A stretch of 64,000 nt of DNA from Brachyspira hampsonii (GTDB lineage: Bacteria > Spirochaetota > Brachyspiria > Brachyspirales > Brachyspiraceae). Each line of letters opens with the position of its first letter. Within the stretch, counting starts at the first letter, position 1. This document shows, piece by piece, positions 1 to 64,000 of this stretch. The position numbers and the translations under genes were made by a program. The notes below the pieces were generated by a model, which was not told the origin of the DNA, made no database searches, and saw nothing but the letters and a program-made list of their open reading frames with translations. The stretch covers positions 2,728,001 through 2,792,000 of the forward strand of contig NZ_CP019914.1 in the NCBI RefSeq assembly GCF_002214805.1, in the 5' to 3' direction.

Positions 1-292
1 TCGCTTCTATTCTCGTAATAATCTAAAATTCTTTTATTATTTTTTCTTACTATTATTAATAAAAATTGTTTATGCATTCATAAAAAGTATAGAAAATAAA
101 TTTTATATACGCTTACAATTTTTAGCTTCCTAGCATTTAAAATTTTATTATTACTAATGATAAAAACTATACATTATTATCGGAATATAAATTATAAAAA
201 ATATTTATACACATATTAAATTTCTCTATAAAAAAATTATATTGCCGTTAATATTATGTTTATTAAACATATTTATGGGGTATTAATATTTT
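1..292. other. AT-rich intergenic region
   Basis: No credible reading frame, RNA gene or terminator is visible here. The last part (271-291) is a 21-nt sequence that recurs inside the following gene at 468-488; see the findings. Confidence 0.6.
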
Positions 293-634
293 ATGATAAT
301 TATAAAGGAAAGCATTGAAGCTGCAGAAATAAAAAATATGCTTGGAAATTTTTTTACAGATATGGTTAAGGGTGTCGTTGATATAGAAAAAAATGAATTA
401 GCTTTGGATGCAGAACTTCATAGCGATTTAGAATCTTTACTTATAGAAAATGGTTCTTCACAACATAATTTATGGGGTATTAATATTTACCCTGAATTAG
501 ATGATGAAGATTTTATAGAGTTTGATTCTTTAATTAATATAAGACCTTCTGATAATAATAGAAGCAGATATGTAGAAGATGAAAATATTAGAAATAAAAT
601 AATAGAAATATTAAATAATTTAATCATTAAGTAA
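293..634 (+). CDS. DUF5674 family protein
   Basis: A 113-residue soluble protein that I recognise as the DUF5674 family from its conserved stretches: VDIEKNELALDAELHSDLE (about residues 29-47), NLWGINIYPE (59-68), FDSLINIRPS with NRSR (about 77-92), and a C-terminal IRNKIIEILN. The length fits the family. Its biochemical role is not known to me. The stop codon overlaps the start of the next gene by one base (TAATG), so the two are probably translated together. No membrane segment or signal peptide is seen. Confidence 0.8.
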   Translation: MIIIKESIEAAEIKNMLGNFFTDMVKGVVDIEKNELALDAELHSDLESLLIENGSSQHNLWGINIYPELDDEDFIEFDSLINIRPSDNNRSRYVEDENIRNKIIEILNNLIIK

Positions 635-981
635 TGGGTATATTTATGAGTTATATGCATAAAGATTCGGCAAATGGAAAATGGAAAACTTTAAGTCTTG
701 CAGAACAGATGGCTAATATTGGAAGCGAAGTTTACAGAGCAATAAAATTTAAAAAGAAAAATAATTCTGAATATTCTAAAAATGCTGCATACAGAGCTTT
801 GGAGCTTATAGATTTAACTATATTAGCTCAGTATAAAAAACATAGTATAAAAGAGTTTACAAGATTAAGAGAAGTTTTATGCGATTATTTGCTTGGAGAT
901 AATGAATATAATACAGATGAAAGTATTATGAAATATTTTGATAGTTTTGCTTATATATCGGCAAAAAGAAAAGGAAAATAA
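634..981 (+). CDS. small helical (four-helix-bundle type) protein, partner of DUF5674
   Basis: A 115-residue, probably all-helical protein. The segment SLAEQMANIGSEVYRAIKF followed by SKNAAYRALELIDLTI and REVLCDYLLGDNEY matches a small family that I have seen encoded directly next to DUF5674 genes. Molecular function is unknown. Two starts are possible. ATG at 634 overlaps the upstream stop, and ATG at 646 (residue 5) follows GGGTAT; the longer form is kept because of the TAATG overlap. The pair looks like a two-gene module, but a toxin-antitoxin or other role is only speculation. Confidence 0.65.
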   Translation: MGIFMSYMHKDSANGKWKTLSLAEQMANIGSEVYRAIKFKKKNNSEYSKNAAYRALELIDLTILAQYKKHSIKEFTRLREVLCDYLLGDNEYNTDESIMKYFDSFAYISAKRKGK

Positions 982-1104
982 AATAACCAGAATAAAATTA
1001 AGAGTTTTTATTTTTTATAATATTTCAATTTATCATAATTTTTAATGCAGCTTCTAATTCTTTATTATACAAACAATATTATTAAAAATCGTCTTTACTC
1101 TTAA

Positions 1105-1941
1105 TCATTCTTTAGTTTTACCTATGATAGCCTGTTGGCATATATCATTATATCTCGTATCTCTTTTTCTTTTTTCTATTATTACTATGCCGTCATAATA
1201 GTGAATAGAGTAGGTGCTGTCTGTAAAGGCATTTGGAAATAAATCATCTTCTTCTGTAGCCCAATATGCATTAAGATAATCTATTAAATTTTTTGTATAT
1301 TCTATGTATGAATTAGGATTTTTATAACCGCCTCCAAAATTTGGCCAATATGAAGTATAAACATCTTCGCATAAATAAAGTCCGTCATCTTTTATATGTT
1401 CATACATCTCTTCAAAAGTTATAATTTGCTGATTCATTCTATGTCCGCCGTCATCTATTAAAATATCTAATTTTGGAATTTGACTTTTTACTTCTTTTAA
1501 AAAATATCTGTCATCTTGAGAGCCTATAAATATTTTTATATTATCCTGTTCAAATTGTTTGCATTTAGGATTTTTATCTATTGCATATATATGAACATTA
1601 GCTTCAGGGTTATTGTTTCTGAAATATTCTCTCCACATCTTTACAGCTCCGCCGCTTCCTACACCAATTTCCATCATATTGATATCTTTACCCCTATATT
1701 TTGAAAAATGTCTTTCATATATATCAAAAAAAGGAAGATGTTTAAAAATTGCCTCTCCTTTATTATTCAAAAAGTAATTATGCAAATCATATTTAGACTG
1801 ATCATCATCATTATTTATGAGTATATCTCTAATAGTTTCTAACTTTCTTTTATCTTCTTCACTGTCGCTTTTTACAAGTAAAAGATTTTTATGTTTTTTC
1901 ACTCTTAATTTTTTTATTTCGGACTTTTTACCTTTTTTCAT
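1105..1941 (-). CDS. class I SAM-dependent methyltransferase
   Basis: A 278-residue protein with a lysine-rich N-terminus of about 30 residues. A Rossmann methyltransferase core follows: motif I MMEIGVGSGGAVKMW near residue 90, an acidic strand end IYAIDKNP near 118, and LDILIDDGGHRMNQQ near 155. The DDGGH pattern is typical of the CmcI/MycE-like O-methyltransferases that act on sugars or other small molecules, so a sugar or cell-surface substrate is plausible but not shown. GAGGCAAGC lies before the ATG as a ribosome site. It stands alone, with glycosyltransferases a few kilobases away. Confidence 0.75.
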   Translation of the reverse strand: MKKGKKSEIKKLRVKKHKNLLLVKSDSEEDKRKLETIRDILINNDDDQSKYDLHNYFLNNKGEAIFKHLPFFDIYERHFSKYRGKDINMMEIGVGSGGAVKMWREYFRNNNPEANVHIYAIDKNPKCKQFEQDNIKIFIGSQDDRYFLKEVKSQIPKLDILIDDGGHRMNQQIITFEEMYEHIKDDGLYLCEDVYTSYWPNFGGGYKNPNSYIEYTKNLIDYLNAYWATEEDDLFPNAFTDSTYSIHYYDGIVIIEKRKRDTRYNDICQQAIIGKTKE

Positions 1942-2218
1942 CTGCTTGCCTCAAATTAATAAATACAGTTAATATTATGTTAATTCTTTATACTATAAAA
2001 TTTTAAATTGTCAAGAATATAAAATGTTGTTAAAAGTGAATATAAAGTGAATATATTGAAGATTTTAAAGTTTAAAATATAAGCAATACTTTCTATTAAA
2101 TTAATACTTGTTATTTTATATTTATTACATAATCGTATTTTAAATATTATTTATTGAATAATAAAATAAAATAGTTTATCATTTATTAAAGATGATATTT
2201 ATTTTTTAGGTTTGAATT
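1942..2218. other. intergenic region
   Basis: This AT-rich spacer lies between divergent genes and presumably carries both promoters. No clear consensus promoter, repeat or RNA structure was picked out. Confidence 0.5.
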
Positions 2219-2812
2219 ATGAATAATCATATTAATGAGATTATAGAACTTTCTAATTATAATCAGAATAAAGCATTTAATATTATAAAAGAACTTGATA
2301 TTGAAAATGCTTTTAAAAATATTGGTGCTAGAGTTAATTTAGTAGGTTCTTTAAAAATGGGACTTTTAATGAAAAATAAAGATATTGATTTTCATGTTTA
2401 TACTTCTGAATTAAATATAGAAAAAAGTTTTTATGCTATATCTAAAATAGCTTCAAATAAAAATATACGAAAAGTTACATATACAAATTCAATATATACA
2501 GATGAGCATTGTATAGAGTGGCATTTATTTTATGAATACAGTGAATATGAAATTTGGCAGATTGATATTATTCATATACTAGAAGGATCTTATTATGACG
2601 GATATTTTGAAAAAGCTGCTGATGATATAATAAATATGCTTACTGAAGAAAAAAGAAATATAATATTAAAATTAAAATATGAAACTCCTGATGATATAAA
2701 AATAATGGGTATAGAATATTATAAAGCCGTTTTACAAAATAACATTACAACATTTGAAGACTTTATCGAATGGAGAGATAAACAATTTTTTAATGGTATA
2801 ATAAAGTTTTAA
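2219..2812 (+). CDS. nucleotidyltransferase-fold protein of unknown function
   Basis: A 197-residue soluble protein. Residues about 42-60 (GSLKMGLLMKNKDIDFHVY) have the nucleotidyltransferase signature GS-x(n)-DxD (D57, D59). A third acidic position could be supplied by IWQIDIIHI near residue 118. This suggests the Pol-beta fold used by aminoglycoside, lincosamide or tRNA nucleotidyltransferases. No specific family is recognised and the substrate is unknown. It ends one base from the stop of the convergent membrane protein at 2813. Confidence 0.5.
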   Translation: MNNHINEIIELSNYNQNKAFNIIKELDIENAFKNIGARVNLVGSLKMGLLMKNKDIDFHVYTSELNIEKSFYAISKIASNKNIRKVTYTNSIYTDEHCIEWHLFYEYSEYEIWQIDIIHILEGSYYDGYFEKAADDIINMLTEEKRNIILKLKYETPDDIKIMGIEYYKAVLQNNITTFEDFIEWRDKQFFNGIIKF

Positions 2813-4078
2813 TTATATTCTATAAATAAAAATAGTTATAATATTTAATAAAGCATATAAGCAAATATAGTTTATATATTTATTTTTTGTATAGTTTATA
2901 TTTTCTATAAAATATATTATAGGTACGAATCCTAAAGTAAATGATGAATAAAAATAATGAGGTCTTCCAGCTCCTATATTGGCAAGCATATAGAATACTA
3001 TAGAAGTTATTACATATACAATATAGAATAATAATAAATCTTTTAATGTATTTGTTTTTTTATCATTATCTGTTAACATCTTTTTAGTAAAGAAATGTTT
3101 ATAAGCATAAATTAATGCTGTTGAAGCAAATACAAATGATAATATATAAAATATAAAATTAAAAATATATAAAGGATTATTTCCAAAATAACTGTTTATT
3201 ATATCCTTTATTCCATTTACATATTTATTTCCAGGTTCATTTGTAGTGAAAAGGAATATTGAATAAATTTGAGGCGGCTGTATTATATTGACAGCATCTA
3301 TTTCCGATTTTCTTCCAAATATTTTTAATATGCTTTCAAAATTATTTTGAAATTGATATATTAAATAAGGAAGATAAGTTAAAAATGATATGAATACTCC
3401 TATAGACAATGGTATTATATTTTCTTTTGTATCTTTTTTCCATCTTATTATTAAGAATACTATAAGAGATGGGATTAGAGAAAAGAAATTTGAAAAATGG
3501 CATTGTGCTGATAATGCTAATATTGGAAACAGCAAAACAGCATATATGAATTTTTTTTCATTAAATAAATATTCATAAAGTACAGGTAAAAAAATAAAAG
3601 ATAGTATTAATGGATTATGGGGATTATATATATTATTTCCGGCATTTAAGAAATATACATTAACAGACATAAGCATTAAAATAATACTAAATGTGGTTAG
3701 CGAAAATCTTTTATAAAGCCAAATAAAAAATATAATACTTGCTAATATAGAAATGAGCATATTAATAAATCTTGCTCCTTCATAGGTTCTTCCGCCTATA
3801 AGATATTTTAGCATATACGATAAATAAAAATATCCTCCGGGAACTCTTGAATTCTCTTCACTATAATATGTATCTGGAGTATTTAGAAAAACACCTTCTA
3901 TGGGAAATCTCTTTTCTTTTATATGTTTTTCTGTTTGATAGAATTGGTACTGCTCATCTAGTCTTGGAGGTTTTCCTATTATTGATTTATTATAGATATA
4001 AAATCTTAAAAATATTCCCATTATAATTGCTATTATTGAAAGTATTATTAATGATTTTTTATCATTTAAATTTAACAT
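2813..4078 (-). CDS. multi-pass membrane glycosyltransferase (PMT/ArnT-like)
   Basis: A 421-residue integral membrane protein with about ten or more hydrophobic segments. The large first periplasmic loop has KPPRLDEQYQFYQTEK (about residues 36-51), with the Asp position typical of GT-C (GT39/GT83) lipid-phosphosugar glycosyltransferases. It also has a SRVPGGYFYLSYML motif near residue 77. Such enzymes move a sugar from a polyprenyl carrier to a surface lipid or protein. Its start overlaps the end of the upstream GT2 gene by 7 bases, so the two form an operon and probably act in one pathway. The acceptor is unknown. Confidence 0.65.
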   Translation of the reverse strand: MLNLNDKKSLIILSIIAIIMGIFLRFYIYNKSIIGKPPRLDEQYQFYQTEKHIKEKRFPIEGVFLNTPDTYYSEENSRVPGGYFYLSYMLKYLIGGRTYEGARFINMLISILASIIFFIWLYKRFSLTTFSIILMLMSVNVYFLNAGNNIYNPHNPLILSFIFLPVLYEYLFNEKKFIYAVLLFPILALSAQCHFSNFFSLIPSLIVFLIIRWKKDTKENIIPLSIGVFISFLTYLPYLIYQFQNNFESILKIFGRKSEIDAVNIIQPPQIYSIFLFTTNEPGNKYVNGIKDIINSYFGNNPLYIFNFIFYILSFVFASTALIYAYKHFFTKKMLTDNDKKTNTLKDLLLFYIVYVITSIVFYMLANIGAGRPHYFYSSFTLGFVPIIYFIENINYTKNKYINYICLYALLNIITIFIYRI

Positions 4079-4911
4079 TTTTTATCCTTATAAACATTTT
4101 CTTTTTTTGATATATTAAATTTTGAAAGTATATAAACAATGCCTATTAAGAATCTTAAGAAGTACATAGATATTGAGTAAATAGGGTGGGCTAATAGTTT
4201 TTTCCATTTACCATTTTCTATATAAACAACAATATAACGATAAAACATTCCAAATTGTTTTTTTGTAGTTTTATCATGTCCCCATTTTTTGAAGTAGTTA
4301 TCAAAATTTGAAGCATAGTAACTTTTTTTTACTATATATTGTTTTAGAGTATGATTTTCATGATGATATAATGGGGATTTTATTATGTCAGTTTTTCCTA
4401 TTTTTTTTATTCTTCTGTCTATATCCCAATCTTCAGTACCATTTAAGTTTAGGTCAAAGCCTCCTATTTTTATAAATGCCTCTTTCCTAAAGAATCTTAC
4501 AGCATCTATGACAGTAGCATCATAAAATGAACGTTCAAAACTTCTTACTCTATTAAAAAAACTTTTTCCGTAAATTTTTTCAGGTATATAAATAGCCTGT
4601 ACATCCTTATCATTTTCAAAAATTTCCAAGCATTCTGTTATAACATTTTCTGATAAAGTCATATCAACATCTAAAAATCCTATTATTTCGCCGCCTGACA
4701 TTTCAGCCCCATAATTTCTTTGTGCCGATCGTTCAGGACCTTTAATAAAAGTTTTAGCACCTAATGTTTCAGCTATTTCTACTGTTTTGTCAGTTGAATT
4801 ATTATCTACCAATATTATTTCAGTATCTTTATAATTAGAATTTTTTACAGCATTTATACAATCAGCTATAAAATTTTCTGAGTTTTTAGTTGTGATGATT
4901 ATACTTACCAT
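4072..4911 (-). CDS. family 2 glycosyltransferase
   Basis: A 279-residue GT-A fold enzyme. It opens with MVSIIITTKNSENFIADCINAV and has EIILVDNNSTDKTVEIA (nucleotide binding), GFLDVDMTL (DxD metal site near residue 78) and GTEDWDIDRRIKK (ED motif of inverting GT2 enzymes, near 158). A C-terminal hydrophobic stretch near residues 250-265 may anchor it to the membrane. It probably passes a sugar to a lipid carrier that the GT-C protein encoded next to it (overlapping by 7 bases) then uses. Confidence 0.82.
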   Translation of the reverse strand: MVSIIITTKNSENFIADCINAVKNSNYKDTEIILVDNNSTDKTVEIAETLGAKTFIKGPERSAQRNYGAEMSGGEIIGFLDVDMTLSENVITECLEIFENDKDVQAIYIPEKIYGKSFFNRVRSFERSFYDATVIDAVRFFRKEAFIKIGGFDLNLNGTEDWDIDRRIKKIGKTDIIKSPLYHHENHTLKQYIVKKSYYASNFDNYFKKWGHDKTTKKQFGMFYRYIVVYIENGKWKKLLAHPIYSISMYFLRFLIGIVYILSKFNISKKENVYKDKKC

Positions 4912-5020
4912 TTATTTACCAATTTTTATTTATGATTGATAAATAATATATTCATAATAAAAAAATAACAATATTATTTAACTATTTTTAATTTTTAAAA
5001 GGTATAATTATAAAAATTAA

Positions 5021-5354
5021 GCGGAGCTATAAGCCGTATTCTGTCATTTAAGGTAAACATTTATCTTGATATTATATTGCTATAATATTCCAGCGAGCCA
5101 CCTGAAACTTAGGAAAAGGGCAATCCGTTTCTGTTTGCTCTTGCCTCTCATGGGGTTTACACTGCCATTCATGTCGCCACAAATGCGGTATGCTCTTACC
5201 ATGCCTTTTCACCCTTACCAAATCGGCGGTATATTTTCTGCTGCACTTTCCATAGACTTTCGTCTTCAAGCCGTTAGCTTGCATGATGCCCTTTAGAGGT
5301 ACGGACTTTCCTCAGTATTAGTTACTTAAATACCGCGTTTACCCGCTCCGCATG
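5021..5354 (-). ncRNA. rnpB: RNase P RNA (bacterial type A)
   Basis: This is the catalytic RNA that matures tRNA 5' ends. Read on the minus strand, it has the hallmark GAGGAAAGTCC (plus-strand 5303-5313) near the 5' end and ACAGAATACGGCTTATAGC near the 3' end. Helix P1 is visible: GCGGAGC (5345-5351) pairs with GCTCCGC (5021-5027). The local G+C is clearly higher than in the surroundings. Open frames across it on both strands are artefacts of this composition. Ends are set from P1 and may be off by a few bases. Confidence 0.95.
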
Positions 5355-5360
5355 CCGATT

Positions 5361-5389
5361 ACTCTATTATGAAAATCATAAAATGTCAA
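5361..5389 (-). promoter_or_regulatory. rnpB promoter
   Basis: On the minus strand there is TTGACA (5384-5389), then a 17-nt spacer, then TAGAGT (5361-5366) as a fair -10. This would start transcription near 5354, exactly at the base of helix P1. Confidence 0.6.
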
Positions 5390-5422
5390 TCATAATTTTT
5401 ATTTAATTAACAAATTCAATAC

Positions 5423-5620
5423 CGCACGATAAATAATATGAAAAATATAAATAAGTTATAATTCATAATATTATTAATATTAAAAAAATTATTAACCGTG
5501 CGTTTAGTTAATTATAAATCTAATCAAAACTTGGGCGGGTATGCTTTTTTGTTTGAAGCAGTAAGGAAATAAAGATTAAAATTGAAAATAAAATAATAAA
5601 GATATAGGGTGGGGGTGTAA
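5423..5620 (+). repeat. dispersed structured repeat, copy 1
   Basis: Ordered landmarks are CGCACG (5423), its complement CGTGCG (5497), TTGGGCGGGTATGCTTTTTT (5531) and TATAGGGTGGGG (5603). The same landmarks recur with nearly the same spacing at 32043-32276. This copy lies between rnpB and a nuclease gene and lacks the C-rich end of copy 2. Confidence 0.75.
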
Positions 5621-5643
5621 ATAATTTCTTAATAATAAATTAA

Positions 5644-5679
5644 TTGATTTTTTTATGCTTGTTTATTATACTCAATATA
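5644..5679 (+). promoter_or_regulatory. leaderless promoter of the PDDEXK nuclease gene
   Basis: TTGATT (5644-5649), a 17-nt spacer and TATACT (5667-5672) put +1 at 5679, the A of an ATG. This fixes the start of the following gene at 5679, not at the in-frame ATG at 5655, which lies inside the promoter. Confidence 0.65.
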
Positions 5680-7100
5680 TGAATACAGAAATTATTGAAA
5701 ATACATTATTAACTTTAATAAATGAATTTAAAAAAGATGAAGAAGAAAAATATAATGCATTAGAAAATACTATAAAGTCTATACATAAATCATTTTTGGA
5801 GGAAGAAGAATTAAAAACGAATATATTAAATAAATTTCTTCCTCAAATAAAAATAGTAATAAAAGAAATAAAAGAAGAAATGAAAAAATATCCTCCGCAG
5901 ATTTGTATATTTGATGCAGTAAATTTACAAAGATATGAAAACTATAATAGTAATTTACTTGCTAAACTCTTTGAAGTAAATATAGAGTATGAAGGTAGTC
6001 AATTAAGTTTTATAAAAGATTTTTTAATATATTTGCATAATAAATTTAATTGGAATTACGGATTAAATAGTATTGAAGAAATAAATCATTCAGATATAAG
6101 AATAAAAAGAGAAGAGTATGCAGAGAGTAGAAGAATAGATTTGTTTATATCTTATAAAAAAGAGTTTGCAATTATTATAGAAAATAAAATATATGCTAAA
6201 GAGCAGAAAAATCAATTAGAGGATTATTATAATAAGAAAAAAGATAATTATAAAAAATTATATATGATTTTTCTCAATCCTTCAGGTTATGAATCTTATA
6301 CTTTATCAGAAGAATCAAAAAAAGAACTTGGAGATAATTTTCAAACATTAAAACATAGCGATATAGCTTTATGGCTTGAGAATATTTTAGAAAATGAAAA
6401 GTATTATTTTTTGCATGAGAAAAATATTTTATTTAAAGATAATGATAATAAATATATAAGAGATTATAGGCTTTTGAAATCTGCTATGATACAGACCATA
6501 CATAATGCCAACATGTTAAGCAATAATACAAAGGAGCTTGATATGACAAAAGAAAAAATACAAAACTTATTAAAAGAAAATATTTTTAAAGACATACAAA
6601 CAGTAGAAGAGGTTGATGAGTATATAACTATTTTTAATAATGTTACATCTTTATTAACTGAAAAAAGAAAAGAAATTGATATAAAAAATAACATAAATAT
6701 ATTCGGTAAATCTGAATATATAAAAAAAATTAAAGATTACCTTACATTAAAAAATATACAAAATATTGATGAGTTATCTGAAGAAAAAATTATAGAAAAT
6801 GTTATAAAAAAGAGTGATTCTGTAATTTTAAATATAAAAGTTAAATATGATATTGTTGTAACATTAGAAACGCATTATAATAAGGATAAGCCTTATTATA
6901 TTTCTATATGTACAGAAAAATATAAAAATGAAGTAAGAAAACTACATGATATTATAAATGATATAAATAGTACATTTAATAAATTCCAACAAGATGAACA
7001 TTGGATTTATTGGGATTATATAGATACAGAAAAATATAGTCCTGAAGAAATTGCTGAAGCTATGATTAAGCTTTATAATATTTTGACAGAGAAGTTATAA
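5679..7100 (+). CDS. PD-(D/E)XK nuclease superfamily protein (PDDEXK_4 type)
   Basis: A 473-residue protein. The nuclease core lies at about residues 140-190 (RRIDLFISYKKEFAIIIENK, then KEQKNQLEDYY), giving the D-x(n)-E-x-K catalytic pattern and the conserved Gln-containing helix of the PDDEXK_4 family. The C-terminal half is lysine/glutamate-rich with predicted helices and no recognised domain. Such proteins are found as solitary accessory genes and may act in DNA defence or repair; the target is unknown. The start is chosen from the promoter. It stands alone behind a dispersed repeat, which fits a mobile or accessory gene. Confidence 0.75.
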   Translation: MNTEIIENTLLTLINEFKKDEEEKYNALENTIKSIHKSFLEEEELKTNILNKFLPQIKIVIKEIKEEMKKYPPQICIFDAVNLQRYENYNSNLLAKLFEVNIEYEGSQLSFIKDFLIYLHNKFNWNYGLNSIEEINHSDIRIKREEYAESRRIDLFISYKKEFAIIIENKIYAKEQKNQLEDYYNKKKDNYKKLYMIFLNPSGYESYTLSEESKKELGDNFQTLKHSDIALWLENILENEKYYFLHEKNILFKDNDNKYIRDYRLLKSAMIQTIHNANMLSNNTKELDMTKEKIQNLLKENIFKDIQTVEEVDEYITIFNNVTSLLTEKRKEIDIKNNINIFGKSEYIKKIKDYLTLKNIQNIDELSEEKIIENVIKKSDSVILNIKVKYDIVVTLETHYNKDKPYYISICTEKYKNEVRKLHDIINDINSTFNKFQQDEHWIYWDYIDTEKYSPEEIAEAMIKLYNILTEKL

Positions 7101-7176
7101 TTATTAAATATACACTTATTATATATTGAAATTTTTTTAATTTTGTAAAAATTAGTTTTTATGTTTTTAATATTTT

Positions 7177-7280
7177 CGTACTTCGTAGAACGCACAGTTC
7201 TTTTATGACGAATGTCCGCCTGCGACCGAAGGAAGTACCGTTAGGTATGGTGTTGGCAGCAACTTTGACGAAGTCTCGGA
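7177..7280. repeat. GC-rich island related to the 62.6-kb element
   Basis: This intergenic patch has much higher G+C than its surroundings. It shares the block TTCTTTT...TGTCCGCC (7198-7220) with 62658-62678, and GTACTTCG with CGAAGGAAGTAC forms an inverted repeat. It codes for no convincing protein and is probably a degenerate member of a dispersed repeat family. Confidence 0.5.
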
Positions 7281-7351
7281 AAAAAAGTTGATAATTCTAT
7301 ATAAAGACATCAGTTGACAAACTTAAAAATTTTCAGTACATACTATATTTT

Positions 7352-8119
7352 CTATCTAATTATATCTATTAATATTTTTAATGTAGTAAGTAGTGATATA
7401 GTTACAAATATAGGTTTTATAACTTTTATTCCTTTTTTAATTGCAAACTTAGCACCAAAGTAGGTGGATATCATTATAAAAGGTATAACAAATATTCCAG
7501 CCATATAATTAACCTTTCCCTCTATTGCAAATATTATCAATGAACATAAATTGCTTGTAAAATTCAAAGCCTTGGCATTACCAGATGCAAGAAGAAAATC
7601 CATTTTATAATACATAACAAAAAACATTATTAAAAAACTTCCTGTTCCGGGACCGAATACTGCATCATAAAAACCCAAAAGAAAAGCAAAAAACATACCG
7701 ACTATATAATTTTTTCTTTTTAAATTATTTTCATAAAATAGGTTATCGGTTCCAAAAGTTTTAGAAAATAAAGTATAAATACCAACTGCTAAAATAAGTA
7801 TCATTATTAAAGGCTGCAATATTTTAGCATCTATTAATACTATAACCTGAACGCCTACAATAGAACCTAATATTGTCATAGGTATTAAAAATTTTATTAG
7901 TTTAGTTGTAAGTTTACCATTTTTGAAAAATGTAAAAGCAGAAACTATAGCTCCGGATGTTGAAGTGAATTTGTTTGTAGCTAATGCCGTATGCGGAGGA
8001 ACTCCCGCTATTAAATATGCCGGAAGACTTATAAGTCCGCCTCCTCCAGCTGCTGCATCCACAAAACCTGCTATTGAACAGCCTATAATTACTATAATTA
8101 AATTCTCTATACTCAGCAT
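7352..8119 (-). CDS. TauE/SafE family permease
   Basis: A 255-residue inner-membrane protein with about eight hydrophobic segments. The N-terminal GFVDAAAGGGGLISLPAYL and TALATNKFTST are the signature of the TauE/SafE (DUF81) sulfite/organosulfonate exporter family; the second half-repeat carries FYDAVFGPGTGSFLI and SGNAKALNFTSN. These transporters move anions such as sulfite, sulfoacetate or taurine products. The substrate cannot be told from the sequence, and no sulfur genes lie nearby. Confidence 0.85.
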   Translation of the reverse strand: MLSIENLIIVIIGCSIAGFVDAAAGGGGLISLPAYLIAGVPPHTALATNKFTSTSGAIVSAFTFFKNGKLTTKLIKFLIPMTILGSIVGVQVIVLIDAKILQPLIMILILAVGIYTLFSKTFGTDNLFYENNLKRKNYIVGMFFAFLLGFYDAVFGPGTGSFLIMFFVMYYKMDFLLASGNAKALNFTSNLCSLIIFAIEGKVNYMAGIFVIPFIMISTYFGAKFAIKKGIKVIKPIFVTISLLTTLKILIDIIR

Positions 8120-8427
8120 AATAGAACACCGCTAATTTATTTTTTTTTATTGATTAAAAATATTATACCTATGTTAATTTTTTGTCAAATCATATTCGTA
8201 AATTTATTTATTATAAAATGTATTTTAAAAATTCTTATTTTTTATTATTGCTAATAAAAATTGTTAATATCTTAGTGTAAATAAAAAAATTATAACTTAT
8301 GTAATTAAAAGCAGTTATTAATAATAAAAAATTCTTATTGATTTATTTTTATATGTTGTATATTATATAATTATGTAAAGTAAACATAATATAATCAGAA
8401 TAATATGAAAGTATAAAGGAAGAACTT
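8120..8427. other. intergenic region
   Basis: This AT-rich gap lies between divergent genes. Only the AAGGAAG ribosome site of the next gene is recognisable; no repeat or RNA structure is seen. Confidence 0.5.
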
Positions 8428-9639
8428 ATGAATAAAGTAATACCCTTCTCACCTCCGGATATAACAGACAGTGAAATAGAAGCAGTAGTTAAAGTATTAA
8501 AATCAGGCTGGATAACTACAGGACCTGTTAATAAAGAGTTTGAGGAAGAACTTTGTAAATACATAGATGTAAAAAGAGTAAAACTATTTTCAAGTGCAAC
8601 TTCCGCTATGGAATTAGCTTTAATTATGTTCGGTATTAAAGAAGGAGATGAAGTAATAGTTCCTGCATATACTTATACTTCGACTGCAAATGTAGCTGTT
8701 CATCTTGGGGCTAAAGTAGTATTTATAGATGCATCTGATAATGATTTTAATATAAACTTAGAAAAATTAGAAAAGGCTTTAACTAATAAAACTAAAGCAG
8801 TTATTGCTGTGGATATTGGAGGAAAGCCATGCGATTATGACGGCATTATAAAAATACTTGAAAGTAAAAAAGAATTATTTAATGCTTCAGAAAATAAATA
8901 TCAAATAGAATTAAAAAGACCATTATTTTTACTTGATGCGGCTCATTCTATAGGTGCTGTTTACAAAGGAAAAAGAACAGGTTCTCAGGCTGATATTTCT
9001 TCTTTCTCTTTTCATGCTGTAAAAAATATTACAACGGCAGAGGGAGGGGCTTTATCTTTTAATGATATAGGCAGTATCAATGCTGATGATATATACAAAG
9101 AGCTTTCTGTATTATCACTTCATGGACAAAATAAAAGTGCTTTGGATAAAAGTAAAGGAGGTAAAGGAGCTTGGAGATATAGTATTGAATTAGCAGGATA
9201 TAAAGCTAATATGAGCGATTTGCATGCGGCCGTAGGTTTATCTCAGTTTAAAAGATATGATTCTATGCTTAATAATAGAAAAAAAATAGTAAGCATATAT
9301 AATGAAATTTTATCTAGCAATAAAAGAATAATACTTCCTAGTTTTAAGGATAGTTTTAGCGAGTCATCTTATCATCTATATTTGATTAGAATAAAGGATT
9401 ATGAAGAAGAGGAACGTGATTTGCTTATAGATAAAATGTCCGAAATTGGAATAACTTTAAATGTTCATTATCTGCCTCTTCCTGCTCAGAAGGCTTATAT
9501 TGATTTGGGGTATGATATTAATAATTATAAAAATGCTTTTAATATGTATAAAAATCAAATAACTCTTCCATTGTATAGTACTTTAAAAGAAGAGGATGCC
9601 ATATATATTGCTGAGAATATTATTAAGTATTTGAATTAA
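8428..9639 (+). CDS. DegT/DnrJ/EryC1/StrS family aminotransferase
   Basis: A 403-residue PLP enzyme of the sugar aminotransferase family. Its N-terminus IPFSPPDITDSEIEAVVKVL and GWITTGPVNKEFEEEL are typical. LFSSATSAMELAL binds PLP phosphate, FLLDAAHSIGAVYKG carries the Asp that contacts the pyridine nitrogen, and SFSFHAVKNITTAEGG holds the PLP lysine near residue 198. Relatives aminate keto-sugars (UDP-4-keto sugars, GDP-perosamine, PglE-type) for surface glycans. The sugar substrate is unknown. AAGGAAG precedes the ATG. It appears monocistronic, so its pathway partners lie elsewhere. Confidence 0.88.
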   Translation: MNKVIPFSPPDITDSEIEAVVKVLKSGWITTGPVNKEFEEELCKYIDVKRVKLFSSATSAMELALIMFGIKEGDEVIVPAYTYTSTANVAVHLGAKVVFIDASDNDFNINLEKLEKALTNKTKAVIAVDIGGKPCDYDGIIKILESKKELFNASENKYQIELKRPLFLLDAAHSIGAVYKGKRTGSQADISSFSFHAVKNITTAEGGALSFNDIGSINADDIYKELSVLSLHGQNKSALDKSKGGKGAWRYSIELAGYKANMSDLHAAVGLSQFKRYDSMLNNRKKIVSIYNEILSSNKRIILPSFKDSFSESSYHLYLIRIKDYEEEERDLLIDKMSEIGITLNVHYLPLPAQKAYIDLGYDINNYKNAFNMYKNQITLPLYSTLKEEDAIYIAENIIKYLN

Positions 9640-9673
9640 TATTTTTTGACATTCTTATATTGCTTTTTTATTT

Positions 9674-9709
9674 TTGACAAAATAGTTTGTTTTTAGTATA
9701 ATAAAATCA
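9674..9709 (+). promoter_or_regulatory. leaderless promoter of the first Rpn gene
   Basis: TTGACA (9674-9679), 17 nt and TATAAT (9697-9702) make a near-perfect promoter, with only 6 nt between the -10 box and the ATG at 9709. Predicted +1 is therefore the A of the start codon, and no ribosome site is present. Confidence 0.75.
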
Positions 9710-10614
9710 TGAAAGAGATTAACAGACTTAATGATTTATTTGTACGATATCTTATTGGTACTGAAGGTGATGAGGATATATTAGAGAATATTGTTAATGC
9801 TGTTTTAAATGATGTTGGATTTGAATCTGTGAGTAATCTTGAAATAATCAATCCTTACAATTTAGCAGAAAATGAGAATTTAAAAGAATCAATCCTTGAT
9901 GTTAAAGCAAAAACTAAAGATGGTAAAAAGATACTTATTGAAGTACAGTTAGTTGGAAATAATAATTTTATAAAAAGAATATTGTATTATATTGCAAAAA
10001 ATATAGCTTCTGAATTAAAAGAAAGTGATTTATATATTGGTATAAGCCAGATGATTAGCATTAGTTTTATCAACTTTAATTTAGATATAGGAAGTGAGAC
10101 TGATATAAAAAGAGAGCATAAATGTTTAACATTTGCAGATGTTAATAATCCTAACCTTAGACTTAATGATTTTCAGATACATTTTATAGAGATTAAAAGA
10201 TTTGCAGAAATATTAAAAAATACTAGTATAGATGAATATAATAGAAACAAACTTTTATCTTGGATTGATTTTTTTACTACTAAAGATTTAGAGAAAGATA
10301 TTGACAAGTTAGTAGGAGGTAACGGTATCATGTCTAAAGTAATAGATAAATATAAAAGATTTGTAGCTGATGAAAAAGAGATGTCAGCGTATAATGAAAG
10401 ATATACTTTTCTTTATGGACAGGCTGCTATGTTTCAGTATGAGAGAGCAGAAGGAAGAAGAGAAGGCATAGAAATAGGTTTTCAGCAAGGTATAGAACAA
10501 GGTATAGAACAAGAAAAATATTCACTAGCTAAAAATATGAAAAATAAAAATATGGATATTAATCTTATTAGTGAATTAAGAGGACTAAGTATAAAAGAAA
10601 TAGAAAAACTATAA
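9709..10614 (+). CDS. Rpn family recombination-promoting nuclease (PDDEXK_2)
   Basis: A 301-residue protein of the Rpn/PD-(D/E)XK 'putative transposase' family. The core is ESILDVKAKT and KKILIEVQ (about residues 63-86), with Asp and Glu-x-Gln at the catalytic positions, followed by NNFIKRILYYIAKNI. Rpn proteins in E. coli are DNA endonucleases that raise RecA-independent recombination. The C-terminal tail has a short GIEQ repeat encoded by two perfect 12-bp units (10489-10512) and ends with a helix, SELRGLSIKEIEKL, shared with the second copy at 47196-48164. It appears monocistronic. Confidence 0.88.
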   Translation: MKEINRLNDLFVRYLIGTEGDEDILENIVNAVLNDVGFESVSNLEIINPYNLAENENLKESILDVKAKTKDGKKILIEVQLVGNNNFIKRILYYIAKNIASELKESDLYIGISQMISISFINFNLDIGSETDIKREHKCLTFADVNNPNLRLNDFQIHFIEIKRFAEILKNTSIDEYNRNKLLSWIDFFTTKDLEKDIDKLVGGNGIMSKVIDKYKRFVADEKEMSAYNERYTFLYGQAAMFQYERAEGRREGIEIGFQQGIEQGIEQEKYSLAKNMKNKNMDINLISELRGLSIKEIEKL

Positions 10615-10735
10615 ATTAAAATATACAATCTAATTAAAAGTTTATTTAGTTCTATTTAAAGCAAATGATTTTGATAAATAATAAAATTAGTATATAATAT
10701 ATAAAAATATTATATAAATAAAGTATAATAAAATA

Positions 10736-11698
10736 ATGATGTACATTGTTATAATTTCAATATTATTAATTTTATTTTTTATTTTTATTTATCTTTATGA
10801 CAATTTTAATATCGTATTGAAAAATAATAATACTAAAGAAAATATTGAAAATAAAAAAGAAATACCATTTATAATATCAGTAAAAAATTATGATGATAAT
10901 TTGATGGATATAATAAATAAAACAAATATATCAGGCATAATAATCAATATAGATAATTTAGATATTGAAAGCCTTGAGAAAATAATAAAAAAAATTAAAA
11001 GAAAAGTTAAAAGAAAAATATTTATAGCAATAGATCAGGATTATAAAAATACAGGCAGTATATATTATGATAAGAAGTTTAAAGTTTTTTCTAGTTATAT
11101 AGGCGAGAGAAAAAGTGAGGAATATGCATACAAAATAGCATCTGAAAGAGCATCAAAATTAAAGTCGGCAGGCGTTAATATGATTTTATCTCCAATATGC
11201 AATACTTATTGTAATGAAAAATCTCATCTTAAAGAGCATATATTTTCAGATGATAAAATACTCGCTTCCAATTTGATATATAGTACAGTAAAAGCATATA
11301 AAGATAATGGGCTTATAACAGCATTAAAATATTTTCCAAAATACTATGATGATGAATTATATATAGATGAAGATACGGAGAATATAGAAAGTATTATTGA
11401 TAACAGAGAAACTTTTTTAGAGGGAATAAAAGCTGATGCGGATATTATAGTAATGTCTCATATAAAAAATAATGATAAATATAGAGATTTTCTATTTAAT
11501 AATATGAAGTTTAAAGGCATTATAATGACTGATTATATAACAGATAATAAAAATATAATTAGTTATGGAATAAATGTATTTTCCTATAATTATTATAAAA
11601 ATAATATAAAGAATATAAAAAATATTATACAAAATAATATAAAAGAAACGGATTTAGAATTATGTTCAAAAGTATTAAAGTTAATAAAAAGATTGTAA
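10736..11698 (+). CDS. membrane-anchored GH3-like protein lacking the usual His loop
   Basis: A 320-residue protein with an N-terminal membrane anchor (residues 2-22). The rest resembles the N-terminal TIM barrel of glycoside hydrolase family 3 and its downstream neighbour. Shared blocks include FIAIDQD, KLKSAGVNMILSPICNTY, ADIIVMSHIKN and KFKGIIMTD. The loop that holds the catalytic His dyad in NagZ-type enzymes (GDTAVNSH in the neighbour) is replaced by YYDDELYI, whereas the nucleophile Asp (MTD) remains. It is therefore probably inactive or altered, perhaps a binding protein. A TATAAT (10724-10729) sits 6 nt before the ATG, but no good -35 is seen. Confidence 0.65.
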   Translation: MMYIVIISILLILFFIFIYLYDNFNIVLKNNNTKENIENKKEIPFIISVKNYDDNLMDIINKTNISGIIINIDNLDIESLEKIIKKIKRKVKRKIFIAIDQDYKNTGSIYYDKKFKVFSSYIGERKSEEYAYKIASERASKLKSAGVNMILSPICNTYCNEKSHLKEHIFSDDKILASNLIYSTVKAYKDNGLITALKYFPKYYDDELYIDEDTENIESIIDNRETFLEGIKADADIIVMSHIKNNDKYRDFLFNNMKFKGIIMTDYITDNKNIISYGINVFSYNYYKNNIKNIKNIIQNNIKETDLELCSKVLKLIKRL

Positions 11699-12774
11699 AG
11701 GCGGTATTGTATTTATTTTTGATAATGTTGTTTATATATTCATGCAAAACTGCTTCGAATATGATTGGAGAGCGTATATATATATCTGAATTAAAGAAAG
11801 ATTATCCTGATTTATCTGATTATATAGATAAAGCTGCAAATATGGATAAAAAAGAGAGAAGGGGACTTCTTTTAATGGTAGGCATAAAAGATAAAGTTCT
11901 TTCAGAAAAAACAATTAAAACTCTTAAAGATAATCATATAATGGGAGTAATACTTTTTGATTATAATATAACAGATGAAAAACAATTAAAAAAATTAACA
12001 TCAGATTTAAGAAAATATGTTAACCCAAATATGTTAATTTCTATAGATCAGGAAGGCGGAGAAGTTAATCGTATAAAATTTGATAAATTAAAAGATATAT
12101 CTGCAAAAAATATAGGTGATTCAAATAGCATTGAATATGCATATAATATAGCATACAAAAAATCTAAGTTTTTACTTGATTTAGGTATTAATATGATATT
12201 AGGACCTTTATGTGATATACCTAATGATACCAATTCATATATATATAATAGAAGTTTTTCTACTAATATTGACATAGTTTCTAAAATGGTTTCAAATACG
12301 GTAAAAGCCCAAAGAGATGCTGGTATAATAAGTGTATTAAAACATTTTCCCGGACATGGAGATACAGCGGTAAATTCACATAAAGATTTTCCAAGTATTG
12401 ATAAAACTACAAATGAGTTATTATCCAATGAATTTATTCCATTTAAAAGCGGCATAGAAGCAGGAGCTGAAATTATTTTAGCGGCACATATAAAGAATAA
12501 ATATATAGATGATAAGTATCCTGCTAGTATGTCAAAAAAATATGCTTATATATTAGAGAAAGATTTAGGATTTAATGGTGTAGTTATTACAGATGATTTA
12601 GCTATGACAGGAAACATTGATACAGGTATAAATTTCGGTATTAATTTGATAAGCAATGTATATGAAAATGTAGAATATATGTTTAAATATATAGATGCCG
12701 ATATACTTTCATGTGCGAGATTATTAAAAATAATTGATGAAAACAATATATCCCGCACATATAAATATCATTAA
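11662..12774 (+). CDS. GH3 family beta-N-acetylhexosaminidase-like lipoprotein
   Basis: A 370-residue predicted lipoprotein with an N-terminal hydrophobic segment and lipobox IYSC near residue 29. A GH3 barrel follows: LISIDQEGGEVNRIKF (about 120-135), VLKHFPGHGDTAVNSHKDFP with the loop His (about 225-245) and GVVITDDLAMTGNI with the nucleophile Asp. This is the NagZ-type pattern for removing N-acetylglucosamine from muropeptides or glycans; the lipoprotein form suggests action outside the cytoplasm. It overlaps the degenerate paralogue upstream by 37 bases and is probably translationally coupled to it. ATG at 11662 is chosen because it gives a good signal peptide. Confidence 0.8.
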   Translation: MFKSIKVNKKIVKAVLYLFLIMLFIYSCKTASNMIGERIYISELKKDYPDLSDYIDKAANMDKKERRGLLLMVGIKDKVLSEKTIKTLKDNHIMGVILFDYNITDEKQLKKLTSDLRKYVNPNMLISIDQEGGEVNRIKFDKLKDISAKNIGDSNSIEYAYNIAYKKSKFLLDLGINMILGPLCDIPNDTNSYIYNRSFSTNIDIVSKMVSNTVKAQRDAGIISVLKHFPGHGDTAVNSHKDFPSIDKTTNELLSNEFIPFKSGIEAGAEIILAAHIKNKYIDDKYPASMSKKYAYILEKDLGFNGVVITDDLAMTGNIDTGINFGINLISNVYENVEYMFKYIDADILSCARLLKIIDENNISRTYKYH

Positions 12775-12776
12775 TT

Positions 12777-13073
12777 TTAATTGGCTTGTTTCTTTTTTCT
12801 ATTGCTGTTAGGATTTCTCTTATATGTTAGAGTTTCATCTAACCCTGATTTAACATATTCATTAATAATGTTTACAACCGTATGGTATGTAACATTATAC
12901 TGTTTAGCTATATCAGTGTGAGTAAGTCCTGTGTTTTTCTTTTCATCTAATGCCAGAATGATATTTGCTCTAGAAATAAGTCTTTTTGATTTTCCTTCCT
13001 TTTTAATAAATTCTTTGATTTTTTCTTTTTCCTCTTCACTTAAGGATATCATGTGTTTAGTTGTTATACTCAT
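12777..13073 (-). pseudogene. IS630-type transposase N-terminal fragment (HTH domain)
   Basis: 98 codons matching the N-terminal helix-turn-helix of IS630-family transposases: ISLSEEEKEKIKEFIK, RLISRANIILALDE, LTHTDIAKQYNVTYHTVV and EYVKSGLDETLTYKR. The DDE catalytic domain is missing. It stops after RKKKQAN, and the next 60 bases in the -1 frame show no transposase homology, so a simple programmed frameshift does not rescue it. A good ribosome site (AGGAGG) precedes the start, so the fragment may still be made as a small DNA-binding protein. Confidence 0.7.
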
Positions 13074-13381
13074 TCGAACCTCCTATTAAAAGAATACATA
13101 TAACTAACGTTAAGAATAAAGAGATTTTGAGAATAAAATTATAAAAATATAGTCAAAGAATAAAATATAAAAATCATTTAGATAAATTAGATTAAAAAAC
13201 AAAAATAATCTAATATATTTTTATTCCAATATATATTTTATAAACCCTTGTTGTTATTGAAAGATTATCATAATATGAATAAAATATCAATATGAAAAAA
13301 TAAAATTAGAATTTTGTATAACAAATCTTACATTTATAACATAATTTTAGATAAAAAGAATATAATAAATATTATTTATTG
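13074..13381. other. intergenic region
   Basis: This AT-rich gap lies between two minus-strand genes. No open frame, repeat or inverted terminal repeat of the neighbouring IS630 remnant is visible. Confidence 0.5.
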
Positions 13382-14026
13382 TTATATTCTAAATAATAAT
13401 ATTTGCTTTTCTATATTATAAAAATTATTTTCCACAGTATTTATATATTTTTCTGTATTTGTTTTTATATTATTTAAAAATACATCATCATCTATAAGAG
13501 GTATATTTATATTAATATTAAGTACAGAACCCTTAGCACATGCAAATGCTAAAATATAAGCTGAGGCAATATCTGTAATAACATTACTGTTTCCATATTT
13601 AATCACTGTTTCAAAAAACGGCATTAATTCATAACAGGACTTCAAAGCATTGAAAGGAATATCTATAGCTTTTTTGGCAGCTTCAGATATTGCAGTTTTT
13701 CTTTTTGCTTTTTCTTCTTCTGTATTTTTAGGAAGTTTCATAGCTTCCATAAAAGCATTAAAACTTTCTGCATCTTTATCAACTATCTCCATTAGACAGC
13801 ATTTAATATTTCTTATATTTTCTATAGCATTATTAAAGTTATCTTGTTCCTGCTGAGATAATTCTAAAAACTTTTTTTTATTAACTGTAAGATATCCAAC
13901 CATACCTGCTAATGCACAAGCTAAACTTCCTACAGCTCCCATAACACTTCCTCCTCCCGGTGCAGGAAGAGAACTGTCAACATCATTAATATAATCTGAT
14001 AATTTTTTATCGATTAACTTTGACAT
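13382..14026 (-). CDS. cyclodeaminase/cyclohydrolase family protein
   Basis: A 214-residue all-helical protein of the formiminotetrahydrofolate cyclodeaminase (FTCD_C)/methenyl-THF cyclohydrolase (FchA) family. The N-terminus LSDYINDVDSSLPAPGGGSVMGAVGSLACALAGMV holds the conserved PAPGGGS folate-binding loop, and the central DKDAESFNAFMEAMKLP segment is also typical. It acts in cytosolic one-carbon metabolism, releasing ammonia from 5-formimino-THF or hydrolysing methenyl-THF. No formiminotransferase or histidine/glycine-pathway gene is adjacent, so which of the two reactions it performs is open. Confidence 0.85.
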   Translation of the reverse strand: MSKLIDKKLSDYINDVDSSLPAPGGGSVMGAVGSLACALAGMVGYLTVNKKKFLELSQQEQDNFNNAIENIRNIKCCLMEIVDKDAESFNAFMEAMKLPKNTEEEKAKRKTAISEAAKKAIDIPFNALKSCYELMPFFETVIKYGNSNVITDIASAYILAFACAKGSVLNININIPLIDDDVFLNNIKTNTEKYINTVENNFYNIEKQILLFRI

Positions 14027-14169
14027 ATATAATAACTCCGAAAATATTTATATGATTATTGAAACTGATTTTAATATATCATAAAATAAATATCAATAGT
14101 AAAATATAATACTAGATTGTTATTTATTATTTTTGTGATATTATATATTAAAAAAATTAAGGATTTTTT

Positions 14170-14778
14170 ATGAAAAATATTATACTTACTTTATTTCTTT
14201 CTCTGTTTTTTGTAAGCTGTTTAGATTATACACAATATGTAACTATAGATGAAGATAAGAATGTAACAGTTGTGGCAATAGTTACTATATCTAAATCTTT
14301 AATAGAATTAGCGGCCTATTCGGAAGGTTATGAAAATGGTGTTCCTGACTATTATTATGAAGAAATATTAAAAGATATGGAAAATGAAGCTAGAGGATCT
14401 TATCCTAGAAATTTTAAATTCAAGCATATAAATAATGACAATGAAATAGGGCTTTATGTAAATGGCATTATAAAAGAAAGAGATGTAACAGAAGATATAA
14501 ATTCATTGCTGCCTATAAGAAATGGAAATAAATTTTTATTCATGCCTTTTAAAGATTATCAAAATACATCTGAATATAGGGAATATGAATCTATGTATAG
14601 TTCTATGAAAATGAAATTAATAGTTTCAAAAGATTATATACCTACAGTAAGTTCATGTTATCTTTCTTCTTATGATGATATAAAAGATGTTAATGTTTAT
14701 GATTTAAAAGATGCATTTTTAATAGAAATACCTATATTCTCAGGTATAGACAGCCCTGTTTTATATATTGAATTATAA
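14170..14778 (+). CDS. predicted lipoprotein of unknown function
   Basis: A 202-residue protein with a signal peptide ending in lipobox FVSC (Cys at about residue 17). The mature part starts LDYTQYVTIDEDKNVTVVAIVTISKSLIEL and is predicted to be mostly beta-strand. No known domain is recognised. It ends about 90 bases before the zinc-uptake operon but is separated from it by that operon's own promoter. Confidence 0.7.
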   Translation: MKNIILTLFLSLFFVSCLDYTQYVTIDEDKNVTVVAIVTISKSLIELAAYSEGYENGVPDYYYEEILKDMENEARGSYPRNFKFKHINNDNEIGLYVNGIIKERDVTEDINSLLPIRNGNKFLFMPFKDYQNTSEYREYESMYSSMKMKLIVSKDYIPTVSSCYLSSYDDIKDVNVYDLKDAFLIEIPIFSGIDSPVLYIEL

Positions 14779-14830
14779 TGAGAAATATTATTATTTTATA
14801 TTGAACAATAAAAATAAATATTCATTATAA

Positions 14831-14860
14831 TTGACAATTATTTATTATCGATTATAATAA
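14831..14860 (+). promoter_or_regulatory. promoter and candidate metal-regulator operator of the zinc operon
   Basis: TTGACA (14831-14836), 16 nt and TATAAT (14853-14858). An inverted repeat TTATTAT-CGATT-ATAATAA (14842-14860) covers the -10 box, where a Zur/Fur-type repressor would block RNA polymerase. The repeat is AT-only, so chance occurrence is possible. +1 would fall about 3 nt before the ATG at 14868, giving a nearly leaderless transcript. Confidence 0.55.
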
Positions 14861-14867
14861 AAATATT

Positions 14868-15161
14868 ATGAGATTAGTATTAATATTATTTGTTTTTATC
14901 ATATCCATATATGTTTTTCCTGCATTTTATATAATTCATCATTCATATCATCATAATCATCATTTAAATGCAGATTGCGAAACTTGTATGGAAATATTTT
15001 CTATAGTAAAAACTGTAAGTAAAATAGTAAAATTTCATAATATATATAATTCAGTAATAATATATTTATCTGTTTCATGCATATTTTTCTTAGGAACAAG
15101 AAAAAAGATATTTTACTTGAATAATAGTCCTATTAAGTTAAAGGTAAAACTTACAAATTGA
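14868..15161 (+). CDS. small His/Cys-rich membrane protein of the zinc operon
   Basis: A 97-residue protein with two hydrophobic segments (about 3-23 and 62-79). Between them is a metal-ligand-rich stretch, HHSYHHNHHLNADCETC (about 24-40). I know similar short proteins with a His/Cys motif at the start of znu/tro operons, but not their function; metal delivery or sensing on the periplasmic side is a guess from composition and place. It lies 66 bases before znuA. Confidence 0.6.
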   Translation: MRLVLILFVFIISIYVFPAFYIIHHSYHHNHHLNADCETCMEIFSIVKTVSKIVKFHNIYNSVIIYLSVSCIFFLGTRKKIFYLNNSPIKLKVKLTN

Positions 15162-15227
15162 TTTTATGTCCTTTATTATTTTTAATACATTACTATTATA
15201 ATTTTTTAATATAAAGGATTTTTTATT

Positions 15228-16238
15228 ATGATAAAGAAAATATTAATTTTAATTTTTATTATATCCGTATTATCTATTTCATGTAATACTAATAAGTCAT
15301 CAAATGATGCTGATACAAACAAAGAAAACAATAAAATAAAAGTTGTAACTACAATATTTCCAATATATGATTTTACCAGAAATATAGCCGGAGATAATGT
15401 GAATTTACAAATGATAATAAAACCAGGTATAGAAATTCATTCATTTAATACTACACCTGCAGATGTTATAGATATACAAAATGCTGATGTATTTATTTAT
15501 ATAGGCGGTGAAAGTGAAGAGTGGGCTGAAAAAGTTGTATCTTCTATGGATACTAATGGGAAAAAAATAATTAGACTTATAGATTATGTAAAAGCATTAG
15601 ATGAAGAAATTGTAGAAGGTATGGAGCATGATGAAGATCATGATCATGAAGAAGAAGCAAATCATAATGAACATGAAAATGCTGCTGAAGAAAGTCATAC
15701 ACATGAAGGCATTTATGATGAACATATATGGACTTCTCCTAAAAATGCAGAATTAATGGTTAGTGCAATATGCAATGCTTTGTCTGAAATTGATTCTGAT
15801 AATGCTGACATATATAAATCAAATGCTGATAAATATAATCAGGAATTAACCGTTTTAGATAATGAAATAAGAAATGCAGTAAATTCCTCTAAAAGAAAAA
15901 ATATAGTATTCGGAGATAGATTTCCATTTAGATATTTGGCAGAAGAATATGGATTGGAATATAGAGCACCTTTTAACGGCTGCAGCAGTCAGGTTGATGC
16001 TAGTCCGAAAACTATTGCCTATTTGATAAATTATATCAAGGATAATAATATACCTTATTTGTATTATATAGAATTAAGCAATGAAAAAATAGCAAATACA
16101 TTGATTGAGCAGACAGGGGCAAAAAAATTGAAACTTCATTCAGGACAAAATGTAAGTAAAGAAGAATTTGATTCAGGTGTTACATATTTATCTATAATGA
16201 GGGATAATTTAGAGAGTTTGAAAAAAGGCTTAAATTAA
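15228..16238 (+). CDS. znuA: zinc ABC transporter substrate-binding lipoprotein
   Basis: A 336-residue cluster A-1 (ZnuA/TroA) protein. It has a signal peptide with lipobox SISC (about residue 19), then VVTTIFPIYDFTRNIAGDN and the first metal His in GIEIHSFNTTPADV (about 72). A charged His/Asp/Glu-rich loop (about 133-163, with many His) is the hallmark of zinc-specific members. HIWTSPKNAEL supplies the second His, and IVFGDRFPFRYLAEEYGL follows. It captures Zn2+ in the periplasm for ZnuCB. AAAGGA (15213-15218) is the ribosome site, and an upstream TCCTTTAT (15169-15176) could pair with it. Confidence 0.9.
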   Translation: MIKKILILIFIISVLSISCNTNKSSNDADTNKENNKIKVVTTIFPIYDFTRNIAGDNVNLQMIIKPGIEIHSFNTTPADVIDIQNADVFIYIGGESEEWAEKVVSSMDTNGKKIIRLIDYVKALDEEIVEGMEHDEDHDHEEEANHNEHENAAEESHTHEGIYDEHIWTSPKNAELMVSAICNALSEIDSDNADIYKSNADKYNQELTVLDNEIRNAVNSSKRKNIVFGDRFPFRYLAEEYGLEYRAPFNGCSSQVDASPKTIAYLINYIKDNNIPYLYYIELSNEKIANTLIEQTGAKKLKLHSGQNVSKEEFDSGVTYLSIMRDNLESLKKGLN

Positions 16239-16258
16239 TATGAAAGGGTGAAAAATTG

Positions 16259-16951
16259 ATGTTGAATATTAAAGATTTATCAGTATTTTATGACAATAAT
16301 GAGGTATTATCCAATATCAATTTTTCTTTATGCAAAGGAGATTACCTTTCAATAATAGGCGAAAATGGTTCAGGCAAAACTACTTTAATAAAAACTATAC
16401 TAGGACTAATTAAGCCTAAAAAAGGTACTATTTCTTTTGATATTATAAAGAAAAATGAAGTAGGATATCTGCCGCAGCAGGGAATAGTACAGAAATCATT
16501 TCCGGCAAGTGTATTTGAAGTTGTGATTTCTGGGAGATTAAATAAGAAGAAGTTTCTTCCTTTCTATACTTCTAAAGATAAAAAAATAACTTTGGATAAT
16601 TTGAAAAAACTTAATATAGAAAATTTAAAAAATAAGTCATATAAAGATTTATCAGGAGGACAGCAGCAGAGGGTAGCATTGGCTAGGGCATTATGTTCTG
16701 CTAAAGAATTATTAATACTTGATGAGCCTTCTACAGGGCTTGATCCAATAGCTACTGCTGATTTATATAATTTAATAAAAAAATTGAATGATGAGGTAAC
16801 TATTATAATGGTTTCTCATGATATATCGAATGCAGTTAAATATTCTAATAAGATACTTCATATAAATAAAAATATTCTTTTCTTTGGAAGTACAGAGGAC
16901 TATATAAAAACAGATATATATAAAAGAATATCAGGGGAGGATATGAGATGA
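16259..16951 (+). CDS. znuC: zinc ABC transporter ATP-binding protein
   Basis: A 230-residue ABC ATPase. Walker A is GENGSGKTT (about 32-40), the Q-loop lies in VGYLPQQG, the signature is LSGGQQQR (about 127-134), Walker B is LLILDEPSTGLDP and the H-loop is VSHD. It powers the ZnuB permease at the inner face of the membrane. ATG at 16259 is preferred over TTG at 16256 because of the GAAAGGG spacing. Its stop overlaps the znuB start (ATGA). Confidence 0.92.
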   Translation: MLNIKDLSVFYDNNEVLSNINFSLCKGDYLSIIGENGSGKTTLIKTILGLIKPKKGTISFDIIKKNEVGYLPQQGIVQKSFPASVFEVVISGRLNKKKFLPFYTSKDKKITLDNLKKLNIENLKNKSYKDLSGGQQQRVALARALCSAKELLILDEPSTGLDPIATADLYNLIKKLNDEVTIIMVSHDISNAVKYSNKILHINKNILFFGSTEDYIKTDIYKRISGEDMR

Positions 16952-17775
16952 TTGCTTTGATTCAGGAACTTTTTTCATATACCTTCATTGTGAGGGCAGT
17001 TATAGTTGGTATATTGGTATCATTATGTGCTGCACTTTTAGGCGTTAATTTGGTTTTAAAAAGATATTCTATGATAGGTATTGGTCTTTCTAATGTAGGA
17101 TTTGGGGCTTTATCTCTTTCACTTATGTTTGGATTTTCTACGCTTCAGCTTTCAATACCTATAGTTGCTATAGCTTCAATACTGCTTTTAAGGTTAAGCG
17201 AAAACAGTAAAATAAAAGGAGATGCTGCTATTGCTTTAATATCAAGCGTATCTTTGGCGGTCGGTATTATTGCCATTACTGTGAAAACAGGTATAAATAC
17301 AGATGTATGTAATTATATGTTTGGAAGTATACTTGCTATGAGCAAAAGCGATGTTTATATAAGTATTGCTGTAAGTATTGTAGTTATAGTGCTTTATGTT
17401 CTTTTTTATAATAAGATATTTTTGGTAACATTCGATGAAAATTTTGCCCGTGCGGTTGGAATAAATGCCGAATTTTATAATATGCTTATATCTATACTCA
17501 CTTCTTTGATTATAGTATTAGGTATGAGAATGATGGGTGCTATGCTTATATCAAGTTTGATAATATTTCCGGCACTTACTTCTATGCGTGTATTTAATAC
17601 TTTTAAGAGTGTAGTAATTTCATCGGCTGTATTATCTGTATTTTGCTTTTTTATAGGCATAATAGCTTCTTTTCAGCTTGAATATCCTACAGGGGCATGT
17701 ATTGTTATGGTGAATTTGGCCATGCTTTTAATATTTTCCATTGTAGGAAGGTTTATAAGATTAGGTGTAAAATAA
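16948..17775 (+). CDS. znuB: zinc ABC transporter permease
   Basis: A 275-residue inner-membrane protein of the ABC-3 (ZnuB/TroC) family with about eight or nine membrane segments. It starts ALIQELFSYTFIVRAVIVGILVS and has the conserved GVNLVLKRYSMIGIGLSNVGFGAL segment, GDAAIALISSVSLAVG and GMRMMGAMLISSLIIFPALT typical of the family. It forms the channel for zinc entry with ZnuC. GGGGAGGA precedes its start inside the end of znuC. Confidence 0.92.
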   Translation: MIALIQELFSYTFIVRAVIVGILVSLCAALLGVNLVLKRYSMIGIGLSNVGFGALSLSLMFGFSTLQLSIPIVAIASILLLRLSENSKIKGDAAIALISSVSLAVGIIAITVKTGINTDVCNYMFGSILAMSKSDVYISIAVSIVVIVLYVLFYNKIFLVTFDENFARAVGINAEFYNMLISILTSLIIVLGMRMMGAMLISSLIIFPALTSMRVFNTFKSVVISSAVLSVFCFFIGIIASFQLEYPTGACIVMVNLAMLLIFSIVGRFIRLGVK

Positions 17776-17792
17776 AAAAGGAGGAATATTTT

Positions 17793-18368
17793 ATGAAAAA
17801 AGTATTATTTTTATTTTTTGTATTATTGGCATTTTCTTCTTGTTCAAAAAAAGAATACAATGATGGTTGGTTTAATATAGAAAAAAATTATGTTGATATA
17901 CCAAAGAAAAAATATGACTATAGCAGTATTCAAAGCAGGTCTTCTGATAATTCAGCAGATAATAATGATCTTAAACAGGATAAAATAGATACATCAAATT
18001 TGGATATGAATAATATCATAGAAATAAAAGAGAGAATGTTTATAAATCAATGCAATGATGTTTATTTGAATCCTGAAGATTATAGGGGCAAATTAATAAA
18101 ATTAGAAGGCATATATGACGGATTTACGGATGAGGATACGGGAGAGAAACTTAATTTTGTATTCAGATATGGTCCGGGCTGCTGCGGATATGATGGTGTT
18201 GCGGGTTTTGAATTTGATTATAAAGGCAATATACCTAATCCTCAGGATTGGATAGAGGTTGTAGGAGTTGTAGAAATATTAGAGATAGACAATTATGAGA
18301 CTGTAAGACTTAATGCTATAAGTTTGAATGTTTTAGACAAGAGAGGAAAAGAATTCGTAGCTAATTAA
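17793..18368 (+). CDS. lipoprotein with OB-like domain, last gene of the zinc operon
   Basis: A 191-residue predicted lipoprotein: signal peptide MKKVLFLFFVLLAFSSC, Cys at residue 17, then a Ser/Asp/Asn-rich linker. The C-terminal domain (about 85-180) has YRGKLIKLEGIYDG, a paired-Cys motif RYGPGCCGYDG and WIEVVGVVEI. This pattern resembles the C-terminal domain of the TIGR03943/YcgQ family, which is often near zinc-uptake genes. Start ATG 17793 follows AAGGAGG and gives a proper signal peptide, unlike the longer frame that begins inside znuB. A role in zinc handling is inferred from position. Confidence 0.7.
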   Translation: MKKVLFLFFVLLAFSSCSKKEYNDGWFNIEKNYVDIPKKKYDYSSIQSRSSDNSADNNDLKQDKIDTSNLDMNNIIEIKERMFINQCNDVYLNPEDYRGKLIKLEGIYDGFTDEDTGEKLNFVFRYGPGCCGYDGVAGFEFDYKGNIPNPQDWIEVVGVVEILEIDNYETVRLNAISLNVLDKRGKEFVAN

Positions 18369-18409
18369 TTTTTGACAATATCGTATTTATATTTTATAAA
18401 CCATGTTGC

Positions 18410-18452
18410 GGACAGGATAATAAAGAATATATTATCCTGTCCATTTTTTATT
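18410..18452. terminator. strong intrinsic terminator, probably bidirectional
   Basis: GGACAGGATAAT (18410-18421) pairs perfectly with ATTATCCTGTCC (18431-18442), followed by a T-rich tract. It closes the zinc operon and can also serve the convergent DUF3089 gene. Confidence 0.9.
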
Positions 18453-18461
18453 AGTTTATAA

Positions 18462-19490
18462 TTATTTCCAAAAAGCTCCCACTCTTTTTTTTACATTTTC
18501 TTTTAAATCATAATAGTAAAGAGCAATATCATAAACATGGTAAACACCTTTTTCAAAAATTCCTCCTCCTCTTACATAAAAGTCATCAGGATTTATAGTG
18601 CTGCATTTTACAACACCTCTTGCCTTATCAATTTTGGCATCGGCTATTTTTGAAGGTTTTCCTGCATTTGTAACTATGTTGGATTTAGGGTTTCCATAAT
18701 TATGTGCTATATTTGCACCTAAACTCTGTTCTTTTGCGGCTAGAGTTTCATCTAATGTCCAAGATATAGGATTTATTGAAATAGCCCCTTCAAGAAGTGT
18801 AGGGTTATATCCATTAAAATCAGGAGCTTCTGTATTATAAGAAATTATTACTCCTGTATCATATTCTCCGTTTGCAAATCTCAAATGAGGATTTTCATCT
18901 AAGTCTTTCTTTGTAACTGAATATCCGAATATATAGGCTGCTATCATTCTGTTCTTTAAATTTTCATTTGTTTTGAAATAGTCAATTAATATTTGTTTTA
19001 TCATCATAGCCCCTTGAGAATGCCCTGCTAATATAAACGGTTTTCCATTATTATAATTTTTAATATAATAATCGAATGCTGCTATTGCATCTTCTTTTGG
19101 TGAAGAATAAAAATACTTATCCTGTTCTTCTTTACTAATATTATTATTTGTATTCATCAAGTATAAAGCATCAGCCTGTCTGTAAAACGGAGCATACACA
19201 TTTGCTGTTTCTTCAAATATTCCTGTTTGTTCAAGCATAGAATTGGTAACGGTTTTTCTCATAGGTTCATAGTCTATAGGACATACTATACTGTCATTTG
19301 AATTTGCTCTGCTCCATGTTGTAGGATATAGATAAAATACATCTGCTTCATTTGATGTTGAAGGGATATTAAGCCAATTATTTTTGTCTGAATAATCTGT
19401 TAGTTTTATTTCTGCTGCGGTATTATTGTTATTTGCTGTGCAGCTTAGAATTATAATACTTGATAAAATAGTAATAAAAATTTTTATCAT
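18462..19490 (-). CDS. DUF3089 family alpha/beta-hydrolase lipoprotein
   Basis: A 342-residue predicted lipoprotein with lipobox ILSC near residue 17. The DUF3089 pattern is clear: NWLNIPSTSNEADVFYLYPTTW, NVYAPFYRQADALYL, AFDYYIKNYNNGKPFILAGHSQGAMM with the GHSQG nucleophile elbow (about residue 158), and a late VYHVYDIALYYYDLKENV. It is probably a secreted or surface serine hydrolase; the substrate is unknown. ATG at 19490 follows GAGAGGAA at good spacing and is preferred over the in-frame ATG 15 bases upstream. Confidence 0.85.
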   Translation of the reverse strand: MIKIFITILSSIIILSCTANNNNTAAEIKLTDYSDKNNWLNIPSTSNEADVFYLYPTTWSRANSNDSIVCPIDYEPMRKTVTNSMLEQTGIFEETANVYAPFYRQADALYLMNTNNNISKEEQDKYFYSSPKEDAIAAFDYYIKNYNNGKPFILAGHSQGAMMIKQILIDYFKTNENLKNRMIAAYIFGYSVTKKDLDENPHLRFANGEYDTGVIISYNTEAPDFNGYNPTLLEGAISINPISWTLDETLAAKEQSLGANIAHNYGNPKSNIVTNAGKPSKIADAKIDKARGVVKCSTINPDDFYVRGGGIFEKGVYHVYDIALYYYDLKENVKKRVGAFWK

Positions 19491-19808
19491 TTTAATTCCT
19501 CTCATTATTTTTTAATAAGAGAAATATTATAATGTATAAAAATTAAAATCAATAATAATTTTTTATTGCTGCTAATATTACTAATAGGAATTATATATTA
19601 ATCATATTATAACTTTTTAGTGAATTTATTGCTGGCAGTAATTAGTGATAAAATATATTAACTTTTCCAGATGTAAAAGTTGCAAAAGTACATATATAAA
19701 AAATTATATAATAATATAAAATTGTAAATAATTAAATTTAAAAAAGTTTTTTTATTCACACACTTTATATTTTACGAATAAAGTTCTTAATTTTTCATTT
19801 ATTCAGCT
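19491..19808. other. intergenic region
   Basis: This AT-rich gap lies between two minus-strand genes, presumably with the promoter of the DUF3089 gene. No clear terminator or repeat is seen. Confidence 0.5.
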
Positions 19809-21041
19809 TTAATTACTATAAGTTATTTCTTTTCCTATAAAGCTGTCTGTGAATTTGCCATTATCATATACTATATTTCCGCGTACTATAGTAGTTAAAA
19901 CTTTGCCTCCTCTTTGAAAACCTATATAAGGAGACCAGCCTGCTTTAGTGATTATATCTTTTTCTTCTATTTCTGAATGGTCATTTAAATCTATTATTAC
20001 TAAATCAGCATCATAATTTTCTTTTAATAAGCCTTTATCTTTCATAGAGAAAATTTCTGCAGCTTTTTCACTCATAATTTTTGTAAGCAGTTTTAAATCT
20101 ATAGTATTGTCATTAACTTTTTTAAGCATCAATTCAAGCGAATGTTCAACAGAAGGAACGCCGAATGTAAGTTTTTCTAATTTTTCACTTATCAAATGAG
20201 GAGCATGATCTGTTCCTATTGTATCTATAGTACCATCTGATATCGCTTTCCATAATGCTTTATTATCTGATTTTTCTCTTAATTCAGGCTTCATTCTAAG
20301 GAGCATTTTATTTCTATCATTTTTATTTACATCTTCAGTATTTAAAAATAAATGATGAGGAGTAGCCTCTCCATAAATTATCATTCCTGAATCTTTTGCT
20401 TTTTTTAATGATTCAATTTCGCTTTCTAGTGATAAATGGCATAAGTATAACGGAGTATTAGTATTTTTTGCTATTTTTATTGCCTTATCAACCATTTTAT
20501 CTTCTGCATGAACTGTAACTATTTTTGAAACTTCAAATAACTTTTCTAATATTTTATCATCTTCTACAAGCATATTTCCTGTAGAAGCATTAAAGAAAAT
20601 TTTTGTTGATGCTGCATCATTAATAATATTTTTTATATCATTGCTGTTATCTGCTTTGCTTCCTCCGAAATGAAATCCGTAATCCACATAAGATTTTCCA
20701 ATAATCATAGATTTTTTTGCAATGAGATTTTCTCTTGAAATAGTATTTGGTACAGTATTAGGCATATCCAAAAATACTGTAATTCCTCCTCTTGCACATG
20801 CTTTGCTTCCGGAATTAAAATCTTCTTTATGAGTGAGTCCGGGATCTCTCATATGTGTATGCGGATCTATTATTCCTGAAATCACATAATTGTAATTAGC
20901 ATCTATTATATCATCTACTTTATTATCAGATATATATTTTTTAAAGTTATTATCAGAATCTATATTTTTTATTTTTCCATTTTCTATTATTATAGAAACT
21001 ATTTTTTCATTGTTTGGTATTTTAGCATTTTTGATTATCAT
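19809..21041 (-). CDS. pyrC: dihydroorotase
   Basis: A 410-residue class I dihydroorotase, third step of UMP synthesis (carbamoyl-aspartate to dihydroorotate). Metal ligands are seen in GIIDPHTHMRDPG (about 58-70, HxH), VTVHAED (about 175), LYLCHLS (about 198) and IGTDHAPH (about 280, catalytic Asp). Substrate loop FLDMPNTVPNT is present. It lies 16 bases after pyrB and forms an operon with it, so it should share the upstream attenuator. Confidence 0.93.
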   Translation of the reverse strand: MIIKNAKIPNNEKIVSIIIENGKIKNIDSDNNFKKYISDNKVDDIIDANYNYVISGIIDPHTHMRDPGLTHKEDFNSGSKACARGGITVFLDMPNTVPNTISRENLIAKKSMIIGKSYVDYGFHFGGSKADNSNDIKNIINDAASTKIFFNASTGNMLVEDDKILEKLFEVSKIVTVHAEDKMVDKAIKIAKNTNTPLYLCHLSLESEIESLKKAKDSGMIIYGEATPHHLFLNTEDVNKNDRNKMLLRMKPELREKSDNKALWKAISDGTIDTIGTDHAPHLISEKLEKLTFGVPSVEHSLELMLKKVNDNTIDLKLLTKIMSEKAAEIFSMKDKGLLKENYDADLVIIDLNDHSEIEEKDIITKAGWSPYIGFQRGGKVLTTIVRGNIVYDNGKFTDSFIGKEITYSN

Positions 21042-21057
21042 AATTTACCTTAATAAT

Positions 21058-22137
21058 TTATTTACCTATTTCTCTATTGCAGTAATAACAGAAATCTCCG
21101 TATCCCTTCTTCACAACTCTATTTTTTGTCTCTTCAAAATGTGTAACGCATTTATTATTTGGACAAACTATTTCTTTATTTTCTACAACCTCATAATTCA
21201 TTTCTTTTCTTTTTACCTTAGATTTTATAACATCTGTAGCCAAAGCCATCATAGCCATTCTTGTAGGCACTCCGTTTCTAGCCTGTATAAAATATTTAGC
21301 ATATTTGGTATCATCTAAATCTATATTAATTTCATCAACTCTTGGAAGAGGGTGAAGTATTATCATATCCTCTTTACATTTTCCTATAATATCGTCTTTT
21401 GATATTCTAAATGCATTTTTTACTTCTTCATATTCATTAATATCATCAAATCTTTCTTTTTGTATTCTAGTCATATATAGGCAGTCTATTTCTTTTAATA
21501 CTTCTTCATAATTACTAAGTTTTTTATATTTAATTTTGGCATTATCCAATTCTTTTAATACATAATCCGGTATTTGTATAACATCCGGAGATATAAAATA
21601 AAACTCTCCATTAAACATCATTAATCCATCTACTAGAGAGTGAACAGTTCTTCCGTATCTTGTATCTCCTACAAAAGCGATTTTTTTATTTTCTATAGTT
21701 CCTAATTCTTCTCTTAATGTGTATAAATCCAACAGAGTTTGACTAGGGTGTTCATTGGCACCGTCTCCGGCATTTATAATAGGACAGTTTGTAACTTCTT
21801 CAGCAAATTTAGCAGCTCCGTCAATACTATGTCTCATGACTATAATATCTGAATATGCAGAAACCATAATTATGGTGTCTCTTAAAGATTCTCCTTTTTT
21901 TACGGAACTTTGTTCTGGGTTATCAAATCCTAATTCTTTGCATCCTAATCTGTAAGCTGCTGATGTGAATGATAATCTTGTCCTAGTAGAAGGCTCAAAG
22001 AATATGCTGGTCATTATCATTCCGTCCATAATTTTTCTTCTTTCTCTACTATCAGTGTTATCTAACTCCTTAGCTACATCTAATACTTCAATAACTTCCT
22101 CTTTTGATAACTCTTTGATAGATATAAAGTTCCTCAT
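21058..22137 (-). CDS. pyrB: aspartate carbamoyltransferase with fused PyrI-type zinc domain
   Basis: A 359-residue protein. Residues 1 to about 308 are a full PyrB: FFEPSTRTRLSF (carbamoyl-phosphate site, about 47-58), HPSQTLLDLYTL, the aspartate-binding HPLPRVDEI, and GVPTRMAMMAL at the end. A C-terminal extension (about 322-359) has EIVCPNNKCVTHFEE and FCYYCNREIG. This is the Cys4 zinc domain of the PyrI regulatory chain (CPN-x2-C ... C-x2-C), but the nucleotide-binding allosteric domain is absent. The ribosome site is GGGAG. It is cotranscribed with pyrC and preceded by an attenuator-like leader. Confidence 0.93.
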   Translation of the reverse strand: MRNFISIKELSKEEVIEVLDVAKELDNTDSRERRKIMDGMIMTSIFFEPSTRTRLSFTSAAYRLGCKELGFDNPEQSSVKKGESLRDTIIMVSAYSDIIVMRHSIDGAAKFAEEVTNCPIINAGDGANEHPSQTLLDLYTLREELGTIENKKIAFVGDTRYGRTVHSLVDGLMMFNGEFYFISPDVIQIPDYVLKELDNAKIKYKKLSNYEEVLKEIDCLYMTRIQKERFDDINEYEEVKNAFRISKDDIIGKCKEDMIILHPLPRVDEINIDLDDTKYAKYFIQARNGVPTRMAMMALATDVIKSKVKRKEMNYEVVENKEIVCPNNKCVTHFEETKNRVVKKGYGDFCYYCNREIGK

Positions 22138-22158
22138 TATTTCTCCCTTAAAAAATAG

Positions 22159-22320
22159 TTAATAGTTTTGTTGAAATTCGGCATAAAAAAAAGGAATAAA
22201 ATTGTTAAAGATAACAACTTTATTCCTTTTAAAAAATTTCAAATTCGTAAATTTAAATAAACAAATAAAATAGGTGTGTAAATAAAAAATTATCCTGTGC
22301 TTAAGAAACATATTTTTCAT
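22159..22320 (-). CDS. candidate pyr leader peptide
   Basis: A 53-codon frame, MKNMFLKHRIIFYLHTYF at its start, rich in Phe, Ile and Tyr, preceded by AGGATAAAAA. It begins about 24 nt after the predicted transcription start, runs through the terminator hairpin at 22185-22226 and stops at 22159, 21 bases before pyrB. This matches the layout of the enterobacterial PyrL leader. The peptide itself is probably unimportant; its translation would be the regulatory event. AT-rich DNA makes chance frames likely, so this is a candidate. Confidence 0.5.
   Translation of the reverse strand: MKNMFLKHRIIFYLHTYFICLFKFTNLKFFKRNKVVIFNNFIPFFYAEFQQNY
22185..22226 (-). terminator. intrinsic terminator/attenuator in the pyrB leader
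   Basis: On the minus strand GGAATAAAGTTGTTA (22226-22212) pairs with TAACAATTTTATTCC (22207-22193): 15 pairs with one G-U and a 4-nt loop, followed by eight T (22192-22185). It stands between the promoter and pyrB, where only an attenuator makes sense. Confidence 0.85.
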
Positions 22321-22350
22321 TTTTTATCCTGTTCTTTACAAATTGAACGG

Positions 22351-22378
22351 ATTATATCATGTATATAAAAAAAATCAA
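22351..22378 (-). promoter_or_regulatory. pyrBC promoter
   Basis: TTGATT (22378-22373), 16 nt and TATAAT (22356-22351) on the minus strand. +1 is near 22344, giving a leader of about 207 nt before pyrB. Confidence 0.7.
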
Positions 22379-22411
22379 GTATAAATTTATAATTTATATA
22401 TTTTTGGTATA

Positions 22412-22439
22412 TTGAAATAAAATGTTTTATAGTTATAAT
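22412..22439 (+). promoter_or_regulatory. dxs promoter
   Basis: TTGAAA (22412-22417), a 16-nt spacer and TATAAT (22434-22439), 31 bases before the dxs ATG. Confidence 0.6.
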
Positions 22440-22470
22440 TGAATTTATAAGTTTAATTTTAGGGCTGTAT

Positions 22471-24324
22471 ATGTACTTAGAATCTATTAATACTCCTTCT
22501 GATATAAAGAAATTGAATATAGAAGAATTAAAATTATTATCTTCAGAGATAAGAGAATTTTTAATAAATAATGTATCAAAAACGGGAGGACATTTAGGCA
22601 GTAATTTAGGAGTAGTAGATTTAACTTTGGTACTGCATTATTTATTCGATTCTCCTAAAGATGCTTTTATATTTGATGTAGGGCATCAATCATATACTCA
22701 TAAGATTATTACAGGAAGAAAAGATAAATTTAATACTTTAAGAACTTACGGCGGTATATCAGGTTTTCCTAAAAGAATAGAATCAGAGCATGATATTGAA
22801 GAAACAGGACATTCATCTACTTCATTGTCATTTGCTTACGGTCTTGCTTGTTCAAAAGAAATTTTAGGACTTAGAGGCGATGTTATAGCTATTATTGGAG
22901 ACGGTGCTATGACAGGCGGAATGGCTTTGGAAGCTATGAATAATATTGCAAATACAAATACAGATATAATAATTGTTTTGAATAATAATGAAATGTCTAT
23001 AGGTAAAAATATAGGTGCTGTATCTAAATTTTTGAATACTACTTTAAATGATAGTTTAGTTCAGGAAGCATCAGAGAAAGTTAGAGGGCTTGTATCAACA
23101 TTGCCTTTTGGAGATATTGCCAATGAATTTATAGATAGAGGAAAAGGTGCAATAAGGACTTTTGTTGCTCCGGGAATTGCTTTTAGAGAAATGGGATTTA
23201 AATATTTCGGACCTGTTGACGGACATAATTTTGAAGATTTAATCAGTACTTTTCAGAAAGTAAAATCAATAAGAGGTCCTAGATTAGTTCAGGTTAATAC
23301 TATTAAAGGTAAAGGATATAAAATAGCAGAAGAAAATCCTGCTAAATTTCATGGCATAGCTCCTTTCAATATAGAAACAGGAGAATTGAAAAATAAATCC
23401 TCTTCAAAAACTTTTTCTAATCTGGCAGGCGAATGCATAATAAAAGCAGCTGAAGAAAATAAAAATATTGTTGCTATAACTGCGGCTATGGAATCAGGTA
23501 CAGGTTTGACTGAATATGCCAAACTTTTTAAAGACAGATTCTTTGATGTAGGAATAGCAGAGCAGCATGCTATAACTTTTGCCGTAGGGCTTTCTGAAAA
23601 TGGTATAATACCTTTTGTATGCTTGTATTCTACATTCCTGCAAAGAGGATATGATCAGGTTATACATGATATTGGGATAATGAATGCTAATGTTAAACTT
23701 ATGATAGATAGGGCAGGTCTTGTTCCTGAGGACGGAGATACTCATCAGGGTGTATTTGATGTATCTTTTTTAAGAATCATACCTAATATAACAATTATGG
23801 CTCCGGTTGGAGAAAAAGATTTTGGGGACATGGTAAAAAAATGTATAGAATATAAAGGTCCTACAGTGATGAGGTATAATAAAGCATCTGTAAGAGAATT
23901 GAAAAAAAATATTGTATCTGATAATTTTGAAATAGGAAAGGCACATATTGTAAGAGAGTATAATAAACAAAAAAATCTTATAATCAGTTATGGTCCTACA
24001 CTTATTGATATAGCTGATGCTGCTGATGAACTTAATTTTGATTGTTCAATATTGAATCTTTCTACTTTAAAGCCTCTTGATGAGGAAACTATTTTAAATA
24101 TGATTAGAAAGGCTGATAAAGTTTTAATAATAGAAGAAAGTGTGAAAAAAGGCGGAATTGGAAGTGAGGTATTGGAATTAATGTCTGATAATGAAGTATA
24201 TAAAAGTGTAAAAATTCATGCTTTGCCTGATAAATTTTTTGAAGTTGCTTCAAGAAATGAGCTTTTACAAATTTATAAATTGGATAAAGACGGCATAAAA
24301 GAAATTATTAAAAGTTATTTTTAA
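22471..24324 (+). CDS. dxs: 1-deoxy-D-xylulose-5-phosphate synthase
   Basis: A 617-residue transketolase-like enzyme, first step of the MEP isoprenoid pathway (pyruvate + glyceraldehyde-3-phosphate). SKTGGHLGSNLGVVDLT and FDVGHQSYTHKIITGR lie in the N-terminal part. The TPP/Mg motif is GDGAMTGGMALEAMNN (about 148-163), and the transketolase middle domain carries GIAEQHAITFAVGLS (Glu that activates TPP) and DRAGLVPEDGDTHQG. Length is normal for the family. It is transcribed alone, convergent with the HD gene. Confidence 0.96.
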   Translation: MYLESINTPSDIKKLNIEELKLLSSEIREFLINNVSKTGGHLGSNLGVVDLTLVLHYLFDSPKDAFIFDVGHQSYTHKIITGRKDKFNTLRTYGGISGFPKRIESEHDIEETGHSSTSLSFAYGLACSKEILGLRGDVIAIIGDGAMTGGMALEAMNNIANTNTDIIIVLNNNEMSIGKNIGAVSKFLNTTLNDSLVQEASEKVRGLVSTLPFGDIANEFIDRGKGAIRTFVAPGIAFREMGFKYFGPVDGHNFEDLISTFQKVKSIRGPRLVQVNTIKGKGYKIAEENPAKFHGIAPFNIETGELKNKSSSKTFSNLAGECIIKAAEENKNIVAITAAMESGTGLTEYAKLFKDRFFDVGIAEQHAITFAVGLSENGIIPFVCLYSTFLQRGYDQVIHDIGIMNANVKLMIDRAGLVPEDGDTHQGVFDVSFLRIIPNITIMAPVGEKDFGDMVKKCIEYKGPTVMRYNKASVRELKKNIVSDNFEIGKAHIVREYNKQKNLIISYGPTLIDIADAADELNFDCSILNLSTLKPLDEETILNMIRKADKVLIIEESVKKGGIGSEVLELMSDNEVYKSVKIHALPDKFFEVASRNELLQIYKLDKDGIKEIIKSYF

Positions 24325-24328
24325 ATTA

Positions 24329-25465
24329 TTATAGTTTGATTCTTTTTATTTCTTTTAAATATTCTATGAATATGTCTGTAATTATAGGATCAAGCATTAT
24401 CTCTTTTTCCAAGAAATTTTCTGTCATAAAAGAAATAGCTTCTTTTGGAGTTTTATTCATACTCATTGTAAGAGTATCATAAACATCAATTACTTCAAGC
24501 ATTTTTGCAGGAAGATATGTAAGACTTTGCAATGTTAATATATCTTTATAATCATAAGATACTATGTATTCTATTTTATGATTAGGGTTTCTTCTTAATA
24601 CTGCTTTATATAATTCTGTAAAAAGTCCGTATCCATGACTATAATATTCATGATGAAGAGATACAGTCAAAGCAACACCCTCATTACCACGCATAAAATA
24701 TTTAGCAAAACCATAGTCTTTTATGGAATGATTATCTTTTTCTTCGCTTTGTATTGGTATATAATCTTTGGGTTTATCCAAAGAAATATCATGCATTAAT
24801 ACTCCTATAGCAATTTCTGAAATAGTGCTGTTTTCTATTTTTCTTACACCAAATTTTACATTTGAATCTAATGTATTGGGATTGTTTAAATTATATCTTT
24901 TATATATCCTTTCTGAGAATTTATAATATGTTTTTTTGAAGTCAATTCTCATTTTATTTGCTGCACCTTTGTTAAGTTTTTCATTAAAAAAGGAGGTTGC
25001 TTCAATTATCATAAAAAATATTCTTAGGCAGTGACCTATTATATTATTAGTTTTTAAAGCGTAAAAATTATCGAATATATTATTTGTTTCATATTCTTTT
25101 GTATATATTATCATCGCTATTTCTGATATTAGAATCTGAAGTATTTTAGATAAATTATTTATATCATAATCATCATTTCTTAATGTATTATTTTCTTTAT
25201 CTTTTAAATAATTAATATATTGTATTCTTAATACAAAACTTATTTCTATAAGCATTTTACATATAAGTTCTGCGGTTTCTGCATCTAAAAAGTTTTTACG
25301 GTAAGAAACTAATTTTGCTATATACTGTCTCATATAAGCTGCAGTTTCTTTATTGGACATATTTATTATATTTTCTAATATATCCTCTTCTTTTTTAGCT
25401 ATTTCTTTATCAGATGAAATACAATATTGGAATCTTTTATAAAATTCTGTTGTTTTACTGTTCAA
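24329..25465 (-). CDS. HD domain protein (HD-GYP-like)
   Basis: A 378-residue cytosolic protein. The N-terminal ~200 residues are helical with no recognised domain. The C-terminal part has HD features: EIAIGVLMHDISLDKP (HD, about residue 222), LTVSLHHEYYSHGYG (HHE and GYG, about 267-281), and MLEVIDVYDTLT (D of the last metal motif, about 330). This spacing is like the HD-GYP phosphodiesterases that cleave cyclic di-GMP, but the GYP motif is not exact, so activity is uncertain. Confidence 0.65.
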   Translation of the reverse strand: MNSKTTEFYKRFQYCISSDKEIAKKEEDILENIINMSNKETAAYMRQYIAKLVSYRKNFLDAETAELICKMLIEISFVLRIQYINYLKDKENNTLRNDDYDINNLSKILQILISEIAMIIYTKEYETNNIFDNFYALKTNNIIGHCLRIFFMIIEATSFFNEKLNKGAANKMRIDFKKTYYKFSERIYKRYNLNNPNTLDSNVKFGVRKIENSTISEIAIGVLMHDISLDKPKDYIPIQSEEKDNHSIKDYGFAKYFMRGNEGVALTVSLHHEYYSHGYGLFTELYKAVLRRNPNHKIEYIVSYDYKDILTLQSLTYLPAKMLEVIDVYDTLTMSMNKTPKEAISFMTENFLEKEIMLDPIITDIFIEYLKEIKRIKL

Positions 25466-25527
25466 TTTTCTAACTCTTTAAATATTTCATTAATAGTATA
25501 TCGGAATTATTTTTATATATTTAAAAA

Positions 25528-26277
25528 TTATCTTTTTGTTTCATTAGTAATAATGAATGTAGTTCTATTTTCATTGGTATTACCTACATAATCTATAGTT
25601 TCTGATGCAGTATTGGTTTCAGTACTTACTTGATTTTTTATATTACTAATATCTATTTTTTCAGAGACAACGGTTTCAACATAAGGCATTGAAGTTATTT
25701 CATTTATAGTGTTAGTTAAATCTTGATTTAATTCTATATCTTTTATAGATAGTTTATTGGAATTATCTATATTAGCTTCCATAAATTGATTAACTTTAGT
25801 ACCATTGATTTCCCCATCTCCATATAAGAACTGTGCTTTTGTGCTTCCATTAGTATATGTAACAGCTGCTATACCAGATACTTTAATATTAGCATTTGAA
25901 GTAGAAACTATAATAGAGTCCGGTTTGGCATTAGATGAAGCTGCAATTAAAAAATCTCCTTTATTTAAATGGAGTTTTGTATTTCCTGTTTTATCATAAG
26001 ATTCATCTATATTTAGTGATGAGTTTCCTTTAACTTTAAATATATTATTGCTTTCTAAATATGAAGTTAAAGAAGAATCATTTTCTGTGGAGATATTATC
26101 TTTGCTGAATAATAAATCGCCGTTTTGTGCCGGTTTTACTACAGCTTTTTGAGAAGATATTTTCACTCTTCCTTTGACATCTACAACTTTCATATATTGA
26201 TTAGTCTTGTAAGCTGACTGCAAAGAGAAAGCCATAGAAAGCATTAGCAGCATAGAAATAATTTTTTTATTCAACAT
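25528..26277 (-). CDS. FecR domain secreted protein
   Basis: A 249-residue protein with a signal peptide (MLNKKIISMLLMLSMAFSLQ). The FecR domain lies at about 30-150: VVDVKGRVKISSQKAVVKPAQNGDLL, STENDSSLTSYLESN, KLHLNKGDFLIAAS, and IIVSTSNANIKVSGIAAVTY. In spirochaetes such stand-alone FecR domains are periplasmic or surface proteins of unknown role, not sigma regulators. ATG 26277 follows GGAG at good spacing and gives the signal peptide, so it is preferred to the upstream ATG at 26301. It lies just after pbpC on the same strand. Confidence 0.75.
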   Translation of the reverse strand: MLNKKIISMLLMLSMAFSLQSAYKTNQYMKVVDVKGRVKISSQKAVVKPAQNGDLLFSKDNISTENDSSLTSYLESNNIFKVKGNSSLNIDESYDKTGNTKLHLNKGDFLIAASSNAKPDSIIVSTSNANIKVSGIAAVTYTNGSTKAQFLYGDGEINGTKVNQFMEANIDNSNKLSIKDIELNQDLTNTINEITSMPYVETVVSEKIDISNIKNQVSTETNTASETIDYVGNTNENRTTFIITNETKR

Positions 26278-26353
26278 AAATAAAACTCCATAAAAATACA
26301 TATTATATTATTAATATTATCGGTATTAAAAAAATTATCAATACTGTTTTTTA

Positions 26354-28930
26354 TTACTGTATATGTATTTTTACAGGAGGGCTTTTTATAGTTTCTCCTT
26401 CCTCCGTTTTTGCTTCTATATAAAAAGTATAATCTCCTTGTTTTAGATTCCATCTTATATATTCTTTTTTCAAATCATTGATATTTGCTATTATTTCTTT
26501 GTTGCAGTATAAATTAGCACTTACAACATTTTTAGGTATGTATGATGATATGAATATATTTTGATATTCTATAGGGAGAGTTGAATCTATTTTATATACG
26601 GAATTATCTGTAGGCTCTTTTATTGAAAGCCTTTCTTTTATATTATTTATGCTGCTATCAGTTTTTATTTCTGATGAAGCATAATGAGCATTTATATTGT
26701 TTACATTCATTTGAACGCTGTCAGCTGAATTTAAATCAAAGCTATTCTCCTGATTTATACTTTCTAAATTACTGTTCTGATTATTATTTTTCATTCTATT
26801 ATATGCATATATATTATTAACTTTTGTCCATTCTGAATTAGGACGCTCTATTTGCTGCTCTCTTATCCAGCCGTTATATTCATTAGGAAGATTAATAAAA
26901 ACTTTTTCTGTAACAGAACCGTCAGAGTTTGTTTTTATATATAAGTTATGAACATCGCATTCTTCTTTTGGTACATTTATATGAGAAAACTCCTCGATTC
27001 GGCTTTCTTTGCAGAAATCTCCTCTAAGTTTTCCGCTTATAAGGCATATTTCTCTTTTTACTATAGTGTCTGGTTTATCCCATTTAGTTTCTTTCTGACT
27101 TTTATTAAGCATAGTAAATAAATCATAAAGTATAGGCACAGCACCATTTCCGCCTGTTATATTAATCATCTCGCTTCCTGCAAAGTCTCCAAGCCAAATA
27201 CCAACTATATAATCTTTAGTGTATCCTACAGCCCATGCATCTCTTGATCCTTTTGATGTTCCTGTTTTTATTGCTATAGAAAACGGATATACTATTCCTT
27301 TATAGCTTCTAAAAGATCCCATTCTTGCATTTCTGTCAGAGAGTATGCTTGTTATTAAATATGCACTTTCTTCTGATATAACTTTTCTAGTTGTTTTTTT
27401 AGGAAGTGTTATAACTTCACCGTTTGCTTTCTTTAATGAAGTTATAGAATAATTATTTATAAATGTGCCAGAGTTTGGGAATATTGTATATGCAGAGGCT
27501 AAGTCTATTAAACGAACTTCAGCACTTCCAAGCACTAAAGAATATCCGTAATAGTCTGGATTTTTATCTATAGAACTTAATCCGGATTTTAAAAGTATAT
27601 TCTGAAAATCTTTTATACTGTATCTTGCAAGCCATTTAACAGCAGGTATATTAAGAGAATTGGCTAATGCATCTCTTATAGTAACGGGACCTCTATATTT
27701 ATGGTCAAAGTTTTCCGGTATATAATCTCCTCCAGGTGAATTAATATAAGTTTTAATATCGGCTATAACAGAAGCAGGGGATTCTCCCTTATCAAATATA
27801 TAAGCATACATGAAAGGTTTCAATGTACTTCCAGCCTGTCTTAATGCGGTTGCTCCGTTTACTGCACCATGAGTTTCTGCATCAAAGTAGTCCATAGAGC
27901 CTATCATTGAAAGCACTTCTCCTGTTTTTGCATTAAGTATCACGCATGAAATATTTCGTACATTAAAAGTATGAAGCGACTGACTTGAATTGCTTATTAC
28001 CAAAACAGCTTCCTTTTGCATATTATAGTCTAATGTAGTTCTTAATTCTGTTACACCTGTATATTTTAACTGTTCAAGTGATTCTCTAGCATACATTGTA
28101 AAATGAGGAGCTTTAAAAGTATATTTATCTTTATCATTATATATATTTAATTTTTCATTAATACTTTTATTATAATCTTCTTCTGTGATGAAATTATTAT
28201 TTTTCATCTCTCCTAATACATATATTCTTCTTGATTTTAATCTCTCTTCATATTTATAAGGATTGAACTTTGTACCAGACTTTATTATAGAAGCTAGCAT
28301 TGCAGATTCATTATTATTTAAATTATTAACTTTTTTATGAAAGTACAAATCACTTGCAGCCCCAACACCATAGCAGTTGTTTCCAAAAAATACTCTATTT
28401 AAATATTCAGTGAGTATTTCTTCTTTTGTGAGATTTTTTTCTAGTCTTACGGCATCAAGTGCTTCATAGAATTTATTAATATATGTTCTTTCACGAGGAA
28501 TTATACTTTTAGCTAGCTGCTGAGTAATTGTACTCCCTCCTGAAACTACTTTTCCGCTTATTAAGTTTGATAAAAATGCCCTTATTATAGCCTTGTAGTC
28601 TATACCGTTGTGGTTAAAGAAGTTTTTATCCTCTGCACTTACTACAGCATTAATCAAATTTGTTGATAAGTCTTCATATTTTACCTCTTCAAAAAATCCT
28701 CCATGCTTTGGAAATATAGTTGATATTAGTATTGAGTTTCTGTCATATATTTTTAAAGCTCTTTCTTCATTTAGGGATAACTCATCTTTTGAGAATGGCT
28801 TGTTTATATATTCCTTACAATGTTTATAAAAATTATAGCCTTTTGGTATAAATATAATTGAAACTATTATTATAGATAATAATAAAGTGTATATTATAGT
28901 TAATGCCGTTCTTCTAATGATTTTTTCCAT
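26354..28930 (-). CDS. pbpC: penicillin-binding protein 1C
   Basis: An 858-residue bifunctional peptidoglycan synthase. N-terminal membrane anchor (about 8-28), GT51 transglycosylase with AVVSAEDKNFFNHNGID (about 90-106) and SGGSTITQQLAKSI, then a transpeptidase with the active Ser in RQAGSTLKPFMYAY (SxxK, about 365), SLN in ANSLNIPAVKWL and KTGTSKGSRDAWAVGYT. The C-terminal ~90 residues (RLSIKEPTDNSVYKID onward) match the BiPBP_C beta domain specific to PBP1C. An Asn/Ser-rich linker of about 60 residues precedes it. Confidence 0.92.
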   Translation of the reverse strand: MEKIIRRTALTIIYTLLLSIIIVSIIFIPKGYNFYKHCKEYINKPFSKDELSLNEERALKIYDRNSILISTIFPKHGGFFEEVKYEDLSTNLINAVVSAEDKNFFNHNGIDYKAIIRAFLSNLISGKVVSGGSTITQQLAKSIIPRERTYINKFYEALDAVRLEKNLTKEEILTEYLNRVFFGNNCYGVGAASDLYFHKKVNNLNNNESAMLASIIKSGTKFNPYKYEERLKSRRIYVLGEMKNNNFITEEDYNKSINEKLNIYNDKDKYTFKAPHFTMYARESLEQLKYTGVTELRTTLDYNMQKEAVLVISNSSQSLHTFNVRNISCVILNAKTGEVLSMIGSMDYFDAETHGAVNGATALRQAGSTLKPFMYAYIFDKGESPASVIADIKTYINSPGGDYIPENFDHKYRGPVTIRDALANSLNIPAVKWLARYSIKDFQNILLKSGLSSIDKNPDYYGYSLVLGSAEVRLIDLASAYTIFPNSGTFINNYSITSLKKANGEVITLPKKTTRKVISEESAYLITSILSDRNARMGSFRSYKGIVYPFSIAIKTGTSKGSRDAWAVGYTKDYIVGIWLGDFAGSEMINITGGNGAVPILYDLFTMLNKSQKETKWDKPDTIVKREICLISGKLRGDFCKESRIEEFSHINVPKEECDVHNLYIKTNSDGSVTEKVFINLPNEYNGWIREQQIERPNSEWTKVNNIYAYNRMKNNNQNSNLESINQENSFDLNSADSVQMNVNNINAHYASSEIKTDSSINNIKERLSIKEPTDNSVYKIDSTLPIEYQNIFISSYIPKNVVSANLYCNKEIIANINDLKKEYIRWNLKQGDYTFYIEAKTEEGETIKSPPVKIHIQ

Positions 28931-29316
28931 AATAAAAGTATTCTATAATAAAAAAATAATTAGTCAAATTATATTAAATAGGGATTAATTGTGTTTATAT
29001 ATTTTTTCTGCTTTTGTATGTAAAATTAGATGTATATTATTATGTAAACAAAATATATTATAATGTTTTAATACATAATTAAAAGTATAATAAATATGGC
29101 TATGTAAAATTAATAAATTATATACAGAATATAGAAAATATTTAATCATAAATTAATTCATTTTATTATAGTACTTAAATGCAATATTTATGGCTATTTT
29201 TAGAGTTTATGATAAAATACCTAATTTTTATTTATTAAAAAATATTAAAAAATTATATTATTTTCTTGACTGTTATTTTATTCATTGTATTATAAATACA
29301 ATACTGTTAGGCAGAT
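28931..29316. other. intergenic region between pbpC and rnc
   Basis: About 385 AT-rich bases between divergent genes. Apart from the rnc promoter at 29266-29293, no RNA, repeat or open frame is supported. Confidence 0.5.
29266..29293 (+). promoter_or_regulatory. rnc promoter
   Basis: TTGACT (29266-29271), a 16-nt spacer and TATTAT (29288-29293), about 24 bases before the first rnc ATG. Confidence 0.55.
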
Positions 29317-30060
29317 ATGATTATGAATATAGATAAAATCTTAAATAATTGTCAGGCGGCTATAAAATATGAGTTTAGAAATAAATCTTATTTGTTGGAG
29401 GCTATAACTCATAGAACTTATGCTAATGAATCAAAAAAGAAAATGAAATATAATCAGAGATTGGAATTTTTAGGCGACTCTGTACTTTCTCTTGTCATTT
29501 CAGATTATCTATTTAAAAAATATAACAGCAGTAAAGAGGGTGTATTATCCAAGGTAAAATCTTCTTTAGTATCTCAAAAGAGTTTGGCTGATATTTCAAA
29601 AGAGCTTAAACTTGGCGATTTTCTGCTTTTAGGGCATGGGGAAGAAGCTTCAGGAGGCAGGTATAGAGATAATATGCTTGAAGATTTATTTGAGGCTATA
29701 GTCGGAGCGATATATTTGGATTCCGGTATTACAAGTGCATACAAATTTGTTATGCGTGCATATAAAGAAAGACTTGGTAATTTGGATATTGAAAATTTTG
29801 ACAAAGATTATAAAACTATATTTCAAGAACTTATACAAAAAAAACATAAAACTAGCCCTATATATAAATCTTATGAGTATTATGATGATAATAATCATGA
29901 GATGTTCAAAGCTGAAGTTTTTGTAAATGATAAAAATTTTGCTTTGGGTATAGGTAAAAGCAAGAAAGAAGCAGAAACTAATGCTGCAAAAAAAGCATTG
30001 GATAAAATAGAGATGGCAAGTATATCTATTAAAAAAATAAGCAGATTAAAAAAAATATGA
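29317..30060 (+). CDS. rnc: ribonuclease III
   Basis: A 247-residue dsRNA-specific endonuclease for rRNA and mRNA processing. The catalytic signature NQRLEFLGDSVLSLVISDYLF (about 48-68) has the conserved Glu and Asp, and EDLFEAIVGAIYLD (about 125-138) gives the second metal site. The C-terminal double-stranded RNA-binding domain covers about 165-235 (YKTIFQELIQKKH ... GIGKSKKEAETNAAKKAL). ATG 29317 or 29323 are both possible. rpe follows 31 bases later. Confidence 0.95.
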   Translation: MIMNIDKILNNCQAAIKYEFRNKSYLLEAITHRTYANESKKKMKYNQRLEFLGDSVLSLVISDYLFKKYNSSKEGVLSKVKSSLVSQKSLADISKELKLGDFLLLGHGEEASGGRYRDNMLEDLFEAIVGAIYLDSGITSAYKFVMRAYKERLGNLDIENFDKDYKTIFQELIQKKHKTSPIYKSYEYYDDNNHEMFKAEVFVNDKNFALGIGKSKKEAETNAAKKALDKIEMASISIKKISRLKKI

Positions 30061-30091
30061 TTATTAGTTATTAGTAAATAAGGAAAACTTT

Positions 30092-30739
30092 ATGAATAAA
30101 ATTAATATAGCTCCTTCAATACTTACAGCATCTTTCTCAAATCTAGAGAATGCTGTAAAAGAACTTGAAGAAGCTGGAAGCGATTATCTTCATTTGGATA
30201 TAATGGACGGAGTATTTGTTCCGCAGATAACATTCGGAGCTAAAATAGTTTCTGATATAAAAAAAATAAGCAGTATTCCTCTTGATGTTCATCTTATGAT
30301 AGTAAATCCTGAAAAGCATATTGATGATTTTGCAAAAGCTGGTGCTGATATTATAAGCGTTCATTTTGAGGGTAATATTCATATACATAGATTAATTTAT
30401 CAAATCAAAGCACATAATATCAAAGCTGGTATTGTACTTAATCCTCATACTAGAGTAGATGTAGTAGAACCTATTATAGATGATATTGATTATTTGCTTA
30501 TAATGAGCGTAAATCCTGGATTCGGCGGACAAAAATTTATTGAGTCATCTATAAAAAAAATAGAAGAAGCTAAAAAATTAATAGGAAATAGAGATATAAT
30601 TCTTGCAGTTGACGGCGGAGTTAATATTAATACTTGTAATAGGGTAGTTGAGGCAGGTGCAAATTTCCTTGTGGCTGGAAGTGCCATAATTGACAGCGAC
30701 AATAAAAAAGATACTATTAAAAAACTTAGAGGAAATTAA
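30092..30739 (+). CDS. rpe: ribulose-phosphate 3-epimerase
   Basis: A 215-residue TIM-barrel enzyme of the pentose phosphate pathway (ribulose-5-P to xylulose-5-P). It starts INIAPSILTASFSNLENAV, with metal and catalytic motifs LHLDIMDGVFVPQITFG (about 33-49), PLDVHLMIVNP, IISVHFEGN, MSVNPGFGGQKFI (about 136-148) and LAVDGGVN. Length is normal. It probably shares the rnc transcript. Confidence 0.95.
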   Translation: MNKINIAPSILTASFSNLENAVKELEEAGSDYLHLDIMDGVFVPQITFGAKIVSDIKKISSIPLDVHLMIVNPEKHIDDFAKAGADIISVHFEGNIHIHRLIYQIKAHNIKAGIVLNPHTRVDVVEPIIDDIDYLLIMSVNPGFGGQKFIESSIKKIEEAKKLIGNRDIILAVDGGVNINTCNRVVEAGANFLVAGSAIIDSDNKKDTIKKLRGN

Positions 30740-31124
30740 TTTTAAAAATATAAAAATGGCAGAAACATAAAAATATAAAGACAATTATCTGAAATATTAT
30801 TGTTTGAAATATATAGAAGTAAGAAAAAGCATAGCTTATAAAGATAGTTTTCTTGGTATGTTATTATTGTATTTTTATATAATTTTATTAATTTCTACAA
30901 AATAAAAAAATATGTTTTTTCAGCACAATAATAATTTTATAATCAATTATTTTATGAAAATCCCTTTTTAATAATATATTAACATAATTATTTTTTATTG
31001 AAGCAAGTCTAATATACAAATAAATATAAGATTTAATTTTTTATAAATATTTGAAGTTAATATATTGAAAATATTTTTATTAAATTTTATTATTGCATCT
31101 AAAAAAATTATATTGGATATATTT
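30740..31124. other. intergenic region
   Basis: About 385 AT-rich bases between rpe and rarD on the same strand. No strong terminator, RNA motif or repeat was recognised. Confidence 0.5.
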
Positions 31125-31979
31125 ATGTCAAATAATAATAAATCTATTTTACTAGCTTCAGCTGCATATATAATGTGGGGGCTTCTTCCTCTTTATTGGA
31201 AATCTGTTCAGAATTTTGATTCTGCTTTTGTTTTAGGAATTAGAGTTATAACTACTTTTGTATTTACTTTGATAATTATTATATATAAAAAAGCAAATTT
31301 ATACAGAGGAGCTAAGCCTTTAATATCTATAATAATAGCGGGTATTTTTTTAGGGTTAAATTGGTATTTATATATTTATACTGTTAATTCTGGGCATGTT
31401 CTTGAAGCGGGGCTTGCTTATTATATAGCACCTATTTTAAGTATATTAATCGGTATTATAGTTTTTAGAGAGAAAAAAACAGCATTAGAATATTCGGCAA
31501 TTATTTTAATGTTTATTGGTATGATATATCAAACAATCACCCTTGGAAAACCGCCTGTAATGGCTTTTTTTATAGGGCTTACTTTTTCAATATATGGTTT
31601 ATTCAAAAAGATAACTATATATTCAGGTTGGGAGAGTTTATTTTTAGAAACATTAGCGATACTTATACCGTCAATAATTTTAAGTAAAATATATTTCCCG
31701 GCATCTTCTCAGCCTATTCATACTTGGATTGCTTTAATGTTTGCAGGGATTGCTACGGGAATACCTTTGTATTTATATGCTAAGGCAGCAAAGAATCTTC
31801 AGGTTTCTACTTTAGGTTTTCTTCAGTTTTTTGTACCTTTATTTGCTACTTTGCTTGCAATTTTTGTTTATAAAGAAGAAGTTAATTTGAATAGGGCTAT
31901 TACTTTAGCTATAATAATATTGGCAGCGGTTCTTTATGCTGTGTCCATATTTAAAAATTCTGCTAATAAAAATAATTAA
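31125..31979 (+). CDS. rarD: EamA family transporter RarD
   Basis: A 284-residue inner-membrane protein with ten predicted membrane segments. It starts MSNNNKSILLASAAYIMWGLLPLYWK and has the RarD-type segments FLGLNWYLYIYTVNSGHVLEAGLAYYIAPILSILIG and ATGIPLYLYAKAAKNLQVSTLGFLQFFVPLFATLLA. RarD is an EamA-type drug/metabolite transporter whose natural substrate is not settled. The start at 31125 matches the family N-terminus; the frame also runs 60 bases further upstream. Confidence 0.85.
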   Translation: MSNNNKSILLASAAYIMWGLLPLYWKSVQNFDSAFVLGIRVITTFVFTLIIIIYKKANLYRGAKPLISIIIAGIFLGLNWYLYIYTVNSGHVLEAGLAYYIAPILSILIGIIVFREKKTALEYSAIILMFIGMIYQTITLGKPPVMAFFIGLTFSIYGLFKKITIYSGWESLFLETLAILIPSIILSKIYFPASSQPIHTWIALMFAGIATGIPLYLYAKAAKNLQVSTLGFLQFFVPLFATLLAIFVYKEEVNLNRAITLAIIILAAVLYAVSIFKNSANKNN

Positions 31980-32042
31980 ATATTATAATTATTTCAAAAC
32001 TGCTTTATGAAATTATAATTTTATATTTTATTGTTATTGATA

Positions 32043-32276
32043 CGCACGGTAAATAGATTTTTATTTTAATATAGTTAATAATTCAATTTATATTATTAAC
32101 TAGTTTTTTATTATTCGTGCGGTTTATATTCTAAAACTTTAAATAACACTTGGGTGGGTATGCTTTTTTAGTTAAGGTATATAAGAAAAATAATGCTAAA
32201 ATATGAAAATAGATCAATAAGACTATAGGGTGGGGAGTTATAATAAAATTAAAAAAATTATTTAGAATTCCCGCCC
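32043..32276 (+). repeat. dispersed structured repeat, copy 2
   Basis: CGCACG (32043) and CGTGCG (32116) are 73 bases apart (74 in copy 1). TTGGGTGGGTATGCTTTTTT (32150) lies 28 bases after CGTGCG in both copies, and TATAGGGTGGGG (32224) lies 74 bases after that (72 in copy 1). This copy ends with TTCCCGCCCC (32267-32276), which can pair with GGGTGGGGA (32228-32236) with one bulge and is followed by T residues, like a terminator. It sits between convergent genes. Confidence 0.75.
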
Positions 32277-32327
32277 CAATTTTTCTTAGCAATAATAAGT
32301 AATATTTTTAATTAAACAATATGCTGA

Positions 32328-33074
32328 TTATTTTTCTATTCTTTTTCTGAAATATCTTGATAAATCTACAGGTGTTTCTTCAAGCCAAGATGACATAATG
32401 CATTCATATTTACCTTTGCTTTTACTTAATTTGTAAATTTGATATTCAACTCTTTCATTACTTCCGCCTACTATCTCTCTTGATTCTACAAGCATTTCAT
32501 ATATTCCGTCTCCGTCAATATCTTCAAAAATATTATCCATTTGAGTGATGACAGAGCTTTTCATAGAATTAATTTCTTTATATAAAACTACATCAGCAAT
32601 AAATTTTATACTAGCCCCATCTATTCTAAACATATACATATATATGTCTCTGTCCTGTCCGTCATCATTTATGATATAGTATTTTATTATTCCAATTTCA
32701 TTTTTTTTATCATAAAAATTTTCTAAATCTATAGCAGCATTTTTTCCTAGCCTGTCTGTTTTATATGAAAATTCTTCATTATCTTTATTGTATATAGATA
32801 TTTTATCTCCCTGAGCAGAAGACATTAAAGCTATAAATTCATTACCTTCTTTAGGAAGAACATCTGCAATAACTATAGAATATACTTTATATCCTTTGCT
32901 TTGAAGCTCAGATTTTAATTTTTCAGCCTGACTATATTCAGCATTATTTATGTTATCGCTTTTATAATAAACAATTTCTCCATTGTTTGAAAGATTAAAT
33001 AAACTCTGCACATCAATAGAATAAAGCGGCATAGTTAATATTAGTAAAGTTATAATTGATAATATTTTTTTCAT
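32328..33074 (-). CDS. secreted protein of unknown function
   Basis: A 248-residue protein with a signal peptide (MKKILSIITLLILTMPLYS). No family is recognised. A stretch near residue 185-200, NIFEDIDGDGIYEMLVESRE, looks like the DxDGDG calcium-type loop found in FG-GAP/integrin-like and VCBS repeats. It is the second gene of a minus-strand pair; the upstream partner ends 17 bases before it. Confidence 0.6.
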   Translation of the reverse strand: MKKILSIITLLILTMPLYSIDVQSLFNLSNNGEIVYYKSDNINNAEYSQAEKLKSELQSKGYKVYSIVIADVLPKEGNEFIALMSSAQGDKISIYNKDNEEFSYKTDRLGKNAAIDLENFYDKKNEIGIIKYYIINDDGQDRDIYMYMFRIDGASIKFIADVVLYKEINSMKSSVITQMDNIFEDIDGDGIYEMLVESREIVGGSNERVEYQIYKLSKSKGKYECIMSSWLEETPVDLSRYFRKRIEK

Positions 33075-33091
33075 AATTTCCTATCCATTTA

Positions 33092-33751
33092 TTATTTATA
33101 AGTTTTTATATCAACAAATTCTATTTCAGAATTAACTTTTCCGTCAGAACTTTTATATTTAATTGTTTTAGGCAAAGTGTATTCATCTATTTCCTGATAC
33201 GAAATATTTACATCATATATTCTAGAGTTTTTATTATAATATTCAGCTCTTTCTATTATATAATTTTCTTTGTTTACTGTATAAGTTACACTATAGGCAT
33301 CATTTTCTCCTTTAGCTCTCAAAGTTATTTTGTATTCATCCTTTTTATCTTCTATATTTTCAAATGTGAATTTTTTGGATATAGAACTATAGGTATTATT
33401 ATTTCCAACTAAAGTATAAAATCCAATAGTTTCCAAAGCTCCTTCAAATACAGAAAACATGTTTCTATAAAAACTATCCACATTTTCAAGTATTATTGTA
33501 GGCTTATATCCTTTTTCAAAAGTAAATCTTAATTTTATATCATCTTTAGTTTTTGCATAACTTTTTGCTGGAATAGTATCTATTTGTCTTTGTACTATTT
33601 TTCCGTCTATATATGCTTCAAATTTTCTAGGGTACATTTCTGAATATTTTTCTTTCATCTTTTCGTATATATCCTGAAAATTTGCCTCTTGTGAATATGT
33701 GTAGCTATATGCACTGCATATTATAATCATTATTAATATTATTTTTTTCAT
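33092..33751 (-). CDS. LolA/LolB-like periplasmic protein, putative
   Basis: A 219-residue protein with a signal peptide (MKKIILIMIIICSAYSYTYS). The rest is a predicted beta-rich half-barrel with YAKTKDDIKLRFTFEKGYKP, YSVTYTVNKENYIIERAEYYN and IYDVNISYQEIDEYTLPKTIKYKS. The last block has the look of the outer-membrane lipoprotein carrier or sorting domain (LolA/MucB superfamily). The assignment is by general pattern only. It is encoded just before the 248-residue secreted protein and may act with it at the outer membrane. Confidence 0.45.
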   Translation of the reverse strand: MKKIILIMIIICSAYSYTYSQEANFQDIYEKMKEKYSEMYPRKFEAYIDGKIVQRQIDTIPAKSYAKTKDDIKLRFTFEKGYKPTIILENVDSFYRNMFSVFEGALETIGFYTLVGNNNTYSSISKKFTFENIEDKKDEYKITLRAKGENDAYSVTYTVNKENYIIERAEYYNKNSRIYDVNISYQEIDEYTLPKTIKYKSSDGKVNSEIEFVDIKTYK

Positions 33752-33885
33752 ACTTTTATCATTTTCGTAATATTTTTAATTAGCAATAATAAAAAATAAT
33801 TTGATTTTTTTATAAAAATTGAAATTTTCCTATTATTATTACTAAGTTAATCTTATTATATTAAAGCTATTCATACATTAAAATC

Positions 33886-33914
33886 TTGACTTTAATCTTA
33901 AAGTTTGTTATACT
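33886..33914 (+). promoter_or_regulatory. promoter of the Cys-cluster/TPR operon
   Basis: TTGACT (33886-33891), a 17-nt spacer and TATACT (33909-33914), 35 bases before the start of the 33950 gene. Confidence 0.6.
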
Positions 33915-33949
33915 CTTAATATAAAAAATATAATTTATGGTAAGTATTT

Positions 33950-34255
33950 ATGAGCGAAGAACAAAATGAACAATTGTCAGAAACAGGTATATATTGTGCC
34001 AATTGCAGATATTGTGTTTTATTCAGAAAAGTAAGCGGTATAGATGGTAATCAATATTTGCTAAGAGTAAAATGTGCACAGGAACAATGGCGTAAAAAAC
34101 TTGGCGAAGAAAAAATGTACAAGTATTTTACAGTAGCTAGGAGAACTGTGGAAAAATGCGATGACTATAAGGAAATGGGTGATTTAAGAAGTTTCCTTAA
34201 GACTTTGCGTAAGAGTTTACCTGTACGTGATGAAGTATATACTATAAAGAAATAA
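33950..34255 (+). CDS. small Cys-cluster protein of unknown function
   Basis: A 101-residue basic cytosolic protein. CANCRYC (about 16-22) with later Cys at KCAQEQW (about 44) and KCDDY (about 73) suggests a four-Cys metal or Fe-S site. The rest is Arg/Lys-rich, which could mean RNA or DNA contact. I know no named family. It is the first gene of an operon with two TPR envelope proteins and rsmA; the next start is 10 bases after its stop. Confidence 0.65.
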   Translation: MSEEQNEQLSETGIYCANCRYCVLFRKVSGIDGNQYLLRVKCAQEQWRKKLGEEKMYKYFTVARRTVEKCDDYKEMGDLRSFLKTLRKSLPVRDEVYTIKK

Positions 34256-34265
34256 TGGATTTTTA

Positions 34266-34700
34266 GTGAAAAAAGATTTTATTTTTTTAGCGGCGGTTGT
34301 TTTTTTATTGATTTCATGTGCTTCAGCTGTTAAAATTTCTGTAGAGGAAGAACAATATCCTAAAATAATAGCTGAAAAAGGATATACTGAATTCGGTAAT
34401 AAAAATTATAAAACTGCTATAGCCTATTATCAGTACATAATAGATAATTTTGATAGAGAAAATTATGCTAAAGATGTTGCTTGGGCTTATTATGAAATAG
34501 GTTTTTGCTATTATTATCAAAAAAAGTATGAAGAAGCTTTAGAATATTTTGATATAGTCTTGAATAATTTTACGGTTTTACCTCCTAAAATTTTAGCTCA
34601 AAAGGTTATTCAGGATATTTATGAAGAAAAACCTAAATTAAGACCTCAGGAAATTATTGAAGAGGAAGTAGAAATTATTGAAGAAAATATAGACTCATGA
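34266..34700 (+). CDS. TPR-repeat lipoprotein
   Basis: A 144-residue predicted lipoprotein with lipobox LISC (Cys about residue 18) and a GTG start. Two TPR-like repeats follow: YTEFGNKNYKTAIAYYQYII and AYYEIGFCYYYQKKYEEALEYFDIVL (about 40-100). The tail is Glu-rich. This BamD/YfgC-like arrangement suggests a protein-binding scaffold at the membrane, but no partner is identified. Its stop overlaps the start of the next gene by 4 bases. Confidence 0.7.
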   Translation: MKKDFIFLAAVVFLLISCASAVKISVEEEQYPKIIAEKGYTEFGNKNYKTAIAYYQYIIDNFDRENYAKDVAWAYYEIGFCYYYQKKYEEALEYFDIVLNNFTVLPPKILAQKVIQDIYEEKPKLRPQEIIEEEVEIIEENIDS

Positions 34701-36424
34701 AAAAAGAAATTAGTATTACTAAGAGTATTATATTAAGTTTTCTCTTACTTAGTATTTTAAGTATATTTATTATACTTTTTGTATATATATTGTACAGCAG
34801 GGGAGAGGGGGAAGATTATGCTCTTTCTACTTATGTTCTCTCTAGTTTGATATTTTTTAAAAGCTATATACCGTATGTAATAGCATTATCAGTCTATTTA
34901 TCATTTTTTAAAGCTAAATATTTATATCAGGAAAGTATATCAAAGGTTATAGCTTATCCTATAGGATTGATTGTTTTACTTGTTTGTTTTTATGCTGTAT
35001 ATGATTATTCTTTTACAAATATGTTTATTTCCAAGCTGAAAGAATACAACAGTATTAGAGATGCAAAAATATATTATGAATATGAATTAAAATTAAAAAA
35101 TGAAGCCTATGAATCAGCAAAAGAACAATTGATGGCAGGAAATTTGGATGCTGCATCTAGTTTGGCAGAAGAAGCTTTGTTTTATGATAATAATGACGGA
35201 AATACTCTTTTGCTCATTAAGTCTATACAAAAAGAAAAAATGACTAAAGAGGCTGAACTTTATAAAGAAAAATTTAATAACATAACTAATTTAATGAGTT
35301 TAGGTACTAGAGAGTTCAGTTTATCTAATTATAATTCAGCAAGTAAATATTTTAGTCAGGTATTAGAATTGGATAATAATAATCCTATGGCATTATACTA
35401 TATGAATAGAATTAATATAGCGATGAATAGAAAACCTCTGTACTATGGTAATCTTACTCCTCAGGAAGCATCTATATACGCTAAATTGTCAGAAACTATT
35501 GATATGTATGAAAGCGGATATTTATGGATAGCTTATGAAAATATTTCTAAGCTTTATTTGAATTATCCTAATATAGCGGAAATAAATAATTATTATTCTA
35601 TTATAAGAGATGCTATAACTAGATATAATTTCTTTATTAAAGAAGCCCAGGAGATTAGAGAGGCATATATTGATAATACGGATTTATTGAAAAATTCTTC
35701 TTCTTTCAGTCATAATGGTATAAATTTAATGCTAAGTAAAAATGTTTTACTCTCTTCAGCATCTAGTGCAATGTTTAAAAATAGTTTATATATGTTTGAT
35801 ATTTCACTTATGGAATTAGATGATGAATTGAAAATTGTAAGATGCGATAATTTTCTATACGGAAAAATAGCTGATTCTTTTAATTCTACAAATAATACTA
35901 AAAATATAATATTAAAGGCATATTTTGATACTAACAAGAATGAATATATATACAATGATGCTGTCAGCAAAGTTATTCCTATTAATATATCATATAGTAC
36001 ATTAGATATTATTAAGAATTATACTTCTATAAATTTAAAATATGTTAATTTATTGGAGCTTTTTACTTTAAGAAAAGAAATTCAAAAAATTGGATATTCA
36101 GATAAGGATATTAATTTTGAACTTTTAGTTAAGAATATAGAACCTATAGCTTATTTATTATTATTTATGATAATAGCATATTATTCATTCAGATTCAGAC
36201 TTGCCGCATCTACTGATAAATTCCATTTCTACAATAGGATTACAGGTGTTTTAGGTACATTATTATTTGTTACGGTTTATAAAGTTTTAATAAATTATCT
36301 TGCAATGTTAATGTTAATGGCATCTCATATAACAATTAGTGTTATTATTGCTGTTTTTGTATTTGCATTCCTTATCCTATATGTTATATTCCAAATGGCC
36401 AGAATTCCTAGAGATGTTAGATAA
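34697..36424 (+). CDS. membrane protein with central TPR domain
   Basis: A 575-residue protein. N-terminal membrane segments lie at about 12-34, 48-68 and 85-104. A periplasmic or cytosolic helical region (about 115-250) with TPR-like units follows (KEQLMAGNLDAASSLAEEALFYDNNDG; FSLSNYNSASKYFSQVLELDNNNPMALYYMNRI). A beta-rich part comes next, then three more membrane segments near the C-terminus (about 475-565). No family name is known to me. It overlaps the TPR lipoprotein upstream and rsmA downstream, so they are cotranscribed. Confidence 0.65.
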   Translation: MKKEISITKSIILSFLLLSILSIFIILFVYILYSRGEGEDYALSTYVLSSLIFFKSYIPYVIALSVYLSFFKAKYLYQESISKVIAYPIGLIVLLVCFYAVYDYSFTNMFISKLKEYNSIRDAKIYYEYELKLKNEAYESAKEQLMAGNLDAASSLAEEALFYDNNDGNTLLLIKSIQKEKMTKEAELYKEKFNNITNLMSLGTREFSLSNYNSASKYFSQVLELDNNNPMALYYMNRINIAMNRKPLYYGNLTPQEASIYAKLSETIDMYESGYLWIAYENISKLYLNYPNIAEINNYYSIIRDAITRYNFFIKEAQEIREAYIDNTDLLKNSSSFSHNGINLMLSKNVLLSSASSAMFKNSLYMFDISLMELDDELKIVRCDNFLYGKIADSFNSTNNTKNIILKAYFDTNKNEYIYNDAVSKVIPINISYSTLDIIKNYTSINLKYVNLLELFTLRKEIQKIGYSDKDINFELLVKNIEPIAYLLLFMIIAYYSFRFRLAASTDKFHFYNRITGVLGTLLFVTVYKVLINYLAMLMLMASHITISVIIAVFVFAFLILYVIFQMARIPRDVR

Positions 36425-37259
36425 TTTATATTCAAAAAGAGAAGTTACAGAATATTTGAAATGCAAGTCTATATTTCCTAATAAAAATAGAGGTCAGAAT
36501 TTCCTATGCGATAAAAATATAGCATATAATATCGCAAATACAATACCAAGTAATTTATCAAGATCTAAATATGCATTAGAAATAGGCGGAGGGCTTGGAT
36601 CTTTAACCAATATGCTTTATTCTATATATAAAGATAATCTTACTATAGTAGAATATGATAATGCTTTATACAATCATTTAATAGAGAAGTTTAATGATAT
36701 TAAGATAATACATAAAGATATATTAACATTTAATATACCATATTCAGAAAATAAATATGATATATATGGAAACATACCATACAATATAGCAAGTCCTATA
36801 ATAGAATGGCTTTTATATGAATCTTATGATAAATGGAACTATGCTGTATTTATGGTTCAAAGTGATTTTGCACAGAGACTTATAGCAAAAGAAAATACTG
36901 AGAATTATTCTTCTTTAACTTTATTTGCGAATTTTATGTCTGATATTAAATTGGAATTTAATGTTTCAAAAGATGTGTTTTATCCTATTCCAAAGGTTAC
37001 TTCATCAGTTATAAGCATTATACCAAAAAAAGCTGATATTAATATAATTGAAGTATTTAAATCTGTTTCAAAAACTCTATTTCATAATAGAAGAAAAACT
37101 ATACGAAATAATTTTATTAATTCTCCATATTTGAATATAAATAAAGCATATATTGATGAAATATTTAATAATGCAAATATTGACGGCAATATAAGAGGCG
37201 AAACTTTAGATATAAATAAAGTTATAGAACTTTCTAATATAGTAAAGGAATATATTTAA
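36414..37259 (+). CDS. rsmA: 16S rRNA dimethyladenosine transferase
   Basis: A 281-residue SAM methyltransferase (KsgA) that dimethylates two adjacent adenines near the 3' end of 16S rRNA. NRGQNFLCDKNIAYNIAN (about 24-41), motif I LEIGGGLGSLTNML (about 57-70), VEYDNALYNHL and the catalytic GNIPYNIASPIIEWLL are all present. ATG 36414 is chosen because it gives a normal N-terminus; it lies 11 bases inside the preceding gene. It ends in a 4-base overlap with the convergent lipoprotein gene. Confidence 0.93.
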   Translation: MLDNLYSKREVTEYLKCKSIFPNKNRGQNFLCDKNIAYNIANTIPSNLSRSKYALEIGGGLGSLTNMLYSIYKDNLTIVEYDNALYNHLIEKFNDIKIIHKDILTFNIPYSENKYDIYGNIPYNIASPIIEWLLYESYDKWNYAVFMVQSDFAQRLIAKENTENYSSLTLFANFMSDIKLEFNVSKDVFYPIPKVTSSVISIIPKKADINIIEVFKSVSKTLFHNRRKTIRNNFINSPYLNINKAYIDEIFNNANIDGNIRGETLDINKVIELSNIVKEYI

Positions 37260-37837
37260 TTATTGGTATTAGAAGAATCTAAAATTCTAACAGATTTAAT
37301 AATATTTTCTATTTCTTTATCATCTTTTTTACTGTTGGCATTATACATACATATTATTTGAAGCAATCCATTTTCATGAACCATTGAAAAAGATTTATGA
37401 TAAGTTTTATTAGGACCATAGTAAAAACTAAGTAAAATTTTATAAGAATTGCTTGAGCCTTCTACAAGTCCTTCATTAACTATTTCAAATTCTTTAATAA
37501 ATTGATTGTTTCTTAATCCATTTACTATATCATTTCTCGCTTTTTCTAAAGTTATAGTTCCATTATATATAGGCTTATATTTTGTATATACAACAGTATA
37601 TATAGCCGTATTTCTTTCTACTCCATAAGATTCATTGAATTCCACTGTATTATCAATAGCAACTGTCCCATCTAAAAATCCTACTTTAAAATCTTCCGGA
37701 ACATCTACTGCTATATCTGTTAGAGTTATAGTTTTAGTTCTTTGACCGCATGAAGAAAATAATAATAAAAAAGAAATTATTATCAGGGTATTAATTAATT
37801 TTTTAAATAACTTATCCATATTAATATTATATATCAT
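37256..37837 (-). CDS. predicted lipoprotein of unknown function
   Basis: A protein of 193 residues (187 if it starts at the second ATG, 37819). A hydrophobic segment ends in lipobox LFSSC. The mature part, TITLTDIAVDVPEDFKVGF onward, is beta-rich, with SYKILLSFYYGPNKTYHKSFSMVHENGLLQIICMYN. It resembles PsbP/DcrB-type lipoproteins in general pattern but no family is confirmed. Confidence 0.65.
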   Translation of the reverse strand: MIYNINMDKLFKKLINTLIIISFLLLFSSCGQRTKTITLTDIAVDVPEDFKVGFLDGTVAIDNTVEFNESYGVERNTAIYTVVYTKYKPIYNGTITLEKARNDIVNGLRNNQFIKEFEIVNEGLVEGSSNSYKILLSFYYGPNKTYHKSFSMVHENGLLQIICMYNANSKKDDKEIENIIKSVRILDSSNTNN

Positions 37838-37987
37838 ATTATATATTTTTAAAGTATAAATTATAATATATTGATTTTTTTTATAAAAATGAAAAATTAT
37901 TTTTAATTATTGAATTATTTTTTTATATTTAAATATATATTTGATTTTAATTTTGAATGAAAATAAAAATTGAAAGGATACTTTATA

Positions 37988-39421
37988 ATGAGAAAAACAA
38001 AAATAATAGCAACTTTAGGACCAAGATGGTCTAATGAGGATATGATAAGAAAGATTATAGAAAATGGGGCAGATGTATGCAGGTTAAATTTTTCTTTTGG
38101 AACTTATGATGAGCATTTAGAGAGAATAAATATAATAAGAAAAGTATCGAATGAGTTAAAAAAACCTGTTGCAATATTGGCAGATTTGCAAGGACCTAAA
38201 ATAAGAATAGGTAAATTGAAAGAGCCTATTACCGTAAAAGAAGGCGATATAGTAAAACTTAGCGGATATAAAGAAACTAATGATGAGAGCATTATACCTA
38301 CAACACATTCCAATATAGCCCATGATGTAAAATCAGGCTCTATGCTATTAATATCTGACGGTACTATACAGCTTATAGTAGAATCAAGCGATGAGGCTTC
38401 AAAACTTGTTGTATGTAAGGTTATAACAGGAGGTACTATATTAAGCAGTAAGGGTATTAATCTTCCGGGGGCACATGTTACAACAGAAGTTCTTACTGAA
38501 AAAGATGTTAATGATGCTTTATTTGCTGCTAAGAATGGAGTTAATTATTTAGGAATGAGTTTTGTAAGAAAGGCTGAAGATGTTATTAGGCTTAGAAAGA
38601 TATTAGATGATAATAATCTTAAAGATGTGGGTATTGTTTCAAAAATAGAAAATACTGAATCTCTTGAGAATTTAGAAGATATAATAAAGCATTCTGACGG
38701 CGTAATGGTGGCTAGAGGAGATTTAGGAGTAGAAATACCATTTGGAGAAGTACCTGTTTGGCAGAAGAAGATATTAAGAATGGCAAATGATATAGGAAAA
38801 ATCACTATTATAGCAACCCAAATGCTTGAAAGTATGACAAAGAGTCCTGTGCCTTCAAGAGCTGAGGCTAGTGATGTTGCTAATGCTGTTTTAGACGGTA
38901 CTGATGTTGTTATGATGTCTGCCGAAACTGCTTCTGGGGATTATCCTATAGAATCTGTTAAAGCTATGGTTTCTATAGTAGAGGCGGCAGAAAAATCCGT
39001 TATAAGAGATTTGCATGAAAATATGTCTTATTTAGACAGGGGAGTTAATGATGCATTGACTGACAGTGCTTCTTATTTATCATATTGTTTAGATAATAAA
39101 GTCATAATTGCTCTTTCAAGATCTGGACATACTGTTAAAAATTTATCTAAAAAAAGACCTAAAACACCTATAGTTTTTATGTCTGCTGATACTGATTTAT
39201 GTAACAGGCTTTCTATATGTCATAATGTTTATACTATACTCATGCCTGAAGATTTGAATTTCAGTGCCGGTATAAGTCATGGCGGACAGATTGATATACT
39301 TGAAGATACATTAATCAAACATAATTTAGCTAATCATGGAGATATTGCTATACTTGTCAGCGGAAGCAAATGGCAGGGAAGATGGCAGGAAAACAGTGTT
39401 CGTGTAGTTGTAATACATTAA
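37988..39421 (+). CDS. pyk: pyruvate kinase
   Basis: A 477-residue glycolytic enzyme (phosphoenolpyruvate + ADP to pyruvate + ATP). It begins MRKTKIIATLGPRWSNEDMI and has the substrate loop VCRLNFSFGTYDEH. The catalytic signature GIVSKIENTESLENL has the Lys and Glu, with VMVARGDLGVEIPFGEVP and TIIATQMLESMTKSPVPSRAE. The C-terminal domain is present in normal form. ATG 37988 follows GAAAGGA; the in-frame ATG at 37970 would add six residues without homology. A terminator follows the stop. Confidence 0.96.
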   Translation: MRKTKIIATLGPRWSNEDMIRKIIENGADVCRLNFSFGTYDEHLERINIIRKVSNELKKPVAILADLQGPKIRIGKLKEPITVKEGDIVKLSGYKETNDESIIPTTHSNIAHDVKSGSMLLISDGTIQLIVESSDEASKLVVCKVITGGTILSSKGINLPGAHVTTEVLTEKDVNDALFAAKNGVNYLGMSFVRKAEDVIRLRKILDDNNLKDVGIVSKIENTESLENLEDIIKHSDGVMVARGDLGVEIPFGEVPVWQKKILRMANDIGKITIIATQMLESMTKSPVPSRAEASDVANAVLDGTDVVMMSAETASGDYPIESVKAMVSIVEAAEKSVIRDLHENMSYLDRGVNDALTDSASYLSYCLDNKVIIALSRSGHTVKNLSKKRPKTPIVFMSADTDLCNRLSICHNVYTILMPEDLNFSAGISHGGQIDILEDTLIKHNLANHGDIAILVSGSKWQGRWQENSVRVVVIH

Positions 39422-39444
39422 TTTATATATTATATGGTTTTTAA

Positions 39445-39475
39445 GGATTACTATTAATTATAGTAATCCTTTTTT
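39445..39475 (+). terminator. intrinsic terminator after pyk
   Basis: GGATTACTAT (39445-39454) pairs perfectly with ATAGTAATCC (39460-39469) across a 5-nt loop, followed by a run of T. Confidence 0.9.
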
Positions 39476-39613
39476 AATATTTTATATGTTTAATAATTAT
39501 ATTATATGCCAAAAAATTAGATAAAAAATTAATATTTTATAAATTACTACTTGAAGTAATTTTGAAATTTTGTATAATATTATGATTAATAAACTTTATG
39601 GAGTGGTTTTTAT

Positions 39614-41002
39614 ATGGATAATGAAAAAAGAGAGAGGTTATCTAACCGAATTGGTTTTATTATTGTATCGGCCGGATGTGCCATAGGGCTTGGCAATATA
39701 TGGCGATTTCCTTATATAACAGGAAAATACGGAGGAGCTCTTTTTGTCATTATATACTTAATATGTTTAGCTATTGTAGGGCTTCCAATACTTATAATGG
39801 AATTTAGTATTGGAAGGGCAGGACAAAAAGATATTGCAGGTTCATATAAGGTAATAGAGAAAAAAGGTTCTAAATGGCATTTAATAGGCTATGTGCAAAT
39901 GTTAGGCTGTTTAATACTTATGATGTTTTATACTAGTGTTACAGGCTGGACTATCACTTATGCCTATTATATGGCTTCAGGAGTTACTTTGGGACTCACA
40001 CCTGATGGTATAGCTGAGTTTTTTGGAAAGATGCTTTCCAATCCTGCGATAATGGTTTTCAGTTTATTCATTTCAGTATTCTTAGGAATATTGATATGCT
40101 TTAAAGGACTGCAAAAGGGTGTTGAAAGAGCATCTAAAATTATGATGTCATCATTATTTGTTATAGTAATAGTATTAATAATTAGATCTGTTACTTTAGA
40201 AGGTGCTGTAGAGGGTATAAAATTCTATTTGCTTCCTGATTTATCCAAAATGGTTGATGGGGGAGTAGAGAAGTTTTTTGAGGTTATATATGCAGCTTTA
40301 GGGCAGGCATTTTTTACATTGGGAATTGGTGTCGGAAGTATGACCATATTCGGAAGCTACATAGGAAAGGAAAGATCTTTAACTAATGAATCTATAATAA
40401 TAGTAATATTAGATACTTTAATAGCATTTCTTGCTGGTCTTGTAATATTTCCGGCTTGTTTTGCCTTTGGGGTTAATCCCGGAGATGGTGCTGGTTTAGC
40501 TTTTGTAACATTACCTAATATATTTAATTCAATGCCTATGCCTAGATTATGGGGGACATTGTTCTTTTTATTTTTAGCTATGGCGGCATTAACTACCGTT
40601 GTTACTGTATTTGAAAATTTAATAGCTTTTACTATGTCTGAATTTAATATGCATAGAAATAAGGCTTCTATATTAGTTGGAATAGTAGTATTTATATGTT
40701 CGCTTCCTACTGCTTTGGGTTTTAATGTGTTGTCATTCATACAGCCTATGGGACAAAATACTAGCTTTTTAGATTTATTTGATTTTATAGTAAGCTATAA
40801 TTTGGTTGAGCTTGGAGGGATATATATAATAATATTCTGCGTGTCAAAATATGGCTGGGGATGGGACAATTTCATTAATGAAGTAGATTCTGGTTTGGGA
40901 ATAAAATTTCCTAAATTTTCAAGAATTTATGTAACTTATTTTCTGCCTTTGATATTATTTGCTATGTTTATTATTAATTATATATATAAATTTTTTATTT
41001 AG
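39614..41002 (+). CDS. neurotransmitter:sodium symporter family transporter
   Basis: A 462-residue inner-membrane protein with about 11-12 membrane segments. The N-terminus has the NSS signature: FIIVSAGCAIGLGNIWRFPYITGKYGGALF (Na+ and substrate site in the unwound first helix). GLPILIMEFSIGRAGQ and the sixth-helix AALGQAFFTLGIGVGSMTIFGSY follow. It imports an amino acid or related compound with Na+, like LeuT, Tyt1 or MhsT; the substrate cannot be told. It is monocistronic with a hairpin after the stop. Confidence 0.92.
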   Translation: MDNEKRERLSNRIGFIIVSAGCAIGLGNIWRFPYITGKYGGALFVIIYLICLAIVGLPILIMEFSIGRAGQKDIAGSYKVIEKKGSKWHLIGYVQMLGCLILMMFYTSVTGWTITYAYYMASGVTLGLTPDGIAEFFGKMLSNPAIMVFSLFISVFLGILICFKGLQKGVERASKIMMSSLFVIVIVLIIRSVTLEGAVEGIKFYLLPDLSKMVDGGVEKFFEVIYAALGQAFFTLGIGVGSMTIFGSYIGKERSLTNESIIIVILDTLIAFLAGLVIFPACFAFGVNPGDGAGLAFVTLPNIFNSMPMPRLWGTLFFLFLAMAALTTVVTVFENLIAFTMSEFNMHRNKASILVGIVVFICSLPTALGFNVLSFIQPMGQNTSFLDLFDFIVSYNLVELGGIYIIIFCVSKYGWGWDNFINEVDSGLGIKFPKFSRIYVTYFLPLILFAMFIINYIYKFFI

Positions 41003-41022
41003 AATATTGAATTAAATATTAT

Positions 41023-41056
41023 AGCCAAGTATAGTTTTATGTGCTTGGCTTTATTT
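41023..41056 (+). terminator. probable terminator after the NSS transporter
   Basis: AGCCAAG (41023-41029) pairs with CTTGGCT (41044-41050), followed by a broken T-rich tract. It is weaker than the other terminators. Confidence 0.6.
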
Positions 41057-41464
41057 ATTATTTTTTATAGGTTTTTATAATAGGTTTTATTCATTTGTAT
41101 AGTCAAATAGTAAATATTGTCTTTAATATCTTTTTATGCTATACTTATGATTATCAAATATTTTCTATAGATAATTTAATAATAAAAATTAATTAAATTT
41201 CTAATTACAAAATATATTTATTTAATATCAGATTCAGTTACTAGAATATTGATTGAATTTTTAAATAATATAAACATATTTTTAATAATTTAATAATAAA
41301 AATATTTATAATATCTGTATAGGTCAGTTGATATGTTAATGGAATTTTGGAAAATTGATAAAAATATAAATTGAGTATTTTATTTTTATCATAAAGATTT
41401 TTGAAATAAGTGTTCTATAATATAAAATAAATGACTGCTTAAAATTATATTAGGAGTGATTAAG
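41057..41464. other. intergenic region
   Basis: About 400 AT-rich bases with no supported gene or RNA. The ribosome site AGGAG of the next gene is at its end. Confidence 0.5.
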
Positions 41465-41881
41465 ATGTTAGAAAAAGAAGTTTATGAAAGAATAAAAAAA
41501 AGATTTGAATCTCAGGATTTTTTATCTTTTGTAGGAATGAAGCTTGAACATTTAGAAAAGGGAAAAGCTGTAATATCATGTGAGAATAAAAAAGAGTTTT
41601 CACAATATTTGGGATATATGCATGGAGGTATGGTTTCGGCTATTGCAGATACTGCAGGAGGTCATGCTGCTGCCACTATGCTTAAGGATTGCTATAAAAC
41701 AGTAACTTCTGAATTAAAAATACATTTTTTAAAGCCTGTTGTTTCTAAAAAAGTAATAGCCACAGGTGAGGTTATAAGTGCCGGTAAAAGATTAATTATA
41801 GTAGAATCTACTATAAGAGATGAAGAAGATAATATGCTTGCCAAAATGATAGCCACTATGTTTGTGATAGAGCCTTCTTAA
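41465..41881 (+). CDS. PaaI-type hotdog-fold thioesterase
   Basis: A 138-residue acyl-CoA thioesterase of the hotdog superfamily. The key block GYMHGGMVSAIADTAGGHAA (about 51-70) carries the HGG turn and the catalytic Asp of PaaI/YbaW-type enzymes. VTSELKIHFLKPVVSKKVIATGEV and MLAKMIATMFVI follow. It hydrolyses a CoA thioester; the acyl group is unknown. ATG 41465 is chosen because AGGAG lies 8 bases before it; a GTG in frame at 41456 overlaps that site. Confidence 0.87.
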   Translation: MLEKEVYERIKKRFESQDFLSFVGMKLEHLEKGKAVISCENKKEFSQYLGYMHGGMVSAIADTAGGHAAATMLKDCYKTVTSELKIHFLKPVVSKKVIATGEVISAGKRLIIVESTIRDEEDNMLAKMIATMFVIEPS

Positions 41882-42087
41882 AAATTATAAATTGATGTCA
41901 TTTTTATTTTTAACTGCTTAAAGCGTATAAATTAGAATATATTAGCATAAAGTATTATAAAGTATCATAATGTAAGCATTGTAAAAGAATTTGTGTTACA
42001 GTTATATTTATATAGTACAAAGCAAAAATTACACTGATATAAAAATACTATAAGTATAATTAAAAAATTATATATTTGGAAATTATT

Positions 42088-42897
42088 ATGCATATAAATG
42101 ATATATTGAATGATTATATAAAAACAATTACTGAAAATAATAATAATATTGATTCCATAGTTTTATCAGGGTCAAGGAGTAGTTTGATAAATGATGATAT
42201 GTCAGATTATGATATTTATGTTTATTCCAAAGGCTTATTAAAGAATAAAGATGATGTAGAATCGAGGATAAAATTTGCAGAGAAATATGCTTCTTATTAT
42301 GAAATAGGAAATGATTATTTTGAGTATGGCGATGAGATGATATTAAAAGACAGCGGTATATGTTTGGATTTTATGTATAGGGATTTATCTTGGGCTGAAG
42401 GAGAGATGGAATATGTATGGAGAGGCTGCAATTCAAAAATAGGATATACTACTGCTTTTTTATACAATATCAAACATTCTAATATACTTTATGATAAAGG
42501 CGGAAAATTTAAGAAGTTTCAAGATGAATTAAATGGAGAATATCCTAATAAATTAAAAAACAACATAATAGAAAAAAATTTTAATGTTATGTACGGAAAG
42601 AAAATAGCATCTTTTTATGAGCAATTAGAAAAAGCAGTAAAAAGAAATGATATTGTTAGTATTAATCATAGGATTACGGCTATATTATCATCATATTTTG
42701 ATATTTTATTTGCATTAAATGAAGAACTTCATGTGGGAGAAAAGAAGCTTTTAGATTATGTATTCAAGCTATGCAGTAAAATTCCAAATAATTTTGATAA
42801 AGATATAAAAAATATTTTATTGTGTGATAAAGAAAATGATAAAAATATTTTGAAAAAAGTTAAAATTCTTATTGAAAATATTGAAAAAATTTTTTAA
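42088..42897 (+). CDS. nucleotidyltransferase with DUF4037-like C-terminal domain
   Basis: A 269-residue protein. Residues about 18-42 hold the nucleotidyltransferase signature SIVLSGSRSSLINDDMSDYDIYVY (GSRS then DxD). Residues about 90-265 are helical, with DFMYRDLSWAEGEMEYVWRGC and NIKHSNILYDKGG, which fits DUF4037. Such proteins may transfer a nucleotide to an antibiotic, RNA or protein; the target is unknown. ATG 42088 after TTTGGA is preferred over the upstream TTG. Confidence 0.7.
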   Translation: MHINDILNDYIKTITENNNNIDSIVLSGSRSSLINDDMSDYDIYVYSKGLLKNKDDVESRIKFAEKYASYYEIGNDYFEYGDEMILKDSGICLDFMYRDLSWAEGEMEYVWRGCNSKIGYTTAFLYNIKHSNILYDKGGKFKKFQDELNGEYPNKLKNNIIEKNFNVMYGKKIASFYEQLEKAVKRNDIVSINHRITAILSSYFDILFALNEELHVGEKKLLDYVFKLCSKIPNNFDKDIKNILLCDKENDKNILKKVKILIENIEKIF

Positions 42898-43007
42898 ATT
42901 ATTAAACATAAAATTCATTAATATAATATATCATTTTTTTTATTGTATTGAAAATAATTTTATGGTATAATATTACGGTATTTAATTTTGTGTTATAGGA
43001 AAAATCA

Positions 43008-44027
43008 ATGGAGAATCTAGAGGAGCTTCATAGCTTTTTAAAAAACAGCATAGAAAATGCTAATACTCAGGCTGAAATAGATGATATAAGAATTCATTAT
43101 TTAGGGCGAAAAGGAAAAATAACAGAGCTTTTGAAAAGTCTATCTTCTATAGATAATATTGAGGAGAAGAAAGAGTTCGGAAAAAAGATTAATGAGATAA
43201 AGAGTTATTGTGAGAATTCTTTATTGGAAAAGAAAAATTTAATATCCGAGCGGGAATTTTTATCTTCTTTAGAGAAGAATAAAATAGATATAACTATGCC
43301 CGGAAGAAGACCAAAATCTGCCGGAATTAATCTTCTTACCAGAGTAGAAGAGGAAATAGTTTCAATTTTAACAGAAATAGGTTTTAGAGTTGTGGAAGGT
43401 AACGAGATAGAAGATGATTTTCATAATTTTGAGGCATTAAATATACCATATTATCATCCTTCAAGAGATAGTCATGACTCTTTCTTTATATCTAAAGATC
43501 ATGTACTTAGAACTCATACATCAGGCATGCAGATAAGAACCATGATGGAAACGCCTCCTCCTATAGCAGTTGTTTCACCGGGTAAATGTGCAAGAAGAGA
43601 TGCTATAGATTCAAAACATTCTCCTGTATTTCATCAAGTTGAAGGGATTATGGTTGATAATGGAATAAGTTTTAATGATTTGAAAGGTATATTAGAATTA
43701 TTCTGTAAAAAAATGTTTGGGGATAAGACACAGATAAGATTAAGACCAGATTATTTCCCATTTGTAGAGCCGGGTGCAGATTTGAGTGCTACTTGTGTAA
43801 TATGCGGAGGAAGCGGATGTAAAACATGCGGCGGAGAGGGCTGGCTTGAACTTATGGGAGCAGGTATGATTCATCCTAATGTATTTAAACATGTTGGATA
43901 TGATATAAATAAATATACAGGTTTTGCATTTGGAATGGGTATAGAAAGAGTAGCTATGATTAAATATGGAATAACTGATATAAGAATGTTTTATGAAAAC
44001 GATATAGATTTCTTAAAGCAATGGTGA
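43008..44027 (+). CDS. pheS: phenylalanine-tRNA ligase alpha subunit
   Basis: A 339-residue class II synthetase subunit. An N-terminal coiled coil (about 1-85) contacts tRNA; then come motif 1 (LTRVEEEIVSILTEIGFRVV), HPSRDSHDSFFI, motif 2 (PVFHQVEGIMVD), and motif 3 (GFAFGMGIERVAMIKYGI). It includes a Cys-rich insert, CVICGGSGCKTCGGEGWLEL (about 263-282), that can bind zinc and is present in many bacterial PheS. It pairs with PheT in an (alpha-beta)2 enzyme. TATAAT lies upstream, and no T-box structure is seen in the short leader. Confidence 0.96.
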   Translation: MENLEELHSFLKNSIENANTQAEIDDIRIHYLGRKGKITELLKSLSSIDNIEEKKEFGKKINEIKSYCENSLLEKKNLISEREFLSSLEKNKIDITMPGRRPKSAGINLLTRVEEEIVSILTEIGFRVVEGNEIEDDFHNFEALNIPYYHPSRDSHDSFFISKDHVLRTHTSGMQIRTMMETPPPIAVVSPGKCARRDAIDSKHSPVFHQVEGIMVDNGISFNDLKGILELFCKKMFGDKTQIRLRPDYFPFVEPGADLSATCVICGGSGCKTCGGEGWLELMGAGMIHPNVFKHVGYDINKYTGFAFGMGIERVAMIKYGITDIRMFYENDIDFLKQW

Positions 44028-44112
44028 AAATATTTAATTAAATAAGTATAGAGGCTGAAATATATAGCAATAATAAAAATATTTTTAAGTGAATTAAGTT
44101 GAGGATATAATA

Positions 44113-46536
44113 ATGAGAGTTCCATTAAGTTGGCTAAAAGAATTTGTTAATTTAGACGGATTTAGTGTAGAGGAAATTGCTGAAAAAATAACTTTAGCAG
44201 GAAGTGAAATTTCATCTATAGAAACTACAGGAGGCGATATACCGAGTGTTATTATAGGTAAAATAACATCTGTACATAAACATCCTGATGCTGATAAATT
44301 AAGTGTATGTAAAGTTGATGTTGGCGATGGAGATACACTCTCAATAGTATGCGGTGCCCCTAATGTAAAAGAGGGTATATATGTTCCTGTGGCTATGATA
44401 GGTGCTAAACTTCCAAACGGATTAACCATAAAAAAGGCTTCTATAAGAGGTTTTGAAAGTAATGGTATGCTATGTTCCAGAACAGAATTGGGTTATGAAG
44501 AAGTAGAAGGCGTATATGGTATATGGATATTAGATGAAGATATAGAAAAAGTTAATGCTGATAAAGACAGCATATTAGGAAATTCTCTTTCTACAATAGT
44601 AGGAAGTACAGATCATATATTTAATGTTGAAATCACAGCAAATAGAGGAGATTTGGTAAGTATTATAGGTTTTGCCAGAGAATGTTCTTTAGTTTTAGAA
44701 AGAAGAGTAAGCATTCCTTCTGTTAATACTTATGATGCTGCAGGTGGTAATATAGACATAACAATAGAAAGCACTGACAGCTGCTATAAATATGTAGGCA
44801 GACTTATAAAAGACATAACTGTAGGACCTTCTCCTGATTGGATGCAGAAAAGATTAAAAATGTGCGGTATAAATCCTGTTAATAATATAGTTGATGTTAC
44901 AAACTATGTTATGCTTGAATACGGACAGCCTTTGCATGCTTATGATTTTGACAAAATAAAAGATGGTAAAATCATAGTTAGAAATGCCAGAAACGGAGAA
45001 AAAATTACTTTGCTTGACGGCAGGGAAATAGACCTTACAGACGAAGTTTTGGTAGTGGCTGACAGCGAAAAACCTATTGGCGTTGCCGGAGTTATGGGCG
45101 GTGATTCCACTAAAATCGAAAATGATACTAAAAATATTTTAATAGAAAGTGCATATTTTGATCATATAGCGGTGAAAAAATCTACAATAGCAACTAAGAC
45201 AAAAACAGATGCTTCATACAGATTTGAAAGAGATATAGATCATACTCTTACACTTGCCGCTTTGAATAGAGTTGTTGATTTAATAGTTACTTTGGATAAT
45301 TCATGCAAAATAGCTTCAAGATCTAAAGAGGTAAATGTTAAGCAGTTTGATGCTAATATAATAGTATTTGACTGCGGACTTGTAAAAAGATATTTAGGTC
45401 TTAATATGAATAAGATGGAAATATCTTCTATTTTCAAAAGATACGGATTCAAAGCCGTAGCTTTAGGGGAAAATAATCTTAAAGTAGAGATACCTTATTA
45501 CAGACATGATTTATCTATAGCTGAAGATTTAATAGAGGAAATAGCAAGGGTATATGGCTACAATAATATATCTTCAAATGTTCCGCATATAAAATGTAAT
45601 CCTATAAACACTGATTATGCTGAAGTGAGCTTTGTTAAGCATAGAATGGCTTCTTATGGGCTTTATGAAACTAAGCAGTATTCTATGGGGGATAGTAATG
45701 TATTTAAGGCTATGGGAATAGAAGAAGAAAAATTGATAAAAGTAGTAAATCCATTAACTAATGAAATGGATGTTTTAAGACCTGTAACTTTGGCTTCACT
45801 TCTTAATAGTGTAGCTTATAATCAGAATCACAGGCATAAAAACGGTGCTTTATTTGAAGTAGGAAACATATTCTATAAAGAAAATGAAAACTTTATAGAA
45901 GAAAAGCATTTATCTGCTGTTATGTTCGGACTTTATCAGGAAAAACTATGGAATAAAGAAGCAAGAGCTTATGATTTCTTTGATATGAGCGGAGTGATAG
46001 AAGAGCTTTTAATGAGAGATTTAAAATGTACTGATTATAATTTAATACCTAAAGAGAATAAATGGTTTATACCTACTATGTCTGGTGAGATTGTTATATT
46101 CGGGGAGAAAATAGGTATTATTGGAAGACTTCATCCTAAACTTCTTAAACTTTTCGATATAAACGGAGAAGTATATTTCTTGGATATTGATATAAGAAAA
46201 ACTTTGAAGTTGGTTAAAGAGAGAGTTAAAAAACAGAAATTAAAAGATATAGGAAAATATCCGGCAGTATTCAGAGATTTAGCTTTAGTTTGCGGCAATA
46301 ATATAGAGTTCAGCAAGGTTATTAAATCTATAACTAAGTTTAATAATATCATACAGAATGTGAGTGTAGTTGATAGATATGTTGGGGAACAAGTAGAAGA
46401 AGGAAAACAGTCCATAGCAATATCTATAACTTATTATGATCCTAATAAAACTTTAAGGGAAGAAGATATTAACAGTGTGGAAAAATCTTTGCTTGAAATG
46501 CTAAAAACAAGATTTGATATTAATTTAAGGGCATAA
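44113..46536 (+). CDS. pheT: phenylalanine-tRNA ligase beta subunit
   Basis: An 807-residue subunit with the normal order of domains: N-terminal MRVPLSWLKEFVNLDG, EMAP-type tRNA-binding domain (VHKHPDADKLSVCKVDVG, about 55-72), B3/4 editing domain, B5 DNA-binding-like domain, a catalytically inactive class II core and a C-terminal FDX-ACB anticodon domain (KYPAVFRDLALVC onward). The B3/4 site proofreads Tyr-tRNA(Phe). It follows pheS by 85 bases and is cotranscribed with it. Confidence 0.96.
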   Translation: MRVPLSWLKEFVNLDGFSVEEIAEKITLAGSEISSIETTGGDIPSVIIGKITSVHKHPDADKLSVCKVDVGDGDTLSIVCGAPNVKEGIYVPVAMIGAKLPNGLTIKKASIRGFESNGMLCSRTELGYEEVEGVYGIWILDEDIEKVNADKDSILGNSLSTIVGSTDHIFNVEITANRGDLVSIIGFARECSLVLERRVSIPSVNTYDAAGGNIDITIESTDSCYKYVGRLIKDITVGPSPDWMQKRLKMCGINPVNNIVDVTNYVMLEYGQPLHAYDFDKIKDGKIIVRNARNGEKITLLDGREIDLTDEVLVVADSEKPIGVAGVMGGDSTKIENDTKNILIESAYFDHIAVKKSTIATKTKTDASYRFERDIDHTLTLAALNRVVDLIVTLDNSCKIASRSKEVNVKQFDANIIVFDCGLVKRYLGLNMNKMEISSIFKRYGFKAVALGENNLKVEIPYYRHDLSIAEDLIEEIARVYGYNNISSNVPHIKCNPINTDYAEVSFVKHRMASYGLYETKQYSMGDSNVFKAMGIEEEKLIKVVNPLTNEMDVLRPVTLASLLNSVAYNQNHRHKNGALFEVGNIFYKENENFIEEKHLSAVMFGLYQEKLWNKEARAYDFFDMSGVIEELLMRDLKCTDYNLIPKENKWFIPTMSGEIVIFGEKIGIIGRLHPKLLKLFDINGEVYFLDIDIRKTLKLVKERVKKQKLKDIGKYPAVFRDLALVCGNNIEFSKVIKSITKFNNIIQNVSVVDRYVGEQVEEGKQSIAISITYYDPNKTLREEDINSVEKSLLEMLKTRFDINLRA

Positions 46537-46562
46537 TTTGTGAAGATTAAAGAGGGTTTATA

Positions 46563-46961
46563 ATGGAATACGATATAATAACTTGGGAAAATATAGATGA
46601 AGCTATAGAAGTATTAGCGAAACAAATAGAAGATTCAAAAATTCATTATGAGGTTATTTACGGATTAGCAAGAGGCGGATTAGTACCTGCAGTTATGCTT
46701 TCGCATAGACTTAAAGTTCCTATGGTTTTAAATATGGAAGAAGTTTGGAGATTAAAAGTAAAAAATAAATCTGCTTTAATTATTGATGATATATCAGATA
46801 CAGGAGAAACTTTAAAATATTTTGATGATCAGAAATTTGATATTGCTACTTTATTTGTAAGAGAGCATACGAGTAAAATAAAGCCTAGATACAGTTATAA
46901 AAATATTAATCATGATAATTGGCTTTTATTTCCTTGGGAGACTAAAGCATCTAGTAAATAA
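46563..46961 (+). CDS. phosphoribosyltransferase domain protein
   Basis: A 132-residue type I phosphoribosyltransferase. YEVIYGLARGGLVPAVMLSHRL (about 28-49) is the N-terminal loop, and ALIIDDISDTGETL (about 71-84) is the PRPP-binding motif with adjacent acidic residues. A C-terminal hood with WLLFPWE resembles xanthine/guanine and related archaeal-type transferases that salvage purines. It is shorter than standard Gpt (about 152). It begins 26 bases after pheT and ends at a terminator, so it may be cotranscribed with pheST. Confidence 0.82.
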   Translation: MEYDIITWENIDEAIEVLAKQIEDSKIHYEVIYGLARGGLVPAVMLSHRLKVPMVLNMEEVWRLKVKNKSALIIDDISDTGETLKYFDDQKFDIATLFVREHTSKIKPRYSYKNINHDNWLLFPWETKASSK

Positions 46962-46984
46962 TTATATATAGATATTTCACTTTT

Positions 46985-47027
46985 ACAAACATTTTCTTAT
47001 TTTTATAGGAGTATGTTTGTTTTTTTA
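46985..47027 (+). terminator. intrinsic terminator after the phosphoribosyltransferase
   Basis: ACAAACAT (46985-46992) pairs with ATGTTTGT (47013-47020) over a 20-nt loop, followed by seven T. Confidence 0.75.
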
Positions 47028-47169
47028 TATTTAAATACAATTAAATATATATTAGCGATTTTTTATTTATGATACATAAAAAATTATTTAATAAAAATAT
47101 ATATCTATCACATACTCACAAGTTTTTTATTTCTTTATTTATATTCATAAAAAATTATTCGTTTAAATG

Positions 47170-47193
47170 GTTTGCTAAATAAATTTAGTAAAC
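47170..47193 (-). terminator. hairpin just after the second Rpn gene
   Basis: On the minus strand GTTTACTAAA pairs with TTTAGCAAAC (one G-U pair) across a 4-nt loop, directly after the stop. The T-run comes about 15 bases later, so it may be a 3'-end stabiliser and not a full terminator. Confidence 0.5.
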
Positions 47194-47195
47194 GC

Positions 47196-48164
47196 TCATA
47201 ATTTTTTTATTTCTTCTATACTTAAACCTGTATTTTCACTTATGATTTTTATATCTATACCGGATTTTTTGAAATTTCTAGCTATTGATATTGCTTTATT
47301 TTTTTCACCTTGTTCTATACCTTGTTCTATACCTTGTTCTATACCTTGTTCTATACCTTGTTCTATACCTTCAGTTATTCCTTCTTCTTTGGCTTTTTTT
47401 AAATCTAATTCTATACTCCTATCAAAGAAATATGCATCTATTTCACGCTTTTTATATTTATCCATTACAGGAGTATTATTGACGAAAGTATGGCATTTCT
47501 TTTCTACTTCTTCAAAGATAGTATTTTCTTTTATTAAATTTGACATATCTTCTCCTTTAAAAAATTTTACCCAAGAAATGAATTCTTTATGTATATTATC
47601 AAGATTTTCTATTTTTTTATTAATATCTTTAAAATTGAATTTAGGAAGCTCAATAAAGTGCAGCTGACAATGATCTGTAAGAATCTTATTATTATTTAAT
47701 TCTTTCAATACATAACAATTATGAACTTTATCCTCATCTGTTAGTATGAAGTTTGTTATATTGATACTTACAGTTGGTTTCAATTCATCATAAAAAGAAC
47801 CTCTGTTTAAACTGCTGCTGTAATTATAAGCCCAATAATATAAAGCTCTTTTTATAAAATCCTCATTACCTTTGGATTGAATTTCTATTAATACGGTTAT
47901 TCCTGTTTCTGTAGTAGCCTTAATATCGACTATAGATTCTTTTTCATTGTAATTTTCTGCTATATTGAACGGATTTAATATTTCTATTTTTTCAAAAGTT
48001 TCAAAGTCTAAATCTTTAAATACGGCATTAATGAAATTCAAAGCTATGTTTTCATTTCCTTCATATGAAAATAAATAGCGTATAAAATAATCATTAATCC
48101 TATTTAAATTATTTATTGTAACTGTTTCATTTAGTATTTGTTTTAATTTTTCCAAATCTTTCAT
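47196..48164 (-). CDS. Rpn family recombination-promoting nuclease (PDDEXK_2), second copy
   Basis: A 322-residue paralogue of the 9709 gene. The nuclease core is ESIVDIKATTETGITVLIEIQ (about 75-95), then DFIKRALYYWAYNYSS. The C-terminal tail holds five perfect GIEQ repeats coded by five identical 12-bp units (47307-47366), against two in the other copy, and ends with SENTGLSIEEIKKL. The repeat number is probably variable by slippage, changing the length of a helix without breaking the frame (12 bp). It appears monocistronic, with its own leaderless promoter. Confidence 0.88.
   Translation of the reverse strand: MKDLEKLKQILNETVTINNLNRINDYFIRYLFSYEGNENIALNFINAVFKDLDFETFEKIEILNPFNIAENYNEKESIVDIKATTETGITVLIEIQSKGNEDFIKRALYYWAYNYSSSLNRGSFYDELKPTVSINITNFILTDEDKVHNCYVLKELNNNKILTDHCQLHFIELPKFNFKDINKKIENLDNIHKEFISWVKFFKGEDMSNLIKENTIFEEVEKKCHTFVNNTPVMDKYKKREIDAYFFDRSIELDLKKAKEEGITEGIEQGIEQGIEQGIEQGIEQGEKNKAISIARNFKKSGIDIKIISENTGLSIEEIKKL
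47307..47366 (-). repeat. 12-bp tandem repeat x5 in the Rpn gene
   Basis: Five perfect units of ACCTTGTTCTAT on the plus strand, which encode Gly-Ile-Glu-Gln on the minus strand. A sixth degenerate unit follows at 47367. Confidence 0.95.
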
Positions 48165-48198
48165 AGTTTTATTATACTTAATTAATTATAAATGTAAA
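48162..48198 (-). promoter_or_regulatory. leaderless promoter of the second Rpn gene
   Basis: On the minus strand TTTACA (48198-48193), 16 nt, TATAAT (48176-48171), then 6 nt to the ATG at 48164. Predicted +1 is the A of the start codon, as for the Rpn gene at 9709 and the nuclease gene at 5679. Confidence 0.7.
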
Positions 48199-48451
48199 GC
48201 TAGTATAATTTTATTTATTAATTTTTAATTTTGATATGTGATAATAAAATATTAATTATAATTCTATCTATTTATATTAATACTATTAAAATATGAGGCT
48301 TATTACTTGTAATTTTTATATGAAATTTTTATTTATATTGATTAACTATATATTAATGATTATAATATTAAAAAATATACAAAGTAATATATAGTATACT
48401 TTTTTGACAAACTTTATTATTTTATGTATAATTAATAAAAAGTTGAAAATT

Positions 48452-50293
48452 ATGAATCAGGAAGTTAAAAGTTATATACATGAAAAATTAAAAATTATTC
48501 CGGATAAGTCCGGAGTATATTTTATGAAGGATTCCAAATCCGAAATAATTTATATAGGTAAGGCAAAATCTCTAAAGAAAAGAGTTTCATCATATTTTAA
48601 CAATTCAAATAAAGATGCAAAAACAACAGCATTAGTAGAGCATATAAGAGATATTGATTATATACTTACAGAAAATGAAGTTGAGGCTTTGATATTAGAA
48701 GCTGAGATGATAAGAAAGCATAAGCCGCATTATAATATACTTCTTAAAGATCAGAAATCATTTCCTTTTATAGCAATAACAAATGAGCATTTTCCGAGAG
48801 TGATAAAGGCTAGAAATGTAATAGATAAAGATAATGCAAGAAAATACAAAAAATATTACGGACCTTATGTTGCTGCTGAAAGGGCGGATAATATAGTAAA
48901 GTTTATAATTGATAATTTCAAATTAAGAAGATGCAAATATGATTTTCCGCTTAAAAGACCTATAAGACCATGCCTTTATCATCATATAGGAAAATGTACT
49001 GCTCCTTGTGCCGATTTAATTAGTGAAGAAGATTATGATAAAACCATAGAGGATGCTATAATGGTGCTTGATGGCAATGTTGATGAATTAGTGGCAAGAT
49101 TAAAGCAGGAGATGTTTGTTCATGCTGAGAAGTTAGAGTTTGAGGCGGCTAAAGATTTGAGAGATAAAATTGATTTGCTTAAATATATAACAGTAGAGCA
49201 GAGTATTTATATTCCTGAAAGCGATGATATTGATATAATAGGAGCTTATGGAGAGAATGGAAATTATATAATAGTTATATTATCAGTTAAAGGAGGTAAA
49301 CTTGCTGACAGAAAAACTTTCAGTATGCACTCTCCGAATGATGATGAATATTATTCAGAAAAAGGCGTATCGAAATATTCTGAAATACTTTCTGCTTTTT
49401 TTACTCAGTATTATACTCATGCCAATTTGATACCTGCTTCTATATCTACGGATTTTCCTATTAATGATGCTGATATAATAAAAGATTATTTAAAGCAGGT
49501 TTCAGGCAGAGATGTTGATATAAAACTCGATAAAAGCAAAAAAGGTTTAATGAGCATAGCAAATGAGAATGCCAAACATTTATTTAAAGAAAAGGCATTG
49601 ATAAGAGAAATACCTTTAGGAATAACAAGGCTTCAGGAGATATTCAAATTGAAAAAAGCACCTTCTGTAATAGAGTCTTTCGATATAGCACATATTCAGG
49701 GAAGCTATACTATGGCTGGTATGGTAAGATTTGTTAATGGGGTTTCTGACAATAAGAATTACAGAATATTTAATATGAAAACAGTTACAGGCATAGATGA
49801 CTTTGCTTCTATCAAAGAGGCGGTTTACAGAAGATATAAAAGGCTTAGAGATGAGAATCTTACTTTCCCAGACTTAATACTGATAGACGGAGGAAAGGGA
49901 CAGCTTAATTCAGCAATAGAGGCATTGAAAGAACTTGATATAAAAGGACAGCCTATAATGGCATTAGCTAAAAAGTTTGAGGAGATATATTTGCCAAATA
50001 GAAATGAACCTGTACAATTAAGCGATAATGAACCCGCCAGACTTTTTTTACAGAAGGTTAGAGATGAAACTCACAGATGGGTTAATAGCAGTCATGGTAA
50101 GAAAAGAAGCAGAGAAATGGTTAAAAGTGAACTTGAAAATATAGAGGGTATAGGTAAAAAAACTATAGAGAAATTGTATTCTCATTTTATAAATATAGAT
50201 AATATAAAAAATGCATCTTTTGAAAGCATTAGAAATATACCAGGAATAAGCTATAAAGCAGCAAATAATATATACGAACATTTTCATAAATAA
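48452..50293 (+). CDS. uvrC: excinuclease ABC subunit C
   Basis: A 613-residue nucleotide-excision repair nuclease that makes both cuts around a lesion. GIY-YIG domain at the N-terminus (DKSGVYFMKDSKSEIIYIGKAKSLKKRVSSYF, about 18-49), UVR/UvrB-binding region (AEKLEFEAAKDLRDKIDLL, about 205-223), RNase H-like 3' nuclease (ESFDIAHIQGSYTMAGMV; DLILIDGGKGQLNSA) and a C-terminal helix-hairpin-helix pair (IEGIGKKTIEKLY; IPGISYKAANNIY). ATG 48452 fits the family; upstream in-frame codons do not. Confidence 0.96.
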   Translation: MNQEVKSYIHEKLKIIPDKSGVYFMKDSKSEIIYIGKAKSLKKRVSSYFNNSNKDAKTTALVEHIRDIDYILTENEVEALILEAEMIRKHKPHYNILLKDQKSFPFIAITNEHFPRVIKARNVIDKDNARKYKKYYGPYVAAERADNIVKFIIDNFKLRRCKYDFPLKRPIRPCLYHHIGKCTAPCADLISEEDYDKTIEDAIMVLDGNVDELVARLKQEMFVHAEKLEFEAAKDLRDKIDLLKYITVEQSIYIPESDDIDIIGAYGENGNYIIVILSVKGGKLADRKTFSMHSPNDDEYYSEKGVSKYSEILSAFFTQYYTHANLIPASISTDFPINDADIIKDYLKQVSGRDVDIKLDKSKKGLMSIANENAKHLFKEKALIREIPLGITRLQEIFKLKKAPSVIESFDIAHIQGSYTMAGMVRFVNGVSDNKNYRIFNMKTVTGIDDFASIKEAVYRRYKRLRDENLTFPDLILIDGGKGQLNSAIEALKELDIKGQPIMALAKKFEEIYLPNRNEPVQLSDNEPARLFLQKVRDETHRWVNSSHGKKRSREMVKSELENIEGIGKKTIEKLYSHFINIDNIKNASFESIRNIPGISYKAANNIYEHFHK

Positions 50294-50316
50294 GTTATTT
50301 ATTATTATAAACTCAT

Positions 50317-51435
50317 TTATCTTGATATCATCTTCCATATTATCATCATATCATTTATAGCATAATCAAGAAAATCTTTAAATCCGCAGAAATCTCCGCT
50401 TTCATCTATGTACATATTGTTTTCCATTCTTTTGCATCCAGAGCTGCATACTCTTAAGTATTTACAAGAGCGGCATAATGAATGGCTTTCATCATTTATT
50501 CTGTTTATTTTTTCATTGATAAAGTCTTTTGCTTTGCTGCTTGAATAAATATCAGCCAAATCTTCTTCTGCTATATTTCCTATTTTATAATCATCTAAAC
50601 AATAAAAATCGCAAGGAAAAACATCTCCATTGCTTTCTATTATTATCTGATTTGTGCATTTTCCGTTTATACCGCAAGTCATAGGAGGATAGCCTCCAAA
50701 AAATAATGGAATAATATTGTCAAAGAACTGTATACTATAATAATTATTATTAAAAAAATCTTCTTTCCATAATGAAAATATTTCTTTATAGAAGTATGAA
50801 AACTCTTTTGGTTTTATAGAATATTCATTATTGCATGAATTTATTTCAGATAGGCATGGTATGAATTGAGTATATTTTATATTCAGCTTCTTTATCTTTT
50901 TGTATATGTCTTTAGGGTATTTTGATAATTCGGATGTAAGAACTGTAAGTATATTGTATTCCACATTTAAAGCATCAAATAATTTTTTAGTTTCTAATAC
51001 TTTGTTATATGTATCATTATTATTTTTATCTACTCTATAATTATCATGTATATCTTTTATTATATCAAAAGAAAGTCCTACTAAGAAATTATTTTTTTTG
51101 AATAAACCGCACCATTTATCATCTATTAATAATCCGTTGGTTTGTATACTGTAATTTATATTGATGTTTTTTTTATTTCTTTCATTAGCATAATCTATAA
51201 ATGACTTAAAATATTCAATTCCGGCTGCAGTTGGTTCTCCGCCCTGAAATGAAAATAAGGCATTTTTATCAGCATTTTGAAGAACTTTATCTATTACAGC
51301 TTTCATTACTTTTTCAGTCATGATTCCGTTATTTTCTATTTTTCTGTTTTTAGCTTCGTCTATATAAAAGCAGTATTTACAATTTATATTGCATAGAGAT
51401 GATGATGGTTTAATTAATACTGATACATTATTCAT
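50317..51435 (-). CDS. radical SAM/SPASM protein, anaerobic sulfatase-maturase type
   Basis: A 372-residue protein that begins VSVLIKPSSSLCNINCKYCFYIDEA, the CxxxCxxC cluster motif and YFY context of anaerobic sulfatase-maturating enzymes. FSFQGGEPTAAG binds SAM. The C-terminal SPASM region has CGINGKC, FPCDFYC and CRSCKYLRVCSSGC for two more Fe-S clusters. These enzymes turn a Cys or Ser of a sulfatase into formylglycine. No sulfatase lies in the window. A start at 51471 is also possible, adding 12 residues. Confidence 0.82.
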   Translation of the reverse strand: MNNVSVLIKPSSSLCNINCKYCFYIDEAKNRKIENNGIMTEKVMKAVIDKVLQNADKNALFSFQGGEPTAAGIEYFKSFIDYANERNKKNININYSIQTNGLLIDDKWCGLFKKNNFLVGLSFDIIKDIHDNYRVDKNNNDTYNKVLETKKLFDALNVEYNILTVLTSELSKYPKDIYKKIKKLNIKYTQFIPCLSEINSCNNEYSIKPKEFSYFYKEIFSLWKEDFFNNNYYSIQFFDNIIPLFFGGYPPMTCGINGKCTNQIIIESNGDVFPCDFYCLDDYKIGNIAEEDLADIYSSSKAKDFINEKINRINDESHSLCRSCKYLRVCSSGCKRMENNMYIDESGDFCGFKDFLDYAINDMMIIWKMISR

Positions 51436-51575
51436 AGATTTTATATTAATACATAATTTTATAAATTTCAATATTTATAATCGTTATATATTGTTTGAGA
51501 TTTTATTTTATTGTAAAAATATAATAATTAGTATATGATTAACTATAATATTTTTTAAAATATTAAGAGGCAGTA

Positions 51576-52553
51576 ATGGAAAATCATTTTGTTAAAAATA
51601 TATGTTTTGAAAATTTTAAATGCTTTAAAAAGTTAGAATTTGATGGTTTTAAAAGAGTTAATTTGATAGGCGGTAAGAATAATGTAGGAAAAACTTCTTT
51701 TATGGAAGGAGTTAATCTTGCCGTATATTCAGAAGATGCTTTGAAGCTTCATACTAATATAAGACAAATGATTAAAAGCAGACAAAATGATGATATTGAT
51801 ATAGATTTTTTTAATGATGATGAGAATATTATTAATATTAAATACAATAATAAAAAAATAAAAATGGTATATATAAAAGATCCGTCAAAAGAAAATAAAA
51901 TGATTATTCATCCTTATTTTAATTTAATTGTTGATAATAGTAAATTTGAATTAGATATATACGATTTTTGTAATGATAAAATAATAATTAAAGATGATTA
52001 TCATTTTATACATTCTTTTAAAACTGACGAAGAATATACAGCATCTTTATATGGTCAATTAACAAATTTGGGTAAGGAAGATTATGTTGATAATTCATTA
52101 AAAATATTTGATGAAAATATTATTGGTCTTAGGCAAATATTTAATAATAATAAGGTTATATTGAAATTAAAGTTAAAAGACAGAGAGAAGCCTGTTTTAT
52201 TATCTTCATTTGGTGAAGGTATTAATAGATATATTGCAATCATTTGTGCAATATGGGCTAGTAAGGACGGATATTTATTTATTGATGAAATAGAAAATGG
52301 AATACATTATACAAATTATCCTAAGTTATGGAAATTGATTTTTGATATATCTAAAGAGGCTAATTGTCAGGTATTTGCTGCTACTCATTCAAAAGAATGC
52401 ATAGAGGCTTTTAATAAAGAAAATAAAGACAATGAAGGATTATATTTAGAGTTTTATAGAAATCAAAAAACAGGACTTATTAATATAAAAGATAGAGATA
52501 ATGAGCAGTTAGAATATGCACTTCTTAATAATGGAGAGTTTAGAGGTGAATAA
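51576..52553 (+). CDS. OLD-like AAA ATPase
   Basis: A 325-residue ATPase of the AAA_15/AAA_21 (OLD/RecF-like) type. It begins with NICFENFKCFKKLEFDGFKRVNLIG, then Walker A GGKNNVGKTS (about 32-41), an ABC-signature-like SSFGEGINRYIA (about 212-223), Walker B DGYLFIDEIENG (about 230-241) and a switch His in AATHSKE (about 266). There is no fused TOPRIM domain; instead the next gene, overlapping by 8 bases, codes for one. The pair resembles ATPase/TOPRIM defence modules. AAGAGG is the ribosome site. Codon use is AT-rich even for this genome. Confidence 0.8.
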   Translation: MENHFVKNICFENFKCFKKLEFDGFKRVNLIGGKNNVGKTSFMEGVNLAVYSEDALKLHTNIRQMIKSRQNDDIDIDFFNDDENIINIKYNNKKIKMVYIKDPSKENKMIIHPYFNLIVDNSKFELDIYDFCNDKIIIKDDYHFIHSFKTDEEYTASLYGQLTNLGKEDYVDNSLKIFDENIIGLRQIFNNNKVILKLKLKDREKPVLLSSFGEGINRYIAIICAIWASKDGYLFIDEIENGIHYTNYPKLWKLIFDISKEANCQVFAATHSKECIEAFNKENKDNEGLYLEFYRNQKTGLINIKDRDNEQLEYALLNNGEFRGE

Positions 52554-53184
52554 TTTAATAATAGTTGAAAGTAAAAATGATAAATTTTTTATAGAAAGAT
52601 TAATTGAACATTCTAATATTAATAATGTAAATGTTGAATGTATTTGTGAATTTGAATGTTTAGATGGAATTAGTAACCTTAATAAAAAATTGAAAGATAT
52701 AAAATTTGATAAATATGATAGAGTAGGAATTATTTTGGATGCTGATAAAGAAGGTATAAATAAAAGAATTGAGTTTATAAATAATGCTTTGAAAAATGTA
52801 TGTGATGATGTAAATCTTACAGTAATAAATAAATTAGAAAAGTCTTCTAAACTCGATATTGATTTTGTATGTTATATTATGAATGTAGATGGATATGGAG
52901 AATTAGAAACTATATTAAAATCAATAAAAAAATCTGATTCTGTTTTTGCTGATTGTTTAGAGAGTTGGAGAGAATGCTTAAAAAATAATGGAAAATATAT
53001 AAGTGATAAAGATTTTGATAAGTTCTATATAAATAATTATATTAGATTTGATACATGCAGTAAATCAGAACAAAAACAAGCTAGTAAATTCTGCAGTTTT
53101 GAGTCTGCTATGAAAAAAGATATATGGGATTTAGATAATAGCATACTAGATGATTTGAAAGAGTTTTTAAAATCATTAATTTAA
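52546..53184 (+). CDS. TOPRIM-domain protein (DUF3226-like), partner of the ATPase
   Basis: A 212-residue protein. NNLIIVESKNDKFFIERLI (about 2-20) holds the TOPRIM Glu, and RVGIILDADKEGINKRI (about 65-81) the DxD metal pair. A later IMNVDGYGELETILKS (about 114-129) matches the family's GxLE motif. TOPRIM pairs act as nucleases or toxins under control of their ATPase. GTG 52546 after GGAGAG is preferred; ATG at 52531 or 52516 would also work and would overlap the ATPase gene more. Confidence 0.7.
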   Translation: MNNLIIVESKNDKFFIERLIEHSNINNVNVECICEFECLDGISNLNKKLKDIKFDKYDRVGIILDADKEGINKRIEFINNALKNVCDDVNLTVINKLEKSSKLDIDFVCYIMNVDGYGELETILKSIKKSDSVFADCLESWRECLKNNGKYISDKDFDKFYINNYIRFDTCSKSEQKQASKFCSFESAMKKDIWDLDNSILDDLKEFLKSLI

Positions 53185-53290
53185 AAAATTAAAATAAATC
53201 AATAGAAAATGATAAAAAAGCATTAATATAAACTTATAATCTATTATATTTTTTGTATATAGTATAAAGTTTTTTTAAGGTGTAATAAAA

Positions 53291-54184
53291 ATGAAAAATA
53301 ATAAAAACTATTATACTATAATACCTTCTAATGTAAGACATGATAAGAGATTAAAATCATTATCAAAACTTATTTACGGAGAAATAGCAGCACTTACCAA
53401 TGATAAGGGCTATTGCTGGGCTAATAATAATTATTTTGCAGAAATCTATTCTGTGAGTAAAGATACTATTTCAAGGTCTGTAAAACAGCTTGAAGAATAT
53501 AATTATATAAAATGCGTGTATGATAAAACTAAACAAAATAATGAGAAGAGAAAAATATATATAAAAAAATTTAATTTTGTATCAGCAAAAAAGCCTATAG
53601 AGTGTAGTAAAAATTTGGGCGACGGTATAGATAAAAAAGACGAAGATAATAATAAAGATAATAACTTAAATAATAAAGATAATACAAAAATTGACTCTCC
53701 CTCTGCTTGTTTAGAATTTGATATATTTGTAAATGATCTTATTAATACTTTTAATTTTCTTACAGGAAATAAAGCTAGTAAATTATATCAAGTACATTCT
53801 TTTAAGACTAAATACAGTCAGGAAGAAATTAAATCAATTTTCTATGATAGGAAATATGATTGGAGGGACTCTATTAATTTGGCAAAACAAAAAGTAGAGT
53901 ATAAAGACAATTTATCAGGTATATGGCTTGATTTTATTATCTATTTAAAAATATATTTAATGAAAGGAGACAGAGAAAACACTATTAAAAGACATTACAG
54001 CAAGGAAGAATTGATAAAGAGAGAAGAGCGGCTTAAAGAAATAGAGTTAATTAAAATGCAGAAAGAGAGTGAAGAGAAATTAAAATTGCTTGAGGAAGAA
54101 AAAAGGCTTGGTTTTGATAAGATGACTGAAGATGAGATTATAGAGTTCACCAAAAGAAAATTAATGTTTTTAAAAAGGGCTTAA
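53291..54184 (+). CDS. HTH protein, phage/plasmid replication type
   Basis: A 297-residue protein. Residues 1-95 (YYTIIPSNVRHDKRLKSLSKLIYGEIAALTNDKGYCWANNNYFAEIYSVSKDTISRSVKQLEEYNYIK) match the HTH_36 winged helix of replication initiators and phage replisome organisers. The middle is Asn/Asp/Lys-rich. The C-terminus (about 235-297) is a charged coiled coil. No origin-like repeats and no helicase-loader gene are seen nearby, so it is probably a stray gene from a mobile element. It follows the ATPase/TOPRIM pair by 106 bases. Confidence 0.65.
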   Translation: MKNNKNYYTIIPSNVRHDKRLKSLSKLIYGEIAALTNDKGYCWANNNYFAEIYSVSKDTISRSVKQLEEYNYIKCVYDKTKQNNEKRKIYIKKFNFVSAKKPIECSKNLGDGIDKKDEDNNKDNNLNNKDNTKIDSPSACLEFDIFVNDLINTFNFLTGNKASKLYQVHSFKTKYSQEEIKSIFYDRKYDWRDSINLAKQKVEYKDNLSGIWLDFIIYLKIYLMKGDRENTIKRHYSKEELIKREERLKEIELIKMQKESEEKLKLLEEEKRLGFDKMTEDEIIEFTKRKLMFLKRA

Positions 54185-54392
54185 TATTAAGTATGTTTTA
54201 TTGTTTGTTTTTAGTATACTAAATAAGAATATGTATATTTGTTATGATAATCAAAGCAGGGTATTTATATTTATATTGGAGAGAGTAATGGAACAATAAT
54301 CAAAAAAGTTAATGAAGTTATGAAAAGCATTTTTAATATATTAAATTATAAAAGTTTTTAATTAGAGAAGCAACAGATTTTTAAAGTTTAAT

Positions 54393-54424
54393 AAAAAGGT
54401 TAGCATCATAACAATACTAACCTT
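54393..54424 (-). terminator. terminator of the TM2 pseudogene
   Basis: On the minus strand AAGGTTAG and CTAACCTT form a stem over a 16-nt loop, followed by five T. It still faces the broken gene. Confidence 0.65.
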
Positions 54425-54431
54425 GATTAAC

Positions 54432-54614
54432 TTACTTATTTTTTAGCTTTCTTCCTTCTTTATCGGTAAATTTGTCTAATATGATCATTACAATGTCTAT
54501 AATGTACCAAATACTCCTGCGGTAATTAGATATAGTATGCCTCTATTTTTCCTACATAGAATCTATGTACCGGCAGGAATATAGCTAAAATCAGCTTTTA
54601 TTTGAAACTTCCAC
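54432..54614 (-). pseudogene. TM2-domain membrane protein, frameshifted and internally deleted
   Basis: Minus-strand remains of a TM2-domain protein. A ribosome site GGGAG precedes GTG at 54614. One frame gives AIFLPVHRFYVGK (the TM2 HRFYxGK motif), a second frame gives RGILYLITAGVFG, and a third gives WYIIDIVMIILDKFTDKEG then RKLKNK and stop, the standard end of TM2 proteins. At least two frameshifts and a loss of residues before HRFY break the gene. TM2 proteins have two membrane helices and no settled function. Confidence 0.8.
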
Positions 54615-54816
54615 AAACTCTCCCTTAAATTTATCTACCGTACTATAGTATAGTATATTAAAATAAAATTCAAGTACAAAAGACTATTTTATAATAAAAA
54701 ATATTGTTCTTATTATTTTTTTCATTGTTCCGATAATTTAAAAATAGATTTATTTTACAAATATATTAGAATTTTAGTTTTTATTAATATATATTATTAT
54801 AAGGAGAGGTGTGTAT

Positions 54817-57018
54817 ATGGCAACAAGTGAAGCTTTTCTTGATGAAGTATATAAAAATGCAGTGGAAGCAGAGGTAAATAAAAGAAGCACCACGCTTTCT
54901 AATTTGGCAGATAATGCAAGGGATTATCAAAGACAAATATCTGCTTATGAGGATTTAAAATCCAGATTAGATACGCTATCTACAGCCTCAAAAGAGCTTT
55001 ACGGCTTTCGTTCTCCTTTCAAAAATTATGTAGGTACAGGGGAAGGCATACCGGATTATTTTACAGTAACAGCCAATAGATTAGCAAATACCACCACTTA
55101 TGATATAGCTATTAAGGATATAGCGGCAAGCCAGAAATTTTCATCAAAGGCTTTCAATATGACTGATACTCTTCCTGCGGGAAAAATAGTTCTGAAAATA
55201 GGAGAGGAAGAAACTACTATAGATTTTGCAGGCGGAAGTTTGGTAAATTTGCAGAAAGCTATAGATAAGGCATTCGGTAAGAAAATAAAAACTACAATAA
55301 CTCAGAAATCAAGAAATTTACAGGTTCTTACTATGGACCTAGTAAAAACAGGTTCCAAAAATATAGTAGAAGTTGTAAGCGATGATTCCGGTATATTGAA
55401 AGAGCTAAATATGTTTACTAGACGCCCTTATAGGCATTTGGGACATATATTTAATGAGCAGCTTTTGAATAAATGGGAAGATGAATCAGATAATTTAACT
55501 ACTAACTATATGGTAAAAAATGACTTTATAGTATTAAAGGGCGAGAATAAATTATCACTTCCATTGCATAGAGAGGCAGAAGCTAATGAAAATATTACTC
55601 TATCTATAACAGCTAGAGTTTCTGATACTTTAGATGATGAAGAAGCTCCTATTATGCCTCCTACAGTTGATTTGTCTATACCTGATACAGGCGTAACTTT
55701 TAATAAAATAGACAGCGTAATATATAAAGATGTTGAATTATACGGAGAAGGTTTATCACCTGCAGACAGCTCTAGAACTTTTGAAGATATAAAGAAATAT
55801 AAAGAAGCCTTAGAAGAAGAAAGAAAGGCTAAAGAAGGACTTGAAGCGGAAGCACCTGAACCAATAGATGCTACAGGATTTAACTCTGAGATTATCGGTG
55901 TAAAATATATAAATAAAGCAGGAGATGAGGTAGAAAAATTCTTTGCTTTACCTACTATAAGTGCCTCATGGCAAAGACTGAATATTCCTATAGGCGGACA
56001 GTTTGAAGAGGGCGATGTAATAACAGAGGTTGTTCTTATAAATAAGAATCCAGGATATAATGTATTTTATAAGGATTTATTAGTTGAGGATATGGGCAAG
56101 GAAGAAGATGCACCTAATTATTTGGTTTCAGAGGCTACAGATGCTAGAGCTTCTATAGACGGAGTTGATGTATTAAGCGAAAGTAATGAGTTTAATGATG
56201 TAGTTAATGGACTTAATATTACAGCTAAAAAAGTTACTCCTGAGGCATTTGCTACTACTATTGAAGTTGATAAAGAGGGAGTAGTTAATGCTATAGCTAA
56301 TTTTATAAGGGCTTATAATGAGGTTATAGATCTTCTTAATGATACTACACAAAGACCTTTATCGAGAGATATTAGAGACGGACTTGAAGCTATGAATAGA
56401 ACCGATTTAAATGATTTGGCTACCACTTTGGGAATAGAGTTTAATTATGATATGACAGATGATGCTTTGAGAAAGAAACTTTATTTTGTAGGGGTATTCA
56501 GCGGAAATACTCTTGTAAGCACTTTATCTCAAAGGGTGAGAATGATAGTTGCTGATGCTTATGAAACAGAGTACGGTGAGGAATTGGCACTTCTAGATCA
56601 GATAGGAATAAACAGAGGAAATGCCGGAGAGGAATGGTCTAAAGTAAAAAAAGGTTTCTTACAGGTAGATGAAGAAAAATTCATGAATAAAATAGAAACG
56701 CAGATGGACGGTATAGAAGAATTATTTTCTAATGATACCACAGGCGATGATGTGCCGGATACAGGAGTTGCTTATACTATGAGCGATTTTATAACTCCTT
56801 ATTCTCAAACAAGGGGTATTGTTGAAAATAGTATTGCTATGACCAGAAGCCGTTTAGATGATAATAAAAGAAGAATGGACGATGAAAAAGATCGTATAGA
56901 ACAATACAGACAGCAGAGATTAGCTTCATATTATCAAATGCAGGCAGAATTGCAGCAGGCTGAAAGAGAAAGAAAGAGACTTGAGTCTTCACTTAATCAG
57001 AATAATGGCGGTAATTAA
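54817..57018 (+). CDS. fliD: flagellar filament cap protein (hook-associated protein 2)
   Basis: A 733-residue FliD. It starts MATSEAFLDEVYKNAVEAEVNKRS, with an N-terminal coiled coil (YQRQISAYEDLKSRLDTL, about 35-52), FliD_N domain (TYDIAIKDIAASQKFSSKAF) and a long middle region with a Glu-rich insertion near 320-350. FliD_C follows: DARASIDGVDV, ANFIRAYNEVIDLLN, and the terminal coiled coil MTRSRLDDNKRRMDDEKDRI. In spirochaetes it caps the periplasmic filament. ATG 54817 follows AAGGAGAGG; the GTG at 54811 is too close to it. No other flagellar gene is beside it. Confidence 0.92.
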   Translation: MATSEAFLDEVYKNAVEAEVNKRSTTLSNLADNARDYQRQISAYEDLKSRLDTLSTASKELYGFRSPFKNYVGTGEGIPDYFTVTANRLANTTTYDIAIKDIAASQKFSSKAFNMTDTLPAGKIVLKIGEEETTIDFAGGSLVNLQKAIDKAFGKKIKTTITQKSRNLQVLTMDLVKTGSKNIVEVVSDDSGILKELNMFTRRPYRHLGHIFNEQLLNKWEDESDNLTTNYMVKNDFIVLKGENKLSLPLHREAEANENITLSITARVSDTLDDEEAPIMPPTVDLSIPDTGVTFNKIDSVIYKDVELYGEGLSPADSSRTFEDIKKYKEALEEERKAKEGLEAEAPEPIDATGFNSEIIGVKYINKAGDEVEKFFALPTISASWQRLNIPIGGQFEEGDVITEVVLINKNPGYNVFYKDLLVEDMGKEEDAPNYLVSEATDARASIDGVDVLSESNEFNDVVNGLNITAKKVTPEAFATTIEVDKEGVVNAIANFIRAYNEVIDLLNDTTQRPLSRDIRDGLEAMNRTDLNDLATTLGIEFNYDMTDDALRKKLYFVGVFSGNTLVSTLSQRVRMIVADAYETEYGEELALLDQIGINRGNAGEEWSKVKKGFLQVDEEKFMNKIETQMDGIEELFSNDTTGDDVPDTGVAYTMSDFITPYSQTRGIVENSIAMTRSRLDDNKRRMDDEKDRIEQYRQQRLASYYQMQAELQQAERERKRLESSLNQNNGGN

Positions 57019-57033
57019 TTATTAATTTAATAT

Positions 57034-57070
57034 AATACTATTGTGTATTTAATATGCAATAGTATTTTTT
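57034..57070 (+). terminator. intrinsic terminator after fliD
   Basis: AATACTATTG (57034-57043) pairs perfectly with CAATAGTATT (57057-57066), followed by T residues. Confidence 0.9.
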
Positions 57071-57085
57071 TATAATAATCAGAGT

Positions 57086-57856
57086 ATGAAAAAAATCGGA
57101 CTTGTATTAGGCGGCGGAGGGGGAAGAGGTGCTTATCATATAGGCGTTTGGAAATATTTAATAGAATCTGGTATATATGATAAAGTGTCTGCTATTTCCG
57201 GAACTTCTGTAGGTGCTTTGAATGCTTGTCTTATGGCTATGAATAATTATGATACAGCCGTAAAAGTCTGGAAAGAAGAAATAGAAACAAAAATTCTAAT
57301 GTCTAAAAAGATTAAGGACTATTTTAAAATTGATAAATCTTCTATATTCGGTATGTTTTCAAGAGAAGGATTAATAGAAATCATAGATAAATATATAGAT
57401 CTTAATCTTTTGTCAAATTATCATTTTAATATATACGCTTCCTGTACAGAATATAATGCCCCATTTTTTATAAAATCAAAATACTTCAAATTAAACGGCA
57501 ATTCTAATGAAAGAATAAAGAAAATACTTTTAGCTACTTCCGCACTTATAGCGGTATTTCCTACAGAAAAGATTGATAATAAATTCTATCTTGACGGCTA
57601 TTATACAGATGATTGTCCTATAGAGCCTCTTTATCTTTATGAAAATTGTACAGACATAATAGTTATACATTTGGATTATAAAAAGCCTGTGAAAAAGAAA
57701 GATAATGTCAATATTTATGAAATGTATCCCTCTAAAGACTTAGGCAATTTCTTTTACGGCGTGCTTGATTTCTCTCCAAAAGGTGCTGAAAGAAGAATAG
57801 AACAGGGTTATAATGATGCCCAAAATTATTTCAAAGATTTGAGTATATTGCGATAA
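57086..57856 (+). CDS. patatin-like phospholipase (RssA type)
   Basis: A 256-residue cytosolic or membrane-associated serine hydrolase. The oxyanion Gly-rich loop GLVLGGGGGRGAYHIGVW (about 4-21), the nucleophile elbow ISGTSVGALNA (GxSxG, Ser about 41) and the dyad Asp in FYLDGYYTDDCP (about 170; DGY in place of DGG/A) give the patatin fold. It would release fatty acids from phospholipids. No partner gene is linked. Confidence 0.87.
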   Translation: MKKIGLVLGGGGGRGAYHIGVWKYLIESGIYDKVSAISGTSVGALNACLMAMNNYDTAVKVWKEEIETKILMSKKIKDYFKIDKSSIFGMFSREGLIEIIDKYIDLNLLSNYHFNIYASCTEYNAPFFIKSKYFKLNGNSNERIKKILLATSALIAVFPTEKIDNKFYLDGYYTDDCPIEPLYLYENCTDIIVIHLDYKKPVKKKDNVNIYEMYPSKDLGNFFYGVLDFSPKGAERRIEQGYNDAQNYFKDLSILR

Positions 57857-58047
57857 AATAATATAAAAAACAACTATAAATGCATATTGTGTTAACATAA
57901 TTTAGTTATCATAATATAATCAAAACTATTCTTTTTTACATATTATCAAAAATCATGTTTTTTTATACAATATATAATATTGACTTTTTTAATAATTCTA
58001 TTATTATAAAAGCCATTAAAAATGATGTGTAAAAATATAGTAAGGTT

Positions 58048-61000
58048 ATGGGAATGAATACTAGGGGTAAGTCTAAAAAGAAAATTAAGGAAAATGATAA
58101 TCCTTTTTTAAATTTAAATGCTAATGCTAAAGAAAATGATGAGCTTGCAAATGCATCTATAAAAACTATAGCAAACAGTGTTATTATTACAGAAAGCGAT
58201 AATAAGAGAATAGACAGAAGCAGGAAAGAAGAATCATCAGAAATAATAGATCCTTTACGCAAAGATTGGCTTTATTATACCAGATCTCCTTTAATGGATA
58301 ATTACAGGGATAATCTTTATAGGGAGTATTATAGTTTATCGGTGTTATTATCTTTAAGGGGCGACAGTAATAATGAAAGGACTTTGGGGCTTTCTTTAAA
58401 ATTAATAGACTTGGAAAATAAAAAAGAATACAGAGTAGGAGAGCTTGAGAATTTCTTATTTTCATGCGTTATTGGAGATAAACAAAATATTGAAGATATT
58501 GAAAGAGTAATAGAGCTTGAAGATTTCAGCAAGACAGAGGCTAGATTAATAAGATTTTTAAATAATTTGTATTCAGAGGCTAAACAAATACAGGAAAATG
58601 GTAAATTATGGTTTAAAGATTATAATGCTTATCAGTGTCTTATGCTTTTAAAAGATGTGCCGAATATAAGGCTTGAAAGCAGAGTTATAACATTCAGCGA
58701 TGATATTTTAAATTTACAGTTGGAAAGCTACTATAACGAAGAAAAAGATTTAGTGCTTAATCTTAGTATAAAAGATGTTGATTTAAATAGAGTATATACA
58801 TTCGGAGAGAATTGTGATTTTATACTTTATAAAGATATTTTCTATGAAACTAATCCTTCATACCCTAAAATCAAAAAGAATATTTTTAAAGACAGTATAA
58901 TAGTAAAAAAAGATTATATAAAAGATTTCTGTTCAAGGGTGCTTCCTAATCTTAAAAAAGACTTTGATAATATAGAGCTTCCTGAAGATATAAAAGAAAA
59001 TGATATATTGGCTTTTCCAGCTCAGGCATTGGTATTTTTGGATTATGACGGCACTAATGTATTTTCTACTATAAAGTTTAAATATGGTTCTTTTACTGTT
59101 GACCCTTATTCCGGAAAGTTTACAAGCAGCAATATGTTTGACAATGAGGTTACAGAGATTTACAGAGATAATGAAAAGGAAGAATATTTCTGCAGAACAT
59201 TATCTAAATATTTGGAGAAAGTCGGAGATTATACTTTTGCTACTTCAGATGATGAGAAGATATTTTATTTATGCTACAAAATACTTCCTGCACTTCAGGA
59301 CAGGGGCTGGACTTGTTATTATAGTGAATCTTTCAAATCATTAAAATTGAATGTTAAGCCTCTTAAAATGAGAGTTTCTTTAACTAAAGATATTAACTTC
59401 TTTGAGATTAATTTTTCTTTTGAAGGTGTTAAAGAGCTTCATGATTTATCTGAAATTGTAAGGGCTGTAAAAGTAGAAAATAAAGAATATATAAGGCTTC
59501 AAAACGGTTCATTTGTACCTATAGATTTGGAAGTAATTGATTATATAGCTAAGATGTTTAAAGAAAATCCTATAGAACAAAAAGAGGATAATAGATACTT
59601 GCTTCCTATGTTCAGTGCTCCTTATTTTGCAGATATGCTTGAGAAACATAGCGGTATAGAGCTTGATTTGGACGATAATGCTGTGGATACTATAGCAAAT
59701 ATAAAAAGGGTTGAGTATGATGAGACACCTCCTAAAGATATAGTCGGAGAGTTTAGAAGCTATCAGTTAGTAGGTTATAAATGGCTTAGAAAATTAGCTG
59801 ATATGTCATTAAATGGAATACTTGCAGATGACATGGGGCTTGGCAAAAGTTTTCAGACTATAGCTACAATACTAAAAGAAAAAGAAAATGGAAATAAACT
59901 TACTTCTTTAGTTGTTGCTCCTACTTCATGCGTTGCTAATTGGGAATGCGAGATTAAAAAATTTGCTCCTTCTCTTGAAGTAATAGTATTATCAGGCAAT
60001 TTAAAAACAAGAATGAAAAAGATAAAAGCTGTAAGTAATTATGATGTTGCGGTGATATCGTATTCTACATTAAGACGAGATGTAAAAGCATTGAGTGAAA
60101 ATGAGTTTAACTATCTCATACTAGATGAGGCTCAGCATATAAAAAATGCCAATACTCAGAATGCAAAAATGGTTAAAAGTTTAAAATCGTTAAAAAGACT
60201 TGCTTTAAGCGGTACGCCTATAGAAAACAGTATAAGCGAGATGTGGTCAATGTTTGATTTTCTTATGCCTGGATTTTTGGGCAAGCATAAGGATTTTGTT
60301 GAAGATTATGAAGCTCCTATACTTGCAGGGTTGGACAGTTCAAGCGAGGCTTTGGATAATTTAAAGACAAGAATAGCACCTTTCATATTAAGAAGATTAA
60401 AAACTGATGTACTTACAGATTTGCCTCCTAAACATACCGTTGTAAGCTACTGCGATTTAACTAAAGATCAAAAAGAACTTTATATGTCTATACTTGAAGC
60501 GGCAAGAATAGAAATATTTGAAACGGTAAAAAGAAAAGGTTTTGCTCAGTCTCATATAGAAATATTTTCAGCATTAACAAGATTAAGACAGGTTTGCTGC
60601 CACCCAAGATTAATGCATGAAGATTTACGAGGCGAGAGTCATACAAGCGGCAAGTTTAATATGTTTATAGAGATGATTAAAGAAGCTATTTCAGGCGGAC
60701 ATAGTGTATTGGTATTCAGCTCATTTACTAGAATGCTTAATCTCATGCGTATTGCTTTTAAGAAATTGGGAATAGATTATTTTTATTTGGACGGCTCTAC
60801 AAAGGACAGAATGGATTTAGTTCATAGATTCAATGCCGGAGAAGCACCTATATTCTTACTTAGCCTTAAAGCAGCAGGAACAGGACTCACCTTAACACAG
60901 GCTGATACTGTGATGCATTATGATTTATGGTGGAATCCAGCAGTAGAAGATCAAGCAACAGACAGAGCATACAGAATAGGACAGAAACGCGTTGTAACTA

Positions 61001-61149
61001 ATTATAAGCTCATCACAAGAGGCACCATAGAAGAGAAGATATTAGAACTTCAGAATAAAAAGCGTTTATTGATTGATACTGTAGTGGGCGATTCTATGGG
61101 CGACATAAATAAATTAAGCTGGGAGGAAGTGAAGAATCTGATAAATTAA
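58048..61149 (+). CDS. SNF2-family helicase/ATPase
   Basis: A 1033-residue protein. The first ~570 residues are a low-similarity region of the kind found in bacterial SNF2-associated proteins. The helicase part has EFRSYQLVGYKWLRKLADMSLNGILADDMGLGKSFQTI (motifs Q and I, about 567-604), VAPTSCVANW (Ia), LILDEAQHIKN (II), ALSGTPIENS (III), VFSSFTRMLNLM, FLLSLKAAGTGLTLTQAD (V) and DQATDRAYRIGQ (VI). It is a dsDNA translocase or remodeller; bacterial members include RapA-like and phage-defence proteins. ATG 58054 is an alternative start. Confidence 0.9.
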   Translation: MGMNTRGKSKKKIKENDNPFLNLNANAKENDELANASIKTIANSVIITESDNKRIDRSRKEESSEIIDPLRKDWLYYTRSPLMDNYRDNLYREYYSLSVLLSLRGDSNNERTLGLSLKLIDLENKKEYRVGELENFLFSCVIGDKQNIEDIERVIELEDFSKTEARLIRFLNNLYSEAKQIQENGKLWFKDYNAYQCLMLLKDVPNIRLESRVITFSDDILNLQLESYYNEEKDLVLNLSIKDVDLNRVYTFGENCDFILYKDIFYETNPSYPKIKKNIFKDSIIVKKDYIKDFCSRVLPNLKKDFDNIELPEDIKENDILAFPAQALVFLDYDGTNVFSTIKFKYGSFTVDPYSGKFTSSNMFDNEVTEIYRDNEKEEYFCRTLSKYLEKVGDYTFATSDDEKIFYLCYKILPALQDRGWTCYYSESFKSLKLNVKPLKMRVSLTKDINFFEINFSFEGVKELHDLSEIVRAVKVENKEYIRLQNGSFVPIDLEVIDYIAKMFKENPIEQKEDNRYLLPMFSAPYFADMLEKHSGIELDLDDNAVDTIANIKRVEYDETPPKDIVGEFRSYQLVGYKWLRKLADMSLNGILADDMGLGKSFQTIATILKEKENGNKLTSLVVAPTSCVANWECEIKKFAPSLEVIVLSGNLKTRMKKIKAVSNYDVAVISYSTLRRDVKALSENEFNYLILDEAQHIKNANTQNAKMVKSLKSLKRLALSGTPIENSISEMWSMFDFLMPGFLGKHKDFVEDYEAPILAGLDSSSEALDNLKTRIAPFILRRLKTDVLTDLPPKHTVVSYCDLTKDQKELYMSILEAARIEIFETVKRKGFAQSHIEIFSALTRLRQVCCHPRLMHEDLRGESHTSGKFNMFIEMIKEAISGGHSVLVFSSFTRMLNLMRIAFKKLGIDYFYLDGSTKDRMDLVHRFNAGEAPIFLLSLKAAGTGLTLTQADTVMHYDLWWNPAVEDQATDRAYRIGQKRVVTNYKLITRGTIEEKILELQNKKRLLIDTVVGDSMGDINKLSWEEVKNLIN

Positions 61150-61157
61150 TAATAATT

Positions 61158-61200
61158 TTGAATTTTTTATATAATATAGTATAATATAGTATAATATAGT
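61158..61200 (+). promoter_or_regulatory. hsdS promoter region with 10-bp tandem repeat
   Basis: Three perfect units of ATAATATAGT (61171-61200) create TATAAT at 61170, 61180 and 61190. TTGAAT (61158-61163) lies 16 bases before the second TATAAT. A change in unit number would add or remove -10 boxes. Confidence 0.6.
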
Positions 61201-61235
61201 AAAGAATTACATATTATATTTAATAGAGGCATATT

Positions 61236-62405
61236 ATGAAAGCTCTGCCGCTTCCCCAAGGTTGGAAAGAATTTAAATTAAAAGATATTTTAGCTAATGA
61301 AAAATATTCGATGAAAAGAGGACCTTTTGGTAGCTCTTTAAAGAAAGAATTTTTTGTGAAAGAAGGGATAAAAGTTTTTGAACAATATAATCCAATTAAT
61401 AATGATCCTTATTGGTGTAGATATAGAATTACAAAAGAAAAATACAATGAATTATCAGCATTTAAATGTAAAGCAGGAGATTTTTTAGTTAGTTGTTCAG
61501 GAACTTTAGGAAAAATAATATTACTTCCTGATGATGTTGAAGAAGGGATTATAAATCAAGCTTTATTAAAAATAAAATTAAATAATAATATTATAGATAA
61601 TAAATATTTTCTAAATTTATTTCAAAGTAAAATATTTCAAGATAAAATATACAGTGATGCTAGAGGTGGTGCTATACAAAATGTAGCTTCAATAGATGAA
61701 ATAAAATTAATACATTTTATATTGCCGCCCCTAGACGAACAAAAGCGTATAGCGGAAGTTTTGTCATTATGCGACGATGTTATAGAGAACCTTACTAAAC
61801 TAATAGAGAAGAAAGAGCTTTATAAGAAAGGCGTAATGCAGAGAGTGCTAAGCGGTGAAGTTCGTTTCAAGGGTTTTAAAGATGAATGGCAGACTGTGAG
61901 GCTTGGGGATATTCTTTCATATGAACAACCTAATAATTATATAGTTAAAAGCGATGAATATAATGACAGATATGAATGTCCTGTTTTGACAGCTGGAAAA
62001 ACTTTTATACTTGGTTATACAGATGAAAAAATTGGCATATACAATAAACTTCCGGTCATAATTTTTGATGATTTTACTACAGAAACAAAATATGTTAATT
62101 TCCCTTTTAAAGTAAAATCTTCAGCAATTAAAATACTTAGCTCAAATAAATATAATTTAAAACTAATATATGAATTAATAAAAATGATTAAATTCAATGC
62201 TGAAGCTCATAAAAGATATTGGATTTCTGAATATCAATATTTGGAGATAAAAATTCCAAAATCTATTGAAGAACAGCAAAAAATTGCGGGGCTGCTTTCG
62301 GTTATAGACGAAGAGATTGACAATCTTAAAAAGCAGTTGGAGCTTCGCAAACAGCAGAAGAAAGGGCTTATGCAGAGGCTTCTAACCGGTGAGGTGAGGA
62401 TTTAA
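61236..62405 (+). CDS. hsdS: orphan type I restriction-modification specificity subunit
   Basis: A 389-residue HsdS with two target-recognition domains. TRD1 covers about 1-165, and the first conserved spacer LPPLDEQKRIAEVLSLCDDVIENL ... LMQRVLSGEVRF-type helix ends near 210. TRD2 is about 211-345, with the second spacer IEEQQKIAGLLSVIDEEIDNL ... GLMQRLLTGEVRI to the end. It directs a methylase/restriction complex to a two-part DNA site. No hsdM or hsdR is in the window. The conserved spacers have higher G+C than the TRDs, showing mosaic origin. AGAGG is the ribosome site. Confidence 0.9.
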   Translation: MKALPLPQGWKEFKLKDILANEKYSMKRGPFGSSLKKEFFVKEGIKVFEQYNPINNDPYWCRYRITKEKYNELSAFKCKAGDFLVSCSGTLGKIILLPDDVEEGIINQALLKIKLNNNIIDNKYFLNLFQSKIFQDKIYSDARGGAIQNVASIDEIKLIHFILPPLDEQKRIAEVLSLCDDVIENLTKLIEKKELYKKGVMQRVLSGEVRFKGFKDEWQTVRLGDILSYEQPNNYIVKSDEYNDRYECPVLTAGKTFILGYTDEKIGIYNKLPVIIFDDFTTETKYVNFPFKVKSSAIKILSSNKYNLKLIYELIKMIKFNAEAHKRYWISEYQYLEIKIPKSIEEQQKIAGLLSVIDEEIDNLKKQLELRKQQKKGLMQRLLTGEVRI

Positions 62406-62420
62406 AGTTTTGAATATAAT

Positions 62421-62509
62421 TGTATAATGAAAAGTACGATGCCGTACCTACAGTGGACTATCCGAAATATTAAGAAATACGGTGCGGATCGCCGCTACGG
62501 CAAGTAGTT
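62421..62509 (+). repeat. GC-rich structured repeat segment A
   Basis: It begins TGTATAATGAAAAGTA and continues to GGCAAGTAG. Its first ~65 bases align with the segment at 62986-63085 (shared TTGTATAATGAA, CCG-AC-TACA-TG-ACTATC and a TTAA core). No protein is coded. It could be a small RNA gene or a repeat. Confidence 0.5.
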
Positions 62510-62544
62510 TTTGTAAAAAAGAAGACAAAAAACAATTTTATTAT

Positions 62545-62842
62545 TAGACTTGTTTCAAAACTCAAATTTTTAATATTTATAGTTTTTTAATTTAATATTT
62601 TTTTGATTATAGTTGGGGCTTTGCCCACCGCTCTGCGTGCTTACGCAAAACCCACACTTCTTTTGGATGCTGTCCGCCAGTGGCGTGGCACATACGAAGT
62701 ACGCCTTCGGCGAGAAGCAAAAAGACTGCATATTTATATACTAAAACAATAATTTATAAAACATATCAAACATTATTTTGTAAATTATAAAATTACGAAA
62801 TTTTCATATGTAATCTTGTCAAGTAGTTTTGAAACAAGTCTA
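62545..62842. mobile_element. 298-bp MITE-like element with 18-bp terminal inverted repeats
   Basis: TAGACTTGTTTCAAAACT (62545-62562) and its exact complement AGTTTTGAAACAAGTCTA (62825-62842) face each other as terminal repeats. If the outer TA is the target duplication, the element has 16-bp repeats and a TA target, like IS630/mariner relatives. Inside is a GC-rich block (62613-62730) with GGGGCTTTGCCC and CGAAGTACGCCTTCG hairpins and no open frame for a transposase. Confidence 0.75.
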
Positions 62843-62854
62843 TTGTTATGTTCT

Positions 62855-62901
62855 CCGAAACCTATAAATGTATTCCAGCTAAAGCTGTAATACGGTTTCG
62901 G
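62855..62901. repeat. long stem-loop
   Basis: CCGAAACC (62855-62862) pairs with GGTTTCGG (62894-62901), and inside it GTATTCCAGCT (62870-62880) pairs with AGCTGTAATAC (62883-62893) with one mismatch. It lies between the MITE and segment B. Confidence 0.8.
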
Positions 62902-62985
62902 CTCACTATTATATTATTTAGGGATTACTTTTTATTTATATGTTTGCATTATAGAATGTTATATCTTTTTATTTTAATATTTTGT

Positions 62986-63090
62986 TGTATAATGAAGAGT
63001 AATCAGCCGAACTTACATTGTACTATCTTAAAAGTTAAACGATACCGTGCTACTTGGTGTGCGGTAACGGTTCCTAGGCTTATGAAATTA
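62986..63090 (+). repeat. GC-rich structured repeat segment B
   Basis: Relative of segment A: TTGTATAATGAAGAGTA, then a GC-rich part ending CCTAGGCTTATG. The 81-codon frame that crosses this area and the stem-loop has no protein-like features and is not annotated. Confidence 0.5.
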
Positions 63091-63176
63091 TAAAGAATAT
63101 TATATTTTTTTCTTGATAATTTTAAAACATATTATAGAATACTTAAAGGTTATAAAATATTAAAAAGGAGTTTATT

Positions 63177-63719
63177 ATGTCCATAATAAAAGAGGATATT
63201 ATTAAATTGTTAAATGTGCAGTTAAATAAAGAATTATATTCTGCTAGTTTTTATTTTAATATGGCAGGTTGGTGCGATAAGAAAAGCTTGAAAGGATGCA
63301 GCAGCTTTTTATACGGACACTATAAAGAAGAATTAGAGCATTTTGAAAAATTTAGAGATTTTATAAATAAAGTTGGCGGACAGGCAGTTATAAATGATAT
63401 GCAGGCTCCTCAAAGCGAATTTAATTCTGTAGAGCATTTGTTTGAAACTGTATTAAAACATGAAGAATATATAACTTCATGCATAAATGAGTTAGTAGGA
63501 AAAGCTATGGATAATAAAGATTATATTACATCTAGATTCTTAGATTGGTTTATACAAGAACAGCTTGAAGAAGAAGAATTATTCAATGATATTATGGAAA
63601 AAATTAAAATGCTCGGCGACGGTAATTTAAATGGCAGAAACCTTTATACATTTGATAAGGCTATGAATACTTTGAATACTGAAAAGCATTCAGGCGGACT
63701 CGATATAAATGTACAATAA
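63177..63719 (+). CDS. ftnA: ferritin
   Basis: A 180-residue iron-storage protein of the non-haem bacterial ferritin family. Helix A has NKELYSASFYFNMAGWCD with the first ferroxidase Glu (about 19), helix B has HYKEELEHFEKFRDF (ExxH, about 51-54), and helices C-D have VLKHEEYITSCINELV and WFIQEQLEEEELFNDI. The site residues for Fe2+ oxidation are in place. An AAAAAGGAG ribosome site precedes the ATG. It keeps cytosolic iron safe; an iron or peroxide regulator may control it but no clear box was found. Confidence 0.93.
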   Translation: MSIIKEDIIKLLNVQLNKELYSASFYFNMAGWCDKKSLKGCSSFLYGHYKEELEHFEKFRDFINKVGGQAVINDMQAPQSEFNSVEHLFETVLKHEEYITSCINELVGKAMDNKDYITSRFLDWFIQEQLEEEELFNDIMEKIKMLGDGNLNGRNLYTFDKAMNTLNTEKHSGGLDINVQ

Positions 63720-63749
63720 TAATTAATAATAATAATAAAGAGAGGGTAT

Positions 63750-64000
63750 ATGTTTAGTAAATTTCTTAATATTTTCAAAAAACAGGATAATACAAATACT
63801 ATGCCCTCTGCTCCTGTAACTGCTGAGAATTTTTTTAATTATGATAAATCAAACCCTTATGAGATTCGTGCTGTTAATCTCACTAAATATTATGGAAAGC
63901 GTAAGATAATAGGCGATATTTCTTATAATGTGAAGCAGGGCGAGGTTGTAGGGCTTTTAGGACCTAATGGGGCTGGAAAGACTACTAGTTTCTATATCAC
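63750..64000 (+). CDS. lptB: LPS export ABC transporter ATP-binding protein (5' part)
   Basis: The first 83 codons are present; the gene runs off the window. After a ~38-residue N-terminal extension (FLNIFKKQDNTNTMPSAPVTAENFF) comes the LptB start, YEIRAVNLTKYYGKRKIIGDISYNVKQGEVVGLLGPNGAGKTTSFYI, with Walker A GPNGAGKTT. The TTSFYI ending after Walker A is typical of LptB. It drives LPS or LOS transport across the periplasm with LptFG. The extension is longer than in E. coli LptB. AGAGGG precedes the ATG. Confidence 0.87.
   Translation, partial: MFSKFLNIFKKQDNTNTMPSAPVTAENFFNYDKSNPYEIRAVNLTKYYGKRKIIGDISYNVKQGEVVGLLGPNGAGKTTSFYI

Follow-up and report, generated by a model that had tools for sequence, protein, structure and literature searches.

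The pyrB locus of Brachyspira hampsonii raises the question of how a spirochaete controls its pyrimidine genes. Ribosome-coupled sensing of UTP is textbook material, described chiefly for enteric bacteria, and the coupling of transcription to translation has, to our knowledge, been little studied in spirochaetes and fusobacteria. In the attenuation of E. coli pyrBI (PMC10135430, PMC5021804, PMC6245113), 49% of the pyrL template requires U, the polymerase pauses on it at low UTP and the ribosome can then prevent the terminator (PMC10135430, PMC5021804). A preliminary description had proposed the same control for the pyrBC operon of this organism. The proposal was analysed in the window, which is the whole stretch of 64,000 nucleotides at G000:C1:2728001-2792000, and across 26 Brachyspira genomes; 24 of these hold a full pyrB and their 24 upstream regions were compared. 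The results point to a pyrBI-type, ribosome-coupled attenuator as the likely means by which UTP sets pyrBC expression, with reiterative initiation as a probable addition.

Anatomy of the pyrB leader

The features of the locus are given below in window coordinates.

22373..22378, minus strand: -35 element TTGATT, T-T-G kept in every alignable row
22351..22356, minus strand: -10 element TATAAT with TG upstream, column identity averaging 0.94 over 24 species
22339..22344, minus strand: putative transcription start AATTTG and candidate site of UTP-dependent reiterative initiation (slippage), from conservation and the E. coli pyrBI match
22327..22330, minus strand: leader ribosome-binding site AGGA, GG kept in 23-24 of 24 species
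22159..22320, minus strand: leader ORF of 53 codons (pyrL-like), frame open into the hairpin in 24 of 24
22284..22289, minus strand: U6 run in the leader, candidate UTP-sensitive pause, from sequence and alignment
22231..22236, minus strand: conserved U run adjoining the 5' side of the hairpin, candidate UTP-sensitive pause, from sequence and alignment
22189..22230, minus strand: attenuator hairpin (intrinsic terminator stem-loop), from folding and covariation
22185..22192, minus strand: terminator U8 tract, T run conserved
22143..22147, minus strand: pyrB ribosome-binding site GGGAG, read from the sequence
21058..22137, minus strand: pyrB, aspartate carbamoyltransferase, OTCace_N and OTCace domains, best structure matches ATCases
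19809..21041, minus strand: pyrC-like amidohydrolase (dihydroorotase), Amidohydro_1, second in the operon and 16 nt after pyrB

This anatomy is in agreement with the preliminary description, which had named the promoter, a 53-codon frame with its ribosome site starting about 24 nt after +1, a 15-pair hairpin with eight T inside that frame and a leader stop 21 bases before pyrB. The leader ATG lies 24 nt past the first A of AATTTG (22344), and the ORF ends at 22159, its stop being 21 nt upstream of the pyrB ATG at 22137. The pyrBI-like AATTT start is an addition to the features named earlier. Promoter, ribosome site with leader ORF, and terminator hairpin with U tract were present at all 24 Brachyspira pyrB loci, the hairpin and its U tract being placed 37-68 nt upstream of pyrB. 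Among 44 genes of the window, pyrB was the only match of the terminator and leader finder.

The PyrB protein is 99% identical to that of B. hampsonii 30446. Its C-terminal tail, as read from the sequence (window 21058-21160, minus strand), carries four cysteines (CPNNKC...CYYC) and looks like a PyrI zinc domain attached to the catalytic chain; Cetobacterium and Fusobacterium PyrB have a comparable tail, and in genomes G193-G195 it is a separate stretch nearby. The window also holds a DUF3089 protein downstream of pyrC (18462-19505, minus strand) and a class A RNase P RNA (5014-5354, minus strand). In one Brachyspira genome (G012, 98% complete, 460 contigs) neither pyrB nor the PyrR homologue was found; it is possibly a pyrimidine auxotroph, or the genes fall in assembly gaps.

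Open frame of the leader

From its ATG to the hairpin the leader frame was free of stops in 24 of 24 loci, with the other two frames closed in 24 and 23 of 24, these sequences being kin and so not 24 independent trials. Dinucleotide shuffles kept the frame open in just 4-12% of cases per sequence. The preliminary description had expected a cross-species alignment to show a conserved promoter, frame and hairpin with synonymous changes. Promoter, open frame and hairpin are indeed conserved; the part concerning one and the same frame with synonymous changes did not stand, as the peptide is variable and indels alter the reading frame within the leader (YLFKFTNLEFFKRNK vs YLNLLSWNFLKGNK) and also inside the hairpin (KVVIFNNFIPFF vs IKLLSLTILFLF). 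An excess of third-position change was seen in the first 14 codons only, where codon-by-codon alignment is possible in 18 species (3.17 vs 1.72 and 0.94); the remainder is not alignable by codon. Despite the indels, a stop before the hairpin is absent in all 24 leaders, which argues for selection on the ribosome reaching the hairpin and not on the peptide.

Terminator hairpin

The hairpin has a 15-pair core, GGAAT...ATTCC, or 19 pairs when the flanking A-T pairs are counted, and eight T follow the core, the first four of the U8 tract being able to pair with AAAA at 22227-22230. Folding of the leader gave a z value of -3.9 and none of 200 shuffles was as good. An intrinsic terminator with dG of -13.8 to -22.5 was present between promoter and pyrB in all 24 Brachyspira. 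Among 23 distinct stems from Brachyspira and Fusobacteriota, 96% of the cells were paired, compared with 81% when shuffled and at most 57% when slid, and changes on both sides affected 9 pairs and 53 cells, compared with 18 cells when shuffled and at most 11 when slid. Since the choice of stems required a GGAAT...ATTCC base and 11 pairs or more, the pairs of the base are paired by construction and the evidence lies in the both-side changes of the stem interior.

RNAalifold on 13 Brachyspira leaders predicted the terminator helix and no second conserved helix, and Rfam at a relaxed threshold gave chance matches only on the leader. As the terminator is the sole conserved helix, there is no antiterminator on which PyrR, riboswitch or trp-type control could depend, leaving just the terminator, which a ribosome is able to cover.

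Composition of the leader and proposed mechanism

The 60 nt before the stem contain 48-60% U in all 24 Brachyspira species and 58% in this window, compared with a mean of 32% for window CDS (99th percentile 50%) and 39% for intergenic sequence. Among intergenic 60-mers of the window 1.1% reach 58% U and 14% reach 50%, and the U-richness of the leader is partly a low-GC effect. UTP is taken as the probable signal because of this U composition, the gene that is controlled and the analogy with E. coli. No comparable leader was found at the xanthine/uracil permease genes examined.

RNA polymerase would start at AATTTG and transcribe the U-rich leader, while a ribosome would translate the leader ORF that runs into the intrinsic terminator. 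With plentiful UTP the polymerase would outrun the ribosome, the hairpin would form and transcription would end at about 156-158 nt. With scarce UTP the polymerase would pause in the U runs, so that the ribosome could close up and cover the hairpin's 5' arm, and the transcript would extend into pyrB. The open frame, the terminator, the U-rich leader and the genus-wide lack of a competing RNA structure and of a PyrR RNA element above cut-off are all consistent with this pyrBI-like control, as the preliminary description had suggested.

Promoter and initiation

The minus strand reads TTGATT-16-TATAAT, a six-base spacer and then AATTTG, and the corresponding sequence of E. coli pyrBI is TATAAT-GCCGGAC-AATTTG. 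Promoter-like matches numbered 11 where 12.3 were expected, so the match alone is not significant and the weight rests on its conservation. AATTT is conserved in 119 of 120 cells over 24 species and is the top block of the promoter region, above the -10 element (0.94); the blocks flanking it vary, with mean identity of 0.72 in the six bases before and 0.75 in the ten after. A putative start nucleotide with three or more T after it is seen as ATTT in all 24 species and as AATTT in 23. Transcription in Brachyspira thus probably begins at AATTTG as in E. coli pyrBI, judging from this conservation and likeness. A three-T run after the start permits UTP-dependent reiterative initiation, the effect being greater where the start is A than where it is G, and interruption of the run in carAB abolished control (PMC6245113). 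The conservation of AATTT, the pyrBI match and the role of three T in slippage together make UTP control at the level of initiation probable. In this second layer, which would belong to Brachyspira and not to Fusobacteriota, the AAUUU start would slip at high UTP and U would be added reiteratively; the AAUUUUn transcripts would be abortive and initiation would fall further.

The attenuator may be real and ribosome-coupled and AATTT merely a good start sequence without reiterative control. This is a variant of the proposed mechanism and is compatible with its attenuation layer; we hold it to be a real possibility, and one that we lean against. In its favour, the AATTT promoter pattern occurs at four sites genome-wide, the other three lying before groEL (locus L151), a GntR-type regulator (L152 1501-1539) and an acyltransferase, so that the sequence alone is no proof of regulation and a UTP regulon was not visible from this search. 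By inspection, the Fusobacteriota pyrB leaders also showed no AATTT start, their attenuators doing without it. A mere start sequence fits poorly with conservation above that of the -10 element itself while both flanks turn over, with the match to pyrBI, and with the loss of carAB control when the three-T run is broken (PMC6245113).

PyrR and other readings of the leader

The preliminary description had held that there is no PyrR, which is incorrect: a homologue is present in the genome (154 bits, NCBIfam cut-off 140) and exceeds that cut-off in 22 of 26 Brachyspira genomes, its best structural match being T. thermophilus PyrR. This protein with UMP could bind the pyrB leader and favour the terminator via an anti-antiterminator, a reading that is improbable on several grounds. 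The PyrR RNA element (RF00515) was not found above cut-off in the 26 Brachyspira genomes, the pyrB leader included, which bears out the earlier statement that no PyrR-binding anti-antiterminator is visible, and a terminator as the sole conserved helix leaves no competing antiterminator. The gene (G000:C1:2199607-2200059; L044 1456-1983, minus strand) is away from the pyrB operon and unlinked to other pyr genes, with flagellar (FliL/FliM-like) genes on one side and an acidic repeat protein on the other. The segment VDRGHRELPIRADFVGKN of solved PyrRs, some residues of which presumably bind RNA, is replaced by VDRFGRELPISANYVGLA in the Brachyspira homologue. No Upp over cut-off was found in this genome, which gives an enzymatic reason for keeping PyrR; along with the missing PyrR-binding RNA in the genus, it indicates that the homologue probably serves as uracil phosphoribosyltransferase.

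The leader ORF could also boost pyrB translation by reinitiation, the terminator then being a constitutive damper without UTP sensing. The leader stop 21 nt before pyrB in this window would suit such a role, and reinitiation has been proposed in general terms for leader ORFs (PMC4833913). The stop is not conserved, however. It lies within or beyond the hairpin in all 24 Brachyspira and in 35 of 36 Fusobacteriota (strict set), ranging in Brachyspira between a point in the hairpin and one beyond the pyrB start, and falling mostly inside the hairpin in Fusobacteriota. What is conserved is the reaching of the hairpin, the U-richness and AATTT, and the reinitiation reading is given little credence. 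Sensing of an amino acid by the leader peptide, as in pheL or trpL, is the least credible reading, since the richness of the peptides in Phe, Ile, Leu and Lys that speaks for it follows from U- and A-rich codons, the alternative antiterminator helix that it requires was not found, the peptide, control codons and even frames differ among species, and the product of pyrB makes no amino acid.

Relationship with Fusobacteriota

The putative ribosome-coupled attenuator, which the preliminary description had assigned to this spirochaete, has its architecture kept in 24 of 24 Brachyspira and is not peculiar to this organism, being shared with Fusobacteriota. Brachyspira pyrB is 60% identical to that of Cetobacterium and only about 35-38% to those of genera within the same family. 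A tree built from 59 pyrB sequences, sampled within Fusobacteriota and spirochaetes only, grouped Brachyspira with Fusobacteriota in a single clade (97/93), with five further spirochaete sequences outside it, and the fusobacterial pyrB is the closest relative found. Of 72 Fusobacteriota loci, at least 41 carry the leader architecture ahead of pyrB, which for this count meant a ribosome site, a leader ORF that extends to the stem or stops no more than 15 nt from it, and a terminator with dG < -12; at about 30 of the 72, Leptotrichia-like lineages among them, it was not found. These leaders share with Brachyspira the ORF with its ribosome site, the U-rich run and the pyrB clade, and their stems closely resemble those of Brachyspira (GGAATAGAAGTTAC...GTAATTTCTATTCC against GGAATAAAGTTACT...AGTGATTTTATTCC); they differ in the stop, which is usually inside the hairpin, and in lacking the AATTT start.

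Only three Fusobacteriota genomes have a clear PyrR of about 121 bits (L143-L145; G170, G168 and G169). In these three, pyrR adjoins a different pyrB (36-38% identical) with a PyrR RNA element upstream, two of the elements being over cut-off and one just below. They show Gram-positive-style control in a phylum where the leader attenuator is otherwise frequent, and leader control and PyrR control therefore seem to alternate within Fusobacteriota. Among viral contigs no relative was found.

The attenuator has possibly moved between phyla along with the pyrB gene. In its full form, the scenario is that pyrB and the ribosome-coupled UTP attenuator moved as a unit between Fusobacteriota and Brachyspira lineages, that the Brachyspira promoter then independently gained the AATTT reiterative start, and that the complete two-layer pyrBI circuit is convergent outside Proteobacteria; we entertain it tentatively, with slightly more doubt than belief.

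Comparison with known systems and significance

With E. coli pyrBI and its pyrL leader, the Brachyspira locus shares the AATTTG start after TATAAT, a leader ORF that continues into the intrinsic terminator preceding pyrB, the U-rich leader and an ATCase gene. The differences are that the E. coli leader ORF begins 18 nt after the start sequence and that of Brachyspira 24 nt; the spacing from the -10 element to the first A is 7 nt in E. coli and 6 nt in Brachyspira; the E. coli hairpin is short and GC-rich, whereas that of Brachyspira is AU-rich with 15 pairs, neither hairpin nor peptide showing resemblance; and the operon, pyrB (with its PyrI-like tail) followed by pyrC, is unlike pyrBI and belongs to another phylum. 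The Brachyspira attenuator is probably convergent with the enterobacterial one. We know of no leader attenuator of the pyrBI or Brachyspira kind at E. coli carAB. Its P1 promoter (GUUUGC) likewise senses UTP through a three-T run among the first transcribed bases (PMC6245113), and differs in its G start. PyrR/UMP attenuation also controls pyr genes by premature termination and has its protein in the Brachyspira genome; it differs in the RF00515 element and the antiterminator/anti-antiterminator pair, which Brachyspira lacks, and in the unlinked pyrR. A literature search covering few of the subscription journals found no description of a pyrB attenuator in Brachyspira or Fusobacteriota, and no RNA-seq data that would document the leader in either Brachyspira or Fusobacterium.

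The architecture shared by Brachyspira and Fusobacteria implies that an enteric-type control circuit appears to operate in two distant phyla, and the known pyrBI-type attenuation would gain examples in both. Its presence there, in one phylum apparently through the transfer of gene and switch together, would make the generality of UTP sensing testable. In spirochaetes and fusobacteria the leaders would also offer a natural assay of how transcription and translation are coupled, and they indicate alternation with PyrR control inside a single phylum.
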